A stretch of DNA of 64,000 bases from Halovenus salina (lineage in GTDB: Archaea > Halobacteriota > Halobacteria > Halobacteriales > Haloarculaceae): NCBI RefSeq assembly GCF_026410925.1, contig NZ_CP112972.1, positions 2,046,001-2,110,000 of the forward strand, read 5' to 3'. The notes under the pieces were generated by a model. The model was not told where the DNA came from. It saw nothing but the letters and a program-made list of their open reading frames with translations, and ran no database searches. The position numbers were made by a program, and so were the translations under genes. This document shows, piece by piece, positions 1 through 64,000 of the stretch. The first letter of the stretch is position 1, and each line of letters starts with the position of its first letter.

Positions 1-401
1 AGTTCGCGGGCGTGTTCGGCGGCCTCGTCGTAGTCGACGCCGTGGAGGATCACCTCCGCGCCGTAATCTTCCGTCGCCTGTATCTTCGAAATTGGCGCAC
101 CTTCGGGCATCACCACCTTGGAGTCGACGCCCATGCGGGTGGCCGCGAGCGCCACACCCTGCGCGTGATTGCCTGCACTTGCAGTCACGACCCCTGGGTC
201 ACGATCCGCTTCGGGGAGTGTCGCAATCCTGTTTGTCGCCCCGCGTATTTTGAACGAGCCGGTCCGCTGGAGCATCTCCTGTTTCAGGTGGACATCTGCA
301 CCTGTTATATCCGAGAACGTATTCGAGTAGACGAGCGGCGTCTCACGGGACGTTTCGGCGACCCGGTCCTGTGCCGCGAGAACGTCAGCTAACTCAAGCA
401 T
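1..401 (-). CDS. ilvA: Threonine ammonia-lyase (threonine dehydratase), N-terminal part
   Basis: PLP-dependent deamination of threonine to 2-oxobutanoate, the first step to isoleucine; cytosolic. Only the first about 133 residues lie in the window; the rest is beyond the left edge. The translation from the ATG at 399-401 begins MLELADVLAAQDRV and contains GSFKIRGA, the fold-type II PLP motif, with the Schiff-base lysine at about residue 51. This is followed by the TASAGNHAQGVA phosphate-binding loop and VVMPEGAPISKI, all typical of IlvA. A TATA-like CTTAAAA (complement TTTTAAG) lies at 508-514, rather far upstream. A catabolic serine/threonine dehydratase of the same fold cannot be excluded without the C-terminal ACT region. 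Confidence 0.85.
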   Translation of the reverse strand, partial: MLELADVLAAQDRVAETSRETPLVYSNTFSDITGADVHLKQEMLQRTGSFKIRGATNRIATLPEADRDPGVVTASAGNHAQGVALAATRMGVDSKVVMPEGAPISKIQATEDYGAEVILHGVDYDEAAEHARE

Positions 402-790
402 GTTCTGCCCGTTTGCGTGGGTGCGTGTTAGTGATGTCGGGACCGGAAAGAAAGCGGAACGTGTGACATGCAGTCGCGACTGCGTGCGTAGGGTTGCCCT
501 CGGGGTACTTAAAACATCGTGCCGGTATCAAAATCGAAAACCGCTTGACTGCAAGCTAATATGCCGTCTGTCTGACGGTGAGACGACGCCCGTCTGTCTT
601 ATAAATAGGTGGCGATAATTCGTGCTTCGTTTCGGTTGTTGATCCGGTGTCGCCGGATTAATTCTATATCGCGACATATGATTTACAAACATTTGCCAAG
701 GCGTCCCTGGCCTGGAGTCGTTGTCAATAGTCGGTAACACGAGGTATGGATTGTCGCTACACTCTTGAGGGCGTAGCCGCACGCACAAGT
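402..790. other. Gene-poor intergenic region upstream of ilvA
   Basis: About 390 bases with no convincing gene. Open frames here lack haloarchaeal acidic composition and family motifs. The sequence is more AT-rich than the surrounding genes and contains a TATA-like CTTAAAA at 508-514 that could serve ilvA on the minus strand. Confidence 0.5.
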
Positions 791-998
791 ATGGATTCCG
801 GGGTATCAGAACACGTCGACTTTGTGTCCGGCCAATGGGGTTCTCACAGAACTTGGGGGCACGTCGATCAGAAAACCCGAAATCGCTGACTGAACCGACA
901 CGGCACGCTCGACAGTTAGCCGCGTGATACGGGAGTTGACCGAGGCAGCCCTTGTCGAACGCGGCGACGGCAAGTACGTCACGGCGACGTTGGGATAG
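791..998 (+). pseudogene. Decayed winged-helix transcriptional regulator (FilR1-family-like N-terminus)
   Basis: The ATG at 791 opens MDSGVSEHVDFVSG, which resembles the start of haloarchaeal winged-helix/FilR1 regulators, but this frame stops at 887-889. In another frame, 870-998 reads RKPEIAD, an in-frame TGA at 891-893, then TDTARSTVSRVIRELTEA and ALVERGDGKYVTATLG, ending at TAG 996-998. That is a clear recognition helix and wing (compare RVTLSRILGDLEERGFIEP in the intact regulator downstream). The linker is deleted and shifted, and the C-terminal sensor domain is missing. I infer a degenerate paralogue of the intact gene at 1758. Confidence 0.6.
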
Positions 999-1728
999 TT
1001 TGCCGCTTTAGATCAGGGCTGTGACCCTCTCTTTCTCATCGTGTTTCTTGTGGATCGTTGCTGCCATAGTTTCACTTATCTCCCGTAGCAGACTCTGAAA
1101 CGGGCGGTTCGCTAAACCGGTCTGAACATTACCGCAACGACCATACCCAGTGGGCGACGTACACCTATCCGCGATTGCCGTCGATAGCTGACTTCCTCAT
1201 CCCGGCGTTCGGGGTTTGCGACGGTCTTGAGCCGCCGCGTCTCCGATGGCGTGGTGTCTGTCCACGGCCCTGAACACATGTCAGATGGTACCAGATGTTA
1301 TACTATGGGGGTCGCTCGCCGACATATCACTGCTGCCATCTGCTCTGTCATCGCCGCCTCCCAAACTGTCGCCGCCGATGCAGCCAGCGGTCTACCCGAT
1401 GACCGACGCGTGTGTCCTATGTTGCTGCTTGCAGCCTGTCCCATGGCTGCGGTGATTGACTCACAGACCCCTGCCTGAGTAGCTCGCTTATGATGTGAGT
1501 AAGCGTCCCCTCTTCACTGGCCTGTCCGTTCACTTTTGCCACTATTTATATGATATAGTAGTAAATGATATACAGAAATCCTGGTCAACGTTGCGTGGTG
1601 GTCGTCAAAACCGTGCCAGTCCTTCCGTGAGGAGCTACTTAATACCGCGACCACTCGCATCCACCTTCGGAGAATTATCAAATCGGCCATCTCCGCCTGC
1701 GCCCTGGCAATCTCAGATTGGAAAGTGT
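999..1728. other. Gene-poor region between the pseudogene and the iron locus
   Basis: About 730 bases with no supportable gene. Frames at 1227-1478 and 1246-1455 are cysteine/proline-rich, lack family motifs and do not look haloarchaeal. The stretch 1545-1580 is markedly AT-rich. A TATA-like CTTAATA lies near 1636. Given the neighbouring pseudogene this may be decayed accessory DNA, but I recognise no transposase. Confidence 0.4.
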
Positions 1729-1744
1729 TTTAGGCTGCCCTAAA
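1729..1744 (+). promoter_or_regulatory. Iron-box-like palindrome (DtxR/IdeR type) upstream of the FilR1 regulator
   Basis: TTTAGG-CTGC-CCTAAA is a 6+6 bp perfect inverted repeat with a 4 bp centre, ending 13 bp before the ATG at 1758. It resembles the DtxR/IdeR iron-box core TTAGG...CCTAA. A second copy precedes the ABC transporter at 2706-2725. Its position next to the start suggests repression by a metal-loaded DtxR-family protein (SirR/Idr in haloarchaea). Confidence 0.65.
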
Positions 1745-1757
1745 CAACGGGCAGAGG

Positions 1758-2624
1758 ATGATGGCCGAGTGCTTAAGCGAGAAGTCGGCGGACGGGGAGA
1801 CCGACGGGCTGGCTGCCAGTGCAGTCGAAGCCGTGGCATTCCTCGCTCGTTCGGAGCACCGCCTTCAGGTGCTCGATCTATTGGCTGACAGCAGTTGCTC
1901 TCGCGGGGAGTTACGCGGGCAAACGGATGCAACGCGGGTAACGCTGAGCCGCATCCTCGGGGATCTTGAAGAGCGAGGGTTCATCGAGCCACGCAACGGC
2001 AATCACGAGTACGAACTGTCCAGCTTCGGTGAACTCGTCCACCGAGACTTCGTTCGACTACTGGACACAGTGTCGGTCGGACAGACCTATCCGGACCTGG
2101 TCTCGCGACTCCCGACCGACTGGTTCGACTTCGACACCCAGTGCCTCGTTGACAGCGAACACGTTCATCGGAACAGTGCGGACCCACTCGCGGCCGCCCG
2201 TGTCATCGCGAACGCCATCAGAGATGGCTCCTCGTGTAAGTCGCTCGTCGGAACGTTCACTTCGCTTCCGATGCACGCATACGAGGAGGATGTCCGCACC
2301 GGAGGTGATACTGATGTACGTGTCGTCTTCGATTCGAACGTGACTGAAACGATGCTCGAGGATCCGTCGCTCCGAACAAAGTGGCAGAAGATCGAACGCG
2401 CAACAGAGTCAACGGTCTACTACAGCCACGGCGAACGAGTCCCTTGTACTATCGACCTAATCGACGGCGAAACCGTGTTTCTTACTGTCGACCGCGACGA
2501 GGAGGCTGGGTTCGATATTATCTCGTGTTCGCATCCGGATGTGGTCGCGTGGGCTGCCCGAGTAATCAGCGAGTACCGCAATCAAGCGGTGCCGCTCAGT
2601 CAACAGGTCAGCAACGCAACGTAG
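1758..2624 (+). CDS. Winged-helix transcriptional regulator with FilR1-type C-terminal domain
   Basis: A 288-residue haloarchaeal regulator. Residues about 25-95 form a winged helix (AFLARSEHRLQVLDLLAD, then RVTLSRILGDLEERGFIEP as recognition helix and wing). Residues about 120-280 match the FilR1/DUF1724-like domain common in Halobacteria, ligand unknown. The start is MMAECL at 1758; the second Met is possible. The gene lies just upstream of, and on the same strand as, the siderophore ABC operon, and both have an iron box. I infer a role in iron homeostasis or local control of the transporter. No DNA target is visible beyond the shared palindrome. Confidence 0.8.
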   Translation: MMAECLSEKSADGETDGLAASAVEAVAFLARSEHRLQVLDLLADSSCSRGELRGQTDATRVTLSRILGDLEERGFIEPRNGNHEYELSSFGELVHRDFVRLLDTVSVGQTYPDLVSRLPTDWFDFDTQCLVDSEHVHRNSADPLAAARVIANAIRDGSSCKSLVGTFTSLPMHAYEEDVRTGGDTDVRVVFDSNVTETMLEDPSLRTKWQKIERATESTVYYSHGERVPCTIDLIDGETVFLTVDRDEEAGFDIISCSHPDVVAWAARVISEYRNQAVPLSQQVSNAT

Positions 2625-2705
2625 CGGGGAGCGCTACCATCGTGTGTAACACACCGTGAACATTGTTCGTACCGTGTCAACTCGAACAGTGAGAATCACT
2701 AAATT

Positions 2706-2725
2706 GATTTAGGCCTGCCTAAATC
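2706..2725 (+). promoter_or_regulatory. Iron-box palindrome (DtxR/IdeR type) overlapping the siderophore operon start
   Basis: GATTTAGGC-CT-GCCTAAATC is a perfect 9+9 bp palindrome ending 2 bp before the ATG at 2728. It contains the same TTTAGG-N4-CCTAAA core as the site at 1729-1744. A regulator bound here would sit across the transcription start and start codon, consistent with iron-dependent repression of the transporter. Confidence 0.75.
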
Positions 2726-2727
2726 AT

Positions 2728-3912
2728 ATGGTACGTAGACGCCAGGTACTCGCAGGTAGCGCAGGTCTCCTCGCAACAACACTCGCCGGCTGCACGAACA
2801 ACAGCGACAGCGAAGACAGTACCAAGACGGGGGAATCAGACACCCCGGCCGCGACGGAAACTGAGGAGACAAATGCGAATCCGACGCCGTATACCGTCGA
2901 AATGGAACCAAACGACCCCTATACGTTTGAAACGATTCCGGAGACCTACGGTGTCGGAACTAGCCCCTTCATGGATATGGGTATGGCACTCGGAATTCAT
3001 CCGACATCGACCACCGGCCTCGAACGGGCTCCACTGAAGTTTTACGACCTCCTCGAGCTTGGGTTCGACGAGAGCAAGATTACCAAACTCGCCAGCGACG
3101 CCGAGTCTGGCTACGACAAAGAGAATTTCTATGCCGCAGACGCCGATATCTGGCTCATCTCGCGAAAAACCATCGGCCGGTACGTGAACTGGGAGAGCTC
3201 CGACTTTGAGGACGTCGAGTCCCAGACTGGTCCGTTCCTTGGCACCACCCTCCGATTTGCACCGCAGTCTGCCGTTAAGGAGGAATCGAACCCATACACG
3301 ATGTACGAGGCCTTCGAGAAGGTCGCAGAGATGTTCCAGCGCCAACAGCAGTTCCAGGCGTGGCAATCGCTACACGACGACCTCATGAACACTATCGAGG
3401 AAGGGCTCCCGCCGGAGGACGAACGCCCCACGGTCGCCGCCATCTGGCGCGGTGTCAGACCGGACACCGGGCGGTTCCGCATTGCGCCCCTCCACTGGCT
3501 TGGCAACAACACTAAGTCCTACTACCGGCTCGGTATGCGGGACGCCTTCGAGGGCCAGTATCCGGACGGTCCGGTCGGCTACGAGGAGCTTCTCCGTGTT
3601 GACCCCGACTACATTGGCGCTGTCGGCGCACTCACCTCTGCAACACACGAGGAGTTCGTCAACACCGTCATCGAGCCGTTTGAGAACAACGAGAGCGGCC
3701 AGCAACTCAGCGCCGTCCAGAACGGTAACGTCATCCGGAGTGGCGGGCAGTACATGGGGCCTATCGTCGACATGTTCTCGACTGAGGCTGTCGCGAAGCA
3801 GGTCTATCCCGACGAATTCGGCGGGTGGCCCGGTCCGGTCGGTGACCTTTCGGAAGACGAGCAGCTCTTCGACCGTCAACGTCTTCTGGACATCATTAGC
3901 GGAGATCTGTAG
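2728..3912 (+). CDS. Iron-siderophore ABC transporter substrate-binding lipoprotein
   Basis: A 394-residue secreted, membrane-anchored binding protein for an Fe3+/siderophore-type substrate. The N-terminus MVRRRQVLAGSAGLLA followed by LAGC is a Tat-type signal with lipobox; the mature protein would start at Cys22. A Ser/Thr/Asp/Glu-rich linker (residues about 23-50) precedes the globular domain, as usual in haloarchaeal lipoproteins. The assignment rests on the following FecCD-type permease and FecE-type ATPase and on the iron box at its start. The substrate identity is inferred; cobalamin or another metal chelate is the main alternative. It is followed 5 bp later by the permease. Confidence 0.85.
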   Translation: MVRRRQVLAGSAGLLATTLAGCTNNSDSEDSTKTGESDTPAATETEETNANPTPYTVEMEPNDPYTFETIPETYGVGTSPFMDMGMALGIHPTSTTGLERAPLKFYDLLELGFDESKITKLASDAESGYDKENFYAADADIWLISRKTIGRYVNWESSDFEDVESQTGPFLGTTLRFAPQSAVKEESNPYTMYEAFEKVAEMFQRQQQFQAWQSLHDDLMNTIEEGLPPEDERPTVAAIWRGVRPDTGRFRIAPLHWLGNNTKSYYRLGMRDAFEGQYPDGPVGYEELLRVDPDYIGAVGALTSATHEEFVNTVIEPFENNESGQQLSAVQNGNVIRSGGQYMGPIVDMFSTEAVAKQVYPDEFGGWPGPVGDLSEDEQLFDRQRLLDIISGDL

Positions 3913-3917
3913 TATCG

Positions 3918-5030
3918 ATGGCAACACTGCTCGACCGACTTGCGAACCGCCGAGCGGCGGCCAGCCGCTGGTACGCCGACTCGACGCTCGCGGGCGTCGT
4001 GCTCGGGAGCATCGCGGTGTTAGTCGGAGCGACACTCCTCCAGGTGAGCTTCGGCGCGTTCCCACTGACACTCGGCGAAGCCTGGGGAGCCGTCTTCGAC
4101 CCCGAAATCGTGTTCAGCATAGAGGCCTGGCAGTCGTTCTTGCTCGGCGCTGACGGTCCCGAATGGTTCACCCAACGGCAACACATTGTCTGGAACATCC
4201 GGCTGCCGCGCATTCTCGTCGGCGTGCTTGTCGGCGCAAACCTAGCGGTCTCCGGCGCTATCTTCCAGATTATCACGCGGAACGAACTTGCCAGCCCATA
4301 CATTCTCGGCGTCAGTGATGGTTCCGGTCTCGTCGTCCTGGTCGTCCTGACAGCCTTCTCCGAGTTGCTCCCGTTCGTACCGATGCTGGCTGCGCTTGGC
4401 GGCGGCGCGGCGTTTCTCCTGGTGTACGTTATCGCGTGGAAAAACGGCACCAGCCCCGTTCGACTCGTGTTAGCAGGTGTTATCGTCAGCACAGTGTTCG
4501 GGTCGGTACAGCGTGCACTGTTTTTCTTCATCGACGACCTCAGTACGGTGATGTCGGCACAGGCGTGGCTCTCGGGGTCGCTTTTGAACACGGACTGGGG
4601 CGAGGTCCGCATCGCACTTCCGTTCACGGTGGTGGCGCTCGTGCTCGCGTTCGTGGTGACCAACGAACTGGACGTGCTTGCGCTCGGCGAGGAGACTGCT
4701 GACTCTCTCGGCATGCCCGTCGAGAAGATGCGGTTCGCAGTCGCGGGTATCGCTGTGTTGTCGACAGCGGCCGCTATCGCTGTCGCAGGGCTCATCGGGT
4801 TCGTCGGGCTCATCGTCCCACACATGGTGCGAAACGTCGTTGGTGGGGACTCGCGACAGCTATTGCTCGGATGCCTGTTCCTCGGACCAGCGCTGCTAGT
4901 CGGTGCGGATGTCGGTGCTCGCCTCGCGCTTAGCCCGATTCAACTCCCCGTCGGTATCATCACGGGACTGGTCGGCGGCCCGTACTTCCTCTATCTGATG
5001 CGAAAGACAGAAAATTTGGGTGAGGTCTGA
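3918..5030 (+). CDS. Iron-siderophore ABC transporter permease, FecCD family
   Basis: A 370-residue integral membrane permease of the FecCD/BtuC family, about ten membrane segments. Family hallmarks are IRLPRILVGVLVGANLAVSG near residue 95, ELASPYILGVSDGSGL near 128, and GLIGFVGLIVPHMVR near 295 (the coupling region that contacts the ATPase). It forms the membrane channel with the upstream lipoprotein and downstream ATPase. The stop TGA at 5028-5030 shares a base with the ATG of the ATPase gene (TGATG), implying translational coupling. The start 5 bp after the lipoprotein stop keeps the operon compact. Confidence 0.9.
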   Translation: MATLLDRLANRRAAASRWYADSTLAGVVLGSIAVLVGATLLQVSFGAFPLTLGEAWGAVFDPEIVFSIEAWQSFLLGADGPEWFTQRQHIVWNIRLPRILVGVLVGANLAVSGAIFQIITRNELASPYILGVSDGSGLVVLVVLTAFSELLPFVPMLAALGGGAAFLLVYVIAWKNGTSPVRLVLAGVIVSTVFGSVQRALFFFIDDLSTVMSAQAWLSGSLLNTDWGEVRIALPFTVVALVLAFVVTNELDVLALGEETADSLGMPVEKMRFAVAGIAVLSTAAAIAVAGLIGFVGLIVPHMVRNVVGGDSRQLLLGCLFLGPALLVGADVGARLALSPIQLPVGIITGLVGGPYFLYLMRKTENLGEV

Positions 5031-5908
5031 TGCAGAGGAATGAACTGTCACGTGAGCGCAGCCACGACTCGTCAGGTACGGCGGAGCGGGCATCGCAGAC
5101 AGCACTCGATGTAGACGAACTCGTCGTCGGCTATCCACGTGCCGACGAACCGGTTATTGACGGGCAAACCCTCGCGGTCCCCGAGGGAGAGGTGACGGCG
5201 CTTATTGGTCCGAACGGCAGCGGGAAGTCGACGCTGCTGAAGGGGCTTTCGAACCGGCTGGAACCTGACGGCGGGCGCGTACTGCTGGACGGTCGGCGCG
5301 TCGATTCGTTCGACTCGAAAGAACTCGCACGGAAACTCGGCCGCCTCTCACAGCAGAATACTGCGCCAGACAGCATCAGTGTCGAAGAACTCGTCGAGCG
5401 CGGTCGCTACCCCCATCAGGGGTTTTTCGAGTCCCAGACGGCAGACGATGAGGACGCCGTCGACGACGCCATTGCGATGGCCGGCGTCGAACACCTCCGC
5501 GACCGCAAGATCGGGACACTCAGCGGCGGACAGACCCAACTCGTCTGGATTGCGATGGCGCTTGCCCAAGACACTGATGTATTGTTGCTGGACGAGCCGA
5601 CAACGTTCCTCGACCCGCGCCACCAGCTGGAGGTGATGCGGGTTGTAGAGAGGCTCCGCGACGAAAGTGAGACGACGGTCGTGCTTGTCCTTCACGACAT
5701 CTCGCAGGCGGCACGCTACGCCGACAACGTGGTCGCACTCAACGAGGGCTCGATTCACGCCAGCGGTCCGCCCGAGGCAGTCGTGACGGCTGACCTTCTC
5801 GCAGACGTGTTCGGTATCGACTCGGAGGTCATCGAGACCGAACACGGTCCCGTGGTAATTCCGCTGGGTTCAATCGAAGATCCTGGCTGTGGGTCAAGCG
5901 GGAACTGA
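5030..5908 (+). CDS. Iron-siderophore ABC transporter ATP-binding protein, FecE type
   Basis: A 292-residue ATPase energising the upstream permease. Walker A GPNGSGKST lies at about residues 60-68, the Q-loop LSQQN near 107, the signature LSGGQ near 165, Walker B VLLLDEPT near 187 and the H-loop VLVLHD near 220. An N-terminal extension of about 25 residues precedes the domain, so an internal start is possible, but the TGATG overlap with the permease supports 5030. It is the last gene of the iron-regulated operon; 125 bp separate it from the next gene. Confidence 0.9.
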   Translation: MQRNELSRERSHDSSGTAERASQTALDVDELVVGYPRADEPVIDGQTLAVPEGEVTALIGPNGSGKSTLLKGLSNRLEPDGGRVLLDGRRVDSFDSKELARKLGRLSQQNTAPDSISVEELVERGRYPHQGFFESQTADDEDAVDDAIAMAGVEHLRDRKIGTLSGGQTQLVWIAMALAQDTDVLLLDEPTTFLDPRHQLEVMRVVERLRDESETTVVLVLHDISQAARYADNVVALNEGSIHASGPPEAVVTADLLADVFGIDSEVIETEHGPVVIPLGSIEDPGCGSSGN

Positions 5909-6005
5909 GGCACACGGGATCCGTTCGAAAGTAAGCTTTCTGACTGTGGCTCGAGTCACCACGAAACTCCTTCTGGAATGCTGGTCCGAGACGAGACACA
6001 ATGCT

Positions 6006-6023
6006 CTTGCCTGTCGGGGCAAG
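6006..6023 (+). promoter_or_regulatory. Hairpin just upstream of the arginine decarboxylase start
   Basis: CTTGCC-TGTCGG-GGCAAG is a perfect 6 bp stem with a 6 nt loop, ending 10 nt before the ATG at 6034. It would lie in the mRNA leader if transcription starts upstream. It could also be a terminator for the ABC operon, but no T tract follows. Confidence 0.3.
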
Positions 6024-6033
6024 CCCTTCGAGC

Positions 6034-6495
6034 ATGATTCGCATCGTCTGGGGGACCGGGACCGCCAGCACAGAGAAAGCCTCCTTCGACGAGGCGCTGG
6101 CGGCGGCGAACGTCCACCAGTACAACCTTCGTGAACTCTCATCGGTCATTCCCGTCTCTGTGCCCGTCGAGATGACCGGGACCGCACCGGAGTTGGGTCC
6201 AACCGGGGACGCCCTCGATGCGGTGGTCGCCCGCCAGACCAGCCCGCCAGACACCAGGGCTGTTGCGGGGCTTGCGTGGGCACGCAGCGACGACGGGTCC
6301 GGTGTCTTCTACGAGGCAGATGGGACTGACCCGGCGTCTGTCCGGGAGCGCCTCACCCGCGGTATCGAACACGGCTGTGCGCTACGTGACATCGACGCCG
6401 ATATCGAAACACACGTCGTCACCGCCGAGCCCGCCAGCCAGTACACGACGGCGGCGGTTCTCGCCGTCTACGGCGAGAGCGAACGACTCGTGTGA
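6034..6495 (+). CDS. pdaD: Pyruvoyl-dependent arginine decarboxylase
   Basis: Decarboxylates arginine to agmatine using a self-generated pyruvoyl group. In archaea agmatine is needed for agmatidine in tRNA-Ile2 and as a polyamine precursor. The 153-residue protein shows the family start IRIVWGTGTASTEKASFD, then YNLRELSSVIP, in which the expected autocleavage is between Ser36 and Ser37 (Ser37 becoming the pyruvoyl group). GTAPELGPTGD and a C-terminal ASQYTTAAVLAVYGES follow. I chose the ATG at 6034 because the 11 extra residues from 6001 lie outside the conserved fold and would read through a hairpin. It is convergent with the next gene (10 bp gap). Confidence 0.85.
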   Translation: MIRIVWGTGTASTEKASFDEALAAANVHQYNLRELSSVIPVSVPVEMTGTAPELGPTGDALDAVVARQTSPPDTRAVAGLAWARSDDGSGVFYEADGTDPASVRERLTRGIEHGCALRDIDADIETHVVTAEPASQYTTAAVLAVYGESERLV

Positions 6496-6505
6496 GAGCG
6501 GCCGC

Positions 6506-7330
6506 CTACGCGAGGACGCTCTGGACGTTCGCGACAAGTTCGCCGGGCGACAGAGACTTGAAGGAGCCGTCGGCCAATGTGAGCCGCTGGCGCGGTCGCC
6601 CGACACCGATGTTCTCGCTTTCTGTCGTGACGACGCCGACATCTTCGAGCTGCTGTTTCAGCTTTGAGACCGTTCCCTGGGTTGCAAGCGTCGTCGTCTC
6701 GGCCCACTCGACGACATCCCGCAACAGCAGGTCGTGTTTGGCCCCGATGAGTAGCCCGACAGTCACCGGTTCGAGTCTGCCGTCGGGCGCGCGGGTCCCG
6801 ACCGCGGCGTAGGCGCTGTCGAGGTCCTCGCTGACCTCTGGTCCCAGTTTGTGGTCGGCCAGTGCCAGCAGCCGCGAGTACGGCGGCGTGTCGATGGACT
6901 CGGGAATCCCCATCTCCCACTCGGTCTCGTATTTCTCCCACAGCCGACCCACAATCTCTTCGTCTTCAATTTCGGTCTGGACGGTCTCCTCACCCGATAG
7001 CGGAAGAACCGATATGGCTCGCTCTGGACTCACCAGTACGGTCGGCGTATCTCCTGTGTCGTCGGTACCTGCCCGTATCGATAGCTGACCGTCTGCGGCC
7101 AATTCGCTTGCTTTCGTAGCAACGAGAAAGTCACTCTCGAGCTGTTTGAGCGTCTCTCCGTCACAGAGCCACTCTACGGTCGTGTCGTTGTCGTCGCTTT
7201 CCTGTAGCGTCTTGATGACTGCAACGAGAAATGCACTGTTCGCGCTCTTACTACGCCACCGCTGTGCCGATGTGCCGACGATACACTCGGACACACAGTC
7301 CGAATACGTCTTCACCCCGATAGAATCCAT
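6506..7330 (-). CDS. TbsP-like transcriptional regulator (haloarchaeal DUF5821 type)
   Basis: A 274-residue haloarchaeal protein beginning MDSIGVKTYSDCVSECIV from the ATG at 7330; a GTG three codons upstream (7339) is possible. An N-terminal alpha/beta region of about 170 residues precedes a winged-helix segment (DLLLRDVVEWAETTTLATQG then TVSKLKQQLEDVGVV, about residues 205-245). Overall pattern and length match the family I know as TbsP, a regulator tied to glycolytic/gluconeogenic gene control in Haloferax. The name comes from memory of the family, not a search. The upstream AT-rich promoter region is shared with the divergent membrane-protein gene. Confidence 0.6.
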   Translation of the reverse strand: MDSIGVKTYSDCVSECIVGTSAQRWRSKSANSAFLVAVIKTLQESDDNDTTVEWLCDGETLKQLESDFLVATKASELAADGQLSIRAGTDDTGDTPTVLVSPERAISVLPLSGEETVQTEIEDEEIVGRLWEKYETEWEMGIPESIDTPPYSRLLALADHKLGPEVSEDLDSAYAAVGTRAPDGRLEPVTVGLLIGAKHDLLLRDVVEWAETTTLATQGTVSKLKQQLEDVGVVTTESENIGVGRPRQRLTLADGSFKSLSPGELVANVQSVLA

Positions 7331-7617
7331 ATCTATCACTGACAGATTTAATCGAATAAATGTGACGATGTATAGGACACATATTGTTCAATATCTCTTT
7401 GTACAACCGCGCTTTATTGAATGTATGTTTGATTTATTTTCCTTATTTTGTAATTGTATCCTCAATGTGATATTTTTACCGACGGAAGCCGGGGGATAGT
7501 TGACTGTCTCTCTCACCCCCGAGACGGCGGATTCCCGTGCAGTCCTCTACGGACCTCGCTCTCAGAGGAAGAAACACGCCTCGTACTTATATACAAACAG
7601 GCGGCAAATCCTCGTAC
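7331..7617. promoter_or_regulatory. AT-rich divergent promoter region (TbsP-like gene / DUF6159 gene)
   Basis: Between the divergent genes, 7340-7485 is strikingly AT-rich. A 14 bp palindrome ATATTG-TT-CAATAT spans 7381-7394. CTTATATA at 7586-7593 lies 25 bp before the ATG at 7618, a good TATA box for a leaderless transcript of the membrane-protein gene. On the minus strand, ATTTATTC near 7355-7362 could serve the regulator gene. The palindrome is a candidate operator for autoregulation. Confidence 0.45.
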
Positions 7618-8469
7618 ATGCAACTCTTCCAGCGTCTCAAAACAGGATTTGTCCTGACGAAGGACAGTCTGCTCGTCATGCGACACAATCCAGAGCTGTT
7701 TCTGTTTCCGGCAGTCAGCGGTCTCGCCGGACTCGGCTTTCTCGCGGTGTTTCTGGGCGTGACCTTCGGCTTGATGGCCGCCAGTCTGGACGGTGTCGCC
7801 ATCGTCGCGCTCTTCGTCACCTACCTCGTGTTGACGTTCATCTCGTCGTTTTTCGCCGCGGCGCTGGTCCACCAGACACGCGAGGTCCTCGCCGGAAACG
7901 ACGCCTCACTCCGGGCGGGGATGGCGGCGGCCTGGGATGCCAAGGGACCGCTCGTTGTCTGGTCGCTCATCAGCGCGACCGTCGGGCTGATTATCAACGC
8001 AATCGAGAACTCGGACTCCCGACTCGGGCGTCTCATGGGGGCAATCTTCGGCGTCGCCTGGACGCTGATGACGTTTTTCGTCATCCCGGTCATCGTCTTC
8101 GAGCGGGTCTCGACCAAAGAGATGTTCACGCGTAGCGCCGGGACGTTCAAACAGACCTGGGGCGAGACGCCGATTAGCCTCCTCGGTATCAACGTCGTCT
8201 CGGCTGTCGTGGCGGTTCCGTTCCTCCTTCCCGGGTTCTATCTGTTCGAAACCGGTCTCGTCCCCGTCGGTATCGGGCTGGTGTTGGTCGGCGCGTTGCT
8301 GTCGTTTCTGGTCTCTCAGACGCTCCAGGGCGTGGTGAAGACGACGCTGTATCTCTACGCTAGCGACGGGACGCGCCCCGAGGAGTTCGATGATATCGAC
8401 TTCGGCGACCTCGCGGGCGAGCAACGCGGGACGGGCTCTCGGTCACCGATGGGTGGCGGCTTCCGCTAG
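7618..8469 (+). CDS. Conserved multi-pass membrane protein, DUF6159 type
   Basis: A 283-residue integral membrane protein of unknown function. From MQLFQRLKTGFVLTKDSLLV it has about six hydrophobic segments (near residues 32-55, 58-85, 115-135, 150-170, 195-215 and 222-248) and an acidic C-terminal tail. The pattern matches the family known as DUF6159. The start at 7618 is supported by the TATA box 25 bp upstream; a longer frame from 7537 would include that promoter and codes for non-conserved residues. It is convergent with cysS, the stops overlapping by 4 bp. Confidence 0.7.
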   Translation: MQLFQRLKTGFVLTKDSLLVMRHNPELFLFPAVSGLAGLGFLAVFLGVTFGLMAASLDGVAIVALFVTYLVLTFISSFFAAALVHQTREVLAGNDASLRAGMAAAWDAKGPLVVWSLISATVGLIINAIENSDSRLGRLMGAIFGVAWTLMTFFVIPVIVFERVSTKEMFTRSAGTFKQTWGETPISLLGINVVSAVVAVPFLLPGFYLFETGLVPVGIGLVLVGALLSFLVSQTLQGVVKTTLYLYASDGTRPEEFDDIDFGDLAGEQRGTGSRSPMGGGFR

Positions 8470-9953
8470 GGAAGTCGATACTCGGTTCCATCCCCGGTGT
8501 CTTGGACCTCGACACCCAACGCGTCGAGTTCGTCGCGCAGCGCGTCGGCGCGCTCGTAGTTGCCGGCCTCGCGCTCCTGTTCTCGCACGTCTAGTACCAG
8601 GTCCACGAGGTCGTCTGCGACCGACACGTCACCCTCCGCTGACGCACCGAGGGCAAGCCCCAGGACATCGCCGCCGAACTCTTCGACGGTCTCGACGGCA
8701 CGACGCAGATTCTGGTAGTCGTAGGTCGCGTGGTCGTCGACGTGGGCGTTGACGGCCCCGACGAGTTCGAGCAGACTTGCGAGTGCTCGCCGCGTGTTGA
8801 AATCGTCGTTCATCGCGGCCTCGAAGTCGTCGCGGGCGGTATCGACTGCCTCGCCCAGCGTGTCGTCGGTGACTGTCGTCGCTGCATCGACCGAATCGGC
8901 GGCATCGACGGCCCGCTCGTAGCCGCGTTCGAGCCGTTCCCAGCGCTCGATTGCCTCCTCGATGGTGTCGCTGCTGTAGGTCGCCGGGCTGTGATAGGCC
9001 GTCGACAGTAGGAACGTCCGGACGACGTTCGGGCCATACGCCTCGATTGCCTCGGCGACGGTCTCGAAGTTGCCAAGCGAGGACGACATCTTCTCCTCGT
9101 CTGGCGCATCGAGCAGGCGGACGTGGAGCCAGTAGCGGGCGAACGTCTCGCCCGTGGCGGCCTCACTCTGGGCGATTTCGTTCTCGTGGTGGGGAAAGAC
9201 GAGGTCCTGCCCGCCGACGTGGATGTCGATGGTGTCGTCAAGGTGGGTCATCGACATAGCGGAACACTCGATGTGCCAGCCCGGCCGCCCCTCGCCCCAG
9301 GGTGAGTCCCAGGTCTGTGCGGTCGCGGCAGCCGTCTCGGGGTCAGCCGCCCCGTCGTGTTGATGGTCTGCAATCTCGTCGGCAGCCACGCCGCCAGCCT
9401 TCCAGAGCGCGAAATCCGCCGGGTTGCGCTTCTCTGCCTGTTCGTCGTCGGCCCCCTGGGCTTCCATCTCGGCGGGCTCCTGGTTCGAGAGCTTGCCGTA
9501 CTCCTCGAAGGCGGTCACGTCGAAGTAGACAGAGCCGCCCGACTCGTAGGCGTACCCGCTCTCAACCAGCTCCTCGACAAGGTCGATAATCTCGGGGACG
9601 TGCTCGGAGACGCGGGGGTAGACCTCCGCCCGGCGGAGGTTGAGCGAGCGCATGTCTCGGATGATGTCCTCGATATACGACCGGGCGACTGTGCCTTCGT
9701 CGTCGCCGTTCTCGCCGACGCGGGCGACGATTTTCTCGTTCACGTCAGTGAAGTTCTCGACGTGGCGAACGTCGTACCCGAGCCACGAAAGCCAGCGGTG
9801 CATCACGTCGACGTGGACCCACCCGCGAGCGTGGCCGAGATGAGCCGGGTCCGAGGTGGTCAGGCCACAGTAGTACAACAAGACAGAGTCGGGGTCCTGT
9901 GGCTCGAAAACCTCTCGTTCGCCGGTGAGGGAGTTCGTCACTCGAAGCGTCAT
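8466..9953 (-). CDS. cysS: Cysteinyl-tRNA synthetase
   Basis: Class Ia synthetase charging tRNA-Cys; 495 residues, normal for the family. The HIGH-type signature is [12 protein letters not shown] near residue 38 and the KMSKS-type signature is [10 protein letters not shown] near residue 288. Zn-site features include YYCGLT near 27 and [14 protein letters not shown] near 225, followed by [18 protein letters not shown]. The C-terminal part is the DALR-like anticodon-binding region. No alternative Cys-tRNA route (SepRS/SepCysS) is visible here. Confidence 0.95.
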
Positions 9954-10042
9954 TACATCTACCTACGTGGGTGGGCGCTTCAAGCCTGTGGAACTCACTC
10001 TGCCAGCGCATCAGACCGTTTTGAGCGAGTTCGCATCACCAT

Positions 10043-10708
10043 TCACTCAAATCTCACTACTTGCTCGCCGCTCTCGACCGGGTCCGGGGCGCGCGTCGCA
10101 ATCGTGTCGCTGTCGATTTCTTCCGGGTCCCGGTACTCCTCTTCGTCGGCCTGCAGTTGTTCGGTATCGAACTCGACCCGGTCCCCGCCGGTGTCTTCGA
10201 TGGCGTATACAACGCCGCTCGGCGGCGAGGCTCCGCCGTCCCATGACCCGGCATCTCGGTCGATTCCTGCCGTCGCCCCGGCGCTCCGGAGCAGAAACAC
10301 CGCCGTGCGCTCCTCGTACACGTCGAGTTCCTCCGTCCTGTGGATGCGTGCGTAGACGTTCGTAACGTAGGACGACGACTCTCGGTAGCCACAGACGATC
10401 TCGTGAGTCGCGTAGGCTCGCTCGAAGGCTTCGACGTACTCGATGAGGCTCTCGTCGGTGAATGTCTGCGGTGGCTCGGGATAGGATACGGGCTCTGCAG
10501 TTTCGTAGGAGTTGCTGTCGAGAAAGCCCTCCTGGCACTCGATAGTCTTCGACTCGGATGGGCACGTCGGCCCAAGGACACCGTCCGCACGGTCGGATTC
10601 GGACGGTTCCCAGTCGGGGAACGAGCAGCCGTCGGCGCGGCCACCAACACAGCCCGCAACCGTCATTAACGTGGCACTGAGCGCTCCCAGGAGGGCCCGT
10701 CGTCGCAT
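10043..10708 (-). CDS. Haloarchaeal lipoprotein of unknown function
   Basis: A 221-residue secreted lipoprotein. MRRRALLGALSATLMTVAGC is a Tat-like signal with lipobox (Cys20). The mature part has several cysteines (near residues 28, 49, 58 and 105), possibly disulfide-bonded, and an acidic C-terminus. No enzyme motif is recognised. A TATA-like TTTTTTAT (10733-10740, minus strand) sits 25 bp upstream, so the transcript is probably leaderless. It lies between cysS and argF on the same strand but has its own promoter, so it is probably not part of the arginine operon. Confidence 0.65.
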   Translation of the reverse strand: MRRRALLGALSATLMTVAGCVGGRADGCSFPDWEPSESDRADGVLGPTCPSESKTIECQEGFLDSNSYETAEPVSYPEPPQTFTDESLIEYVEAFERAYATHEIVCGYRESSSYVTNVYARIHRTEELDVYEERTAVFLLRSAGATAGIDRDAGSWDGGASPPSGVVYAIEDTGGDRVEFDTEQLQADEEEYRDPEEIDSDTIATRAPDPVESGEQVVRFE

Positions 10709-10732
10709 AGGTTGTGGCTTGTTTTGCCACGC

Positions 10733-10748
10733 ATAAAAAATTATTTAC
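10733..10748 (-). terminator. T-rich stretch: argF terminator and lipoprotein TATA box
   Basis: On the minus strand the sequence reads GTAAATAATTTTTTATGC, about 20 bp past the argF stop. The T-run is a plausible terminator of the long arginine operon. TTTTTTAT is also correctly spaced (25 bp) to be the TATA box of the following lipoprotein gene. Confidence 0.45.
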
Positions 10749-10767
10749 AATCTGGCACTTGCGGAAC

Positions 10768-11700
10768 TTACTCTGCCAGCCACGTCAGCAGTCCGTTCTG
10801 TGCGTGCAGGCGGTTCTCAGCCTGTTGCCAGACGAGGGCGTTCTCGCTTTCGAGGGTTTCGTCGGTTATCTCCTCGCCGCGGTGGGCTGGCAGACAGTGC
10901 ATCACCGGGCGGTCGCCGACCAGCGAGGGCGTCACCTGAAACCCCGCAAAGTCGTCGAGGCGCTGGTCGCGCTCGTCGCCCTGGCCCATGCTGACCCAAA
11001 CGTCGGTGTAGACGAGGTCTGCGTCCGCGACTGCGGCCTCGGGGTCGTTCGTCTCGGTTGGAGCCGTCCCGACCGACGTGGCCCGTTCGCGCACGCTGTC
11101 GTCGATTTCGTACCCCTCTGGCGTGGCAACCGTCAGGTCCAGCTCCGTCATCGCCGCGCCCAGCGCGAAGGACTGACAGACGTTGTTACCGTCGCCGACC
11201 CAGGCCACGCTGACATCGAGGTCGCCGAACTGCTCGCGAATCGTCAGCAGGTCGGCGAGTGTCTGGCAGGGGTGGGCGTCATCGGTCAGGGCGTTGACCA
11301 CCGGCACGCCCGCGTACTTGGCTAGGTCGACTACGTCGCCGTGGTCGAAGACGCGGGCGATGATGAAATCGACGTAGCCCGACAGCGCCCGGGCGGTGTC
11401 ACAGATTGGCTCCCCGTGGCCGAGGTGGATGTCCTCAGGGCCGAGGAAGATCGCGTGGCCGCCCAGCTGTGTCATCCCGGTCTCGAAGGAGACACGGGTG
11501 CGCGTCGAGGGCTTCTCGAAGAGCATCGCCATGGTCTGGCCTGCGAGGGGCTGGGCTCGCTCGGCCGGGGCGGTTGCTTTTCGCGCCGCGGCGTCGTCGA
11601 GAACCGTCTCCAGTTCCTCGCTCGTGAGGTCGTCAATGGTGACTAGGTTGCGGTGCGCGTCTGTCTGTGGGTTGTTCATGGTTGAATTTGCTAGACTCAT
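10768..11700 (-). CDS. argF: Ornithine carbamoyltransferase
   Basis: Forms citrulline from ornithine and carbamoyl phosphate. The carbamoyl-phosphate motif is FEKPSTRTRVSFE near residue 63, DDAHPCQTLADLL near 135 is the second signature, and MHCLPAHRGEEI near 264 is the ornithine-site loop. Start choice: the ATG at 11700 (MSLANSTMNNPQ) overlaps the argE stop as ATGA, implying coupling; an internal ATG at 11679 gives a more typical N-terminus. The frame stays open far upstream to 12192, but that part is antisense-like argE sequence. It is the last gene of the operon. Carbamoyl-phosphate synthase genes are not in this window. Confidence 0.93.
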   Translation of the reverse strand: MSLANSTMNNPQTDAHRNLVTIDDLTSEELETVLDDAAARKATAPAERAQPLAGQTMAMLFEKPSTRTRVSFETGMTQLGGHAIFLGPEDIHLGHGEPICDTARALSGYVDFIIARVFDHGDVVDLAKYAGVPVVNALTDDAHPCQTLADLLTIREQFGDLDVSVAWVGDGNNVCQSFALGAAMTELDLTVATPEGYEIDDSVRERATSVGTAPTETNDPEAAVADADLVYTDVWVSMGQGDERDQRLDDFAGFQVTPSLVGDRPVMHCLPAHRGEEITDETLESENALVWQQAENRLHAQNGLLTWLAE

Positions 11701-12743
11701 GGGTTCAGTAGCTGTTCGGTCGCTGTCGTCAGTACCTCGCTCGCCCTGTCGAGTTCCGACAGGACGAGGTGTTCGTTCGGCGTGTGGTCGAGCGCCGAGT
11801 CGCCGGGACCGTAGGTGACCATCGGACACGCCCAGGCCTCCGCGAAGAGGTTCATGTCGCTGGTTCCGGTCTTGCGGAGCAGGCTGGGTTCGCCGCCGGC
11901 CTCGCGGATGGCGACACGGAAGGCTCGGGCAACCGGCGTCCGCGGACTCGCTGTCACCGGCTCGATTCCCTCCGAGAACGAGAGGCTTCCCGCCGCCGTC
12001 GCCTCGCTCACGGCCTCGCGGACGCTCTCGACAGTCTCGTCGGGCGGTATCCGGAACTCGACATCCATCGTCGCGGTGACGCCCATCCCGTCGTCGGTCG
12101 ACCCGCCGTCGACCGCGCGCGGCTTGCAGGTCACGCGCTCGAACACGTCGCCTGCCGTCGTGGCAACTGACTCCTCGATACGGTCGTACCACGAGAGCGC
12201 CGCCTCGACAGCGTTTTTTTCGGGGCCGGCCGCGTGTGCCGATTCGGTCTCAACCTCGTAGGTCGCGGTCAGGATGCCCCGATAGCCGAGCGTGACGGCA
12301 TCCCAGCCCGAGGGTTCGCCGTTGATGACTGCCTCGGGAGCGTCGCGCGTGGCGACGACGTGGCGCGCCCCCCGCGAGTCGGTCTCCTCGCCGACGACGC
12401 CGAGAAAACTCGCGCCGGTCTCGACGGCGGCGACGGCCATCGCCGCAAGCGGTCCCTTCGCGTCGACGCTGCCCCGTCCCCACAGCGCCGGCTCGCCGGC
12501 CTCGGTCTGTTCGATACGGATGGGAACCTCGCCGGGGACGGTGTCGAGATGCGAGGTGAGCAAGACGCCGTCGTCGGCTGGCGCGTGGACGTTGCCGACC
12601 TCGTCGGTGAACGCCTCGCGGCCGTGCTCCTGGAAAAAGGCAAGCAGCCGCTCTGCGCACTCGTCCTCGTCGCCGCTGACCGATGGGGTCTCGACCAGTT
12701 CGACGAGCAGATCGCGAACGTCGGTCGCCGTCGCCGCACTCAT
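11697..12743 (-). CDS. argE: [Amino-group carrier protein]-ornithine hydrolase (LysK/ArgE type)
   Basis: An M20-family zinc peptidase that releases ornithine from the carrier protein ArgW; 348 residues. Metal-site motifs are LLTSHLDTVPGE near residue 60, WGRGSVDAKGPLAAM near 88 and GVVGEETDSRG near 116; the conserved GTSDMNLF is near 292. The context (argW, X, C, B, D in order) separates it from bacterial acetylornithine deacetylase. It overlaps argD upstream and argF downstream by 4 bp each, so translation is likely coupled. Confidence 0.9.
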   Translation of the reverse strand: MSAATATDVRDLLVELVETPSVSGDEDECAERLLAFFQEHGREAFTDEVGNVHAPADDGVLLTSHLDTVPGEVPIRIEQTEAGEPALWGRGSVDAKGPLAAMAVAAVETGASFLGVVGEETDSRGARHVVATRDAPEAVINGEPSGWDAVTLGYRGILTATYEVETESAHAAGPEKNAVEAALSWYDRIEESVATTAGDVFERVTCKPRAVDGGSTDDGMGVTATMDVEFRIPPDETVESVREAVSEATAAGSLSFSEGIEPVTASPRTPVARAFRVAIREAGGEPSLLRKTGTSDMNLFAEAWACPMVTYGPGDSALDHTPNEHLVLSELDRASEVLTTATEQLLNP

Positions 12744-13867
12744 CCTATCACCGCCCCGAGCGCGTCGACAGCCCGGTCTATCTCGGCCTCGGTCGCGACA
12801 AGCGGCGGCAGGAGACGGACCACGGTTCGGCCCGCGGTCAGAACGAGTACCCCGTGGCTCATCGCCAGTTCGCGGGCGACGGCACCGGCACTTGATTTCA
12901 GCTCGATGCCGACCATCAGCCCGTCGCCGCGGATATCCCGGACGCTATCCCCGAGTTCGCGTTCGAGTGCCTCGCGCAGGGAGGCCCCCATCTCTGCGGC
13001 GTGGGCCGGCACAGCCTCCTCCTGGAGCGTCGAAACTGTCGCCTCGGCGGCCGCGGCGACGACAGGGTTGCCGCCGAAGGTCGAGGCGTGGTCGCCGTAC
13101 CCCTCGGCAATCCAGTCCTGGCATAGCGTCGCGCCGATGGGGAGTCCGTTGGCGAGTCCCTTCGCGCTCGTCACCATGTCGGGGACGACGCCGGCGCGCT
13201 CACAGGCCCATAGCTCGCCCGTCCGGCCGAGGCCGGTCTGAATCTCGTCACAGATGAGCGCCGCGTTCGCGTCCGTGGTCGCCTCGCGTGCCGTCTCTAA
13301 GAAATCGGTCGTCGCGGGGTTGATGCCGCCCTCGCCCTGGATCGGTTCGAGGATGACTCCGGCGGTGTCGTCGTCGACGGCCTCGGCGAGTGCCTCGCTG
13401 TCGTTGTAGGGGACGAACTCGACGCCTGGAACCAGCGGCTCGTAGGGCTCCTTGTATTTGGATTTCCAGGTCGTCGACAGCGCGCCCATCGTCCGGCCGT
13501 GGAAGGCCTGCATCGTCGAGACGATTTTCTCGCTGCCGGTCGCCGCGCGGGCGAACTTGAGAGCGGCCTCGACGGCCTCGGTCCCGGAGCTACAGAGCCA
13601 AACGTTCTCGATGCCAGCCGGCGCGGCCCCGGCGAGTGTCTCGTAGAGTTGCTCGCGGATCGCCACCGGATAGGAGGCCTGGACGTAGGTCAGCGCCGAG
13701 AGCTGTTCGGCGGCTGCGGACTCCACGCCCCCGTGGCCGTGACCGAGGGGCACGCAAGCGTAGCTCGCGCCGAAATCGAGGTACTCGTTGCCGGCGGTGT
13801 CGGTCAACGTGAGTCCGTCGCCCGATTCGATCTGTATCGGCTTCTGTGAGTAGACAAAATCACTCAT
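12740..13867 (-). CDS. argD: [Amino-group carrier protein]-glutamate-semialdehyde aminotransferase (LysJ/ArgD type)
   Basis: A class-III PLP aminotransferase of 375 residues that aminates ArgW-bound glutamate semialdehyde, with glutamate as donor. SSGTEAVEAALKFAR (near 93) binds the cofactor phosphate, ALICDEIQTGLGRTG (near 203) holds the PLP aspartate, and TSAKGLANGLPIGA (near 235) holds the Schiff-base lysine. It overlaps argB by 4 bp (13864-13867) and argE by 4 bp. In organisms with a single such enzyme it may also act on lysine intermediates; I cannot judge that here. Confidence 0.9.
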   Translation of the reverse strand: MSDFVYSQKPIQIESGDGLTLTDTAGNEYLDFGASYACVPLGHGHGGVESAAAEQLSALTYVQASYPVAIREQLYETLAGAAPAGIENVWLCSSGTEAVEAALKFARAATGSEKIVSTMQAFHGRTMGALSTTWKSKYKEPYEPLVPGVEFVPYNDSEALAEAVDDDTAGVILEPIQGEGGINPATTDFLETAREATTDANAALICDEIQTGLGRTGELWACERAGVVPDMVTSAKGLANGLPIGATLCQDWIAEGYGDHASTFGGNPVVAAAAEATVSTLQEEAVPAHAAEMGASLREALERELGDSVRDIRGDGLMVGIELKSSAGAVARELAMSHGVLVLTAGRTVVRLLPPLVATEAEIDRAVDALGAVIG

Positions 13868-14733
13868 GTCGTATCGACCTCCTGGGCTTCACCGCCCGCT
13901 TGGGACTCCTTCTCTGCCAGGGCACCTGGCGTGACGTGGGTGCCGCCGCCGTCGAGTGCATCTCTCACCGGCCGGTCGGCTCCGGCGTCGCCGACGATTG
14001 CGGCCGGCGCGCCAGCCGACAGCGCGTCCTCGACAGCCATCACTTTCCGGCCCATCCCACCCTCGGCGGCCGTCGACAGACCCTCCCAGGCTGCTGGCGT
14101 CTCGACGCGCTCGATGAGGGTCCCATCGGCGTCGAAGACGCCGGGCACGTCCGTCAGGAAGACGACCGTCGCCGAGAGCGCGCCAGCGACTGCCGCCGCC
14201 ACGCCGTCAGCGTCAGTGTTGACTGGCGTCACCTCCCCGTCGTCACCTCCCGCCATCGGCGGGCAGACCACCGGCGTGTAGCCGTCGGCCAGAAGCGAGT
14301 CGAGCAGGTCGGTATCCACCGACTCTAGCCGACCGGAGTGGTCGCCCCGGCGAATCTTGCGCTTTCCGTCTTCGAGAACCCGGACCGCCGAGGTGCGCGG
14401 TCCGGTGAGGAGACCGCCGTCGACGCCGGAGAGACCGACCGCGTCGACGCCAGCCGACTGGAGGCCGGCGACCAGTTCTGTGTTCACCAGCCCGGGGAGG
14501 ACCATCTCGAAGACTTCCATCGTCTCTGCGTCGGTGAACCGGCCGACGACGCCGTCGGGCGTCTCGACGTACTCGGGAGTCATCCCGAGTGATTCGAGCG
14601 TGTCGTCGACGGCCGTCGACCCGCCGTGGGTGACGACGACCTCCGTACCCTCTGCGACCAGTTCGGCCACGTCCTCCAGCGCGCCCGCCGGGTCGACCGC
14701 GCGAGCGCCGCCGATCTTGACGACGACGGTCAC
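13864..14733 (-). CDS. argB: [Amino-group carrier protein]-glutamate kinase (LysZ/ArgB type)
   Basis: An amino-acid-kinase-family enzyme that phosphorylates the side-chain carboxylate of ArgW-bound glutamate. VVVKIGGARAVDPAG at the N-terminus binds ATP; EVVVTHGGST near residue 50 and the late VNTDADGVAAAVAGAL are family signatures. I chose GTG at 14733 because GGAGGT lies 6-7 nt upstream of it; the in-frame TTG at 14748 would place that ribosome site inside the gene. This gives about 289 residues. It is followed directly by argD with a 4 bp overlap. Confidence 0.88.
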   Translation of the reverse strand: MTVVVKIGGARAVDPAGALEDVAELVAEGTEVVVTHGGSTAVDDTLESLGMTPEYVETPDGVVGRFTDAETMEVFEMVLPGLVNTELVAGLQSAGVDAVGLSGVDGGLLTGPRTSAVRVLEDGKRKIRRGDHSGRLESVDTDLLDSLLADGYTPVVCPPMAGGDDGEVTPVNTDADGVAAAVAGALSATVVFLTDVPGVFDADGTLIERVETPAAWEGLSTAAEGGMGRKVMAVEDALSAGAPAAIVGDAGADRPVRDALDGGGTHVTPGALAEKESQAGGEAQEVDTT

Positions 14734-14800
14734 GCGCGCCACCTCCAAGTGGTGGTGTCATGGCCCACACAGCAAAGCGAGCGGGAACGTCTCGACGTCG

Positions 14801-15835
14801 TCATGGCGAACCCACCGGGTGGAGCCCGCGAGCGTCCAGTCCGGCCGTCTCCTCGACGCCGAGTGCGACATTTGCTGCCTGTACGGCCTGTCCTGCCGCG
14901 CCTTTCATCACGTTGTCAATCGCTGAGACAACGACGAGACGCTCGCTTCCGGGGTCGAGCGCGAACCCGACCTCGGCGCGGTTGGTGCCGGCCACCGTCT
15001 TGGGTTCGGGGTAGCGATAGACGCCGCTCCCGCCCGCGACAAGGTCGACGAATGGTTCGTCCTCGTAGCTGTCGCGGTAGATTTCCCAGAGGTCGGCCTT
15101 CGAGACCGGCCCGTCGGGGAAGACGTGACAGGTCGCTGACGCGCCACGGACCATATCGACGGCGTGGGCGCTGAAGGCCACATCGAGCCCGAGATAGGCT
15201 GCAATCTCGGCCTCGTGGCGGTGGCCGGTCGGCGCATACGGGCGGACGACGCCAGAGCGTTCGGGGTGTGAGGCGGCCTCTCCCCCGCCCGTCCCGCCCT
15301 CGCTCGACCCGACTTTCACGTCGACGACGACCCGCTCGTCGCCGGCGAGCACGTCGCCGACCAGCGGCAACAGGCCGAGTATCGACGCCGTCGCGTTACA
15401 GCCCCCGACCGCGACCAGGTCGGCACCCGGCAGGGCTTCGCGGTTGAACTCTGGCAGGCCGTAGACGGCCGACTCCAGGAGCTCCGGGCGGCTGTGGCCG
15501 TCGTAGTACTCTTCGTAGGGGCCGACATCGGGGAGTCTGAAATCCGCCGAGAGGTCGACGACCGTGTCGGCCGCGTCCTGGAAGCGGTCGATTTCGGCCA
15601 TCGAGACGCCGTGGGGCGTCGCCGCGAACAGGAGGTCGACACTCGCCAGCTCCTCTGGACTCGAAAACCGCAGGTCCACGTCCCGGAGGTTCGGGTGGAC
15701 GTGACCGAGGGTGCGGTTCTCTTTCCCGCGGCTGGTCGCCTGGACCAGCTCGATTGCGGGGTGGTCGACGAGCAGGCGACAGAGCTCGCCGCCGGCGAAG
15801 CCGCTCGCGCCGACGACGCTTGCGGTGTAGCTCAT
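14801..15835 (-). CDS. argC: [Amino-group carrier protein]-glutamyl-phosphate reductase (LysY/ArgC type)
   Basis: NADPH-dependent reduction of the ArgW-bound glutamyl phosphate to the semialdehyde; 344 residues. The Rossmann motif VVGASGFAGGELCRLL is at residues about 7-22 and the catalytic cysteine is in AVGGCNATASILGLLPL near 150. A PEPKTVAGTNRAEVGF loop follows near 292. The ATG at 15835 has GGAGGT 7 nt upstream, which decides it over the in-frame GTG at 15844. The argX stop (15837-15839) lies directly before this start. A 67 bp gap separates it from argB, the largest within the downstream set. Confidence 0.92.
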   Translation of the reverse strand: MSYTASVVGASGFAGGELCRLLVDHPAIELVQATSRGKENRTLGHVHPNLRDVDLRFSSPEELASVDLLFAATPHGVSMAEIDRFQDAADTVVDLSADFRLPDVGPYEEYYDGHSRPELLESAVYGLPEFNREALPGADLVAVGGCNATASILGLLPLVGDVLAGDERVVVDVKVGSSEGGTGGGEAASHPERSGVVRPYAPTGHRHEAEIAAYLGLDVAFSAHAVDMVRGASATCHVFPDGPVSKADLWEIYRDSYEDEPFVDLVAGGSGVYRYPEPKTVAGTNRAEVGFALDPGSERLVVVSAIDNVMKGAAGQAVQAANVALGVEETAGLDARGLHPVGSP

Positions 15836-15836
15836 T

Positions 15837-16706
15837 TCAGTCACCTCCGGCCACAGGAGCCGTCTGGACCGTCGATTCGACCCAGTCGACGACAGCGCCG
15901 GGCACGTCGGCCTCGACGGCGTCGTTCAGCGCCTTGAACTCGACGGTGTGGTTGATTTCGTGGACGGTGTATCCCTCGCCGGTCTCCATCAGGTCGACGC
16001 CGAGCAGGCCGCCGCCGACCGCCTCGCTCGCCCGCGCGACGAGGTCCGAAACCTCGTCGTCGACAGCGAAGGCCGCGGTTTCGGCTCCGGCGGCGGCGTT
16101 TGTCACCCAGTGGTCGCCCGAGCGACTCATCGCGGCGACGGCCTCGCCGTCACAGGCCAGCACGCGGATGTCCCGGCCCGGCTTCTCGACGAACTCTTGG
16201 ACGTAGAAGACGCTGTGTTCGTAGTGACCGAGCGTCTCCTTGTGTTCGAGCACCGCCTCCGCGGCCGAGCGGGAGTCGATTTTCGCCAGCAGGCGACCCC
16301 ACGAGCCGACGACCGGCTTCAACACACAGGGGTAGCCGAAGGACTTGATGGCTTCGAGTGCCGCGTCCGTCGTGAACGCTACCGTCGTCGTCGGCGTCGG
16401 GACGCCTGCTGCCTCAAGCGCAAGACTCGTCTCGACTTTGTCGGCACAGGTCTTCGCGGTCTCGGCGCTGTTGACGACCGGAATTCCGTAGGCCTCAGCG
16501 AACCGCGTGAGGTAGGTACTCCGGCTGGTCGCCAGACAACGGTCGAGCAGGACGTCGACCTCGGTCAGCGCCGCCGGCGGGTCGGCGAGGTCGAACGCTA
16601 GGTCGCGGACATCGATCTTCTCGACCTCGTGGCCGCGCTCGCGCAACGCCGAGAGCAACAGCTTCTCGTCGTGGCGAATCCGCGAGTAGCAGAGTCCGAC
16701 CTTCAC
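15837..16706 (-). CDS. argX: Glutamate-[carrier protein] ligase ArgX (RimK/LysX ATP-grasp family)
   Basis: Uses ATP to join the alpha-amino group of glutamate to the C-terminal glutamate of ArgW, so protecting it for the later steps. The 289-residue protein has an N-terminal Rossmann-like part (MKVGLCYSRIRHDEKLL), VVNSAETAKTCADK near residue 80, the ATP-grasp region FGYPCVLKPVVGSWGRL near 120, and the Mg-binding VDLMETGEGYTVHEINHTVEF near 247. GTG at 16706 is preferred because GAGGT lies 7 nt upstream. Specificity for glutamate rather than aminoadipate is inferred from the arginine gene context. Confidence 0.9.
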   Translation of the reverse strand: MKVGLCYSRIRHDEKLLLSALRERGHEVEKIDVRDLAFDLADPPAALTEVDVLLDRCLATSRSTYLTRFAEAYGIPVVNSAETAKTCADKVETSLALEAAGVPTPTTTVAFTTDAALEAIKSFGYPCVLKPVVGSWGRLLAKIDSRSAAEAVLEHKETLGHYEHSVFYVQEFVEKPGRDIRVLACDGEAVAAMSRSGDHWVTNAAAGAETAAFAVDDEVSDLVARASEAVGGGLLGVDLMETGEGYTVHEINHTVEFKALNDAVEADVPGAVVDWVESTVQTAPVAGGD

Positions 16707-16739
16707 TGCCACCACCTCGAAGGTCCACCTGTCTGCACG

Positions 16740-16904
16740 TCACTCACCCCAGTCTTGCTGTAATTCGGGTGCGACATCCACCTCGACGGGGTCGACCCCG
16801 AGCACTTCGAGCTCTGCGCCGCAGGTCGAACAGTCGAGTATCTCTCCAGCTTCGATACCGTCGTACAGGGACAGTTCGGTCCCGCACTCGATGCAGTCTG
16901 CCAT
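16740..16904 (-). CDS. argW: Amino-group carrier protein ArgW (LysW family)
   Basis: A 54-residue acidic carrier whose C-terminal glutamate is the attachment point for glutamate during ornithine synthesis. It has a zinc ribbon with CIEC near residues 4-7 and CSTC near 29-32, and ends in the family signature DWGE. The ATG at 16904 is supported by a TATA box at 16932-16938, 28 bp upstream. It is the first gene of the argW-X-C-B-D-E-F operon. It is easily missed because of its size. Confidence 0.93.
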   Translation of the reverse strand: MADCIECGTELSLYDGIEAGEILDCSTCGAELEVLGVDPVEVDVAPELQQDWGE

Positions 16905-17160
16905 TGTACTTCTCACTCGGCAGCCGCACAACTTAATACTTTTGAAAATATAATTTGACTTATAGTAATGTAGTCCAATCTAACCGGGCCAAGAGGGCAT
17001 GAAAATCGCGTTTTCTGATTCCAACATCAGAATTATGTCACTATCCCCAGACGGGGATGGTCGTGGTCGTCGTGCCGGGAGTCGTCGAGGGGGTGCTCCA
17101 GGCGAAACGGTGGCCTTGGCTCTCGGACTGCCGACGAGCCCCGTCCGGTATCTCTCTGTC
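16905..17160 (-). promoter_or_regulatory. argW operon promoter and argH 3' hairpin
   Basis: TATTAAG (minus strand, 16932-16938) lies 28 bp before the argW ATG and fits a haloarchaeal TATA box for a leaderless message. An AT-rich tract precedes it (16940-16975). At 17013-17032 a perfect 7 bp stem, TTCTGAT-N6-ATCAGAA, lies past the argH stop and could end argGH transcripts. An in-frame 62-codon frame starting at 17168 overlaps the argH stop but is Pro/Arg-rich; I do not call it a gene. Confidence 0.5.
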
Positions 17161-18621
17161 TCAGACATAGTTCGAGACTGCTGTGTCGCGTTTCTGATGG
17201 GCGTTTTCGAGCGATTCGTGGTGTGTGACGAGCGTGCTGCGGTGGTTGTCGAGTGTGTCTTGGGCGCGGTCGAGGTGGTCGCCCACTGTTTCGGGTGCAG
17301 GCCCGCCACGGGAATCACGGCTCGCGACGCTTCCTGCCGGGTCGAGGACGCGCTCAAGCGCGTTGACGTCGACGACCGCCGACAGCGGTTCGTCCAGCAC
17401 CGACTCGGCCGTCGTGTCGAGCGTCTCTACTGACGGCGTGCCCTCGGCGCGCTCGGCCGCCTCCGCGACGAGTTCGTGTGCGGTCCGGAACGGGACACCG
17501 GCCTGTGCAAGCAGGTCCGCGACGCCGGTCGCCGTCGAGAATCCTCCGCCGGCGGCTGACTCGAGTGCGTCAGTCTCCCACTCGGCGGTCGTGAGTGCGC
17601 CGACGGCGACCTCGGTCGCCTCGGTCACCGAGTCGATAGCCTCGAAGGCGTGGCTGCTCGCGCGCTGGAGGTCGCGGTTGTACGCGCGGGGCAACCCCTT
17701 CAGCGTCGTCAGCAAGCCGTCGAGACCGGCGGTTGCGTCACCGACCCGGCCCCGGACAAGTTCGAGCGTGTCGGGGTTTTTCTTCTGTGGCATGATGCTC
17801 GACGTGGAGGCGTACTCGTCGGCCAGCGTAAGATACCCCTTGTTCGCGAAGAGGACGCCGTCCTCGGCCAGCCCCGACAGGGTCGTCCCCAACCCCGCGG
17901 CCGCGGCGGTCGTCTCGACGAGAAAATCACGCGCGGAGACGGCATCGGTAGCGTTCTCGACGAGACCGTTGAATCCCAGTAGCTCGGCGGTGCGCTCGCG
18001 GTCGACGTCGAAGGGTGTTCCCGCAAACGCGGCCGCGCCAAGCGGCGAGCGGTTCAGACGGGCGTAGGCGTCGAGCAGGCGCTCGGTATCGCGGGCAAGC
18101 GCCTCCTCGTAGGAAGACAGCCAGTGGGCGACCGTCGTCGGCTGTGCCGGCTGGAGGTGTGTGTAGCCGGGCATGACCGTCTCGGTGTGTGCGGCCGCGG
18201 CCTCGAGCAACGCCGCCCGGGCTCCGACCACCGTCTCGACGGCTCCGAGTACGTCCTCACGGAGGCGATACCGGAGACACGCCGCCACCTCGTCGTTGCG
18301 TGAGCGGGCGGTGTGCATCCGTCCGCCGGTCGGCCCGACCCGACCGATGACGGCCGTCTCGATTGCCTCGTGAACGTCCTCGGCGTCGGGCAGTGCGCCG
18401 TGTCCCGCACGCTCGATTTCGACGAGTGCGTCGAGAATCGCGCCGGCGTCCTCGGCCGTGATAATCTCTTCTTCGGCGAGCATGACGACGTGAGCGCGGT
18501 CGACGGCCAGGTCTGCCGCGAAGATACGCTCGTCGGCCGAAAGCGAGGAGAGGAACTCCCGCGCGGGGCCGCCGCTGAAGCGGTCGCGGCGAACGACGCT
18601 CTCGGCGTTGTCGTCAGTCAT
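17161..18621 (-). CDS. argH: Argininosuccinate lyase
   Basis: Last arginine step: splits argininosuccinate to arginine and fumarate. The 486-residue fumarase/aspartase-superfamily protein shows GRMHTARSRNDEVA near residue 100, PGYTHLQPAQPTTVAHW near 150 (catalytic base region) and the signature STSSIMPQKKNPD near 272 with the catalytic serine. The C-terminus carries about 20 extra residues rich in His/Asp. It follows argG by 2 bp, so it is certainly cotranscribed. Confidence 0.95.
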   Translation of the reverse strand: MTDDNAESVVRRDRFSGGPAREFLSSLSADERIFAADLAVDRAHVVMLAEEEIITAEDAGAILDALVEIERAGHGALPDAEDVHEAIETAVIGRVGPTGGRMHTARSRNDEVAACLRYRLREDVLGAVETVVGARAALLEAAAAHTETVMPGYTHLQPAQPTTVAHWLSSYEEALARDTERLLDAYARLNRSPLGAAAFAGTPFDVDRERTAELLGFNGLVENATDAVSARDFLVETTAAAAGLGTTLSGLAEDGVLFANKGYLTLADEYASTSSIMPQKKNPDTLELVRGRVGDATAGLDGLLTTLKGLPRAYNRDLQRASSHAFEAIDSVTEATEVAVGALTTAEWETDALESAAGGGFSTATGVADLLAQAGVPFRTAHELVAEAAERAEGTPSVETLDTTAESVLDEPLSAVVDVNALERVLDPAGSVASRDSRGGPAPETVGDHLDRAQDTLDNHRSTLVTHHESLENAHQKRDTAVSNYV

Positions 18622-18623
18622 CG

Positions 18624-19817
18624 TCAGGCTGTGGGGTCGTCGTCCGCGAGACGGGACTGGAAGCCGTGGTATTTCGCGACGCCGGTCGCGTCGGCCTGTT
18701 CGATGCCGCCGCCCACGTCCGACTCGTTGAACGAGGCCGCACGCTCGCTGTAGACCGAGTGTGGGCTCTCGCGGGCGACCGCACGGCAGTGCCCGCCCTC
18801 AAGTTTGACGGTGACGGTACCGGTGACACGTTTTTGTGTCTCGTCGATGAAACCCTCCAGTGCGTCGACCAGCGGCGCGTCGACGAGCCCCTCGTAGGCC
18901 TTCTCGGCCCACTGCTGGTCAACGTGGTTCTTGAACTGACGCTGTTCGGTAGTCAGGACGAGCCCCTCCAGGGCCTCGTGTGCCGTCAGCAGGACCGTCG
19001 CCGCCGGATGCTCGTAGTTCTCGCGCACCTTCAGCCCGAGCATGCGGTCTTCCATCATGTCTGTCCGCCCGACTCCGTAGGCACCGGCCTGTTCGTTGAG
19101 CGCCTCGATTAGCGCCACGGGGTCGGTCACTTCGTTGTCGAGTGCGACGGGTGTCCCATCCTCGAACTCGATTGTGACGTAGGCCGGGTCGCTTCCGTCG
19201 GGGTTGTCTGTCCACTCGTAGATGTCGTCGTCGGGAATCGTCGAGGGGTCTTCGAGCTCGGAGCCCTCGACCGAGCGACTCCAGAGGTTCGTGTCGACGC
19301 TGTACTTGCCTTCGGAGCCGCCCTCGACGGGAAGGCCGCGCTCGGCGGCGTACTCGTTTTCCCACTCGCGGGTGAGCCCCAGTTCGCGGACCGGTGCAAT
19401 CACGTCGAGTTCCGAATCACGCCAGACCGCCTCAAACCGGAGCTGGTCGTTTCCTTTACCGGTGCAGCCGTGGGCGACCGCGGCACATTCTTCTTCGAGT
19501 GCGACACCGAGAATCGCCTCGGCGATGATTGGGCGGGCGAGTGCCGTCCCGAGTGGATACCCCTGGTAGGTGGCGTTTGCCTGTACCGACTGCAAGCAGA
19601 GCTCGGCGAACTCCTCGCGGGCGTCGACGACCGTGTGTTCGACATCGAGCGCCGCGGCGGTCTCGGCGGCCTCCTCGAACTCGGCCGCTGGCTGGCCGAC
19701 GTCGACGGTGACGCCGATGACCTCGTCGTAGTCGTACTCCTCTTCGAGCAGCGGAACGCATACTGTGGTGTCGAGCCCGCCAGAGAAGGCAAGCGCGACA
19801 CGTGTGGTGTCTGTCAT
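18624..19817 (-). CDS. argG: Argininosuccinate synthase
   Basis: ATP-dependent condensation of citrulline with aspartate; 397 residues, normal length. The N-terminal PP-loop ALAFSGGLDTTVCVPLLEE (residues about 8-26) binds ATP; AHGCTGKGNDQLRFE near 113 and the later GRTDMMEDRMLGLKVRE near 253 are family signatures. It is the first gene of the argG-argH unit, with argW-F downstream on the same strand. A hairpin at 19894-19909 lies in the upstream region. Confidence 0.95.
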   Translation of the reverse strand: MTDTTRVALAFSGGLDTTVCVPLLEEEYDYDEVIGVTVDVGQPAAEFEEAAETAAALDVEHTVVDAREEFAELCLQSVQANATYQGYPLGTALARPIIAEAILGVALEEECAAVAHGCTGKGNDQLRFEAVWRDSELDVIAPVRELGLTREWENEYAAERGLPVEGGSEGKYSVDTNLWSRSVEGSELEDPSTIPDDDIYEWTDNPDGSDPAYVTIEFEDGTPVALDNEVTDPVALIEALNEQAGAYGVGRTDMMEDRMLGLKVRENYEHPAATVLLTAHEALEGLVLTTEQRQFKNHVDQQWAEKAYEGLVDAPLVDALEGFIDETQKRVTGTVTVKLEGGHCRAVARESPHSVYSERAASFNESDVGGGIEQADATGVAKYHGFQSRLADDDPTA

Positions 19818-20113
19818 ATGTTGTATGTAGTGAATGACCGCCTGTGGGGCGGAGACTGCAACACGATACCGGTCGACGGGTGGAGAATAAGTGCGGGCCT
19901 AACGGCCCGGTCGTGGTCGGTGGTCGACGGACTCATTGGATGGCGAACCGACGCCTGCGTGGTGAGTCCAACGCATCTACCACAACATAGTCTGACTGCC
20001 GTATTAATAGTTTCCGGTCGCCGTATGTCATTGGGTCGGCATACCGATTGGCTCGAAACGAATCAACGTCTGTATTATTCCCGAGTATTAACGATAGGAA
20101 CACGAGGAGAATT
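19818..20113. promoter_or_regulatory. Divergent promoter region argG / proCBA
   Basis: A perfect 6 bp stem CGGGCC-TAAC-GGCCCG lies at 19894-19909, with a TATA-like CTTATTC on the minus strand near 19887-19893. TATTAA at 20086-20091 lies 23 bp before the proC ATG (20114). GAGGAG about 6 nt before that ATG could also act as a ribosome site. Both units draw on glutamate, so a shared control region is plausible; no known operator was recognised. Confidence 0.4.
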
Positions 20114-20887
20114 ATGGAGGTAACCGTCATTGGCTGTGGAAATATGGGGAGTGCTTTTATCAAGGGTCTCTCGAGAACAGGAACGCACGACGTAACTGCA
20201 TGCGACCCCGATCCGAGCGCTCTCGACTCAGTCGCACCGTACTGTCAGCAAACCACGACAACTGTCGACGACGCGGTAGAGTCGGATCTGGTCGTCCTCA
20301 CTGTGAAGCCGAATGCCGTCGACGACGTACTCCAGGCTATCGACCTCTCGTCGGACCAGACGCTCGTTACCGCGGCCGCGGGTGTCACGACCGAGTTCGT
20401 CGAAGCGCGTACCGACGCGACAGTCGTTCGTATCATGCCGAATCTCCCGGCCGAAACCGGAAATATGGCTGCCGCCGTAGCGGGGGACAAACCGGACGCC
20501 GACGTTCGCCAACTCCTCGACAGTCTCGGGGAAGCCGTCGAAATCGACGAGGGGCTGATGGATACGGCGACGGCGCTCAACGGAAGCGGCCCCGCGTTCG
20601 TGTTCTACCTCATCAAGGCGATGAAGCAGGCCGGCGTCGAGGAGGGGCTCTCGGCGGACGACGCCGAACTGCTCGCGGCACAAACCTTCAAAGGAGCTGC
20701 TGAGACGGTCCTCCAGTCCGAACGGGACGTTGACGAACTAATCGAGGCAGTCTGTTCGCCCAAGGGGACCACGATTGAGGGGATGACCGTCCTCAGAGAG
20801 AGCGATGTCGAGACGGAAATCGGAAACGCACTGTTCGCGGCGTCCGACCGGGCCAGAGAGCTGTCCGAGGAGTACGACAGTGAGTGA
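20114..20887 (+). CDS. proC: Pyrroline-5-carboxylate reductase
   Basis: NAD(P)H-dependent last step of proline synthesis; 257 residues. [19 protein letters not shown] is the Rossmann N-terminus, [13 protein letters not shown] near 110 and [18 protein letters not shown] near 155 are the ProC signatures, and the C-terminal [12 protein letters not shown] near 220 completes the family pattern. The ATG at 20114 is chosen over an upstream frame start at 20048 because the fold begins here and a TATA box lies 23 bp upstream. The stop overlaps the GTG of proB. Confidence 0.93.
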
Positions 20888-21707
20888 TCGAGTCGACGCC
20901 GAGGCGATCGACCGTGCACGACGGCAGGCCGCCGCAGCCGAACGCGTCGTCGTCAAGATCGGAACGAGCTCGGTTACCGACGAGGAGTCGAATCTCGACG
21001 ACGATAAGCTCGATCAGTTCGTCGACGGCGTCAATTCACTGATCGACCGCGGCAAGGAGGTCATCGTCGTCTCCTCTGGAGCAATCGGGGCCGGAAAAGG
21101 GCGAATCGATCCCGATGGCGATACCATCGAGGCGTCACAGGCGCTCTCGACGATCGGGCAGAGCCACCTCATGCGACGGTACACGGAGAGCTTCGAACGG
21201 TACGACCGGTCCGTTGCGCAACTCCTTTTGACCAGACACGATCTCAACAACGCCGAACGCTTCACGAACTTCAGGAACACCCTCGAGACGCTTCTCGAGT
21301 GGGATGTCGTGCCCATCATGAACGAAAACGACGCCGTTGCGATCGAGGAACTCCGAATTGGCGACAACGATATGCTCTCGGCGTCCGTCGGTGTCGGTAT
21401 CGATGTCGATCTGCTGGTTACACTCACCGATGTCGGTGGCGTGTACACCGACAACCCGAAAGAAGATGACGAACCGGAACGAATCGAAGCTATTGGGCGC
21501 AACTACGCCGAGATCGAGACTTTCATCGAAGAGAGTACGACAGACGAGTTCGGCGGCATTCGAACGAAGGTTCGTGGCGCCCGAAAGATCAGCGAACACG
21601 GTGCACCGGCGATTATCGCTCGATCGACAGAGCCGGACGTCCTCCAGAAAATCGCTACCGGTGAACCGGTCGGAACGATATTCGTCCCTATCAGCGAACA
21701 ACAATGA
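20880..21707 (+). CDS. proB: Glutamate 5-kinase (PUA-less form)
   Basis: Phosphorylates glutamate at the start of proline synthesis. The 275-residue amino-acid-kinase domain shows [15 protein letters not shown] near the N-terminus, [14 protein letters not shown] near 62, [13 protein letters not shown] near 147, and [13 protein letters not shown] near 185. The C-terminal PUA domain of bacterial ProB is absent, giving a short form. I chose GTG at 20880, which overlaps the proC stop by 8 bp; the earlier ATG at 20805 would read deep into proC. Confidence 0.9.
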
Positions 21708-23035
21708 CTGAGAAAAGTACGAAAGCGAAAGTGACAGAAGCAAACGAGGCAGCCCTCGAGCTTGGAACACGCTCGGACAGCGAGCGCAGCGCGAGCCTCC
21801 ACAGAATCGCCGACGCAATCGAGGACAGCCAGGAGGAGATCCTCGACGCGAACGCCGAGGACGTTCGGGAAGCCGAAGAGATGCTCGCGAGCGGGGAGTA
21901 CAGTCGAGCCCTCGTCGACCGTCTCGAACTCTCGCCGTCGAAGCTCCGGAGTATCGCCGAGATGGTCCGAAGCGTTGCCGACCAGGAGGATCCCCTCGGC
22001 AAGACGTTTACCGCGAGACGTCTCGACGAAGAACTCGAACTGTACAAGGTGGCGGTCCCGATTGGTGTCATCGGAACTGTCTTCGAGTCCAGACCCGACG
22101 CCCTGGTGCAGATTGCCGCGCTCAGCCTCAAGTCGGGGAACGCAGTCATCCTGAAAGGCGGCAGCGAGGCCAGCAGTTCGAACCGGGTTCTCTTCGAGAT
22201 CATTCGAGACGCAGCTTCGGAGTTGCCCGGTGGCTGGGCACAGCTGATCGAGGCGCGCGAGGATGTCGACACGATGCTCGGGATGGATGACTCAATCGAC
22301 CTCCTCATGCCACGAGGGAGTTCGGAGTTCGTCAGTTACATCCAGGACAACACGAGCATCCCCGTTCTCGGCCACACCGAGGGTGTGTGTCACGTCTTCG
22401 TCGATAGCGAGGCTGACCTCTCGATGGCGTCCGAAATCGCATACGACGCGAAGGTGCAGTATCCTGCGGTCTGTAACGCCGTAGAGACGCTATTAGTCCA
22501 CGAGGACGTGGCAGACGAGTTTTTACCGGACATCGCTGGTCGCTATCGTAACGCCGATGTCGAGTTACGGGGTGACGAAGCCACACGCGAAATAATCGAG
22601 GCGAAGCCAGCGACGACCGAAGACTGGTCGACGGAGTACGGCGACCTCACACTCTCGATTAAGATTGTCGAGGCGCTGGAGTCGGCGATTGACCACGTCA
22701 ATACCTACGGATCGAAGCACACCGATTCAATCGTGACTGCTGTCACAGAACGAGCAGGTACGTTCATGCGAGCTGTCGACTCCGCGAGCGTGTTCCACAA
22801 CGCCTCAACGAGGTTCAGCGACGGGTACCGGTACGGACTCGGCGCTGAAGTGGGTATTAGCACAGGGAAGACCCACGCCAGAGGACCAGTCGGCCTTGAG
22901 GGCCTGACAACATACAAGTATCACCTCGAAGGGAGCGGGCAGACCGTCGGTGTCTACGCAGGAGACGACGCAAACCCGTTCCTCCACGAGGAGTTCGAGG
23001 GTGAGTGGAACTCCGGGCGTCTCTCTGAAGAATAA
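21704..23035 (+). CDS. proA: Glutamate-5-semialdehyde dehydrogenase (gamma-glutamyl phosphate reductase)
   Basis: Reduces glutamyl-5-phosphate to the semialdehyde; 443 residues of the aldehyde-dehydrogenase fold. [20 protein letters not shown] near 117, [12 protein letters not shown] near 147 and the catalytic-cysteine segment [16 protein letters not shown] near 255 are diagnostic; [20 protein letters not shown] near 380 is the C-terminal signature. The ATG overlaps the proB stop by 4 bp (ATGA). It is the last gene of the operon, followed by a T-rich terminator at 23082-23093. Confidence 0.94.
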
Positions 23036-23081
23036 CTCCTCAAAGACAAGCTGTGTCGCTGTGGTCGGCGACGACCCCCCT

Positions 23082-23093
23082 GTTTTTATTTTT
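23082..23093 (+). terminator. T-rich terminator after proA
   Basis: GTTTTTATTTTT preceded by a C-run, about 45 bp past the proA stop, matches the poly-T terminators of archaea. Confidence 0.55.
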
Positions 23094-23201
23094 GGCCGAA
23101 CTGTTTCGATGTGAGTCGCTCTCGTGGTGGTGTATCCGCCACGGAACTCGGACTCTTCCGGGAGTCCGGCCAGTCTATCATCAGCGTATTACATCATAAC
23201 A

Positions 23202-24551
23202 ATGACAGACGAGACAGAGACACCGAGTCCACTCGACCCGTTCAAGCAGTTCTTTTCGTTCCAGCGGGACGTACTGGTCCTTTCGGTGGCGATGTTCGCG
23301 TTCAGCCTCGGCTTCCAGATGACCAGCCGATACATTCCCCGGTATATGTCTGTCCTCGGTGCTGGCGGACTCGCAATCGGACTGTTTGGCACGGTGGGGA
23401 ACATCATCAGCGCCGCCTACCCCTATCCCGGCGGGGTTATCTCCGACCGCATCGGCTCACGGTACGCGCTCACGCTCTTCGGGCTGATTTCGAGTCTCGG
23501 CTTTCTGTTCTGGCTCGTCGCACCCGCGCTTGGGACGATAGTTGTCGGCGGCGTGACCATCGAGCCGTGGTTCTGGATTTTCGTCGGGCTCTTTCTCGCA
23601 CAGGCCTGGAAGTCCTTCGGCCTCGGCGCGACCTTCGCTATCGTCAAGCAGGCTGTTCCGCCGTCACGACTCGCCCGTGGGTTCGCTAGCACCGAGGTGT
23701 TTCGCCGGACTGCCTTTCTGGTCGGTCCGCTACTCGCCGCTGTCGTCCTGTTTGTCTTCGCGGACTTCCAGGTCGGCTTCCAGGTCATCCTCGCCGTCGG
23801 CATGGTCTTTGGCGTCGTCGCTACGGCCACACAGCACCTCCTCTACGAGGCCGAGGACACCTCGATTGGGAAGGAGTTCGAGGGTCTCCAGGAAATCAGA
23901 GACGACCTCCGGGGCCTCCCGCCCGCGTTGCGGCCGCTTCTGGTCGCGGACACGCTCGTTCGCTTCGCCAACGGGATGGTGTACGTCTTCTTTATCATCG
24001 TCGTCACGGAGTTTCTCGAAGTGAGCCTCGACCTCGGCGCGGTGACGCTCAATCCCGACGTGTTCTTCGGCGTCTTGCTCGCCCTGGAGATGGTCGTCGC
24101 GCTCGTCTCGATGCCCGTCGCCGCGAAACTCGCTGAGCGCGTCGGGCTGAAACCCGTTGTCGCGCTTGGATTCGCGGTGTACGCTATCTTCCCGGTACTC
24201 CTGATTTCGGTCCCGGAGGGGGTCCCGTTCACTGCCGCGCTCGTCGTTCTGTTGTTCCTGTTCTCGGGGCTGCGCTTTGCCGGGCTGCCCGCACACAAGG
24301 CGCTCATCGTCGGGCCGGCCGAACAGCAGGCCGGCGGTCGCGTCTCGGGGTCGTACTATCTCGTCCGCAACACGGTCGTCATCCCGAGTGCCGCCATCGG
24401 CGGTGCCATCTACGACGGGTTCACGATCCCGGCCACGTCGCTTGGCTACGGCGGCAGTCCGACGCTCGCGTTCGCGCTTGCGACGGCTATCGGGAGCGTT
24501 GGCGTCGTCTACTTCCTCCTCTTCGGCAAGGAGTTCGAGGCCTACGAGTAA
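23202..24551 (+). CDS. Major facilitator superfamily transporter
   Basis: A 449-residue transporter with twelve predicted membrane segments. GGVISDRIGSRYALTLFG near residue 75 is the loop 2-3 MFS motif; RVSGSYYLVRNTVVIPSAAIGG near 385 lies in a late helix. Substrate unknown. The ATG at 23202 (MTDETETPSPLDP) starts an acidic leader before the first helix and is preferred over 23124, whose extra residues are not membrane-like or conserved. It has its own intergenic region after the proA terminator. Confidence 0.85.
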   Translation: MTDETETPSPLDPFKQFFSFQRDVLVLSVAMFAFSLGFQMTSRYIPRYMSVLGAGGLAIGLFGTVGNIISAAYPYPGGVISDRIGSRYALTLFGLISSLGFLFWLVAPALGTIVVGGVTIEPWFWIFVGLFLAQAWKSFGLGATFAIVKQAVPPSRLARGFASTEVFRRTAFLVGPLLAAVVLFVFADFQVGFQVILAVGMVFGVVATATQHLLYEAEDTSIGKEFEGLQEIRDDLRGLPPALRPLLVADTLVRFANGMVYVFFIIVVTEFLEVSLDLGAVTLNPDVFFGVLLALEMVVALVSMPVAAKLAERVGLKPVVALGFAVYAIFPVLLISVPEGVPFTAALVVLLFLFSGLRFAGLPAHKALIVGPAEQQAGGRVSGSYYLVRNTVVIPSAAIGGAIYDGFTIPATSLGYGGSPTLAFALATAIGSVGVVYFLLFGKEFEAYE

Positions 24552-24586
24552 CGGCCTATTTGTGCTCGCAGCCAGAACAAACGCGT

Positions 24587-25828
24587 ATGGACGACAGCGC
24601 CGCACTCGGGCGCTACAGCTCCCCGCTTGACTCGACGACGCCGGACGGCGACGATCTTGAGCCGCTCACTGACACGCTCGGGGACGCGACAATCGTCGGC
24701 CTCGGCGAGGCGACACACGGGACCCACGATCTGTTCGAGCTGAAAGGGGCCGTCGTTCGCCATCTCGTCGCCGACTGCGGCGTGCGGACGGTCGCCTTCG
24801 AGACGGATTTCGCGAAGACGCTCGCACTCGACGAGTACGTCCGGCGCGGCGAGGGGACGGCCGCAGACGCACTCGACGCGCTGGTGCTCTGGGTCTGGCG
24901 CGCCGAGTCGATACTGGAGACCGTCGAGTGGCTCCGCGCGTTCAACGAGGGGCGACCGCCGGAGGACAGGGTCCGTCTGCTCGGGGTCAGCCTCTCTGAG
25001 CCGGGCGCGCCAGCGAGGAGGCTCCGGGCGCTCCTTCAGGCGGTTCCGTCGATAGCTGTCCCGGACGAACTGGACGCCCTCGCCGACGACCCGGTACCGG
25101 AAGACGACCGTGATGCGTTTCTCGACGACGGCATCGCCGTTGCCCGCGGGCTCCGAGACACCCTCGATGCCCACCGGCCGGCCGTCGTCGACCGGCTCTC
25201 GCCCCGCGAGTGGACCGTCGCCAGGCGGCTGTGTCGCCACCTCGAACAGAACTGCGAGTGGAACCGGCTGCGCCTCGCGACCGAGGGCTTCGACCCCGAG
25301 GCGTTCGAGTTGCGCGACCGGCTGATGGCCGAGACGGTCGGCTGGTGTCTGGATACGGACCCCGGCGACGGCGTGGCCGTCTGGGCACACAACAGCCACG
25401 TCAAGCGCGGCTCGTTCGACATGCCACAGGACTGGGCGGCCGGCGAGACGATGGGCGAGGTTATCGCACAGGACCACGGCTCTGCCTACCGGCCGTACGC
25501 GACCGACTTCGCCCGCGGCAGCTACCGCGCAGTCGCCGATTCAGAGGCCGGGCCGGAGACGTTCACCGCAGACGGCCCGCCAACGGAAGCCACGACCGCG
25601 ACGCTCGACACTGTCGAAACACCGACTGGCTTCCTCGATATCGAGAGCGCAGCCGCAGATTCGCGGCTCGATTCCTGGTTCGACCGGGACCGGAAACTTC
25701 GGGCCGTCGCCGCGCTGGTCGATCCCGACGCCGATGACCGGCGGCGGATGACGACTGACCTGGCGTCGTCGTTCGACGGGCTGTTTGCAATCGAAGAGAC
25801 GGCTCCGTCGATCCCGCTCGCTCGCTGA
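24587..25828 (+). CDS. Erythromycin-esterase-family protein
   Basis: A 413-residue member of the erythromycin esterase/succinoglycan-synthesis-like hydrolase family. VGLGEATHGTHDLFELK near residue 37 contains the conserved Glu and His, VAFETDF near 70 follows, and VAVWAHNSHVKRGS near 270 carries the second catalytic His. Bacterial relatives hydrolyse macrolide lactones; the archaeal substrate is unknown and drug resistance should not be assumed. The ATG at 24587 (MDDSAALGRY) is preferred over 24560. It is followed on the same strand by another hydrolase. Confidence 0.85.
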   Translation: MDDSAALGRYSSPLDSTTPDGDDLEPLTDTLGDATIVGLGEATHGTHDLFELKGAVVRHLVADCGVRTVAFETDFAKTLALDEYVRRGEGTAADALDALVLWVWRAESILETVEWLRAFNEGRPPEDRVRLLGVSLSEPGAPARRLRALLQAVPSIAVPDELDALADDPVPEDDRDAFLDDGIAVARGLRDTLDAHRPAVVDRLSPREWTVARRLCRHLEQNCEWNRLRLATEGFDPEAFELRDRLMAETVGWCLDTDPGDGVAVWAHNSHVKRGSFDMPQDWAAGETMGEVIAQDHGSAYRPYATDFARGSYRAVADSEAGPETFTADGPPTEATTATLDTVETPTGFLDIESAAADSRLDSWFDRDRKLRAVAALVDPDADDRRRMTTDLASSFDGLFAIEETAPSIPLAR

Positions 25829-25882
25829 GACGATGCGGGCGACGAACAACCGATTAACATCGCGTCACGATGAACACCACAC

Positions 25883-26824
25883 GTGAGCAAGACATTCGTT
25901 CGGGATCGGAGGGTTCGGACCGACGACGCGAGCGGTCGCCTGTTCAGGGGAATTGGCGACGGTCCACGTCCGGGCGTCCTCCTCTGTCACGGCGCTGGTG
26001 GGGCAGGCGGCTACGAGCAGCGGTACGCCGCGATGCTCGCCGAACACGGCTACACGGTCTTCTGTGTCGAATACTTCGGCGCCCCTGGCGTTCGTGATGC
26101 GCTACTGGAAGTCCCGCTGGAAGAGTTTGGTGACGCCGCCGAGTGGCTTCTCGACCGTCCGACCGTCAGCGGAGATGCTGTCGGTGTTATCGGGTTCTCG
26201 CGTGGCGGTGAGGCGGCACTGTTGGTCGGCTCGCAGTTCGACACTGTCGGCGTCGTGGTGGCGTACGTGCCGAGCTGTTATGCGTGGGCTGCCCCCTCCT
26301 GGATGGACGGGGTCGGCGACGACCGACCGTCTTGGACTCTCGACGGTGAGCCCGTTCCGTACCTGAACATCGACGAGTACGTGCCCGACGACAACGACCC
26401 CGACGACCCACTCACGAGTGACGGCCATAGCGCATGCTCACTGGCTCTAGAGGGGACGACGGAAGCAGCGAAAGAGCGAGCGACTATCCCGGTCGAGGCG
26501 ATCGATGGGCTGGTCCTGCTCGTCTCTGGCGGTTCGGACACGGTCTGGCCGTCGTCACTGTTTGCAGACCGTGCGGCGGCGCGGCTCGAACGCAACAACC
26601 ACGCGTGGCAGTTCGACCATCTCGCCGTTCCAGACGCCGGTCACGCGATTCGTGTTCCCTATCGGTTCGACGAGGAGACGCCACTCGACGGCACGCACGC
26701 GTACGGTGGCACCCACAGCGAGAACGCACGGGCAAGTGCGCTCGCCTGGCGACGAACCCTCCAGTATCTCGACCGGGCGCTCGGCCCGTCCGACGCTCCC
26801 GTCGTGGGCCGGTCTGACACCTGA
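25883..26824 (+). CDS. Alpha/beta hydrolase, acyl-CoA thioester hydrolase/BAAT C-terminal type
   Basis: A 313-residue alpha/beta hydrolase. VLLCHGAGGAGGYEQRYA near residue 33 is the oxyanion loop; GVIGFSRGGEAALLVGS near 102 is the nucleophile elbow (Gly-Phe-Ser-Arg-Gly), Asp lies in VSGGSDTVWPSS near 216, and His in VPDAGHAIRVPYR near 250. The pattern suits the BAAT C-terminal/dienelactone-hydrolase group; the substrate is not predictable. It begins with GTG at 25883. It lies 54 bp after the esterase-like gene, possibly in the same transcript. Confidence 0.8.
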   Translation: MSKTFVRDRRVRTDDASGRLFRGIGDGPRPGVLLCHGAGGAGGYEQRYAAMLAEHGYTVFCVEYFGAPGVRDALLEVPLEEFGDAAEWLLDRPTVSGDAVGVIGFSRGGEAALLVGSQFDTVGVVVAYVPSCYAWAAPSWMDGVGDDRPSWTLDGEPVPYLNIDEYVPDDNDPDDPLTSDGHSACSLALEGTTEAAKERATIPVEAIDGLVLLVSGGSDTVWPSSLFADRAAARLERNNHAWQFDHLAVPDAGHAIRVPYRFDEETPLDGTHAYGGTHSENARASALAWRRTLQYLDRALGPSDAPVVGRSDT

Positions 26825-26913
26825 CAGCGGGAGACAACTGGGGGGAGGTTGTCTTCGGACGTGAGACGGCGAAGTCGATACGCGTTTAGCCGTCGGTCGG
26901 TGACATTGGAACA

Positions 26914-27864
26914 ATGAGAGTGACGTTCCTCGGGACGAGCGGTGCAGTGCCGACGACGGTCCGGAACCCGAGCGGGCTGTTAGTCGAACGCGAGGGTGAC
27001 CGGCTGCTGTTTGACTGCGGCGAGGGAACCCAGCGTCAGATGATGCGCTACGGGACGGGATTCGATGTCGAACACGTCTTTCTAACCCACACCCATGGCG
27101 ACCATATCTTCGGGCTGCCGGGCCTCACCCAGACCTGGGACTTCCAGGACCGCGACACGCCGCTTGCGGTACACGCTCCCGCCGGGACGCGTGACCGCAT
27201 CGAGACTCTGCTGTCGGCGACCGGCGAGAGCCCATCGTATCCCGTCAGGGTCACGCAGGTATCGGCCGGCGATGTGGTGCTCGACCGCGAGGCCTACGAA
27301 GTGCGGGCTGTCGGTGTCAACCACCGGACGAACGCAGTCGGCTACGCGCTCGTCGAGGACGACCGAAAGGGCGAGTTCGACCGCGAGAAAGCCGAAGGCG
27401 AACTCGGCATCCCTCCGGGACCGAAGTACTCGACGCTCCACGCGGGCGAACCGGTCGAACACGACGGGCGGACGATCCAGCCCGAGGAGGTCGTCGGCGA
27501 ACCTCGGTCCGGCCGGCGACTCGTCTACACGGGCGATACGCGGCCGACCGACGGCGTTGTTGAGGCCGCCGAAGGGGCCGACCTGCTCGTCCACGACGGC
27601 ACCTTCGGTGAGGACCACCGCGAACGGGCGCTCGAAACGGCACACTCGACGGCCCGAGAGGCAGCCCAGGTCGCCAGCGACGCCGGCGCGAAACGGCTCG
27701 CGTTGACCCATCTCTCGACGCGGTACACCGGCCAGGCGGCCGAACTCGAATCACAGGCCGCCGAGCGCTTCGACGGGACCGTCTTCGTCCCCGACGACGG
27801 CACGCAGGTAACGGTCCCCTACCCCGACTCCGACCGCGAGTTCCAGGTCGACCAGCTCGGCTAG
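26914..27864 (+). CDS. rnz: Ribonuclease Z (tRNA 3' endonuclease)
   Basis: Matures tRNA 3' ends. A 316-residue metallo-beta-lactamase-fold protein with MRVTFLGTSGAVPTTVRNPS at the N-terminus, the metal motif THTHGDHIFGLPGL near residue 61, YTGDTRPTD near 206, and THLSTRY near 267. PGPKYSTLHAGE near 165 is a family signature. It is convergent with the MinD-like gene, the stops overlapping by 4 bp. Confidence 0.95.
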   Translation: MRVTFLGTSGAVPTTVRNPSGLLVEREGDRLLFDCGEGTQRQMMRYGTGFDVEHVFLTHTHGDHIFGLPGLTQTWDFQDRDTPLAVHAPAGTRDRIETLLSATGESPSYPVRVTQVSAGDVVLDREAYEVRAVGVNHRTNAVGYALVEDDRKGEFDREKAEGELGIPPGPKYSTLHAGEPVEHDGRTIQPEEVVGEPRSGRRLVYTGDTRPTDGVVEAAEGADLLVHDGTFGEDHRERALETAHSTAREAAQVASDAGAKRLALTHLSTRYTGQAAELESQAAERFDGTVFVPDDGTQVTVPYPDSDREFQVDQLG

Positions 27865-28532
27865 CCGACTCCTTGTTTGACCTGTGTCGCGAGCGTTGCG
27901 AACGCGACCGTCGCCCTGTCATCTGGGTCGACCGCACGGACTGGGAGACCCGCCCGCTGTGCGCGCCTGACCGCCGGCGAGTCCGGAATCTGTGTGACCG
28001 GTCCCTCCAGTGTCGTGGCGAGTCGGTCGAGGCGGTTCTCGGGATAGGACTGTTCGACGCGGTTGAGGACGACCCGAGCGAGCGGGGTGTCGACGGCGCG
28101 GGCCAGTTCTCGTGCTCGGACTGCGTCGGCAACTGCCGGCCTGGTCGGACGGGTGACCAGCAGGCACGCATCGGCCGCGAGCAACGCCACACCGACGTCG
28201 GACCGCAACCCTGCCGGTACGTCGACGACGACGGTCCCATACTGTCGCTCGACCGCATCGACGACGTCTGCCAGCGCGGTCGGGTCCGCGCCGCGACCGC
28301 CCGCCAGCGACCGGCCACACGGCAAGAGTCTGACTGCCCCCTCCTCGGAGACGGCTTCGAGCGGTGTCGCCCGGCCGGCGAGCACGTCGTGGAGGTCGGG
28401 CCCGCGTCGTGCGGGAAGGTCTGCCATTCCCAGGTCGCCGTCGATGACGACGCCGTCGAGTTCGGCCCCGAGATTGTACGCGACTGTCGACTTCCCGACG
28501 CCGCCCTTGCCGCCAGTGACTGCCAGCTTCAT
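27861..28532 (-). CDS. MinD/ParA-family ATPase
   Basis: A 223-residue P-loop ATPase. The deviant Walker A GGKGGVGKST is at residues 7-16 with the signature lysine at 9; VIDGDLGMADLP near 29 is switch I/A', and VVVDVPAGLRSDVG near 100 is Walker B/switch II. No clear C-terminal amphipathic membrane helix is seen, unlike bacterial MinD. Family members position division, chemotaxis or motility machinery by ATP-dependent dimerisation. It is the last gene of a six-gene cluster with two coiled-coil proteins and a RecA-like protein, and overlaps the preceding gene by 4 bp. The target is unknown. Confidence 0.85.
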   Translation of the reverse strand: MKLAVTGGKGGVGKSTVAYNLGAELDGVVIDGDLGMADLPARRGPDLHDVLAGRATPLEAVSEEGAVRLLPCGRSLAGGRGADPTALADVVDAVERQYGTVVVDVPAGLRSDVGVALLAADACLLVTRPTRPAVADAVRARELARAVDTPLARVVLNRVEQSYPENRLDRLATTLEGPVTQIPDSPAVRRAQRAGLPVRAVDPDDRATVAFATLATQVKQGVG

Positions 28533-29251
28533 ACGACCCGTTCGAGTGTCGCCAGCGGCAGGTCGACGGCCGCGAGTTCCTCGGCCAGCGTCTCCGACCG
28601 CCGCCGGAGTTCTTGGAGCTGTCGCCTATCTTCGTCGAGCTGTGCTTGGAGCTCTCGGACCGCCTCGATGCCGCCGGCCGCCTCGACCGCGTCGCGTATC
28701 TCGTCGGCGTCTGTTGCCCCGGCCAGGCGCTCGGTCTCGTCGAGGCGGCCCTCGACAGCCTCGAACCACGCGGTCGGCTCTGTGGCCGTCGCCGAAGCTG
28801 CGTGCTCCGCCTTCGCCCGCGTCGTCTTGGCTTCGTCCACCGCTCGCTTGCTCCCGCCGTCGACGGCTGTCGGGCACGTCTCCTGCGCCGGCCCGGCCGG
28901 TGGTGTCGCCGGCAGGACATCCCGCGGTGGCCGGGGGTCTCCGAGTGTTCGAACGAGACGGCGTGGCGTCACCCCCGCCTCTTCGGGGCGTCCGGTCGCT
29001 GTTATCTTTGCGGGTGGCTCTTGTGGGGGTACGGGTGTCGCATAGCCCACGACGAGTGGCTCGTCCGCGCTGACGGTCCCCTCGAAGGTGTTCTCCTGCC
29101 AGCCCTGTGTCGGCACACCCTGCTCTCTGGGGGGCCAGACCGGCCGCAGGCAGCTCTCGATTGTCACCTGCTGGGCGCGGTCGCCCTGGACCGAGAGTTC
29201 GACGAGGGTCACCTCGCCTGTGCGTCTGAGTTGCCAGTCGAGCGTCGCCAT
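28529..29251 (-). CDS. Conserved haloarchaeal protein with beta-rich N-terminus and C-terminal coiled coil
   Basis: A 240-residue protein of unknown function. Residues about 1-85 look beta-rich (MATLDWQLRRTGEVTLVEL) with conserved-looking WPPREQGVPTQGWQENTF. A Pro/Ala-rich linker follows, then a Glu/Arg/Leu-rich coiled coil (about 160-235, ending LEELRRRSETLAEEL-like heptads). The ATG at 29251 is preferred to the frame start at 29389, which would overlap the upstream intergenic region with basic, non-haloarchaeal residues. It overlaps the MinD-like gene by 4 bp (ATGA), suggesting a coupled partner of that ATPase. Confidence 0.65.
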   Translation of the reverse strand: MATLDWQLRRTGEVTLVELSVQGDRAQQVTIESCLRPVWPPREQGVPTQGWQENTFEGTVSADEPLVVGYATPVPPQEPPAKITATGRPEEAGVTPRRLVRTLGDPRPPRDVLPATPPAGPAQETCPTAVDGGSKRAVDEAKTTRAKAEHAASATATEPTAWFEAVEGRLDETERLAGATDADEIRDAVEAAGGIEAVRELQAQLDEDRRQLQELRRRSETLAEELAAVDLPLATLERVV

Positions 29252-29276
29252 GGGCGCTCTGGTCACCCCCTCGTAC

Positions 29277-30113
29277 TTAAACGTCGAGGACGGGCGCACC
29301 GAGGTACTCGCGTGCTGTCTCGGCCGACGTGAACCGGTCGACAACGAGCACGACCGGTGCCTGCACCTCGCCGAGGCGGACGAGCGCAAGCGCCGCAGTG
29401 ACGGCCTCGGCTTCGAACGGTGCAGTCACCGCTCCTGTGACCGCCGAGCCGGGAACCGTCGGCAAGACAGCACAGAATTCCTCCCGGAGGCAATCGACGA
29501 GGTGTGCACGGGCGTTGCGTTCGAGATTTGCGACCCGCTGTTCGAGTCGGAACCGACGCTCGCGGCGGTCCCGGCGCTCGCGCCGTCGCTTTCGGTCTCG
29601 TTCGTAGGCCTGTCTGGCCGCGATGGCGTCGGTCTCGGCCTCAGTCAGTGTCTGTAACGCCTCATCGAGTTCGGATTCGGCCGGCTCGGTCTCCAGGCCG
29701 GCGTCTGCCCGCTCGCGGACGCGGCCACGCGACTCGGCGGCACGAATCCGTGCCTGGTCGACGGCCGCTTCTGCGTCGGCGAGGCGTTCTCGCTGTGAAT
29801 CGAGCGGTTCCGATTCGACGGAGATTGCTTCGAGGTCGCGTCTCGCCTCCTGCAGTTCCTCGTCGTACGGTGTGTCGAGGCCGCGCGTCCGGGCGGCCCG
29901 GGCGAGTGCGGTCTTCGTCCGCAGCCCCATCCCGGGACGGATACAGCCGACGGCTTCGTGTAGCGGTGCGGGCTCCGGGCAGTCGACCTCGATTCGCCGG
30001 TCTGTCGTCTCTCCCGTCTGTCGAACTGCGGCGGCGACGACTTCGGGGTCGATATCCGTCGCGACCGAAACGGTCTCACCCGTTCGGACGACATCACCCA
30101 GACGACAAATCAC
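29277..30113 (-). CDS. Conserved haloarchaeal coiled-coil protein
   Basis: A 278-residue protein of unknown function. The N-terminus (MICRLGDVVRTGETVSVATD, to about residue 75) and the C-terminus (AALALVRLGEVQAPVVLVVD onward) look globular. They flank a long Glu/Arg/Ala coiled coil (about 80-205), with a very basic stretch RKRRRERRDRRERRFR near 175. It overlaps the upstream 115-residue protein by 20 bp and is followed 25 bp later by another coiled-coil gene. It is a candidate scaffold or effector in the MinD cluster; I could not name a family with certainty. Confidence 0.6.
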   Translation of the reverse strand: MICRLGDVVRTGETVSVATDIDPEVVAAAVRQTGETTDRRIEVDCPEPAPLHEAVGCIRPGMGLRTKTALARAARTRGLDTPYDEELQEARRDLEAISVESEPLDSQRERLADAEAAVDQARIRAAESRGRVRERADAGLETEPAESELDEALQTLTEAETDAIAARQAYERDRKRRRERRDRRERRFRLEQRVANLERNARAHLVDCLREEFCAVLPTVPGSAVTGAVTAPFEAEAVTAALALVRLGEVQAPVVLVVDRFTSAETAREYLGAPVLDV

Positions 30114-30441
30114 GGTCTTTCATCTCCGTTGGCGCTGGTAGCTCTGTCCCTGTCTGGAACTGCTCGTAGGGAAGTGACGGTGTCTCCCGGTCCTCGTATG
30201 CGGCTGCTGCCGCTCGCACCTCAGAGCGAAGGGCCGCGAACTCGTTGAACGGGACCGTCTGTTCGAGCTGGATTGCCTCGCCGTGTTTTTCTCGCAAGCG
30301 GAGTGCCTGGAACGCGCCGAACTCGGTCGCCTCGAAGAGGGCAACGCGGCCGAACTGACGGACGACGGTCCCATCGTGGCTCCGACAGACGTTTCGCAAG
30401 CTCTGTCGCGCCTCCCGTGAGTACGCAATGACCAGTAACAC
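30094..30441 (-). CDS. Small conserved haloarchaeal protein
   Basis: A 115-residue protein of unknown function, from GTG at 30441 (reading VLLVIAYSREARQSLRNVCR). Features are REARQSLRNVCRSHDGTVVR near residue 8, FEATEFGAFQALRLREKHG near 37 and FNEFAALRSEVRAAAAAYE near 70. The start is inferred: the frame continues upstream to 30597 but that part is basic and overlaps the next gene. The 20 bp overlap with the following coiled-coil gene argues for one transcript. Confidence 0.55.
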   Translation of the reverse strand: MLLVIAYSREARQSLRNVCRSHDGTVVRQFGRVALFEATEFGAFQALRLREKHGEAIQLEQTVPFNEFAALRSEVRAAAAAYEDRETPSLPYEQFQTGTELPAPTEMKDRDLSSG

Positions 30442-30487
30442 AGCGGACGGTGGCGGCCGTCGACCACCTAAACTATTCGAAACGCCC

Positions 30488-31060
30488 TCACTCAGCCGCG
30501 AGCAGCTCCCGTGTCCGGACGCTGGGCTCGTCGCCAAGAGATACCTTTGCGTCGAACAGCGACGTAATCGATGCGACGTGTTCCGCGTCGTGTGCATCGG
30601 GGTCGATGTGGAAGTGTGAGTGTGCGCCGGCGGCGTGAATCTGGCCGGTTATCGCGTGCAGAAACTCGTAGGCCGTGTTGACGTCGACGTACTGGAGCAT
30701 CGAGGTGAGCGAGTCGAAACAGACGAAAACGGGTCCGTCCCACTCTGAAAGGAACTGTCCGATTGTGATACCTAGCCCGGTGAGGTCACTTGGCGAGGAG
30801 ACTGTCTCCGTGACGACGCCGTCGCGAGCTTCCGGCGAGGCGTCTCCGACGGTGACGACACCGACCTTGTCGAGGTCGTCGTGCCCGTCGAGTTGTGCGA
30901 CACAGTCCGCGGCCGAGCGCGTGTACGTGACAAAGAGCACACTCGGCGCTGGCTGCTGGTCACACAGCAGTGACGTACAGACATCACGCCCCTGTCCCAT
31001 CGGCGGCTCCGCGAGCAAGACGTTCGTCGTCTCCTCGAGTTGGTCGTGTATATTCTCCAT
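30488..31060 (-). CDS. RecA/KaiC-superfamily-like protein (haloarchaeal DUF7504/HTR-like type)
   Basis: A 190-residue alpha/beta protein resembling a degenerate RecA/KaiC core. MENIHDQLEETTNVLLAEPP starts it; AEPPMGQGRDVCTSLL near residue 17 occupies the Walker A place but lacks the GKT/S signature, so ATP binding is doubtful. GPVFVCFDSLTSMLQYVDVN near 108 corresponds to the Walker B strand. The ATG at 31060 is chosen as the first Met before the fold. Similar haloarchaeal proteins are linked with sensory or chemotaxis output, which fits a signalling or positioning role here. Confidence 0.6.
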   Translation of the reverse strand: MENIHDQLEETTNVLLAEPPMGQGRDVCTSLLCDQQPAPSVLFVTYTRSAADCVAQLDGHDDLDKVGVVTVGDASPEARDGVVTETVSSPSDLTGLGITIGQFLSEWDGPVFVCFDSLTSMLQYVDVNTAYEFLHAITGQIHAAGAHSHFHIDPDAHDAEHVASITSLFDAKVSLGDEPSVRTRELLAAE

Positions 31061-31118
31061 CGTCGGCTCGTTTGTCGGTGAGACGGCCTTGAGATATAAA
31101 CCGCTTTGTCTTCTCGTA

Positions 31119-31724
31119 TCAGAACTCGACATCGACTTCGGCATCTTCGGTAGCCTCGTCGAGTCCGTCACGCTGGGCGTCGGCCGCGAGCTGTGTGCTC
31201 AACTCGATGTCGGTCAGACACTCCTCGAAGGTCGTCCGAAACCGGTGACTGACACGCCGCGACCGGGCGTTTGCCTGGACGACTGCCAGGATGCGCTCGA
31301 TTTCAGTCGCGGTCAGGTCGAATTCTGCTGCCAGTGTCTCGGGGTCGGCGTCGGCCCGCTCGCGCAGCAATTCCCACGTTTCCTCACTGGCGGTGACAGC
31401 TGGCGGGTCGTCGTCGCGAACGAGATGCAGTGACATGCGCGTCTCGAAGACCGTCGCCGTCGGGACCGACAGCTCCGCCGCCAGGGTCTCGTCGTCGGCC
31501 CCCTCGTAGAACCGTTCGACGAGTGTTTGTCGCTGCTCGGTCGAGCAGTCGGTCTCGATGTCGAATTTCTCCTCGAGCTCTTCGATTGCCCCAGTGAGGC
31601 GCTCTCTGTCAACCTTGCCGCTGTCGGCTACCGACCCACGTAACTCTTCCTGTGACTCTGTAACCGCTTCTTCCTCTGAAACGTCGAGAAAGATATCCCG
31701 GAGTTCCTCGGTCTTCTCGTCCAT
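31119..31724 (-). CDS. Cmi4-like protein (conditioned-medium-induced protein 4)
   Basis: A 201-residue acidic protein beginning MDEKTEELRDIFLDVSEEEAV, which I recognise as the pattern of Haloferax Cmi4, a gene induced by conditioned medium; the biochemical role is unknown. Two helix-turn-helix-like segments are visible: DETLAAELSVPTATVFETR near residue 77 and PETLAAEFDLTATEIERIL near 127, suggesting DNA binding. A TATA box (TTTTTATA, minus strand 31750-31757) is 26 bp upstream, so this is probably the promoter-proximal gene of the cluster down to the MinD-like gene. Confidence 0.7.
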   Translation of the reverse strand: MDEKTEELRDIFLDVSEEEAVTESQEELRGSVADSGKVDRERLTGAIEELEEKFDIETDCSTEQRQTLVERFYEGADDETLAAELSVPTATVFETRMSLHLVRDDDPPAVTASEETWELLRERADADPETLAAEFDLTATEIERILAVVQANARSRRVSHRFRTTFEECLTDIELSTQLAADAQRDGLDEATEDAEVDVEF

Positions 31725-31749
31725 GTGACACAGAAATCTATCGGTCGGG

Positions 31750-31824
31750 TATAAAAATCTGACTCACGGACTCACGCGATAGCCAACCGAGAACAACTGA
31801 GGCCGGATGGAGAAAAGGTTTAAG
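31750..31824. promoter_or_regulatory. Divergent TATA boxes: Cmi4-like gene and FeS oxidoreductase gene
   Basis: On the minus strand TTTTTATA (31750-31757) is 26 bp before the ATG at 31724. On the plus strand TTTAAG (31819-31824) is 28 bp before the ATG at 31852. Both fit leaderless haloarchaeal transcripts. Confidence 0.5.
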
Positions 31825-31851
31825 CAGATTGCAGTCTCGGGTTTATATACT

Positions 31852-33963
31852 ATGAGTGACGTCACACGGGAGACGTTCTGGCAGATAAGCGCGGTCGGGG
31901 AGATCATCTTCTATTTCCTGACAGCAGTCACGATACTGGTGTTCATCTACGGGGTCTACAGCCGATTCGCTCGCTATGCACGAGGGACCGAAGACCCGTT
32001 CCCGCGGCTGGACGACATCGGGACGCGGGTCCGAGAGGCCTCGCGTATCGCCTTCTCGAACGAGAAACAGTTCAACCGCGACCTCGTCGGCGGACTGATG
32101 CACTCGTTTATCCTCTGGGGGTTTCTGACGCTTCTCATCGGGACGACCATTCTGTCTATCGACAAGTACGCCTACAAGCCCTTTACCGGCGAATCCTTCT
32201 ACGTCGGTGACTTCTTCCTCTCGTACTCGTTCGTGATGGACCTGATGGGGCTGCTCTTTGTCTGTGGTATCTCGATTGCCATCTACCGGCGCTACGTCGT
32301 CCGCAACGAGCGCCTCTGGGGCAAACACACCGGCTACGAAGACGACCTGTTCGTCTGGTCGCTGTTTTTCCTCGGCGTCGGCGGCTTCCTGCTCGAAAGC
32401 GTCCGCATCGCCGGCTGGCAGGGCGGTCCACAGGCCTTCGAGCAGGTGAGCTTCGTGAGCTACTTCCTCGCGAACACCTACCAGACTCTCGGCCTGACCG
32501 CAAGCGGCGCACAGAGCATCTATCCCGCCGTCTGGTGGGGCCACTCGATTCTGGCGCTGTGGTTCATCGCCTGGATTCCCTACGCGAAGCCGTTTCACAT
32601 GCTCTCGTCGTTCGCAAACGTCGTCGTGCGCGACCCCAAGGCGGGCGCACGGCTTCCGGGCGTGCCAGCAGACCCCGCGGCCGACACCGCGACCGAGGAG
32701 ATAGACGACTTCTCCTGGAAACAGATTCTCGACCAGGACGCCTGCACGAAGTGTGGCCGGTGTTCGTCTGTCTGCCCGGCGAAAGCCTCCGGTCGGCCGC
32801 TTGACCCCCGTGATGTCATCCTCGATTTGAAAGGCTACCGCGAACAGCACGACGCCGGCGAGGAGGACATCCCTATCATCGCCGACGGCGGGACGAGCGT
32901 CATCGACAGTTCGACGATGGAGTCCTGTATGTCCTGTATGGCCTGCATGGACGCCTGTCCGGTCGAAATCGAGCACCTGACCCACTTCACCGACATGAAC
33001 CGCCAGCTCGTCGAGCAGGCTGACGTGGACTCGAACGCCCAGGACGTCTTCCAGAACGTGATGCAGCAGGGCAACACCTTCGGCGACCCGGCGCGCAACC
33101 GCCCGGACTGGACCGAGGACCTCGACTTCGAGGTTCCCGACGCACGCGAGGAGTCCGTCGAGTTCCTCTGGTACGTCGGCGACTACCCCAGCTACGACGA
33201 GCGCAACCAGGAGGTCGCAAAGAGTCTGGCACGTCTCTTCGAGGCCGCTGATGTCGAGTACGGCATCCTCTACGAGGACGAGGTCTACGACGCAAACGAC
33301 GTGCGTCGGATGGGCGAGGAACTGCTGTACGTCGACCAGGCCTCCCAGCTCATCGGGGCCTTCGAAGACTGCGAGTTCGAGACCGTCGTCTGTACGGACC
33401 CCCACTCGTTCAACACCATCACCAACGAGTACCCGGAAATCGACTTCGGCGAGTACGCCGACGACCCGATGATGGAGGTGCCCGTCGAGGGCTACTGGAA
33501 CGCCGACGGGACGTACGACGTGAAACACTACACGCAGGTCGTCGCCAACCTCGTCGAGTCCGGGACGCTCGACGTGCCGGGGGCGCTCGATTACACTGCT
33601 ACCTATCACGACCCCTGTCATCTGGGTCGGTACAACGACGTCTTCGAGGCACCCCGCGAGCTCGTCGTCGAGACGGGCTGTGAGCTCCACGAGATGCCCC
33701 GCAACCGCGCCGATTCGTTCTGTTGTGGCGGCGGTGGCGGCGGCCTCTGGATGGACTACGACGAGGAGCCAAAGCCGAGCGAGGAACGACTCCGGGAGGC
33801 ACTCGAAGATACTGACGCTGGAAGCGCCGTCGAGAAGTTCGTCGTCGCCTGCCCGATGTGTATGACGATGTACGAGGACGGCCGCAAGACCGGCGGCTTC
33901 GAGGACGATATCGAAATCGTCGGCCTGACAGAACTGCTCGCCGAATCCATCCAGGCTGCCTAA
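31852..33963 (+). CDS. Membrane-anchored FeS oxidoreductase, heterodisulfide-reductase-like (CCG domain)
   Basis: A 703-residue fusion. Residues about 15-265 contain five or six membrane helices of the nitrate-reductase-gamma/HdrE type and may bind heme b. A 4Fe-4S dicluster domain follows: CTKCGRCSSVCPAKASG near 302 and CMSCMACMDACPVEIEHL near 362. The C-terminus has cysteine-rich CCG modules, notably HDPCHLGRYND near 588, FCCGGGGGGLW near 623 and ACPMCMTMY near 667. It probably passes electrons between menaquinone and a soluble partner (for example an acyl-CoA dehydrogenase/ETF chain). Partner genes are not adjacent, so the role is inferred. ATG 31852 fits the TATA box. Confidence 0.85.
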   Translation: MSDVTRETFWQISAVGEIIFYFLTAVTILVFIYGVYSRFARYARGTEDPFPRLDDIGTRVREASRIAFSNEKQFNRDLVGGLMHSFILWGFLTLLIGTTILSIDKYAYKPFTGESFYVGDFFLSYSFVMDLMGLLFVCGISIAIYRRYVVRNERLWGKHTGYEDDLFVWSLFFLGVGGFLLESVRIAGWQGGPQAFEQVSFVSYFLANTYQTLGLTASGAQSIYPAVWWGHSILALWFIAWIPYAKPFHMLSSFANVVVRDPKAGARLPGVPADPAADTATEEIDDFSWKQILDQDACTKCGRCSSVCPAKASGRPLDPRDVILDLKGYREQHDAGEEDIPIIADGGTSVIDSSTMESCMSCMACMDACPVEIEHLTHFTDMNRQLVEQADVDSNAQDVFQNVMQQGNTFGDPARNRPDWTEDLDFEVPDAREESVEFLWYVGDYPSYDERNQEVAKSLARLFEAADVEYGILYEDEVYDANDVRRMGEELLYVDQASQLIGAFEDCEFETVVCTDPHSFNTITNEYPEIDFGEYADDPMMEVPVEGYWNADGTYDVKHYTQVVANLVESGTLDVPGALDYTATYHDPCHLGRYNDVFEAPRELVVETGCELHEMPRNRADSFCCGGGGGGLWMDYDEEPKPSEERLREALEDTDAGSAVEKFVVACPMCMTMYEDGRKTGGFEDDIEIVGLTELLAESIQAA

Positions 33964-34240
33964 TCCGCCCGCGTTCTGTCTCTGCCGTTCCGTCGAAAAT
34001 AACGACTCATCGTGATTATTGCGAGCCGTTCTTGCCACAGTGGTGCTCGTTCTGTCCATCGGACGCTGACCCGACTGAGGTCATAGACCCGGTCTGAAAC
34101 TCATCTCAGTATCAGTCTTCGCTTCGCTAAGACGTGCTGTACCGGATAGATTCTGCGTACGTGGCAACGGGGAGGGTACTCGACACGAAGAAATAAGAGA
34201 GTAGAGTGCATCAAACTGGATATTATAGCGGAGGCCCATC

Positions 34241-35944
34241 ATGCAATGGACATTCTTTCATTTCCCAATCGTCCTGGGGGGACTTCTTACGTTACTTCTT
34301 GCAGTCTATACATTGTCGTCTCGTGAGACACGCGGTGCACAGTCGTTACTCGGGATTTTACTCTTTTCGACACTGTACAGTGTTACGTACGGGGTGCAAC
34401 TGACTCAGCCTTCCGAGACAGCAAGTTTGGTCTGGTCACGGTTGACGTTTCCAGCGTTCCTGTTCGCTGCTGTGTTTTACATTCTCTTTGCACTCGAGTA
34501 CACCAACAGAGAAGGCCTGATAACCACCTCGCGCGTACTGGTATTGGCTTTTCCTGCCGTGATTCTGAGCATTGTACCATGGGTCTGGCCGTCAAGCGTC
34601 CATCAAAACGTGCGGATGGATGAGCAACTCGGTATCACTCTCTTACGCTTTGATTTCGGCGAGGCCTACGTGCTAATCCTGTCCACCGTGTTCATCTATC
34701 TCTTTGTCGCCCTAGGACTCGTCGCTGTCGAGTTCTTCCGCTCGATCCGCGTCGGTGTGTTTCGGAAGCAACAGTTGTCTATTCTTTTCGGCCTAGGCCT
34801 TCCCGTTCTCGTGGCGTTGATTCAGGCGTTCATTCCGCTTCAGTTAGCGCTCGCTCCGCTCTCGTTCGCCGCAACGGGCGTTATTCTGGCGGTTGCTATC
34901 TTTCGGTTCGAACTGTTCGAGGTCGTTCCCGTCGCCAGACAGCGGGTGTTTCAATACGTCGACGCCGGCGTGCTTGTGGTCGGTCCCGATGGGCGAGTTA
35001 TCGATGCTAACCCGGCCGCACAGCGGCTGTTCGAGAACGGCAACCCGTTGAATCAGTCTCTCGATACCCTCAACGCGTCCTTGGTTGACACTGACTGGGA
35101 CGACCGCCAGAAGCCGGTGCGGTGTGAACTGTCTCACGCAAGTGGTGAGACACGAATCTACGAAGCCGAGCGGGCACCGATTTTCGACGACTACGACCAG
35201 TTCAACGCCTCTGTCCTCCTGTTCAACGACGTAACAGAGCTAGATGCTCAAAAGCAGGAGCTCGAACAGCAACGAGACGAACTGGAAGAGACGACAGCAC
35301 AACTCGAACGGAAAAACGAGCGGCTCGACCGGTTCACAGGTGTGGTTAGTCACGACCTTCGCAATCCGTTGAACATGGCTCAGACCTATCTCGACCTTTC
35401 GAGAGAGCAAGGCCAGGCGGAACATTTCGAGAAAGTCGCTGATGCACACGATAGAATGGAGACGATGATCGACGAGTTACTCACACTTGCACGCACGGAG
35501 ACGGCACTCGATGAAGCGGATTTCGAGTCGATACCGCTGGAGCCACTCGTCGAGGAGGCCTGGAACACTGCATCGACCGGTGGGGCAACACTCAAAACCG
35601 ACATCCCCTGGAATTGCTCGATTGAAGCGAACGAGAATTTGCTGCAGAACATACTGGAGAATCTCTTTCGGAACGCTGCCGACCACAACGAGCCACCGCT
35701 GACAGTCACTGTCGGCACAATGGACGACGATGGATTCTACGTCGAAGACGATGGGACCGGAATTCCAGAAGAAAACCGAACAGAAGTGTTCGAACACGGA
35801 TATACGACAGCCGGCACAGGCTCCGGGTTCGGCCTCTCTATCGTTCAGGAGTTCGTGACGGCCCACGGCTGGGCAATCCGTGTTACAGAGAGCAACGACG
35901 GTGGCGCACGATTCGAGATTACTGCTGTCACAATTGATGCATAG
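34241..35944 (+). CDS. Sensor histidine kinase with 7TM N-terminal domain and PAS domain
   Basis: A 567-residue kinase. Residues 1-215 hold seven membrane helices of the archaeal histidine-kinase N-terminal 7TM type; about 225-335 is a PAS domain (VLVVGPDGRVIDANPAAQRLFENG). A coiled coil with Gln/Glu repeats (about 335-365) leads to HisKA with phosphoacceptor His in VVSHDLRNPLN near 373. The HATPase has the N-box NLFRNAADHNEPPL near 475, DDGTGIPEENR near 503 and GSGFGLSIVQEF near 530. No response regulator is adjacent. Base use is more AT-rich than neighbours, suggesting accessory origin. Confidence 0.9.
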   Translation: MQWTFFHFPIVLGGLLTLLLAVYTLSSRETRGAQSLLGILLFSTLYSVTYGVQLTQPSETASLVWSRLTFPAFLFAAVFYILFALEYTNREGLITTSRVLVLAFPAVILSIVPWVWPSSVHQNVRMDEQLGITLLRFDFGEAYVLILSTVFIYLFVALGLVAVEFFRSIRVGVFRKQQLSILFGLGLPVLVALIQAFIPLQLALAPLSFAATGVILAVAIFRFELFEVVPVARQRVFQYVDAGVLVVGPDGRVIDANPAAQRLFENGNPLNQSLDTLNASLVDTDWDDRQKPVRCELSHASGETRIYEAERAPIFDDYDQFNASVLLFNDVTELDAQKQELEQQRDELEETTAQLERKNERLDRFTGVVSHDLRNPLNMAQTYLDLSREQGQAEHFEKVADAHDRMETMIDELLTLARTETALDEADFESIPLEPLVEEAWNTASTGGATLKTDIPWNCSIEANENLLQNILENLFRNAADHNEPPLTVTVGTMDDDGFYVEDDGTGIPEENRTEVFEHGYTTAGTGSGFGLSIVQEFVTAHGWAIRVTESNDGGARFEITAVTIDA

Positions 35945-36082
35945 TCTCAAAACGACTGTCTCGTCTACCACTTCTTTTGAGGCCGACTGTCGTGGTCGAT
36001 AGCAGCGACAGTTTGTCACCACCGCAGACAAGCGTTCGCCGCGTTTCGAACGGTATTGCTCTCCCACCCGACAAGCCGGCGT

Positions 36083-36511
36083 ATGGACAGCTTCAGAACC
36101 GTCGTCAAGGCACTCATCACCCACGATGGCGAGGTGCTGGTCGGGCAGAAAGAACCAGAGCCAGACCACCCGATAGGCGGCCAGTGGCACATCCCCGGCG
36201 GCCATCTCGCGGCCGACGAAGCGGTCGAAACGGTGGTCGAGCGGGAGGTTCGCGAGGAGACCGGCCTCGACGTAACTGTCGCGGAACTCGTCGACGCGAT
36301 GACATTCGCGTGGGGGACAGATGGGTCAAAAGATAGTCTCCAGCTGCTGTATCACTGCCGGGCTGACTCCCACGACGCGAAAGCGGGGGACGACCTCCAA
36401 GCTGTTGAGTGGGTCGACCCGACAGAACTCACGGCGTATCTGTGCGACGAAGAAGCCACCCGACTCACACAGCGCCCACGACAGCGGGCGTTCGTCGAGG
36501 AACTATCGTAA
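36083..36511 (+). CDS. Nudix hydrolase
   Basis: A 142-residue Nudix hydrolase, which cleaves nucleoside diphosphates linked to other groups. The Nudix box is GGHLAADEAVETVVEREVRE continuing ETGLDV (residues about 38-63), complete with the metal-binding REXXEE glutamates. WHIPGGH precedes it. The ATG at 36083 (MDSFRTVVKALI) is chosen since the fold begins there. The substrate cannot be told from sequence. Its end overlaps the convergent beta-propeller gene by 9 bp. Confidence 0.88.
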   Translation: MDSFRTVVKALITHDGEVLVGQKEPEPDHPIGGQWHIPGGHLAADEAVETVVEREVREETGLDVTVAELVDAMTFAWGTDGSKDSLQLLYHCRADSHDAKAGDDLQAVEWVDPTELTAYLCDEEATRLTQRPRQRAFVEELS

Positions 36512-37474
36512 GTCGGCCGCGGTCGCCAGCCGCCACGTCCTGGGGAGCCCACCCCCCAGTCGCTCCCAGGAGTCACCGGCGTCGTGGCTCACGAACAGTC
36601 GACTCTCCCCGTCGATTTCGCCCGCATAGAAGAGCGTCTTGGGCCGTTCGGGGTGAACCGCGAGCGTGTCGGCCGCCCCGGCTTCGGGGAGGTCGTCGCC
36701 ACAGGAACGCCAGGAGTCACCGCCGTCCTCGCTCCGGTAGACGACTGGCCCCTCGTCTGCTGCGTAAACGTATAGCCGCTCAGGGTCGTCCGGGTCGAAG
36801 ACGATGCTGTGGACGTATTCCCCGGCGAGTGGGGAGAGCTGTGTCCACTCCTCGCCGGCGTCGTCACTTCGGTAGAGTCCTGAGCCGTTCGCCGCGAACA
36901 CCACCGCTGGGTCGTCGGGATGAACTGCCAGCCGGTGGGCGTCTGCACCGACCATCGTCTCCGTCCACGTCTCGCCGCTGTCAGCCGAGTAGATGATAGC
37001 ACCGTGTTCGACGCCCGCGACGATGCGATCTGGGCGCTCCGGATGGATATCGAAGCCGTGGACGTGGCCGGCCTCAAACGGCTCGAAGAAAAACGACCAC
37101 TCCTGACGGCTCGGGAGGTCCGCGACTCCCGACAGCGCCTCGAAAGAGTCGCCGCCGTCGGTCGAGCGGTACACCATCGGTGGCTCGGTCCCGACGTAGA
37201 TGGTCTCGGGCTCTGTCGGGTGACGAGCCAGGCCCCAGACCCACTCCTCGTCGAAACCGAGCGTCTCGACAGAGCCGCCGCCGTCTGTCGTCCGGTACAG
37301 CCCCTGACCGCGCAGGCCACAGCCGACGAGAACGTCGTCTGAGTCGTCGGGGGCGACTGAGAGCGAGCGAACTGCGTTCCCGTCGAGGCTGCTCGCGGTC
37401 ACCTCGAAGCCGCCTGTGTCGATGTGTGCCGTCCGGAGTCCGTCTTCGGTGCCGAGATACAGCCGACAGTACAC
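36503..37474 (-). CDS. BNR/Asp-box beta-propeller protein
   Basis: A 323-residue repeat protein with at least six Asp-box units (for example LYRTTDGGGS, VYRSTDGGDSF, IIYSADSGETW, LYRSDDAGEEW, VYRSEDGGDSW, LFVSHDAGDSW), each followed by HPERP/DPDDPE turns. This is the sortilin/YCF48-like propeller fold used for binding or as a scaffold; no catalytic residues are evident and no signal peptide is present, so it is probably cytosolic. The start is GTG at 37474, 27 bp after a TATA box TTTATATG (minus strand 37501-37508). Confidence 0.8.
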   Translation of the reverse strand: MYCRLYLGTEDGLRTAHIDTGGFEVTASSLDGNAVRSLSVAPDDSDDVLVGCGLRGQGLYRTTDGGGSVETLGFDEEWVWGLARHPTEPETIYVGTEPPMVYRSTDGGDSFEALSGVADLPSRQEWSFFFEPFEAGHVHGFDIHPERPDRIVAGVEHGAIIYSADSGETWTETMVGADAHRLAVHPDDPAVVFAANGSGLYRSDDAGEEWTQLSPLAGEYVHSIVFDPDDPERLYVYAADEGPVVYRSEDGGDSWRSCGDDLPEAGAADTLAVHPERPKTLFYAGEIDGESRLFVSHDAGDSWERLGGGLPRTWRLATAADLR

Positions 37475-37518
37475 AATTATCCGTGTTATTTGGCGGTAAT
37501 CATATAAAACGCACCGGC

Positions 37519-38899
37519 TTACCGGAGTGAGTGATACTTGTTGCTGGCAGTATCTGCTATCACCTGCATCCGTCCGTCGGTCTCGGCGTCGATGCCGTGC
37601 TCGCGGGCGTACCCGACGAGCGCATCGTGTTGGGTGCCGTGGTCGGCCTCGATGTGGTCCTCGTCGAGAACGGGGTAGAGGTCGTCGGCGTAAAACTCGA
37701 GCGAGGGGGCGGCGACGACGTAGGCCTCGCTTGGAGCTGGCTGCCGTCCACCGACGGTCGCCTCAACGAGATCGAGTCCGTCATCGTCCCGTTGCCACGA
37801 GAGGGCCGCGCCGCTGACGTGGCCGTACACCTCCGCGTCGAGGTCGAGAAAGTCGGGGGATTCGAGACTCTCGAACAGCGCCAGAAGTTCCTCGCCGTTG
37901 AGTCGAGTGGATATCGTTGTCGAAGGGGGCAGTCGAGCGCACGTCGCCGACCGACACCGCGCCCGAAAGCGGCGGGCCGCTCCGCAACATAAGTGGGTGG
38001 ACGACGGCAACGTCGGCACCGGCAGCCCACCGAACCGCGTCGACGACGAAGTTTCCAATCGGCGTTTCGGGATACCGGTCGGCCCGCTCCCGGCCGATAG
38101 AATCTTCGACTCGTGTGACGGTCTCGTCCAGCCCCAGCTCGGCAAACAGCTCGCGATAGGTAGCTGCTATCTCCTCGGCGACGGGGTAGTCGGCCACGTC
38201 GTGTAGCGTCACCGTCACCTCGTCGCCGAGCGTTGCCTCGGTGAGGCGTTCGCCACGCTCGCCGGGGTGTGCAACCGGCGTGCCGGCGACAGACCCGGCC
38301 CGCCGGTCGTGTTCGTGCCCGCCCAACACGAGGTCGACACCGTCGAGGTTGGCGAGTTCGTCGTCCCGGCCGCCGGCGTGTGAGAGCACGACCACGTGGT
38401 CGCAGTCGACCGGCAGGTCCGATAGGGCTGCTTCGGCGGCAGCGACGGGGTCTCCAACAGTCAGTTCGCGCGTAACGTAGTCGCCGAGTGTCACTGGGTC
38501 GGTCACGCCGACTAGGCCGATGCGCTCGGTGCCGACGCGGACAGTCGCGGTCTCACGGACCCCGAGATCGTGGGCAAACGGGCGGTTGTCCTCGTGGAGG
38601 TTGGCAACCAGCCAGCGCTGTGGCGAGTCCGCGACGACATCTCGGAAGGCGTCGACGCCGTTGTCGAAGTCGTGGTTGCCGGGAACCGAAAAATCCGGCT
38701 GGATTGCCTCGAATAACGGGCCGATGTGCTCGGCGTCGGTCTCCATCGAGAGCAACCCCGGCGCGGTGGTGTCGCCGGTGCCACAGACGAGCGTGTCCTC
38801 GTCGCGACGTTTCTGAATCGCTCGCGTGAGCCGACCGATACGTTCTGGATCGTCGGTCGCGTTTTCGATGTCGGAGTACTGGAGGACTTGGACGGGCAT
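37519..38899 (-). pseudogene. 5'-nucleotidase-family metallophosphoesterase, interrupted by a frameshift
   Basis: From ATG 38899 the frame reads MPVQVLQYSDIENATDDPER, with metallophosphoesterase motifs VCGTGDTTAPG, SVPGNHDFDNG, VVLSHAGGRDDE and LVLGGHEHD, and the nucleotidase C-domain segment DVRSTAPFDNDI. Immediately after the ATC at 37910-37912, one extra base (37909) shifts the frame. Skipping it continues the expected C-domain as TRLNGEELLALFESLESPDF down to the stop at 37519. In the unshifted frame the sequence becomes Arg-rich nonsense ending at 37781. Both halves look undecayed, so this is a recent mutation, an assembly error or recoding. If intact, the protein would be about 460 residues. 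Confidence 0.8.
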
Positions 38900-38961
38900 C
38901 GAATTTCTGTCTCGTTGTCATGCAGTATCGAACCGACCGGCAAAAGTCTCGTGGAACAGCC

Positions 38962-39516
38962 TCAAAACTGCGTGACTTTAGACTGGATACGCCCGTCGTC
39001 GATGGTTTCCTCGTCACCCGAGAAGTACCGGGCGAGTTCGGCTTGTGATATCTCGTCACTCTGTTGGAGGTACGCAATCTCGGTCAGCGACAGTGTCTCG
39101 CCGGCGCGAAGTCTCCGGAGCAGTTCCTCGGTCGAGAGGGCGTGAAAGGTCACATCGAGGTCGACGGTCGCGGCACGGTCGTTCCGGGCCTGTGCGACGT
39201 TTACCGCCTCTGCAAGCGCGTCTTCGAAGTCGACGCCGGTGTCTTCGATACCCTGATAGAGGAAGGCCAGTGCAGAGACGAGCGCGTCGTAGGCACTCTT
39301 TCCCTCGGTTCCTAGTCGTTTCTCGAAGACGAGCTGTCGGTCGCGGTCGGATAGTTGCTCGACCAGTACCTCGAAGTCGTATGTCGACTCGTACACGCGG
39401 TCACGAATCCGCGCCCGAGCGTTCCGTTCGGCCTGGACGCTCGAAAAATCTGCCTCGCCGTGCAGGTAGTCTCTGTCCGCTGGGCTCAATATGCCACGCT
39501 CTCTGCTCTCAATCAT
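38962..39516 (-). CDS. Conserved haloarchaeal protein of unknown function
   Basis: A 184-residue acidic protein starting MIESRERGILSPADRDYLHG, followed by FSSVQAERNARARIRDRVYE and a mainly helical body. A possible helix-turn-helix lies near residues 140-165 (LSLTEIAYLQQSDEISQAEL). Proteins with this N-terminal pattern recur in Halobacteria but I know no function. The ATG at 39516 directly abuts an inverted repeat (39517-39542), and it is divergent from the PCNA gene, so autoregulation is a possibility. Confidence 0.65.
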   Translation of the reverse strand: MIESRERGILSPADRDYLHGEADFSSVQAERNARARIRDRVYESTYDFEVLVEQLSDRDRQLVFEKRLGTEGKSAYDALVSALAFLYQGIEDTGVDFEDALAEAVNVAQARNDRAATVDLDVTFHALSTEELLRRLRAGETLSLTEIAYLQQSDEISQAELARYFSGDEETIDDGRIQSKVTQF

Positions 39517-39542
39517 AATCTATATTGGGTTATGTATAGATT
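39517..39542. repeat. Inverted repeat 1 in the divergent PCNA promoter region
   Basis: AATCTATA and TATAGATT form a perfect 8 bp dyad with a 10 bp centre, directly before the ATG of the 184-residue protein. A related dyad lies at 39559-39585. Confidence 0.6.
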
Positions 39543-39558
39543 GCATATATAAATTTCT

Positions 39559-39585
39559 AATCTGTTTTGGATTATATATCAGATT
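39559..39585. repeat. Inverted repeat 2 in the divergent PCNA promoter region
   Basis: AATCTG and CAGATT flank a 15 bp centre that resembles the centre of the first repeat (TTTTGGATTATATAT versus TATTGGGTTATGTAT when aligned with flanks). The centres of the two dyads are about 42 bp apart, close to four helical turns. Confidence 0.55.
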
Positions 39586-39595
39586 CTGTCGATAA

Positions 39596-39603
39596 TTGTT
39601 AAG
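39596..39603 (+). promoter_or_regulatory. PCNA TATA box
   Basis: TTGTTAAG ends 24 bp before the PCNA ATG at 39627, typical spacing for a leaderless archaeal message. Confidence 0.5.
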
Positions 39604-39626
39604 GTTGTGCCAGCGGAAGACGAGCC

Positions 39627-40370
39627 ATGTTCTCAGCGACTATCGACGCGACGGCGTTTCGGAACGCACTGGCATCTGTGGAGGTGCTCGTCGAGGAGTG
39701 CCGTATCCACGTCGACAGCGACGGGATGCGGCTGCGTGCAGCCGACCCCGCGCTCGTCGCGCTGGTCGACCTGACGCTCGACGCCGAACAGTTCGAGCAG
39801 TACGAGGCCTCGGAGGCGGTGCTGGGTGTAAATCTCGAACGGCTGTCGGAGATACTGAGCGTCGCCGAAACCGGAGACACCGTCCGGATGGAGTTCGACG
39901 AACGGTCACGCAAACTCGATGTCGAAGTCGGCACACTCTCGTATACACTGGGGCTGCTCGACCCCGATTCGATTCGGGATGAACCGGACCTCCCGGACCT
40001 CGAACCGCCGGCAGAGGTAACGCTCGATGGCCGTCACATCGACCGCGGTGTGAAGGCAGCGGAGATGGTGTCGGACCACCTCAGGCTGGCTGTCGACCCA
40101 GACCGCGAGACGCTCGTCATCGCAGCAGAAGGGGACACCGACGAGGTGCTCGTCGAACTCGGTCGCCAGGAGGTGGCGGCATTATCACCTGGGCCGGCCG
40201 ACTCGCTGTATTCGCTGGACTATCTCACTGCAATCAACCGTGTTATCCCTCGCGGTCAGACGGTCACACTCGAACTCGGCGAGGAGTTTCTCGCTGGCTT
40301 CGAATTTGTCGTCCCTGAAGCTGACCAGCCTGTCACGTACCGGGTTGCACCGCGTCTCCAGCGGGCATAG
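39627..40370 (+). CDS. pcn: DNA polymerase sliding clamp PCNA
   Basis: Homotrimeric replication clamp; 247 residues, typical for archaea. MFSATIDATAFRNALASVEV begins the first domain, RAADPALVALVDLTL near residue 37, ILSVAETGDTVRMEF near 78, the interdomain connecting region LPDLEPPAEV near 118, and YSLDYLTAINRVIP near 195 follow. It is very acidic. Replication partners are not adjacent. It is divergent from the unknown gene at 38962. Confidence 0.97.
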   Translation: MFSATIDATAFRNALASVEVLVEECRIHVDSDGMRLRAADPALVALVDLTLDAEQFEQYEASEAVLGVNLERLSEILSVAETGDTVRMEFDERSRKLDVEVGTLSYTLGLLDPDSIRDEPDLPDLEPPAEVTLDGRHIDRGVKAAEMVSDHLRLAVDPDRETLVIAAEGDTDEVLVELGRQEVAALSPGPADSLYSLDYLTAINRVIPRGQTVTLELGEEFLAGFEFVVPEADQPVTYRVAPRLQRA

Positions 40371-40498
40371 ATTCCCCTCGTGGGCACGACGGTCTGTGTC
40401 GGTACATCTGTCTGTCGGCTGTATCATCTCGGCCTCAAAGAGTCCTGGCATCGTTCCGACACCAGAACAGGTTAGTCGATACCCCTGGAAGCGGTCGT

Positions 40499-41455
40499 AT
40501 GGCCGGCAGCACTGGCGTCGTGATAGCGGCGATGATTGCCAACGGCGGGATTGCGATACTGAAGTTCGGCGGGTTCCTGTTGACCGGGAGTCCTTCGATG
40601 CTCGCAGAGACCTACCACTCGGTCTCTGACACTGGCAATCAGGTACTGCTTCTCATCGGCATCAAGTACAGCCAGAAAGAGGCTTCGGAACAACACCCCT
40701 TCGGATACGGCAAATCCCAGTTCTTCTATGCGTTTCTGGTGTCGGTGTTGCTCTTTGGCGTGGCTGGCTGGGAGAGTCTCAAACACGGCATCGCCGAGAT
40801 ACGGTCTGGCGGACATGGCGAGGAGGCCGCCCAGTTCCTCGGGTTCACGCTGGATTGGGAGGCCCCGGTCGACCCCTTCTACATCTCAGTCGCTATTTTG
40901 ATTGGCGGCATCGCCTTCGAGAGCTACGCGTTCCTGAAAGCACGGGGCGAGCTCCGCCGCCAGATGGGCAAATACGGCTGGTCGGGCTACCGCCAGGCCT
41001 TCGGACGCACCAGCGACCTGTCGACGCTGACCGCCTTCGTCGAGGACACGGTCGCGCTGCTGGGGCTGTTCACCGCTCTCGTCGGACTCGTCGCCACGCG
41101 CGTGACGGGGAATCCGGTGTACGACTCCGCGTCGGCAGTCATCATCGGCGTCTTGCTCATGGTGTTCGCGGCGGCGCTTGCAGTCGAGAACAAACGGCTC
41201 CTCCTCGGCGAGAGCCTGCCTGCGGCGGTCGAAGACGAACTCCGGGCGGTCGTCGAGGCACACGAGGGGGTCACCGCAGTCAAGGACTTCCGGACGATGT
41301 ACGTCGGCGTCGGCCGCGTGCTCGTGACCGGCGAGGTAACCTTCGACTCGGAGCTGTCCGTCGAGGCGGCCAAACGAGACATCGACCAAATTGAGCAGAA
41401 AATCCACGAGACCGACGACCGCGTTCAGACCATCTATCTCGAACCGGAGCTGTGA
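40499..41455 (+). CDS. Cation diffusion facilitator (zinc/metal efflux, ZnT9-like subgroup)
   Basis: A 318-residue metal/proton antiporter. The first metal-site motif is MLAETYHSVSDTGNQ near residue 34 (HxxxD), followed by HPFGYGKSQFFYAFLVS near 61. The fifth helix has FVEDTVALLGLFTALVG near 180, so one usual HxxxD position is replaced by an E-D pair. A cytosolic C-terminal domain (about 235-318) ends KIHETDDRVQTIYLEPE. The long GGH-containing loop and motif spacing recall the ZnT9-like branch. Zn2+ or Mn2+ export is inferred. Confidence 0.85.
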   Translation: MAGSTGVVIAAMIANGGIAILKFGGFLLTGSPSMLAETYHSVSDTGNQVLLLIGIKYSQKEASEQHPFGYGKSQFFYAFLVSVLLFGVAGWESLKHGIAEIRSGGHGEEAAQFLGFTLDWEAPVDPFYISVAILIGGIAFESYAFLKARGELRRQMGKYGWSGYRQAFGRTSDLSTLTAFVEDTVALLGLFTALVGLVATRVTGNPVYDSASAVIIGVLLMVFAAALAVENKRLLLGESLPAAVEDELRAVVEAHEGVTAVKDFRTMYVGVGRVLVTGEVTFDSELSVEAAKRDIDQIEQKIHETDDRVQTIYLEPEL

Positions 41456-41569
41456 CCTCTCAAAACTCGTGACGTTCGGTTAATTCTCCCGCAATCGGCC
41501 TGTTCAGGTCACAACAGCTAGTCTTCAACACACCCGAAAGAGAAGAAAATATCGACCGCGAGAGCGTCG

Positions 41570-43534
41570 TTAGTCGTCAGCAGGTGCCGCGCCGCCTTCG
41601 TTCTCGTACTGCTGTTTGGTGTGTGAGAGCTTGCCACCGGCCGCGAGGATATCGCGCTCGCGCTCGGAGGCGTCGAGGACGCCTGTCGCTTCCCAGTCGT
41701 CGTTCACGCGGATGGTGAACTCTTCCTGGCCCGAGCGGACGGCCTCGGCGACATCGTCGACGATTTCGACGTCGTCGCCCTGGTCGATGTTCTCGTAGGT
41801 GTCCTCGTCGATTTCGAGCGGAAGGAGCCCGAAGTTGAAGAGGTTCGCACGGTGGATGCGCGCGAAGCTCTGGGCGAGGACGCCCTCGATACCGAGATAC
41901 ATCGGACAGAGCGCGGCGTGCTCACGCGAGGAGCCCTGGCCGTAGTTCTCGCCGGCGACCAGGAAGCCGCCGTCGGCGTTGAGCGAGCGGTCGGCGAAGG
42001 TGTCGTCGACACGCGAGAGGGTGAACTCCGAGAGTTTCGGAATGTTCGACCGGTACATCAGGATGTCCTGTGTGGCCGGGATGATGTGGTCGGTCGTGAT
42101 GTTGTCGTCCATCTTCAGCAGTGCCGACCCCTCGATGTCCGCGCCGAGGGGGTCTTTCAGCGGCACGTCGCCGATGTTCGGTCCCTTGATGAGGTCGTCG
42201 TCGACGGCCTCGTCGGGATCGATAATGTCGTTCTCGGCACCTTCGAAGGCTTCGGGCATCTCGAAGCCGGGGGCTTCGATGTCATCGTCGAGGTCGCGTG
42301 GGTCGGTGATTTCGCCTTCGAGCGCGGACGCGGCGGCTACCTCTGGCGAACAGAGGTAGACGTTGTCGTCCTCGATGCCCGAACGACCCTCGAAGTTGCG
42401 GTTGAACGTCCGCAGAGAGATGGAGTCGCTGCCTGGCACGTGGCCGATACCGATACACGCGCCACAGGTGGCCTCGGAGAAGTTGACACCGGCGGCCATC
42501 AGCTCAGCAGTCCACCCCTCGCGGGCGAGCATCTCGCTTGCCTTCTTCGAGCCGGGCGCGACGATCATCTCCGTCGAGAGGTCGATAGTCTGGTCTTCGA
42601 GCATCTTCGCGGCCGGCAGGATATCCTCGTAGGCACCGTTGGTACAGGAGCCGACCATGACCTGGTCGACGTCGGCACCGGCGGCCTCGCGGACCGGAAC
42701 GACGTTGTCGGGCATCGACGGCTCGGCAATCAGGGGTTCGAGCTCCGCGAGGTCGATGGTGACCGAGTCGTGGTACTCGGCGTCGTCGTCGGGCTGGAGG
42801 GGCTCGTACGCCTCGCTGCGGCCGACGCGTTCGAGGTAGTCTTTGGTCTGCTCGTCAGACGGGAAGATGCTCGATGTCGCGCCGAGCTCGGTTCCCATGT
42901 TGGTAATTGTCATCCGCTCGGGGGCCGAGAGCGACTCGACGCCCGGACCGGTGTACTCGAAGATCTTGCCGACGCCGCCCTTCACGGAGAGGCGACGGAG
43001 CATCTCGAGGATGATGTCTTTTGCGGTCGCCCACTCGGGGAGTTCGCCTTCGAGGCGAACCTCGGTGACCTCGGGCATCTCGATGAAGTACGAGCCGCCA
43101 CCCATCGCGACAGCCACGTCGAGCCCACCCGAACCAATAGCGAGCTGGCCGAGTCCGCCAGGGGTTGGGGTGTGGGAGTCAGAACCCAGCAGCGTCTTGC
43201 CGGGCGCGGCGAAGTTCTCGCGGTGGACGTTGTGACAGATACCGTTACCCGGTCGCGAGAAGTAGGCCCCGAACGTCCCTGCCGCCGAGCGGAGGAAGCG
43301 GTGGTCGTCGGTGTTCTTGAAGTCGAACTGGTAGGTCTGGTGGTCACAGTACTGTGCGGCAAGCTCGGTCTGGACCTCGTCGAGACCCAGTGCCTCGAAC
43401 TGGAGCCAGACGAGCGTGCCCGTCGTGTCCTGTGTCAGCACCTGATCGATCTCGATGCCGATCTCCTCGCCGGGCTCTAACTCGCCCTCGACGAGGTGGT
43501 CATCGAGAATTTTTTCGGTAAGTGTCTTTCCCAT
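41570..43534 (-). CDS. acn: Aconitate hydratase
   Basis: Isomerises citrate to isocitrate in the TCA cycle using a 4Fe-4S cluster; 654 residues, of the shorter mitochondrial/archaeal type. Cluster ligands are in VMVGSCTNGAYED near residue 294 and ATCGACIGIGHV near 360; LLGSDSHTPTPGGLGQLAIG near 112 and GQGSSREHAALCPMYLG near 527 are the substrate signatures. It is divergent from the dCTP deaminase/dUTPase gene, with abutting TATA boxes between them. Confidence 0.95.
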   Translation of the reverse strand: MGKTLTEKILDDHLVEGELEPGEEIGIEIDQVLTQDTTGTLVWLQFEALGLDEVQTELAAQYCDHQTYQFDFKNTDDHRFLRSAAGTFGAYFSRPGNGICHNVHRENFAAPGKTLLGSDSHTPTPGGLGQLAIGSGGLDVAVAMGGGSYFIEMPEVTEVRLEGELPEWATAKDIILEMLRRLSVKGGVGKIFEYTGPGVESLSAPERMTITNMGTELGATSSIFPSDEQTKDYLERVGRSEAYEPLQPDDDAEYHDSVTIDLAELEPLIAEPSMPDNVVPVREAAGADVDQVMVGSCTNGAYEDILPAAKMLEDQTIDLSTEMIVAPGSKKASEMLAREGWTAELMAAGVNFSEATCGACIGIGHVPGSDSISLRTFNRNFEGRSGIEDDNVYLCSPEVAAASALEGEITDPRDLDDDIEAPGFEMPEAFEGAENDIIDPDEAVDDDLIKGPNIGDVPLKDPLGADIEGSALLKMDDNITTDHIIPATQDILMYRSNIPKLSEFTLSRVDDTFADRSLNADGGFLVAGENYGQGSSREHAALCPMYLGIEGVLAQSFARIHRANLFNFGLLPLEIDEDTYENIDQGDDVEIVDDVAEAVRSGQEEFTIRVNDDWEATGVLDASERERDILAAGGKLSHTKQQYENEGGAAPADD

Positions 43535-43561
43535 AGCGTCTTAACATCGACTATCCACGGA

Positions 43562-43578
43562 CATAAAAGATGTTATAC
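43562..43578. promoter_or_regulatory. Abutting divergent TATA boxes, aconitase and dcd/dut
   Basis: On the minus strand TTTTATG (43562-43568) is 28 bp before the aconitase ATG. On the plus strand TTATAC (43573-43578) is 21 bp before the ATG at 43599. Only about 4 bp separate the two boxes, so the two promoters may compete. Confidence 0.5.
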
Positions 43579-43598
43579 GGCCGCTTCTCACTGTCGGT

Positions 43599-44060
43599 AT
43601 GTTCAAAAGCGGCCACTTCGTCGCCGACAACCTCGGTGAACTGCGCGAGACACAGGTCCAGCCAAATGGTGTCGACCTCACGGTCGATGCTGTCTTCGAA
43701 CAGACCGAACCGGGTCGTATCGGCCGCGACGGCAAGACCGTCGGCGAGCGCCAGGAACTCGACCCTGAGGACGGCCACTACAGCCTGGAGCCCGGCGGCT
43801 ACATCGTCCGGTACGGCGAGCAAATCACGATTCCGGACGACCACATCGGCTTTCTGTATCCGCGGTCGTCGCTGCTGCGCAACTCCTGTATGCTCGATAC
43901 TGCTGTCTGGGACGCCGGCTACGAGGGCCGTGGCGAGGGGCTGCTCGAAGTCTTCCACGAGATAGAACTCGAACGCGGCGCTCGCATCGCACAGCTCGTG
44001 CTCGCCGATGCAGCACACGAGGAGAGCTACGATGGCTCCTACCAGGGCGAGAATTTATGA
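43599..44060 (+). CDS. dCTP deaminase/dUTPase family protein
   Basis: A 153-residue trimeric nucleotide hydrolase of the Dcd/Dut superfamily that limits dUTP and supplies dUMP. Motifs include QVQPNGVDLTVDAVFEQTEP near residue 20, YIVRYGEQITIPDDHIGFLY near 68, PRSSLLRNSCML near 88 (phosphate-binding Arg-Ser-Ser) and DTAVWDAGYEGRGEGLLEV near 100. Similar haloarchaeal proteins are annotated either as dUTPase or dCTP deaminase. The single-step choice needs biochemistry, so I leave the symbol blank. Confidence 0.88.
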   Translation: MFKSGHFVADNLGELRETQVQPNGVDLTVDAVFEQTEPGRIGRDGKTVGERQELDPEDGHYSLEPGGYIVRYGEQITIPDDHIGFLYPRSSLLRNSCMLDTAVWDAGYEGRGEGLLEVFHEIELERGARIAQLVLADAAHEESYDGSYQGENL

Positions 44061-44252
44061 CCGTTTCTGCACTTTCTTGTACGATATAACACCATAACCG
44101 ACAACATTTAATCGATTGAAACAGCACCATTATATGTCCGCATACAAAACCTAGAAGTAGCCGCGTTGGGGAGAGAACACCCGGACCGTGCCTCTGACAG
44201 CTTTTGACCGGATTTCCCCCAACCGGCGATTTTCCACGCTCGATAGCCGCGG

Positions 44253-45986
44253 CTACAGTCGGTCGACAAGACGGGCTGCGGTCTTTTCACCGATACCTTC
44301 GACGCGTTCGAGTTCCTCGCGTGCGGCCGTCCGGACGCTATCGACGCTCCCAAACCGGCCGAGGAGACGCTTGCGTGTCTCCGGGCCGACGCCCGGTATT
44401 TCGTCGAGCGGCGTCGATACCTCGTCTCTGACCGTCTCGTGGTACTGGACCGCAAACCGGTGGGCCTCGTCCCGAACCCGCTGGAGTAGATGCAGTTTCG
44501 GGTCGTCGCCCGCCCAGTTGTAAGTCCTGTCGGGCGTAATGACACGCTCTTCGGCCTTCGCAAGTGCGATAATGGGGACATTCAAGCCGTCGACTGCCTC
44601 GCGTGCGGCCGACAGCTGGCCGCGGCCGCCGTCGATCAGCAGAAGGTCCGGTTGAGGGCGGTCGTCACCCCCGTCGCGTGCCCGCTCGATTCGCCAGCCG
44701 ACGAGTTCGGCCATGTTGCCGTAGTCGTCGTTGGTTTCTTCGAGCTTGCGGCGGCGGTACGCGCTCTTTTCGGGGGTTCCGTCGACGAAGACGACGTTGC
44801 TCCCGACGACACCACGGCCTTGGGTGTGACTCACGTCGAACCCCTCGATGCGGGTCGCTGCGTCGATGCCGAGCGCGTCAGCAAGCGCCGCCGTCTCGTC
44901 GCGGTCGCGCTCGGGCCTGCTCGCGTTTTTCATCGCAAGGTCGACCAGCGTCGCCTCCCGGCCGGCTCCGGGGACGCGCAACTCGACGCCGACGCCCGCC
45001 AGCCAGGACTCGATGTCGCCGCCCGCGGGCTGTTCGGGACAGAGTATCGCTTCCGGCAGGTCTGCCGCGGCGTAGTACTGCGGGAGAAAGGCCCCGAGCA
45101 CCGTCGCCGGCTCAGGGGTCGTCTCGGGTGCGTCGAGCGTGTGTTGCTCTCGCTCGACAAGCTGACCGCCGTCGGCGCGTAAGACTGCGACCGTCGGCTC
45201 GCTGCCGGCGAGCGAGACGCCCAGTACGTCCGTGCGCTGGCGACTCTCGCCGGCGGCACTGACCGCGGCCGCGCCCGTGTCGTGGAAGCCCTCGACGGCG
45301 GCCAGCGTATCCCTAAGATTTGCCGCCCGCTCGAAGCGTTCGTCTTCGGCGGCGGCCGCCATCTCGCGTTCGAGCGGGTCGGTCAACACGCCGGTCTCGC
45401 CGCCGAAAAAGCGCTCGACAGCCTCAACGTCGGCGACGTACCCCTCGCGGCCAATCTCGTCTGTGCAGGGGGCGCTACAGAGGCCGATATCGTAATCGAG
45501 ACAGGGACGGTCGCGGGTGCTGTACTTGTGGTCCGAACAGCCCCGCAGGCCGTAGGTCTCCCTTAACGCTTTCACGACGGTCTCGACCTGGCCGCGGTCG
45601 GTGAAGGGACCAAACACCGTCGACCCGGCCTCGGGGTCACGCGTGATGCGAATCTGTGGGAACGCGTGGTCGGTCAGCTCGACAAGCGGGTAGGATTTGT
45701 CGTCTTTCAGGCGGACGTTGTACCGCGGCCGGTGGCGCTTGATGAGATTGGCCTCCAGGAGTAGCGCCTGGGATTCGGTCTCGGTGACCGCGACCTCGAT
45801 GTCCTGTGTGCGGTCGACCATCTGGCGGATGCGCTCGCTTCTGGGGGTGAGATAGGAGCGGACGCGGTCGCGCAGGTCGACGGCCTTGCCGACGTACAGC
45901 ACTCGGTCGCCGTCGAGGAACTGGTAGACGCCCGGCTCGCGGGGAAGCTCGCTCGCACGCTCGCGGACCGCTTCGGCGTCCATCAT
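44253..45986 (-). CDS. uvrC: Excinuclease ABC subunit C
   Basis: Dual-incision nuclease of nucleotide excision repair; 577 residues. The GIY-YIG domain ([20 protein letters not shown], residues about 16-35) makes the 3' cut. A UVR-type segment lies near residue 200, the RNase-H-like 5' nuclease region has [19 protein letters not shown] near 365 and [14 protein letters not shown] near 445, and two HhH motifs ([36 protein letters not shown]) end the protein. uvrA and uvrB are not in the window. Haloarchaea use bacterial-type UvrABC, long regarded as acquired. Confidence 0.95.
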
Positions 45987-46049
45987 CAGGGAGTACGGCT
46001 CGACAAGTATGACGGCGTCGGTCGTCGCTTGCGGCGGTATCTCTGCGTT

Positions 46050-46715
46050 CTATCGGGGGGCGGTGCTCTCGGAGTGGTCGTCGATAAAGCCCCCGTCGTC
46101 GGAGTCGTCCTCGTCCTGACCCGGTGTCTGCTCGGCGGGGTCGGGGAAAATAGCCGCTTCGAGGCGGGCGCTGGTGTCGCTAACGGTCTCCGGGCGCGGG
46201 ATATGCACGTCGCCCGTTTCGCCTGCGAGCCGGATGACCAGCGTCGGCGTCCGCAAGTACCAGTAAACCCCGAGCAGGACAGACGACAGCACCAGCGCGA
46301 GCAGGCCGATGTTCACGAGGAGCGTATCGAAGTTGCGCAAGAGCGCAAACATCGAGCGCGTGGCATCCATGATACCCCCGAGACCGACTCGTTCGCCCGC
46401 GCCGGTGTCGAACCCGAGGCTGTCACCGAATATCGACTCCGGATCGAAGGCGAGGCCGGCGACCAACAGCGTCACACCGGCGAGGCCAGCAACAAGCCCG
46501 CGACGGCGGAGTCCTGCCCAGGCGAGTGCGCTGATCTCGACGCCGGTCACGTTGGGACGGTCGGCCTGTCTGAAGTTCTCGCCGTCCATCTCCGGGGTGA
46601 AGACGAGAACGCGGTGGCTGGTGACGACGACGCGGGCGGTGTCGACATCGAGTCGCTCGCGCACCGTCTCGCCGTCGTAGAGCAGGTCGTCGACACGACG
46701 CTGCCAGCGTGACAT
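46050..46715 (-). CDS. Two-segment membrane protein with PH-like/bPH domain character
   Basis: A 221-residue membrane protein of unknown function. MSRWQRRVDDLLYDGETVRE and VVVTSHRVLVFTPE recall the start of bacterial PH-like (bPH) domains; two hydrophobic segments follow (about 80-105 and 135-160), then TLVIRLAGETGDVHIPRPE and an acidic tail. The ATG at 46715 is the first Met before conserved-looking sequence. It lies 38 bp before the AIM24-like gene's stop on the same strand, so the two could be cotranscribed. Confidence 0.6.
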   Translation of the reverse strand: MSRWQRRVDDLLYDGETVRERLDVDTARVVVTSHRVLVFTPEMDGENFRQADRPNVTGVEISALAWAGLRRRGLVAGLAGVTLLVAGLAFDPESIFGDSLGFDTGAGERVGLGGIMDATRSMFALLRNFDTLLVNIGLLALVLSSVLLGVYWYLRTPTLVIRLAGETGDVHIPRPETVSDTSARLEAAIFPDPAEQTPGQDEDDSDDGGFIDDHSESTAPR

Positions 46716-46753
46716 ACTCTCCCGTACGTGACCGGCAATCAAGAACGCTCGGG

Positions 46754-47431
46754 TTAGCTGTCGTCGGTCTGGACGTACGGGGCGATAATCGACGCGAACG
46801 CGTCCATATCCCGGGTCTGGTACCAGGCCGTGCCGGGGCCGGTAAACTCGAAGACGAGCCCCTCGCCGCTCAGCACCGTCGACTTGAGGTCACCGACACG
46901 GGTAACCGAGTAGTCGATTCTGTCGTCCCAGGCAATCAGGTGTTCGTTGTCGAGCACGTAGGACTCGCCAGCGGCCAGCTCGAGCTTCTCGAGGCCGCCG
47001 TAAGCGTCGATGAACGCCGTGCCGGTCCCTTTCAGCGCGAGCGGCGTCAGGCTCGCCTCGCCGAGCATCGACTTGAGGCCGCCGATTTCGGAGTCGATAT
47101 CGATTCCCTCGGTCGCGGCGAGGAAGGAGCCGTCCGTCGAGTACAGCGTCTCGTCGCGCAGGTCGTGGGAATTCACGTCGCCAGGCGTCGGCGGCGCGAG
47201 CGTCACTTGGCCCTGGCCGCCTTCGGCAGTGAACTCGTTTGCGAACGCCGACTCGCCGCCGAGAAGCGACTTCGCCGAGCTAAGCAGGCCATCTCTGCTC
47301 GTGCCGGTCTCGATGGAGACGTTTGCCGAGTGGCCGACCATCGCGCCCGGCTCGGCGACAACCGACTCCCCGGCGTCGAGCGTGACGATAAGGTGTGTGT
47401 ACGACGGCTTGTGGGTAAACTCGTACTCCAT
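46754..47431 (-). CDS. AIM24/TIGR00266-family protein
   Basis: A 225-residue beta-rich protein. The pattern MEYEFTHKPSYTHLIVTLDA, VVAEPGAMVGHSANVSIET, SLLGGESAFANEFTA near residue 65 and GEGLVFEFTGPGTAWYQTR near 190 matches the AIM24 (TIGR00266) family, found across domains and of undefined molecular role. No signal peptide or membrane helix is present. The ATG at 47431 is chosen over the frame start at 47455. Confidence 0.82.
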   Translation of the reverse strand: MEYEFTHKPSYTHLIVTLDAGESVVAEPGAMVGHSANVSIETGTSRDGLLSSAKSLLGGESAFANEFTAEGGQGQVTLAPPTPGDVNSHDLRDETLYSTDGSFLAATEGIDIDSEIGGLKSMLGEASLTPLALKGTGTAFIDAYGGLEKLELAAGESYVLDNEHLIAWDDRIDYSVTRVGDLKSTVLSGEGLVFEFTGPGTAWYQTRDMDAFASIIAPYVQTDDS

Positions 47432-47533
47432 GAGTGGATGGTTTTGTCGCCACACAAGTATGTCCTGGGGTCTGTTTCATCTCCAGAGACTCGTACTCGG
47501 AGGATACAACAGAGAGGAGTCCGAACGCCGGGT

Positions 47534-47800
47534 ATGAGCGAGACTGTTCAGACGTGGCTCGTCGAGCGGAGCTACGGCCAGAGCGAAGACCTCGTCACGC
47601 TGGTGTACGCGACCCGGGACGGCGAGCGCCACGTGAAACAGCAGTTCTCTCACCGGATGCTGTTCAACAAGGAGGTCACCGCCGGCCGAGATGTTCCCGC
47701 TGACCGCCTGGAGGCGGTCACAGATGCGGACACCAAGGAGCGCTACCGGACCGAGGCCGGACAGATGGCCGAGAGCCACGACCCAGACGAAGAAGTCTGA
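47534..47800 (+). CDS. Small conserved haloarchaeal protein
   Basis: An 88-residue acidic protein starting MSETVQTWLVERSYGQSEDL, with VTLVYATRDGERHVKQQFSH near residue 21 and a charged C-terminus. It looks like a small beta-alpha protein; I know no function. The ATG at 47534 is chosen because upstream residues in the same frame are antisense to neighbouring genes. It is convergent with ligA (18 bp gap). Confidence 0.6.
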   Translation: MSETVQTWLVERSYGQSEDLVTLVYATRDGERHVKQQFSHRMLFNKEVTAGRDVPADRLEAVTDADTKERYRTEAGQMAESHDPDEEV

Positions 47801-47818
47801 CAACAGCCGCGAGACGAC

Positions 47819-49879
47819 TTACTCGATGTCGACGCCGCGCTCTTCGAGTTCCGTAATAAAGGCTGACTCGGAGAGCGTCTCGACGCCGTGGTCCGCGGCG
47901 TCGTCGCGTTTTCGCTGGCCGGGGTTGTCGCCGACGACCAGATAATCCGTGTTCCCGGAGACGCTGCCGGTCGCCGAGCCGCCGTGGCGCTCGACGAGGT
48001 CCTGTGCCGCGCTCCGGGTGAGTCGGTCGAGTGACCCCGTGAAGACGACGGTCAGCCCGTCGAGTTCCGCGCCCCCCGTCGTTGCGGGCTGTGGGTCGAC
48101 GTGGTCGAGCAGTCGGTCGATGACCGCGGCGTTCTCCTCGGTCTCGAAAAAGTCGCGAACGGCCGCCGCCACTTTCGGGCCGACATCTGGCACCGCTTGG
48201 AGTTCGTCCTCGCCCGCGGTCCGGACCGCCTCGATGGTCTCGAACTGCTGGGCGAGTTCGCGGGCGGTTGTCGACCCGACCTCCGGGATACCCAGTGCCG
48301 TCAGGAAATCCGCAAGCGGCGGCTCTCGCGTCGCCTCCAACTCTGCGATGAGGTTCTCGGCGCTCGTCTCGCCCCACCCCTCCAGTTCGGCGAGGTCGCC
48401 GACAGTCAGCTCGTAGAGGTCCGCGAGGTCCTCGACCAGACCGGCCTCGGTGAGCTGTGTGACACCGGCCTCGCCCAGCCCCTCGATATCCATCGCCTCC
48501 CGGCTGGCGTAGTACTCGATGGCCTGTTCGCGCTGGGCCGGACAGCCCAGCCCGGCCGGACAGAACGCCAGCGGTCCGTCACGTTCGACCTCGCTTCCGC
48601 AGGCCGGACACGTTTCTGGAAACTCGTAGTGTCTGTCGTCGCCGTCGACGACCTCGGTCACGTCCGGGATAACGTCGCCGGCGCGTTCGACTGCCACCTC
48701 ATCGCCGACGCTCACGCCGAGTCTGGCAATCTCGTCGGGGTTGTGGAGGCTGGCCCGCGAGACGGTGACGCCGCCGACATCGATGGGGTCGAGCAACGCG
48801 ACCGGCGTGAGCCGCCCGGTCCGGCCGACTTGGACGACGATATCCCGGACGGTCGTCCGCTCGCTCCGGGCCGGGAACTTGTAGGCGAAGGCCCACCGCG
48901 GGGCACGCGCCGTCGACCCCAGGCGCTCGCAGGCGGCGCGGTCGTTCAGCGTGATAACGGTTCCGTCGATTTCGTAATCGAGCTCCTCACGGCGGACGAG
49001 CAGGTCGTCCCGGTAATCGATTGCGGCCTCGATATCTCCGACGACCTTGGCGTGGTCGGTGACCCGAAGCCCCCACTCAGGGAACCGCTCGTACAGTTCG
49101 TCGTGTGTCTCGAAGTCGACACTTGCATCGAGCACCGCGAAGAAAAACACCGAGAGCGGCCGCTCGGCCACCACCGAGGGGTCGAGCTGGCGGAGCGTCC
49201 CCGCCGCGGCGTTACGGGGGTTGGCGAAGGGGTCGTCGCCGCGCTCGACGCGTTCGCGGTTGTGTTCTTGGAAAGCCGCACGCGGCATGTATACCTCGCC
49301 TCTGACCGCGAGGAAGTCGGGGTAGTCGCCGCGAAGACGCTGTGGGACGCTCGGAATCGTCCGCACCTGCTCGGTTACGTCGTCACCCTGCTGGCCGTCA
49401 CCTCGTGTCGCTGCCCGCTGGTAGACGCCGTCCTCGTAGACGACCTCGACGGAGAGGCCGTCGAACTTCGGCTCGCAGAGATAGGTCACGTCTCCAACTG
49501 CGTCGCGGACCTGACGGTCGAACGCCCGCACCTCGTCTGCCTCGCCGCTCTGGTCGAGCGAGCGCATCGGCGCGACGTGTTCGACGGTCGCAAGCTCCGA
49601 GACGGGTTCGCCGCCGACCCGCTCCGTGGGACTCGTTTCGTCGTCGAGGCCGAAGCTCCCTTCGAGGGTCTCCAGCCGCGAGAACAGCGCGTCGTAGGTC
49701 CGGTCGCCGATGGCAGGGTCTGCCTGCACGTAGTAGCGGTGGTCGTGGTAGCGAATCGCCTCGCGCAACAGCCTCGCCTGCTCCCGTGCCTCCGTTCCGG
49801 TCAGCGTCTCGACAGGCTCGAAGTCGACCTCGGGGTCGGTGACGTACGGGTTGTCGGTCGGCGGTTCACTCGCATCCAT
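47819..49879 (-). CDS. ligA: NAD+-dependent DNA ligase
   Basis: Seals nicks with NAD+ as adenylate donor; 686 residues with the full bacterial domain set. The adenylated lysine is in YLCEPKFDGLSVE near residue 136, with GDGQQGDDVTEQVRTI near 160. The OB fold lies about 340-425, a four-Cys zinc finger (CPACGSEVE then CPAGLGCPAQ) near 435-460, HhH motifs about 470-590, and a BRCT domain at the end (LTVVFTGSLDRLTRSAAQDL). Archaea normally use ATP-dependent ligase; haloarchaeal NAD+ ligase is a known bacterial acquisition. Confidence 0.96.
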   Translation of the reverse strand: MDASEPPTDNPYVTDPEVDFEPVETLTGTEAREQARLLREAIRYHDHRYYVQADPAIGDRTYDALFSRLETLEGSFGLDDETSPTERVGGEPVSELATVEHVAPMRSLDQSGEADEVRAFDRQVRDAVGDVTYLCEPKFDGLSVEVVYEDGVYQRAATRGDGQQGDDVTEQVRTIPSVPQRLRGDYPDFLAVRGEVYMPRAAFQEHNRERVERGDDPFANPRNAAAGTLRQLDPSVVAERPLSVFFFAVLDASVDFETHDELYERFPEWGLRVTDHAKVVGDIEAAIDYRDDLLVRREELDYEIDGTVITLNDRAACERLGSTARAPRWAFAYKFPARSERTTVRDIVVQVGRTGRLTPVALLDPIDVGGVTVSRASLHNPDEIARLGVSVGDEVAVERAGDVIPDVTEVVDGDDRHYEFPETCPACGSEVERDGPLAFCPAGLGCPAQREQAIEYYASREAMDIEGLGEAGVTQLTEAGLVEDLADLYELTVGDLAELEGWGETSAENLIAELEATREPPLADFLTALGIPEVGSTTARELAQQFETIEAVRTAGEDELQAVPDVGPKVAAAVRDFFETEENAAVIDRLLDHVDPQPATTGGAELDGLTVVFTGSLDRLTRSAAQDLVERHGGSATGSVSGNTDYLVVGDNPGQRKRDDAADHGVETLSESAFITELEERGVDIE

Positions 49880-49910
49880 TACTCGTGTGTTCGCCCGCTG
49901 TGGCTAAAAT

Positions 49911-50309
49911 ATGAGGATTGACTCTTCATCGTCTCGGCGGCCGTTCGTGACGCCTCTCTCACACTTGTTGGCCACCAGATATTTTATTATCGCGGACTCG
50001 AATCTCGACGACGCGCTGGTCGAACTTCTCACCGCTATCCTCGACAATCAAACAGGGAATCCGTCGGTGTCACTCACCTGCTCGGTCCCAGCGGAGGGGA
50101 CACTCCGAATTGACATTCACGGTCCCGACGAGCTCTTTCCACCGAGTGACAGGGCGGCCCTGAAGCGGGGCGGGGAGACACAGCTCGAACACGGAGGGGG
50201 TCTCGGTCTCTGGCTCGCCAACTGGATTATCGAGAACGGCCATGGCACCCTCGCGTTCCCGGCGGATGAGCCACGACTCCGTATCGAACTCAACCGGGTC
50301 GCCGACTGA
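49911..50309 (+). CDS. Orphan histidine-kinase-type ATPase domain fragment
   Basis: A 132-residue protein. From about residue 25, IIADSNLDDALVELLTAILD resembles an HATPase N-box helix, and HGGGLGLWLANWIIENGHGT near 93 is a G2-type box with the following helix. The GHKL D-box is weak (HGPDELFPPSD). Sensor domains and HisKA are absent. It may be a truncated kinase remnant or a stand-alone anti-sigma-like/kinase-domain protein. The start at 49911 is uncertain; the first about 25 residues look unlike the rest. Confidence 0.5.
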   Translation: MRIDSSSSRRPFVTPLSHLLATRYFIIADSNLDDALVELLTAILDNQTGNPSVSLTCSVPAEGTLRIDIHGPDELFPPSDRAALKRGGETQLEHGGGLGLWLANWIIENGHGTLAFPADEPRLRIELNRVAD

Positions 50310-50313
50310 GAGG

Positions 50314-50913
50314 TTACGAAGGCCCTATCGAATCGACAAGCTGACGGGTGATATCGTCGTAGGAAACGGTCTGACCGCCGTACTCGTCGACGAAGGAATC
50401 GGCGTCGGCGGCCACAGAGAATGGAAACAGGTCGGGACCCATTCCGCCGGTCGCGTTACTCCCCGTGACGTAGGTCAGTTCCGTCGCGTCAGCGAAAGAG
50501 TCGGGTGCGGTCAGCGACGGCAGACGCGGCCTCCCCTCGCGTTCGTCTACCGTCCACTCGACCGCCGAGTAGTCGGTGACGTAGACGACCTCGGCGTCCC
50601 AGCCGCGGTCGAGTCGCTCGAAGTGGTAGGGAAAGAGGCCGTCGGCGAGCGTGTGAAACCAGGCCAGGTTCGACTGTCCCTCTGACGCGGACTCTTGGAG
50701 GGGTTGGGGTTCGTTGTCCGCGTAGAATATCTGTCCGTTGGGGCCGCCGTGTGGCCCGATTTCCATCCCGCCCTGGTAGTCGAACTTGCCGCCCGAGAGC
50801 GCGACCGGGTCCGGGACGCTTTCGTCGTCCCCTCCCAGAATGTCGGTACAGCCCGCAAACACGGCCGTCCCTGCCGTGGCTATCGACCCGCGAAGAAACG
50901 TTCGTCTATCCAT
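50314..50913 (-). CDS. Haloarchaeal lipoprotein of unknown function
   Basis: A 199-residue lipoprotein with a Tat signal MDRRTFLRGSIATAGTAVFA followed by GCTD (lipobox Cys22). The mature part contains GGMEIGPHGGPNGQIFYADN near residue 47 and SATDRP-like Asp/Ser-rich loops, and ends YDDITRQLVDSIGPS. I recognise no enzyme motif. The ATG at 50913 is set by the signal peptide; the frame stays open upstream but that part overlaps the acetyltransferase region. Its stop is 4 bp from that of the convergent HATPase-like gene. Confidence 0.7.
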   Translation of the reverse strand: MDRRTFLRGSIATAGTAVFAGCTDILGGDDESVPDPVALSGGKFDYQGGMEIGPHGGPNGQIFYADNEPQPLQESASEGQSNLAWFHTLADGLFPYHFERLDRGWDAEVVYVTDYSAVEWTVDEREGRPRLPSLTAPDSFADATELTYVTGSNATGGMGPDLFPFSVAADADSFVDEYGGQTVSYDDITRQLVDSIGPS

Positions 50914-50989
50914 TGTCACTGCTACCAACGAGAACAAAAAGACCGTTCTGGTACGACTCTCGAACAATCGTAGTGATTGTACAGGGCAC

Positions 50990-51511
50990 CTATTTCCCGA
51001 TAGATTTCTGGTACAGTACCAACTCAAACGTGAACTCCGCAAAACTGAGGGACATTTGTTGCTCCAGTTGGAAGCCGAGACTCTCGTAAAATCCACGTGC
51101 GACATCATTCTCGACACCGGTATCCAGGAGCAACCGTTCATATCCGTCCTGTCGCGCACGCTGTTCAAGTTCGTGGTAGAGGGCACTCCCAACGCCCTGC
51201 CCATGATACTCGGGGTCAACCCGCATTCGTGTTAGCTCAACAGTTCGGGAATCGACGTGTATGAACTCTTCTTTCCACTCGTTCGGCGTCGCGTACGCTC
51301 CCATACCGACGATGGTGCCATCGACAACAGCGACAAGAAACTCACCGTCACCGTCGAGATAGTTGGCTTGGACATCTCGGAGATCTTCATCTGGAATAGC
51401 TGGCTCGTACTCCGGTGTTGTGGCCATTGCCACGTCGTTCAACTCGCGGATACGATCGCCGTCACCGGGTTGAAAGCGACGAATTTCGGTGGAATCGTGT
51501 CCCTCGGACAT
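50990..51511 (-). CDS. GNAT-family N-acetyltransferase
   Basis: A 173-residue acetyl-CoA-dependent transferase. EIRRFQPGDGDRIRELNDVA starts the fold; ELTRMRVDPEYHGQGVGSAL near residue 112 holds motif A (R/Q-x-x-G-x-G/A type pyrophosphate loop), and DTGVENDVARGFYESLGF near 138 is motif B. The substrate is unknown. A TTTTAAC on the minus strand near 51534-51541 is suitably placed as a TATA box. Confidence 0.85.
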   Translation of the reverse strand: MSEGHDSTEIRRFQPGDGDRIRELNDVAMATTPEYEPAIPDEDLRDVQANYLDGDGEFLVAVVDGTIVGMGAYATPNEWKEEFIHVDSRTVELTRMRVDPEYHGQGVGSALYHELEQRARQDGYERLLLDTGVENDVARGFYESLGFQLEQQMSLSFAEFTFELVLYQKSIGK

Positions 51512-51826
51512 AGATAAGCTCTGGACTCAAACCGTGTTAAAATGACTGGGAGAGACACAGGTTGTCCTGCATTGCTTGCTGTCGTTATATCTCCTTCAGC
51601 GTCTCACTATGTGATGTCACGCTTCAGGATATCAGCTGTGAACGTTTCTATGATATAGTCTCGGGGTTCTTACCTAATCTGGCGAAACAACTATTGGGTA
51701 TGTGATATGGGCCAATACTGACTGCTGAATATAGAGTGTGAGTGCAGCACTGACTAACTACTTGATTCGGATGGACCTGCAACTAGAGATATCTCATCGA
51801 CACTTCCCCGAACCACCACAATTCGG
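51512..51826. other. Intergenic region without a recognised gene
   Basis: About 315 bases between the acetyltransferase and the PAS kinase. It holds the acetyltransferase promoter (near 51534-51541) and the 3' region of the kinase. Open frames are short and lack motifs. The sequence is AT-richer than typical coding DNA here. Confidence 0.4.
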
Positions 51827-53245
51827 TCACTCGGCGGTCGGAAAGGTGACAACGAAAACTGCCCCCTCAGGATCGTTGTCTTCAACCCATACTTCGCCGC
51901 CGTAACGGGTGGCAAGTGTGTCCACAAGATACAATCCCATCCCGGTCCCTGCACTGTCTAAGCCCCGATTGCCTTTGCCGAAGATAGTCTCTTTCTGGTC
52001 GTCAGGAATACCGGGGCCGTTGTCCGCAATTCGGATAGTCACCACATCGTCTTGCTCAGTTGCTGAGACTGTCACCTCTGGCACTGTCTTGTCGTTGTGC
52101 TTGATAGCGTTTTCCAGCAGGTTCCGAAACACCGAGGAAAGCATGTCATCGGCCTTGATAGTAACAGGTGGAATTGTCGTGTCGTAGGTCATAGCCGCGT
52201 CCAGATCGGAAGATTGTACCTCGCTTACCTCTTTTTTGATGACAGTCTGGAGATTGACCTGCTGGCCTTCCGGAGTGGCTGAAATCATCACGTCGGCTAT
52301 CTCTCGGGCTGTCTCGGTAAGTCCAACAGCATGGTCGGCATTCTCCTGTATTGTGTTGATGTATTCTGTTATTTCATCGCCATCACACTCTTCGGCAAGC
52401 AGTTCGGCATACGTAGTGACGAGTTGCAAGTCGTTGCGAATGTCATGGCGAAGGACTTGATTCAGCACTTCGAGATTATCCCGCTGTTCTTCGAGCTTCT
52501 GTTCGTATTCTCTCTGTTCGGTGATGTCACGAGCGTATCCAAGAACCCCCTTTTCACCCGTTTTAGGGTCTTTGAACGGTATTCTGGTCGTGTTAACAAT
52601 GCGTTTCTCACCGACGAGGCTTGTCAACTCTTCTTCAAACGTCGTTGATTCACCAGACTCAATCACATCAGTATCCCGCTGACGGAGCATTTCGTAGTGG
52701 TCAGACTCTGGAAAGAACTCCGGTTCAGGCTTATTTTCAACCTCTTCGGGGGTTGTTGCTCCAACTAACTTGGCGTTCGCTTCGTTCGAAAGTAGAATCT
52801 CCTCATCCCGGTTCTTCACAAAGATTGGATCTGGAATAAGATCGATAACCTGGCGTAACTGCTCTCGGGCCTGATTGAGTGCATGTTCTGTTTTTTTGCG
52901 TTCAGTGATGTCTTGGACATACGCGACAAACTCCGTCTCATCAAGCGCAACGGCATCAATAATCACATGGACTTCATGACCCTCCTTATGTAGGAGTGTC
53001 CCCTCAGCCCGACTGTGGTCGTTTTGTTGTAGTTCCGAAAAGTGTGGTATGGCATCGGGATTTGTCGCATTTGGCGCTACATCAGTAATCGACATGTCTA
53101 GTAATTCGTCCCGAGAGTATCCGAGCAGCTCGCAACCAGCCGGATTTACATCAGTATAACGCCCGCTTTTGTCCACCTGGAAGATCCCGACAGGTGCCTC
53201 GTTGATGAGAGGTTGCTTCCCTGGTCTGTCTGAAGAGGAGGTCAT
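51827..53245 (-). CDS. PAS-PAS sensor histidine kinase
   Basis: A 472-residue soluble kinase. PAS 1 is about residues 8-125 (EAPVGIFQVDKSGRYTDVNP) and PAS 2 about 140-255 (LIPDPIFVKNRDEEILLSNE), each ending in a DITE motif. HisKA has phosphoacceptor His in VLRHDIRNDLQL near 278, and the HATPase has NLLENAIKHND near 375, DNGPGIPDDQ near 405 and GTGMGLYLVDTLA near 430. ATG 53245 is preferred over TTG 53269: TTTTTAAA (minus strand 53270-53277) is 25 bp upstream. No response regulator is adjacent. Lower G+C than neighbours. Confidence 0.9.
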   Translation of the reverse strand: MTSSSDRPGKQPLINEAPVGIFQVDKSGRYTDVNPAGCELLGYSRDELLDMSITDVAPNATNPDAIPHFSELQQNDHSRAEGTLLHKEGHEVHVIIDAVALDETEFVAYVQDITERKKTEHALNQAREQLRQVIDLIPDPIFVKNRDEEILLSNEANAKLVGATTPEEVENKPEPEFFPESDHYEMLRQRDTDVIESGESTTFEEELTSLVGEKRIVNTTRIPFKDPKTGEKGVLGYARDITEQREYEQKLEEQRDNLEVLNQVLRHDIRNDLQLVTTYAELLAEECDGDEITEYINTIQENADHAVGLTETAREIADVMISATPEGQQVNLQTVIKKEVSEVQSSDLDAAMTYDTTIPPVTIKADDMLSSVFRNLLENAIKHNDKTVPEVTVSATEQDDVVTIRIADNGPGIPDDQKETIFGKGNRGLDSAGTGMGLYLVDTLATRYGGEVWVEDNDPEGAVFVVTFPTAE

Positions 53246-53475
53246 TAAGCTGAAATTTGATTTTGCCAATTTAAAAAGTAGTGGGGTGGAGCATCTTGAA
53301 CTCTACAACCTTGATGAAAGACTCGCGCGTTGTATCTTGCACTGACCGACCAACCAATCTCCCGATAGATTCCGCTGTTTCACTGTCGTCGGTAAGAGCC
53401 AGTCTCAGAATAGCTCAGGGAATCAGCTGATTCACGGTTCAATCCATCACACCACGGCGGTACCGGCCCGTCCTA

Positions 53476-54579
53476 TCAGAGGTCGGCCACGTCCTCGATG
53501 GCGTCCGTCAGCGCGCGGATGCTCTCGACATCGTGCTCGCCCATGTGACCGATTCGGAATGACTCCTCGCTCAGCGGCCCGTAGCCGCTCGAAAAGGCCA
53601 TGTCGTACTCCTCGGAGACGGCCTCGACAGTCGCCTCGACGTCGATGTCGCGTGTGTTCTCGATGCAGGTCACCGTCTGGGAGCGGTGTCCTTCCTCGGC
53701 GAAGAGGCCGAAGTGCTCGCGGGCCCAGTCCCGCGTGTACTCGGCCATCTCTCGGTGGCGCTGGTCGCGCTCTTGATGGCCCTCATCGAGCATATGTTTC
53801 ATCTGTGTGCGGTAGGCGAGCATGAGAGGGATAGCCGGCGTCGAGTGGGTTTGGCCCTTCCGGTCGTAGTAATCGAGCGCCCGCTGGAAGCCGCCGTACC
53901 ACGAGGCCGAATCCGAGTTCACCTCTCGCTCGTAGGCCTCCTCGCTGACGGTACAGACAGCGAGCCCCGGTGGCATTGCAAACGCCTTCTGTGTCGAAGT
54001 GAAGATGGCGTCGATGCCACTCCCCTCGATGTCGATGTAATCGCCACCGAGCGAGGAGATGGCGTCGACGACGAAGGCGGTATCGGGATACTCTTTGAGC
54101 ACCTCGCCGATCTCCTCGATTGGGTTGCGAACGCCCGTCGAGGTCTCGTTCATCACAGCGCCGACGGCGTCGTACTCGCCGGATTCGAGGGCCTCGCGGA
54201 CGTCCCCGGGTTTGACTGCCTTCCCCCACTCGTACTCGATTCGGTCGACGTTCTTGCCGAGTCGCTCGGCGACGTTCGCCTGGCGCTCGCTGAAGGCCCC
54301 TGAGGTCGGGACGAGCATCCGGTCGTCGACCAGATTGAGTGTCGTTGCCTCCCAGAACTCGGTTCCCGAGGCGGTGAGGACGATGACATCCTGGTCTGTG
54401 TCGAGAAACTCCTTGGTGTCCTCGACAATAGTCGTATAGAGGTCTGTCATCCGGTCCATCCGGTGGCCGAACATCGGCTCAGCCATCGCCTCGATGACCT
54501 CCTCGCGGACCTCTGTCGGCCCTGGCAGATACAGCGTCTTGTTGCGATAGTCGTCGGTGTACTCTCTGTTCTTGGTCAC
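53476..54579 (-). CDS. Class-V aminotransferase (alanine/serine-glyoxylate or -pyruvate type)
   Basis: A 367-residue PLP enzyme of the alanine-glyoxylate/serine-pyruvate family. LYLPGPTEVREEVIEAMAEP near residue 15 is the typical start, DVIVLTASGTEFWEATTLNL near 63 binds the cofactor, FVVDAISSLGGDYIDIEGSG near 170 supplies the PLP aspartate, and FTSTQKAFAMPPGLAV near 196 holds the Schiff-base lysine. The start is GTG at 54579. The exact amino donor and acceptor are not decidable. The gene stands alone between longer intergenic regions. Confidence 0.88.
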   Translation of the reverse strand: MTKNREYTDDYRNKTLYLPGPTEVREEVIEAMAEPMFGHRMDRMTDLYTTIVEDTKEFLDTDQDVIVLTASGTEFWEATTLNLVDDRMLVPTSGAFSERQANVAERLGKNVDRIEYEWGKAVKPGDVREALESGEYDAVGAVMNETSTGVRNPIEEIGEVLKEYPDTAFVVDAISSLGGDYIDIEGSGIDAIFTSTQKAFAMPPGLAVCTVSEEAYEREVNSDSASWYGGFQRALDYYDRKGQTHSTPAIPLMLAYRTQMKHMLDEGHQERDQRHREMAEYTRDWAREHFGLFAEEGHRSQTVTCIENTRDIDVEATVEAVSEEYDMAFSSGYGPLSEESFRIGHMGEHDVESIRALTDAIEDVADL

Positions 54580-54680
54580 TCAGACCACCTAATATACTGT
54601 ATCTCTCGACGAATCCGTATGGGCGTTGCGGTCCCGGCAGCCAGTACTGTCCGTTGTGTGACCACCTTCGGCAGTTGGTG

Positions 54681-55196
54681 TCACTCCTCGGACAGCAGTC
54701 CGGCGTTCCCTCCAACGTTCTGCTCGGCAAAGAGCAACGAAACCAGAGCGAAGATGATGATAGCGTAGGAGCCGGCGGCAAATAGCGCGTCCGTCGTCGA
54801 GGCGTACTCGCCCGTTCGGAAGATGATGGCCTTTCTGACCATCGCGATGACGCCGGTGTAAATCACGAGTCGGACGATTCGTCTTGTTTCGTCTTCCTCG
54901 ACGTACGCCAGCACCGTCTGATACACCTCGACAATAATCAACAGGAGCAGCCCCGTGTCGATGAAGCCGATGACGACGAGCGGGTCCGTGATTTCGCCCG
55001 ATTGTACCGCCTCGAGTATCTGGAGCATCAAATCGCCGACACCTATCGCAAAGAGCGCGGCAAAGACGGTCGCGGCGACCAGCTCGACTCCCTGGACGAA
55101 CCGGCCGACGACGACTGAGTACCGCTCTTCAAGCGACGTGGGGCTTGTGTCGCCTGCCGTAGATTGACCCTCTGGCGACTGTTCGGTGTTGCTCAT
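54681..55196 (-). CDS. PsiE-family membrane protein
   Basis: A 171-residue protein with a disordered N-terminus and four membrane segments (about 30-58, 68-92, 100-125 and 138-160). VVGRFVQGVELVAATVFAAL, then the central FIDTGLLLLIIVEVYQTVLA and RRIVRLVIYTGVIAMVRKAI, match the phosphate-starvation-inducible PsiE family. The function is not established. The ATG at 55196 (MSNTEQSPEGQ) is preferred over the frame start at 55232. Confidence 0.82.
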   Translation of the reverse strand: MSNTEQSPEGQSTAGDTSPTSLEERYSVVVGRFVQGVELVAATVFAALFAIGVGDLMLQILEAVQSGEITDPLVVIGFIDTGLLLLIIVEVYQTVLAYVEEDETRRIVRLVIYTGVIAMVRKAIIFRTGEYASTTDALFAAGSYAIIIFALVSLLFAEQNVGGNAGLLSEE

Positions 55197-55318
55197 GTCT
55201 CTATGTGATAGCTCCCGGCTCGATATACACAATATGTACTACCGACGTATATATCCGGGCGTGCCTGTGGTGGCGGCACCTGACGGAGGCTACTCTGGCT
55301 CGTGTGGTGGATGACTGC

Positions 55319-56557
55319 TCACTGCACGTCGAGTCTCGACAACACTGGGAGCATGACGACGGCGATAGTGACCTCGGCGAATCCGACGATGAGAAAGGCG
55401 GCCTCGAAGCTGACTCCGCCGGCCAGCGTCGCCCCGCCGACGATGCCGGTCAGAAAGCCGAGGCTGCCGAAGACGTTGAACCCACCCATCGCCACGCCGC
55501 GCTGTTCGGGAGCCGCGAGGTCGGTCACCAGTGCCATCGTCGCCGGCGCGACGAGCGCCCCCAGTATCCCCACGAGCACCATCGCGGCCCCTGCTGTCGG
55601 GACCGTCGGTGCGTAGAAGACACAGACGATGGCGACGCCATAGCCAACCGAGCCAACGGCAACCGGGAGCAGCCGGCCGATACGGTCTGAAAGCCTCCCC
55701 ATCGGGTACTGCAACAGCGCGAACGGAACGAAAAACGCCCCCAGCAGGAGACCGGTCCCGGCCGCGCCGATATCGAACGCAGACTGGAAGTAGACCGTTC
55801 CCACGAGGGCAAAAAAGCCGGCGGTGAGGCGGTCGATGAAGCCAAACGCGAAGGGGACAGCGACAGCCGGACGGTCGCGGATACTGGTGAGAATCGCCCG
55901 CATATCACGCCCTTCCGTGGGCGACTGGTCACCTGCAAGCGCCGCCAACACGCCGGCACCGCCGAGCGCGACTGTTGCGCCGTACAGGGGGACGAGCGTG
56001 CCGACCTCGTAGAGCTGGCCGCCCAAGGGAGACCCCAGCGCGGTCCCGCCGCCGATTGCGAGGCCGGCCGCCCCCATGTTTCGGCCGTGACCGCCATCGA
56101 GGTCCATCAGCGTCGTGATAGCGAGCGAGAACGCGCCGATCGTGGCGACACCCTGGAGAAAGCGAAGCCCGAGGACCCAGGAGTAGGAAACCGAATCCAG
56201 CCCCGGCACCAGCGCGAGCGAGAGATAGCCGACTGCACCGCCGAACGCACCGAGAGCGATAAGCGGCGTCCGGACACCGAGCCAGTCACTGGCAACGCCC
56301 CACAGGCCGGCACAGAGGACGAATCCGAGGAACTCGGCGGTGAGAAACCACTTCCCTGCGTCGAGGACGGCTCCGACATTGCCGCCCCACGCTGCGGGAG
56401 TCGCGCCGAGTTCGGCGACGAGTGCCGGAATCCCCGGATAGAGGAGGACCTGTGCGAACAGGACGGCGAAGACGACAGCCGCAAGGACCAAGCGGTCGCG
56501 CTGTGGCGTTGTCACGTCCCGTGTTTCGCGTTCGACGGACAATAACAGTCTGGTCAC
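55319..56557 (-). CDS. Major facilitator superfamily transporter
   Basis: A 412-residue transporter with twelve predicted helices. GLWGVASDWLGVRTPLIALG near residue 84 and YPMGRLSDRIGRLLPVAVG near 282 are the paired MFS loop motifs. The substrate is unknown; the layout resembles drug/multidrug antiporters. The start GTG at 56557 overlaps the rimI stop (GTGA), implying coupled translation; an in-frame GTG 14 codons later is an alternative nearer the first helix. Confidence 0.83.
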   Translation of the reverse strand: MTRLLLSVERETRDVTTPQRDRLVLAAVVFAVLFAQVLLYPGIPALVAELGATPAAWGGNVGAVLDAGKWFLTAEFLGFVLCAGLWGVASDWLGVRTPLIALGAFGGAVGYLSLALVPGLDSVSYSWVLGLRFLQGVATIGAFSLAITTLMDLDGGHGRNMGAAGLAIGGGTALGSPLGGQLYEVGTLVPLYGATVALGGAGVLAALAGDQSPTEGRDMRAILTSIRDRPAVAVPFAFGFIDRLTAGFFALVGTVYFQSAFDIGAAGTGLLLGAFFVPFALLQYPMGRLSDRIGRLLPVAVGSVGYGVAIVCVFYAPTVPTAGAAMVLVGILGALVAPATMALVTDLAAPEQRGVAMGGFNVFGSLGFLTGIVGGATLAGGVSFEAAFLIVGFAEVTIAVVMLPVLSRLDVQ

Positions 56558-57015
56558 AGCCCGCGGACCAACACCAGTGCGTCCTCGCCGTCGGCGTAAT
56601 ACTCGGGCAGCGTCCGGCGGTGGTCGAAACCGTACGCCCGGTAGAGCTGTCTTGCCCGCTCGTTGCCCTCGCGGACTTCGAGTTTGACCGAGGCAGCGCC
56701 TTCGTCGTCGAGTGCAGACAGCGCGTGAGTCAACAGCCGTGCACCGATACCTTCACCGCGGCGCGACTCGCTGACGGCGATATCCTTAATGTGGCCCAGG
56801 TCACGCCCGTGAGAGTCGATAACGTCGGCGACGACGTAGCCTACCACGCCCTCGTCGGCGGCGACGAGAAATCCGGGTTGGCCGAGGTAGCTCTGGAAGG
56901 CGGCAAAGGGCCAGGGCTGGTCGAATGCCTCCTCCTCGATGCGATAGACCGGGAGGAGGTCGTGTCGCCTGGCCTCCCGAACCGTCGGCGCGGACCGCTC
57001 GGGAACTGTCGTCAC
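56554..57015 (-). CDS. rimI: Ribosomal-protein-alanine/N-terminal acetyltransferase, RimI family
   Basis: A 153-residue GNAT acetyltransferase. TVREARRHDLLPVYRIEEEA near the N-terminus and FLVAADEGVVGYVVADVI near residue 53 precede the acetyl-CoA motif ESRRGEGIGARLLTHALSAL near 88, with VKLEVREGNERARQLYRAYG near 115. This pattern matches archaeal RimI/NAT acting on protein N-termini. GTG at 57015 is chosen because the fold begins there; TTTAAA on the minus strand near 57070 is a likely TATA box. It is coupled to the MFS gene by a 4 bp overlap. Confidence 0.85.
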   Translation of the reverse strand: MTTVPERSAPTVREARRHDLLPVYRIEEEAFDQPWPFAAFQSYLGQPGFLVAADEGVVGYVVADVIDSHGRDLGHIKDIAVSESRRGEGIGARLLTHALSALDDEGAASVKLEVREGNERARQLYRAYGFDHRRTLPEYYADGEDALVLVRGL

Positions 57016-57109
57016 AGGCCGGGATACGTGGTCACGGTACAAAGATGTGCTGTCGGCGCTACTTGTAGTGTTTAAATAAGAGATTGTGACTCTAGTCCAC
57101 GGAAAACCC

Positions 57110-57200
57110 TCGCGGCGTTCGACCACTCCGGGGCTCGCTGCGCGCGCTCACTGCGTTGCGCGTGCTTGCTTCGCCCGGGACCACTCGCCCTTTCATTCGC
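57110..57200. repeat. G+C-rich low-complexity intergenic segment
   Basis: Between rimI and the paa operon. Short units such as GCTCGCTGCGCGCGCTCACTG and GCGTTGCGCG occur back to back. Segments of this type recur between haloarchaeal genes. No gene is supported; minus-strand translation is Arg/Ser-rich. Confidence 0.35.
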
Positions 57201-57302
57201 CAGGAGTCGGCTGATTAGCTATCTGAACCCTGGCAGATGAACGCACGAGGGCTTTCGGTGCCGTGAACGATGAAAACGCAACGACTTATTAAAACCACCG
57301 CG

Positions 57303-57470
57303 CTACTCGAACTTCTCGAAGGGCTGTTGACACTCGTTACAGAAGTGCATCGACCGACACAGCGATGGCCCTTTCGGGTGCTCGCGCTCGGTGTCGGTCG
57401 AGCCACAGTACGGGCACTCCGCGCCCGAGGTTTCACCGCTCGTGGTAACGCTTGGGTCCTGTTCGCTCAT
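57303..57470 (-). CDS. PaaD-type zinc-ribbon protein (separate small subunit)
   Basis: A 55-residue protein with ECPYCGSTDTEREHPKGPSL and SMHFCNECQQPFEKF. The paired CPYC and CNEC form a zinc ribbon, and the sequence aligns in character with the C-terminal tail of bacterial PaaD (CPRC...CKAL...C..C..PFD). Here that tail is its own gene. The ATG at 57470 overlaps the paaD stop as ATGA, so the two halves are made together. It is the last gene of the paa operon. Confidence 0.8.
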   Translation of the reverse strand: MSEQDPSVTTSGETSGAECPYCGSTDTEREHPKGPSLCRSMHFCNECQQPFEKFE

Positions 57471-57898
57471 TCTATACTCATCCCAAAGTCTCGCAGTGAT
57501 TCTTTGCCCTGTTCGGTGACGAGGTCGAGTGACCAGTCTGGCGACCATACGAGCCGAACCTCCGCGTCGTCGATTCCGTCGACGCGTGTTGCGGCTTCCT
57601 CGACCTCGTCGAGGATGAGGTCGCGTGCCGGACAGCCGCTGTAGGTCAGGGTCATGTCAACTGTCGCCTCGCCATCCTCGATTTCGAGCCCGTAGATGAG
57701 TCCGAGGTCGACGATGCTGACGGGCATCTCTGGGTCCTCGACGGTGTACAGCTCCGACCACACCTCGTGTTCGACTCCCTCGGCGTCCTCGCCGGTCGCC
57801 GGCACGTCCCCGGCCGCACGCTCTTTGGTGTCGTAGTCGGTGTACGAGCAGGCGGTGGCGTCCGGGTCCGCGCGCGGCCGGTCGTAGTCGCTACTCAT
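57467..57898 (-). CDS. paaD: Phenylacetyl-CoA epoxidase maturation protein PaaD (MIP18/DUF59 domain)
   Basis: A 143-residue protein dominated by a DUF59/MIP18 domain from about residue 45: VWSELYTVEDPEMPVSIVDL, LIYGLEIEDGEATVDMTLTY and SGCPARDLILDEVEEAATRV, with the conserved Cys in SGCPA. PaaD is thought to help assemble FeS or di-iron centres of the epoxidase system. It lacks the zinc tail, which is encoded by the next gene. Start overlaps the paaC stop by 8 bp. Confidence 0.88.
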   Translation of the reverse strand: MSSDYDRPRADPDATACSYTDYDTKERAAGDVPATGEDAEGVEHEVWSELYTVEDPEMPVSIVDLGLIYGLEIEDGEATVDMTLTYSGCPARDLILDEVEEAATRVDGIDDAEVRLVWSPDWSLDLVTEQGKESLRDFGMSIE

Positions 57899-58724
57899 CG
57901 TCCTCGTCCATGAGCACGGTCGCCGAATCCCGGCCGAGGTTGCGGTACTCGCTTGTCATCTCGTCGTGAAGCGCATGCCAGTCGTCGGTGTGTTCGTTGT
58001 TTCGGCCAATTGGTGTTGCCGGCTCGGCGTCAGTCGGGACTGCAAAGCCCTGTTCGGTCAGGAACGACTCGACACGCTCTGCCCATTCGGACCGCATCTC
58101 GTCGAGGCTCTGTGAGCGAATCCCGAGTTCCACGATGTCGGACTCGACGTCACCGACCGGCTCGAAGATGGTCAGTGCGTACGGGTAGAGCTTGTCTATC
58201 GCCGCCTGAACACGACCACTGGCGTCGTCGTCGAGAGACATCCGTTCGAGCCAGCTGCGGGCGTGTTCGAGGTGGTATCCTTCCTCGCCTTGGATGCGGT
58301 CGGTTCGGTCGCGAATCGGCGCGTACGAGGATTCGGCCAGCGCCGCGAGACGGATATCCTCTGCAACGTCGTAGAGATACGCCCTGACGACGGCGTCGGC
58401 CCAGTCACCCTCCTCGAATGGCAACTCGACGAGGGTGCTGTGCTGGAAGTCGCTGGGGTCACCCTCGTAGATGAGCGACTCCTCGCTGTAGCCGAGTTGC
58501 TGGATTGCGTCGTACCACAGGCGTGCGTGTCCCAGCTCGTCCTGTGCGTTGTTCGAGACCGCCAGGTCCGACTCGAGCGTCGGGGCGCGGACCTGCCAGA
58601 ACGTGTACCGCTCGGCCTGAACGAGTTCGTCGTCGGCCAGGCGGAACAGCTGTGCCTCGACCGCTCGCTGTTCGTCTTCCGAAAGCTCTGTCGGGTCGCC
58701 GAGGTCTGCGTTTGTTGTGGACAT
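57891..58724 (-). CDS. paaC: 1,2-phenylacetyl-CoA epoxidase structural subunit PaaC
   Basis: A 277-residue ferritin-like protein that pairs with PaaA. QAERYTFWQVRAPTLESDLA near residue 36, NAQDELGHARLWYDAIQQL near 60 and QGEEGYHLEHARSWLERMSL near 145 define the family. Its ATG shares one base with the paaB stop (TGATG). The C-terminal segment (about 225-277) ends NEHTDDWHALHDEMTSEYRN and an acidic tail. Confidence 0.92.
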   Translation of the reverse strand: MSTTNADLGDPTELSEDEQRAVEAQLFRLADDELVQAERYTFWQVRAPTLESDLAVSNNAQDELGHARLWYDAIQQLGYSEESLIYEGDPSDFQHSTLVELPFEEGDWADAVVRAYLYDVAEDIRLAALAESSYAPIRDRTDRIQGEEGYHLEHARSWLERMSLDDDASGRVQAAIDKLYPYALTIFEPVGDVESDIVELGIRSQSLDEMRSEWAERVESFLTEQGFAVPTDAEPATPIGRNNEHTDDWHALHDEMTSEYRNLGRDSATVLMDEDDE

Positions 58725-59248
58725 CAGATATCACCTCGCTGCTTTTCGGCCTCAATCTGCTCGGACTCGGAGGCCTCGACCTCTTCTGCGGCCGGGTCGA
58801 CGTTGTAGGTCTGTGCGAATCGGTAGGACTTGTTGGTCGTCCCGCCGAAGGCCACGTCGTCGCCGTTCACCTCGCCGATGTACTCGGTCTCGACGACCCA
58901 GAGGCTGTGCGGGTCGTCCTCGGCGAAGGTGTCGAGTGCTTCCCGCTTGGCGTCGGCAACACCGGCAGCCTCGAGTTCGCCACATTCTGTGTGGTAGCCG
59001 CCGGCTCGGTCCTGGCGAAACACCGTCCAGGACTGTTCGTCGCCGTGTTCGCTTGCCTCGATTTCCATTCCTGGCGCGACGTGTGCAATCTCGTCCTGTG
59101 GCGCGACCCACAGCGCGTTCGTCGGTTTGCGACGACCGTGCTGGATGACTGCGAACTGTTTTGCCATCTCTCGGTCTGGCGCGTGGACGTCGCGGCAGTG
59201 GACGAAGTCGCCGCCCGCCTGTTGTTGTCGGAAGACTTCCCAAATCAT
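58724..59248 (-). CDS. paaB: 1,2-phenylacetyl-CoA epoxidase subunit PaaB (extended)
   Basis: A 174-residue protein, longer than the about 95 residues of bacterial PaaB. MIWEVFRQQQAGGDFVHCRD and HAPDREMAKQFAVIQHGRRK match bacterial PaaB. A second, similar unit follows (SWTVFRQDRAGGYHTECGEL near residue 77 and ADAKREALDTFAEDDPHSLW), suggesting internal duplication. The tail is Glu-rich. The ATG at 59248 is 6 bp after the paaA stop. The duplication is visible by eye but unaligned. Confidence 0.85.
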   Translation of the reverse strand: MIWEVFRQQQAGGDFVHCRDVHAPDREMAKQFAVIQHGRRKPTNALWVAPQDEIAHVAPGMEIEASEHGDEQSWTVFRQDRAGGYHTECGELEAAGVADAKREALDTFAEDDPHSLWVVETEYIGEVNGDDVAFGGTTNKSYRFAQTYNVDPAAEEVEASESEQIEAEKQRGDI

Positions 59249-59253
59249 GGTTC

Positions 59254-60201
59254 TCAGTCTGCCGCCTGCGGCTTGGGGCTGTCGCCCGCGGTCGTCTGGT
59301 CGTCCATCATGTTCCGGACCCACTCGACGGCCTCTTGGGCCTCACGCCGGCCGTTAATCTGCTGGATACTGCCGTCGTACTCGTTTTTCGAGACCGTGAA
59401 GAACTCGTCCCAGTCAAGGTCGTCCTCGACGACCTCGTAGGTACCGTCGCCGTTGTCACGAATCCGGGGCTCGTCGGGAATCTCCAGTCCGTACGTCTTA
59501 GCTTTCTCCATGTACCGGTTCAGGAAGGAGTTCCGGAGTTCGTCGTTGGTCGCGGTCTTCAGTCCCACATCCGCGGCGAAGTCGTGGTGGGTGCTCGCGT
59601 CGTCACTCGGGCCGAAGAACTGGAGGATGCGGGGCCACCACTCTTCGAAGGCCTCCTGGACCATCTCTTGTTCTCTCCGGGAGCCGTTCATCAGCTCCGA
59701 CAGAATCGACTCGCCGTGTTTGACGTGCATCCCCTCCTCGAAGCAGATTTTGTCCATCGCGTGGGCGTACGGTTCCCAACTGGACTTTTTCAGCGTCGCC
59801 TGGCGGCGCATTGCCGCGCCGTCGACGAAGAAGGCAATCATCGGCGTCTCGACGTAGCTGTCCATCGGGTAATGGAAGCAGTTCAGGAACTTCCCGTCGC
59901 CGTTTGCGAGGTCGTCGAGCATCTCCTCACGCGTTTTGATACCCAGCGACTCGGCGGCGCGGTAGAGCATCTGTCCGTGGCCGATTTCGTCCTGGACCTT
60001 CGCCGAGAACGCCAGCTTGCGCTCGATGCTGGGTGCTTTCCGGATGAACGGCCGCTCCAGGTACGCCCCCATGATTTCGCTGTTGGCGTGGAACTCCAAC
60101 ATCCGCGTGGCTGCTTTGCGATACTCCTCGGGCATTTCGTCGGTCGGGTTGAACTCTCGGGACCCTGCGCGCTCTTTGACTGTCTCGATATCCATTGTCA
60201 T
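59254..60201 (-). CDS. paaA: 1,2-phenylacetyl-CoA epoxidase catalytic subunit PaaA
   Basis: The di-iron catalytic subunit that epoxidises the ring of phenylacetyl-CoA; 315 residues. Iron-ligand segments include SEIMGAYLERPFIRKAP near residue 40, KVQDEIGHGQMLYRAAESLG near 67 (E..H) and CFEEGMHVKHGESILSEL near 152 (E..H). The start ATG at 60201 is followed by a second ATG two codons later. A TATA box (minus strand, 60248-60254) lies about 47 bp upstream. First gene of paaA-B-C-D-zinc ribbon. No paaE reductase or phenylacetyl-CoA ligase gene is nearby. Confidence 0.93.
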   Translation of the reverse strand: MTMDIETVKERAGSREFNPTDEMPEEYRKAATRMLEFHANSEIMGAYLERPFIRKAPSIERKLAFSAKVQDEIGHGQMLYRAAESLGIKTREEMLDDLANGDGKFLNCFHYPMDSYVETPMIAFFVDGAAMRRQATLKKSSWEPYAHAMDKICFEEGMHVKHGESILSELMNGSRREQEMVQEAFEEWWPRILQFFGPSDDASTHHDFAADVGLKTATNDELRNSFLNRYMEKAKTYGLEIPDEPRIRDNGDGTYEVVEDDLDWDEFFTVSKNEYDGSIQQINGRREAQEAVEWVRNMMDDQTTAGDSPKPQAAD

Positions 60202-60247
60202 CTCTCATGATTGTACATGCGGAGAACGAACAAAGCCATTGACCCGT

Positions 60248-60267
60248 CTATATGGGGTCTTTATATA
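60248..60267. promoter_or_regulatory. Back-to-back promoters of paaA and its divergent regulator
   Basis: CATATAG on the minus strand (60248-60254) serves paaA; TTTATATA on the plus strand (60260-60267) is 24 bp before the regulator ATG at 60291. With only about 6 bp between them the two promoters likely exclude each other or share one operator. Confidence 0.5.
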
Positions 60268-60290
60268 TTCAGGGAGCCTACGGCCGTGAT

Positions 60291-60929
60291 ATGATAGCGG
60301 AGTGTCTCGTCGTCGAGTTCGAGGTCGAGGGCGACGACTGTCCGCTGGCGGCCGCGACGCGGGCCGCAGATGTCCGTATCGACGCCCGGCCGCCACAGCT
60401 ACGCGAGGACGGCAACGTCCTGTTGCAGTTCAGCGCGCCTGTCGACGAGACACTTCGCGAGACACTCAACGCAGACGACCGAATCCGGTACCTCCACGTC
60501 ACCGACGGCCGTCAGGAGTCGACCTACCGCTGTCTCTCGAAACATCCCTGTGTCGTCCACGAGTTGGTCAGCGCCGGCTGTATGGTCGAATCCCTCCAGT
60601 ACGAGGGCGGTCGGGCGCTCGTCATGGGTGCGGTTGTCGGCCGGACGGTCCTTCAGGGGGTGATGGAGCGGGCTGGCGAGACCGTCGGCGTCAAGCTCAG
60701 ACGGGCCTACCAGCTCCAGAGCGAGAGCGAGCCGAGCGCGACCCAGCAGTGGGACATCACGCCGAAACAAGAGGCCTGTATCCGCGCGGCGCTCGAAGTC
60801 GGCTACTTCGCAATTCCGCGGGAGGCCACTGCCGAGGACGTGGCAGACCACCTCGGAATCAGCAAGTCGGCGTTTCTCGAACGGCTCCACCGCGCCGAGC
60901 GGACGCTGTTTCGTCAACTGTTCCTGTAA
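60291..60929 (+). CDS. Bat-type HTH-10 transcriptional regulator, divergent from paa operon
   Basis: A 212-residue regulator of the haloarchaeal HTH-10/bacterio-opsin-activator type. The N-terminal sensor part (MIAECLVVEFEVEGDDCPLA; cysteines near residues 5, 16, 81, 86 and 96) is followed by the HTH-10 domain WDITPKQEACIRAALEVGYF and PREATAEDVADHLGISKSAF near 155-195, ending LHRAERTLFRQLFL. The ATG at 60291 fits a TATA box 24 bp upstream; the start at 60252 would include it. Position suggests it controls phenylacetate degradation. Confidence 0.88.
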   Translation: MIAECLVVEFEVEGDDCPLAAATRAADVRIDARPPQLREDGNVLLQFSAPVDETLRETLNADDRIRYLHVTDGRQESTYRCLSKHPCVVHELVSAGCMVESLQYEGGRALVMGAVVGRTVLQGVMERAGETVGVKLRRAYQLQSESEPSATQQWDITPKQEACIRAALEVGYFAIPREATAEDVADHLGISKSAFLERLHRAERTLFRQLFL

Positions 60930-61002
60930 GTGGTGACGCATCCAGCCTCTCAAACACACGCAACCTGGCTACATCCCGCCAGGTACTGGACGATGTCGAG
61001 TG

Positions 61003-62178
61003 TTACCGTTCAGAGCGGGGGACGAAATCCTGGTGCTCGGGACCGGTGTAGTGAGCGCGGGGACGGATGAGCCGGTTGTCGGCCTGGTATTCGAGGACGT
61101 GACCGACCCAGCCGCCGACGCGGGACATCGCGAAGATGGGTGTGTAGAGGTCGATTGGGATATCGAGCTGGTAGTAGACCGACCCGGAGTAAAAGTCCAC
61201 GTTCGGGGCGATGCCCTTCTCACCGAGGCCGCGCTCGTCAAGTAGATGAGTCTCAACGGCGGTAGTGTAGTCGTACCACTTGCGGTCGCCGCTCTCCTCG
61301 GCGAGGTCCTCGCTGAACTCTTCGAGAATCTTCGCTCGCGGGTCTTTCACCTCGTAGACGCGGTGGCCGAATCCGGGGATGCGCCGCCCGTTGTCGATAG
61401 CGTCTTCGACCCACTCGATTGGGTCCTGGCCGCTCTCGTCAAGTTCGATGAGGGTCTCCATCACGTCCTGGTTTGCGCCGCCGTGCCAGTGGCCGGCCAG
61501 CGCGCCGACGCCGGCGGTGACGGCGTTGTAGATGTCGGCGTAGGTGCTGGAGACGACCATCGTCGTGAACGTCGAGGCGTTCAGGCCGTGGTCTGCGTGG
61601 AGGATGAGCGCCACGTCGAAGATGCCAGCGGCGACCTCGTCGGGCTCCTCGCCGTTGAGCAGATACAGGAAGTTCTCGGCGTGACCCAGGTCCTCGCGGG
61701 GGGCGAGTGGCTCCTCGCCGTTGCGGTAGCGGTCGAAGGCCGCGAGCACCGTCGGAATCTTCGCGGTGATGCGTCGGCCCTTCCGGCGGGCCGCGTCGAG
61801 ATCTTCGGGGTCGGCGTCGGCCTCGGGGTCAGCTGCCGACAGCATCGAGACGAGCGTCCGGAGCGCGGCCATCGGCTCCTCGCCGCTTTCGGCAAGCATC
61901 TCGGCGGTTCTCAGGACGTCCTCGTTGACGGTCCGCTCGCTTGCCATCTCGTCGACGAAGGCTGTGTACTCCGTTTCATCGGGAAGGTGGCCGTACCACA
62001 GCAGGTACAGGACCTCTTCGAAGTCGGCGTGACGTGCCAGATCCTCGATGCGGTAGCCGTGATAGCGCAGTTCGCCAACGCTGCCGTCGATGACGCTTAA
62101 CCCCGTTTCGTCGACGACGACACCCTCCAGTCCGCGGTGAACCTCAGGCTTGGTCGCTTTCTTGAGCAAGTCTGCCAT
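61003..62178 (-). CDS. Citrate synthase
   Basis: Condenses acetyl-CoA with oxaloacetate at TCA entry; 391 residues. GLEGVVVDETGLSVIDGSVG is the typical N-terminus; LILHADHGLNASTFTTMVV near residue 187, GALAGHWHGGANQDVMETL near 225, GRRIPGFGHRVYEVKDPRAK near 263 (catalytic His) and NVDFYSGSVYYQLDIPIDLY near 318 (catalytic Asp region) are diagnostic. A 2-methylcitrate synthase activity cannot be excluded, but no propionate genes adjoin it. Confidence 0.93.
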   Translation of the reverse strand: MADLLKKATKPEVHRGLEGVVVDETGLSVIDGSVGELRYHGYRIEDLARHADFEEVLYLLWYGHLPDETEYTAFVDEMASERTVNEDVLRTAEMLAESGEEPMAALRTLVSMLSAADPEADADPEDLDAARRKGRRITAKIPTVLAAFDRYRNGEEPLAPREDLGHAENFLYLLNGEEPDEVAAGIFDVALILHADHGLNASTFTTMVVSSTYADIYNAVTAGVGALAGHWHGGANQDVMETLIELDESGQDPIEWVEDAIDNGRRIPGFGHRVYEVKDPRAKILEEFSEDLAEESGDRKWYDYTTAVETHLLDERGLGEKGIAPNVDFYSGSVYYQLDIPIDLYTPIFAMSRVGGWVGHVLEYQADNRLIRPRAHYTGPEHQDFVPRSER

Positions 62179-62222
62179 ACCTGCACTATCGCGCCACCGG
62201 TAAAAAACGTCGTTGGTGTTGT

Positions 62223-62642
62223 CTAGTATTCGGAGATGCCGGCCTGGACGACGCCCGAGACGTTTTCCAGCTCGCTGGTGAGCAAGACGATGAAATCATC
62301 GAGCGTGACGATACCAGCCAGTTTGCCGTCCTCGACTACTGGGACGCGCCTGACGCCGCGCTCGCGCATTCCCGCGAGTACGTCGTAGATGCTTTCGCCG
62401 GGCTCGACCGTGAAGAGGTCCTCGGTCATCACGTCGGCCGCGGCAATCGTCGCGGAGTTTTTCCCTTCGCCGATGACATCGAGAGCCAGGTCTCGGTCGG
62501 TGACGATACCGACCGGCTCCTGGTCTTCGGTCACGATAACGCTCCCGACGTTTTCCTCCTCGAGCAGCCGCGAGATCTCCCGCGTCGTCGTCTCCGGGTC
62601 TGCGGTGACGACGTCCGTGCGTGCCATCTCTCTGATTGTCAT
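62223..62642 (-). CDS. CBS-domain protein (tandem CBS pair)
   Basis: A 139-residue protein consisting of two CBS motifs, which usually bind adenosyl nucleotides and act as energy sensors. Repeat 1 is about residues 7-60 (DVVTADPETTTREISRLLEE; GIVTDRDLALDVIGE) and repeat 2 about 70-125 (VMTEDLFTVEPGESIYDVLA; GIVTLDDFIVLLTSEL). The start ATG at 62642 (MTIREMARTD) is preferred over 62669. The partner is unknown. Confidence 0.85.
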   Translation of the reverse strand: MTIREMARTDVVTADPETTTREISRLLEEENVGSVIVTEDQEPVGIVTDRDLALDVIGEGKNSATIAAADVMTEDLFTVEPGESIYDVLAGMRERGVRRVPVVEDGKLAGIVTLDDFIVLLTSELENVSGVVQAGISEY

Positions 62643-62764
62643 TGTCACATCGACAGTGGACCGCCCCATACGAAAATGCTCCTATCTCGTTTCTCACCGC
62701 CAGGTCGACGAGAGCCTGGAAGCGGATGCCGACGAGACAACAGGTCGAGCAGTCAGTCTGATAG

Positions 62765-62867
62765 TGATTGTTGCGGTTATTTTCGTGACCAAGTCACGAA
62801 TATCAGTGTTTCACGGCGTGAGACCCACGTCTCGTTTCCCGACGGCGGTAACGACTCGCAACAATCA
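62765..62867. repeat. 103-bp unit with 11-bp terminal inverted repeats and a nested palindrome
   Basis: TGATTGTTGCG (62765-62775) and CGCAACAATCA (62857-62867) are perfect 11 bp inverted repeats. Inside is a perfect palindrome TTCGTGAC-CAA-GTCACGAA (62782-62800) and a small GAGAC-CCAC-GTCTC hairpin near 62820-62833. The right end abuts the stop codon of the histidine kinase. It could be a MITE-like element, a terminator/attenuator or an operator. No target-site duplication is evident in the immediate flanks. Confidence 0.5.
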
Positions 62868-64000
62868 TTATGAGACAGTCTCGACGCCGGTGATCTCGAA
62901 CCGGGAACCGCCGTCGTCACCCTCGGTCACGACAACCTCCCAGCCGTGGGCTTCGGCGACCCGCTTGACGATAGAGAGGCCGAACCCGGAGCCGTCATCG
63001 GCCGTGCTGTAGCCGTTTTCGAAGACCTCCTCGCGCTCGTCGGGCGGAATACCCTCGCCGTCGTCGGCGACGTAGAAGCCATCGGCCAGCTCGCCGACGG
63101 TCACCGTCACGTCGTCACCGCCGTGTTCGACGGCGTTGCGCAGGAGATTCTCGAAAAGTGACGCGAGCCGCGTCTCGTCGGCCTTGACGGTGAGCGCTGT
63201 CTGGCATACCAGCTCCGCGTCGATACGCGGTTCGACGGTGTTCCAACACTTCGAAACGAGGTCAGCGAGGTCGACGGGCTGGCGGTCCCCGATTATCTGG
63301 CCGCCTCGGGCCAGCGCCAGCAGGCTGTCTATCATCTGTTCCATCCTGTCGAGTGCCTGTGTGATGTCGCCGAGGTGGTCGCTCTCGACCTCCTGGTCGA
63401 GGAGTTCGGTCCGTAACTGGGCCACATTCAGGGGGTTCTTGAGGTCGTGAGAGACGACCGAGGCGAACTGGTCGAGGCGCTCGCGCTCGCGTCTGAGCGA
63501 CTCGTTGGCGCTGACGAGGCTGATTGCGGCGACGGCGTTGTCGGCCAGAATTTCTGCAAACTGCAGGTCGGTTTCGTCGAACCGGTTGCCGATGGTGCCG
63601 AGCCCGAGAACGCCCGTCTCCCCGATTGGCACGTACATCGTCTCGGTAAACGACGACCGGTCGTACTCGTCTTCCTCGTGATTGACTGCCTCGACGACCG
63701 TCTTCCCGGTCCGAAACGCCTCCCCCTGTGGCGAGTCGGCGATGTCTCGCGGAGGCCGGGAGTCGACGCCGGTGACGCGCGCTCCGAAGGCAACAAACTC
63801 CAACACCTCTCTTTCGGGGTCGTAGCGACGGACACCGGTGCCCGGAAACCCCAACACCTCGTGGGCGGATTCGGCGGTTCGCTGAAGGACGGCGTCGACG
63901 GAGTCGGCGGTCATCAGGCGACGAGTCGCGGCGTGTAAGGCGGTGACCGTCTTCTCGTATCGACGGCTCGTCCCCACGCTCCGAAACGAGCACTGGACAT
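62868..64000 (-). CDS. GAF-domain sensor histidine kinase (N-terminus possibly beyond the window)
   Basis: At least 369 residues. The first start codon in frame is GTG at 63977 (MGTSRRYEKTVTALHAATRR), but the frame stays open to the window edge, so a PAS or other domain may precede. A GAF domain spans about residues 20-165 (AHEVLGFPGTGVRRYDPERE; YVPIGETGVLGLGTIG). HisKA has phosphoacceptor His in SVVSHDLKNPLNVAQL near 198, and the HATPase has NLLRNAVEHGGDD near 288, DDGEGIPPDE near 316 and GSGFGLSIVKRVAEA near 340. No response regulator follows. Confidence 0.88.
   Translation of the reverse strand, partial: VQCSFRSVGTSRRYEKTVTALHAATRRLMTADSVDAVLQRTAESAHEVLGFPGTGVRRYDPEREVLEFVAFGARVTGVDSRPPRDIADSPQGEAFRTGKTVVEAVNHEEDEYDRSSFTETMYVPIGETGVLGLGTIGNRFDETDLQFAEILADNAVAAISLVSANESLRRERERLDQFASVVSHDLKNPLNVAQLRTELLDQEVESDHLGDITQALDRMEQMIDSLLALARGGQIIGDRQPVDLADLVSKCWNTVEPRIDAELVCQTALTVKADETRLASLFENLLRNAVEHGGDDVTVTVGELADGFYVADDGEGIPPDEREEVFENGYSTADDGSGFGLSIVKRVAEAHGWEVVVTEGDDGGSRFEITGVETVS

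Follow-up and report, generated by a model that had tools for sequence, protein, structure and literature searches.

The stretch of DNA analysed here (the window, 64,000 nucleotides of Halovenus salina) contains six minus-strand genes with short gaps or overlaps, all found where the preliminary description had placed them. In the direction of transcription they encode a 201-aa protein that we call Cmi4-like after that description (gene 1, 31119..31724), a 190-aa protein of the KaiC/RecA fold that matches DUF7504/DUF7090 in Pfam (gene 2, 30488..31060), members of the Pfam families DUF7855 (gene 3, 30094..30441, 115 aa), DUF7856 (gene 4, 29277..30113, 278 aa) and DUF7857 (gene 5, 28529..29251, 240 aa), and a 223-aa MinD1-type ATPase with a CbiA/ParA match in Pfam (gene 6, 27861..28532). 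The overlaps are as previously claimed, 20 bp between DUF7855 and DUF7856 and 4 bp between DUF7857 and MinD. Outside the cassette lie a convergent RNase Z gene on the plus strand (26914..27864; TIGR02651, 340 bits, above the cut-off), the last codons of which share CTAG at 27861-27864 with those of the MinD gene, and a divergent plus-strand gene that sequence analysis identifies as Fe-S oxidoreductase-like (31807..33963).

A TATA-like element, TTTTTATA, is present on the minus strand 5' of the Cmi4-like gene (31750..31757), as had been noted. It is not the sole promoter candidate, however, since a second TATA-like element on the same strand, TTTATAT, lies 40 nt 5' of the KaiC-like start (31094..31100). 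Before promoter-like AT runs, gaps, MinD1 motifs and arrangements were counted across haloarchaeal loci, 14 truncated or duplicate loci were removed and 87 were kept. With an AT run defined as 7 of 8 A/T between -50 and -25, and a comparison between genes as the sole control, such runs preceded DUF7855 in 46 of 55 loci and DUF7857 in 17 of 33, and 9 of 11 Cmi4 loci had one at promoter distance. Of the KaiC-like loci 4 of 20 had such a run, indicating that the TTTATAT element is not conserved. The recurring runs 5' of DUF7855, and often of DUF7857, make the single operon that had been proposed unlikely.

Five of the six window genes are relocated members of a haloarchaeal cassette and not a strain-specific unit. 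The usual order is MCM–DUF7854–[KaiC-like]–DUF7855–DUF7856–DUF7857–MinD, in which the KaiC-like gene is an optional member, and the link to the MCM helicase was missed in the preliminary description. A check of gene order and co-occurrence across haloarchaea, which that description had called for, showed that the order is kept far beyond the window strain: of 65 genera sampled, 38 had DUF7856, 41 DUF7855 and 49 DUF7857. In a phylum-wide search DUF7855 was found in 33 of 246 genomes, all of them the window's own genome or genomes of the same family or order; of the more distant genomes listed, none gave a match. MCM and DUF7856 shared a strand, with MCM on the 5' side and less than 12 kb away, in 68 of the 77 genomes for which both positions were listed; the other 42 of the 119 DUF7856 genomes had no listed MCM position and were excluded. 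Nine genomes depart from this linkage, one of which (G121) is accounted for by contig ends. DUF7854 directly followed MCM (same strand, less than 3 kb) in 47 of 48 fetched loci, the window's genome included, with a median gap of 0.5 bp over 48 pairs, an approximate value as gap lengths were taken from profile start positions. Of 114 genomes having both, 109 had DUF7857 as the next gene 3' of DUF7856. The position tables for MCM, Cmi4 and co-occurrence were compiled by hand from search outputs; our simple gene caller missed genes, and the content of two loci (L033, L042) was read from profiles instead.

In the window's genome MCM lies 1.3 Mb from the cluster and DUF7854 has been left beside it; the cassette sits apart from MCM in the window's genus, and DUF7854 remains with MCM in genomes whose other cassette genes have moved. 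The exact six-gene set without MCM nearby was seen at 5 of 87 loci, namely the window, G117, G180 and two loci from MAGs (L001, L003). The same families occur at the locus of MinD1 (HVO_0225) and MCM (HVO_0220) in Haloferax volcanii, where DUF7854 to DUF7857 all matched in our control genome and where the gene order is presumably that of the cassette; three loci that we assign to Haloferax (L046, L089, L090) run from MCM to MinD1. The window differs from these three in having a KaiC-like gene, in that its cassette abuts Cmi4, and in its distance from MCM-DUF7854.

The cassette visibly falls into two modules, DUF7854/DUF7855/DUF7856 and DUF7857–MinD1. Over 194 genomes DUF7854 and DUF7856 were both present in 116, singly present in 1 and 3, respectively, and both absent in 74, so that DUF7854 is found almost only alongside DUF7856 (116 of 117). 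In this count DUF7854 was scored absent in two genomes that we set aside, G012 (a 30-residue fragment) and G067 (below the cut-off). DUF7855 and DUF7856 were both present in 119 genomes, single in 3 (DUF7855 was scored absent in G125, which has a fragment) and both absent in 72. DUF7856 was missing from 75 of the 194 genomes, 49 of them in one family, whereas all 194 have MCM. The joint absence of the three DUFs partly reflects single deletions of adjoining genes, and the genomes are non-independent samples. Nonetheless, DUF7854 and DUF7856 are both kept even at a large distance from each other (G000, G117, G180 and G142) or on separate contigs (G131). In 31 genomes MinD1 is present and DUF7856 missing, and in 8 the reverse holds.

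The window MinD has an intact deviant Walker A motif, KGGVGKS, and matches the solved archaeal MinD-1 structure 1hyq over residues 3-221 (E 6.3e-25). Its score against TIGR01969 (minD_arch), 140.7 bits, is below the cut-off of 201.75, which makes it a relative and not a filed member of that model. From its place among the cassette genes, which have here moved away from MCM, it is apparently the orthologue of Haloferax MinD1. KGGVGK[ST] was found in 45 of 48 MinD1 sequences, with KGGIGKS in L042 and degenerate motifs in L028 and L055. With MinD2 and MinD4 of Haloferax, which position motility and chemotaxis machinery, the window shares a haloarchaeal MinD-family ATPase. The long Haloferax MinD of loci L007 and L008, presumably MinD4, has an acidic repeat region and then KKKKGFFSRFLG at its C-terminus, whereas the 48 MinD1 C-termini inspected by eye, the window's included, have no such basic/aromatic tail. 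MinD1 is one of four MinD proteins of a model archaeon. Excerpts of PMC11621097 describe no function for it; they also report that the motility of a quadruple minD mutant equals that of a minD2/4 mutant, loss of minD1 and minD3 adding nothing. The motility machinery is therefore apparently not the cargo of MinD1. Division and growth are reportedly unaffected when all four minD genes are deleted (PMC11588486, in part), so that a chromosomal role, if any, would be non-essential.

Two-component systems of the ParA/MinD type carry a small partner gene alongside the deviant Walker ATPase. MinD1-DUF7857 resembles ParAB, MinDE and SegAB in this respect: DUF7857 lay directly upstream in 143 of 145 MinD1 copies, overlapped MinD1 by 4 bp in 35 of 48 loci, and moved together with it in split cassettes (L082, L084, L095, L096). 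It differs from them in that Pfam and NCBIfam gave the window DUF7857 no match to a ParB, MinE or SegB family, and no cassette partner from a known DNA-binding family was found. By sequence the window DUF7857 begins with a conserved domain of about 110 aa, followed by a variable linker and a predicted helical tail. Elsewhere DUF7857 was 119-136 aa long in 17 of the 20 paralogous loci described below where it was called, and at most 170 aa in 9 of 48 other loci. The earlier idea of a MinD with coiled-coil partners thus holds for the partner gene, but the short DUF7857s argue against a coiled coil as the conserved contact.

The KaiC-like protein, described earlier as RecA-like, does have the KaiC/RecA fold, with matches to DUF7504 (3e-34, Pfam) and to the KaiC chain 8zn5 (E 4e-4), but lacks the Walker A lysine: GxxxxGK[ST] was absent from all 22 rows (the window and 21 relatives) of an alignment inspected by eye. 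The proposed connection between MinD and KaiC gained support from paralogous DUF7857-MinD1 loci. Twenty such loci were picked from 34 copies, which comprise those of the 31 genomes without DUF7856 and the second copies in G058, G141 and G161; one of the twenty, L159, adjoins MCM. A DUF7125-like KaiC domain was found in 17 of 20, a partly circular count as 12 of these loci had gone into the profile, and was fused to a MinD domain in 16. The KaiC domain of the fusion has no Walker A either; a Pfam check of the fusion covered one such protein. In hhalign the fusion C-terminus matched the cassette KaiC-like family at 52% (E 1.4e-4), as against at most 0.6% for six control families. Such a natural fusion points to dead KaiC domains as recurrent partners of MinD. 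MinD4 itself was considered as such a fusion and rejected for the long Haloferax MinD of L007/L008, which had no DUF7125 match.

It is quite possible, if somewhat short of probable, that these genes form a stable neighbourhood with no functional tie to MCM, in which they simply stay between MCM and TFB, DUF7857-MinD1 positions another structure and the DUFs have other functions. TFB, DUF7858, ParA2 and HIT near the MCM region also often keep their places, which indicates that the order of the region is generally stable and that linkage alone argues only weakly for function. The separate AT runs, the occurrence of MinD1 without DUF7856, and the HerA-like, secretion-ATPase-like or surface-protein-like genes that often stand beside the paralogous pairs point the same way. 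Against this, DUF7854 tracks DUF7856 although MCM is universal, and the two are retained together even when distant.

DUF7855 is the best conserved of the unknown cassette proteins (mean column identity 71%, 26 rows), and its model begins with a ferredoxin-like beta-alpha-beta-beta-alpha-beta N-terminus. A Cas2/VapD-like identity was set aside: the best Foldseek match was a mitoribosomal protein (E 0.028), with Cas2 at 0.055. The DUF7856 model (mean pLDDT 89.5, pTM 0.72) shows small alpha/beta ends that a long helical hairpin connects, a layout likewise found in SMC and Rad50. Foldseek against the PDB gave no match at E 0.001; the top four were SMC heads (E 0.018-0.042, TM 0.21-0.28) and the next ones assorted, mostly coiled-coil proteins. 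DUF7856 differs from SMC and Rad50 in that no Walker A or B was seen in it, and homology to SMC was rejected because its N- and C-terminal parts matched haloarchaeal SMC/Rad50 heads in hhalign with a probability below 1%. The whole protein, coil included, matched Rad50 at 5% (E 0.008) and the Rad50 C-terminal part at 1.3%, with a Rad50 profile that is impure, L143, one of its seven rows, having been read in the wrong frame. A search of the DUF7856 profile against the PDB returned 16 matches at E up to 10, mostly coiled coils, none of them named SMC or Rad50.

The position of DUF7854 immediately behind MCM could also mean that DUF7854, DUF7855 and DUF7856 modulate the loading or activity of the helicase, with DUF7857-MinD1 as a nucleotide-dependent switch or an assembly factor of the Mrp/MinD type; assembly factors do exist within the MinD superfamily. 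We consider this unlikely, as sequence searches of Pfam, NCBIfam and the PDB showed no resemblance of DUF7855 or DUF7856 to known helicase loaders; for DUF7854 the scan covered Pfam. A more elaborate and likewise unlikely arrangement would be a non-ParABS apparatus for positioning replisomes or chromosomes, made up of MinD1, the adaptor DUF7857 and a dead-KaiC scaffold acting on an MCM-associated DUF7854-DUF7855-DUF7856 complex, in which DUF7856 would be a miniature, ATPase-less SMC-like clamp and which would couple fork position to the distribution of chromosome copies.

The Cmi4-like protein matched no Pfam or NCBIfam family above the cut-off; repeats resembling helix-turn-helix motifs can be made out by eye, and a weak PDB match to UPF0122 (E 0.18) may hint in the same direction. 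Cmi4 adjoins the cassette in all three genomes examined from the window's genus, as well as in the MAG loci L001 and L003, and lies directly upstream of MCM in the Haloferax loci L046, L089 and L090. It is, however, nearly universal (191 of 194 genomes, with positions listed for 150), and where both positions were listed, 3 of 80 genomes had it less than 3 kb from DUF7856 and 6 of 130 that close to MCM, the latter count being too low as most Haloferax MCM positions are not among them. On this distribution we reject Cmi4 as a core member of the cassette, and it speaks against Cmi4 as regulator of the system. The density-responsive part of the earlier reading derived only from the gene name, and CMI is traceable, in the text of PMC2841640 on CMI9, to an unpublished GenBank entry; no haloarchaeal paper on Cmi4 or conditioned medium was among the matches listed. 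A density-responsive positioning or signalling system under a Cmi4-like regulator is thus, for all the adjacency in these few loci, very improbable, the separate TATA-like elements also speaking against it.

The reading that we tentatively favour, while granting it somewhat less than an even chance, is that of a haloarchaea-specific cassette, relocated in the window from behind MCM, that would act as a MinD/ParA-type positioning or assembly system for the chromosome or replisome. From the gene order, the co-occurrence, the two modules, the Walker A motif missing from the KaiC-like protein and the intact MinD1 motif, all read from sequence, we infer its interactions, cargo and mechanism as follows. 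MinD1 would switch between an ATP-bound dimer and a monomer, as ParA/MinD proteins do, with DUF7857 as its adaptor or ATPase activator and the KaiC-like protein as a scaffold. DUF7854, DUF7855 and DUF7856 would tether these proteins to either MCM or chromosomal DNA, and the MinD1 ATPase would then position or assemble the replication machinery or the chromosome copies in polyploid cells.

Haloarchaeal cells contain multiple copies of the genome and possibly lack a distinct S phase (PMC7617429, in part), and the cassette may bear on how replication and chromosomes are distributed in them. A chromosome role for the MinD1 cassette is a testable guess from its position behind the replicative helicase gene. 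By linking MinD1 to three unknown proteins and a helicase gene, the cassette supplies named candidate partners and a candidate cargo that may be tested in a tractable organism.

The six minus-strand genes lie at 27861-31724, as the preliminary description had placed them. Family scans identified gene 2 as DUF7504/DUF7090 (KaiC-like), gene 3 as DUF7855, gene 4 as DUF7856, gene 5 as DUF7857 and gene 6 as a MinD/ParA ATPase, all on the minus strand; gene 1, initially called Cmi4-like, matched no family above the cut-off. The cluster is flanked by RNase Z and an Fe-S oxidoreductase-like gene, and the palindrome CTAG at 27861-27864 is the overlap of the MinD and RNase Z stop codons. A literature search found no paper on DUF7854-7857, and a link of MinD to the replicative helicase gene MCM was absent from titles and abstract openings among the matches listed for at least three of MinD, MCM, haloarchaea and gene neighborhood. 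The cluster is a real, widely conserved, uncharacterised cassette, mis-drawn by the window boundaries: the window's genus has lost the helicase link, and Cmi4 adjoins.

DUF7856 was present in 119 of 194 Halobacteria genomes and absent in 75. We fetched 40 loci around DUF7856 and 40 more, mostly around MCM, and read all with profiles. The commonest order was MCM–DUF7854–[KaiC-like]–DUF7855–DUF7856–DUF7857–MinD1 (brackets mark an optional member; MinD1 is the cassette ATPase), followed beyond MinD1 by a convergent TFB gene, DUF7858, a gene for a second ParA-like protein, and HIT. Pfam identified MCM, DUF7854, DUF7858 and TFB in one locus, and we named the HIT gene from its sequence. Gene order, first noted in a single strain, is conserved well outside it. 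MCM lay 5' of DUF7856, on the same strand and less than 12 kb away, in 68 of the 77 genomes with both positions listed, and DUF7854 directly followed MCM in 47/48 loci. The window's genus is an exception to this linkage. Cmi4–KaiC-like–DUF7855–DUF7856–DUF7857–MinD1 occurs without nearby MCM in the window's own genome (G000), in G117 and G180, and in two MAG loci (L001, L003); in the three genomes DUF7854 is still behind MCM (L061-L063). Locus L089, taken as Haloferax larsenii, reads Cmi4–MCM–DUF7854–DUF7855–DUF7856–DUF7857–MinD1. Most of the MCM-HIT stretch is apparently deleted in L073 (G012), L074 (G067) and L078 (G125), with a DUF7854 fragment remaining in L073 and a DUF7855 fragment in L078, suggesting that the interval is dispensable. 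MCM open frames span 1100-2600 aa in many genomes and 2211 aa in the window's genome (G000:C1:745000-752000, L061), which suggests inteins.

The cassette consists of two modules, DUF7854+DUF7855+DUF7856 and DUF7857+MinD1. Over the 194 genomes, with fragments (DUF7854 in G012, DUF7855 in G125) and one below-cut-off match (DUF7854 in G067) set aside, 116 had both DUF7854 and DUF7856, 1 DUF7854 alone, 3 DUF7856 alone and 74 neither; DUF7855 and DUF7856 were both present in 119, DUF7855 alone in 3 and neither in 72. MinD1 was found in 142 genomes, with DUF7857 just upstream of 143/145 copies; the others were a contig break (G147) and a diverged DUF7857 (G129; L033, 38 bits). Among the matches listed, 6/149 DUF7857 copies had no MinD1 behind them: one sits at the contig break of G147, four belong to genomes of genus g4, and the copy in G192 is a fragment. 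DUF7857 was immediately downstream of DUF7856 in 109/114 genomes having both, and in G136, G142, G013 and G065 DUF7855–DUF7856 stay together and DUF7857–MinD1 are separate. Overlaps of 4 bp, at DUF7855/56 in 22/51 loci and at DUF7857/MinD1 in 35/48, agree with this division. AT runs at promoter distance (7 of 8 A/T between -50 and -25) were frequent before DUF7855 (46/55), Cmi4 (9/11) and DUF7857 (17/33), occurred before 4/20 KaiC-like genes, and were rare before DUF7856 (1/46), MinD1 (5/56) and DUF7854 (3/48). The modules may represent protein complexes.

A paralogous set comprised 20 of 34 DUF7857–MinD1 copies, from DUF7856-less genomes or second copies; one of its loci, L159, itself adjoins MCM. 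Paralogous DUF7857, called in 17/20 loci, had 119-136 aa, too short for the tail, and DUF7857 was <=170 aa in 9/48 other loci (one gene's fragments counted once), indicating that conservation lies in the N-terminal domain. A DUF7125-like KaiC domain protein lay within the 13-kb stretch in 17/20 paralogous loci, and in 16/20 (L145-L149, L151-L158, L162-L164) this domain was joined to a MinD-type Walker A; Pfam confirmed DUF7125 and CbiA/ParA in the single example scanned. The KaiC-like part of the fusion has also lost its Walker A, and hhalign matched it to the cassette KaiC-like family at 52% (E 1.4e-4), against <=0.6% for six control families. That the KaiC-like protein and MinD belong together is best supported by this natural fusion. 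The earlier idea of partners for MinD is supported in modified form. HerA-like ATPase, secretion-ATPase-like, coiled-coil and surface-protein-like genes lie close to several fusions.

We rejected Cmi4 as a cassette member: it is a common haloarchaeal gene (191/194 genomes), seldom near DUF7856 (<3 kb in 3/80 genomes with both positions listed). It was <3 kb from MCM in at least 6/130 genomes with both positions listed, an underestimate, since most MCM positions of Haloferax fall outside the matches listed. In L046, L050, L089 and L090, from Haloferax and one other genus, Cmi4 immediately precedes MCM in the same orientation, with a gap of about 50-125 bp. A passage on CMI9 (PMC2841640) traces the CMI names to an unpublished GenBank entry, and the proposed density response found no support.

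The DUF7856 model (six sequences; mean pLDDT 89.5) is a long helical hairpin bearing small ends. Its top four PDB matches were SMC heads, all weak, and profile comparison did not support homology. The DUF7855 model has an N-terminal ferredoxin-like fold (mean pLDDT 75) and gave no meaningful structural match; in sequence, MinD1 resembles MinD structures from archaea. None of the 26 copies of the second ParA-like protein from the MCM region, encoded close to HIT in L004-L006 and in loci in the range L021-L055, keeps the lysine of Walker A: 21 read GGxGTT[RW] and 5 a close variant of it. Judged from this motif, the protein is a conserved pseudo-ATPase.

In the passages available, mcm is HVO_0220 (PMC3972481) and minD1 is HVO_0225 (PMC11588486), so that the window MinD, by gene position and order, is most likely a MinD1 orthologue. 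A passage in PMC11621097 states that no role has been described for MinD1. The neighbourhood may be stable without any functional tie to MCM, a reading nearly as likely as a chromosomal or replisomal cargo, because the stability extends to other genes of the MCM region and because many genomes do without the cassette, which is therefore dispensable (DUF7856 is missing from 75/194 genomes). Motility and division are unlikely cargoes, since the quadruple minD mutant is reported to have motility like the minD2/4 mutant (passage in PMC11621097) and to show unaffected division and growth (passage in PMC11588486). Because MCM is the usual neighbour and DUF7854 stays with MCM, we tentatively prefer, at somewhat less than even odds, the reading that MinD1 serves a chromosomal or replisomal cargo.
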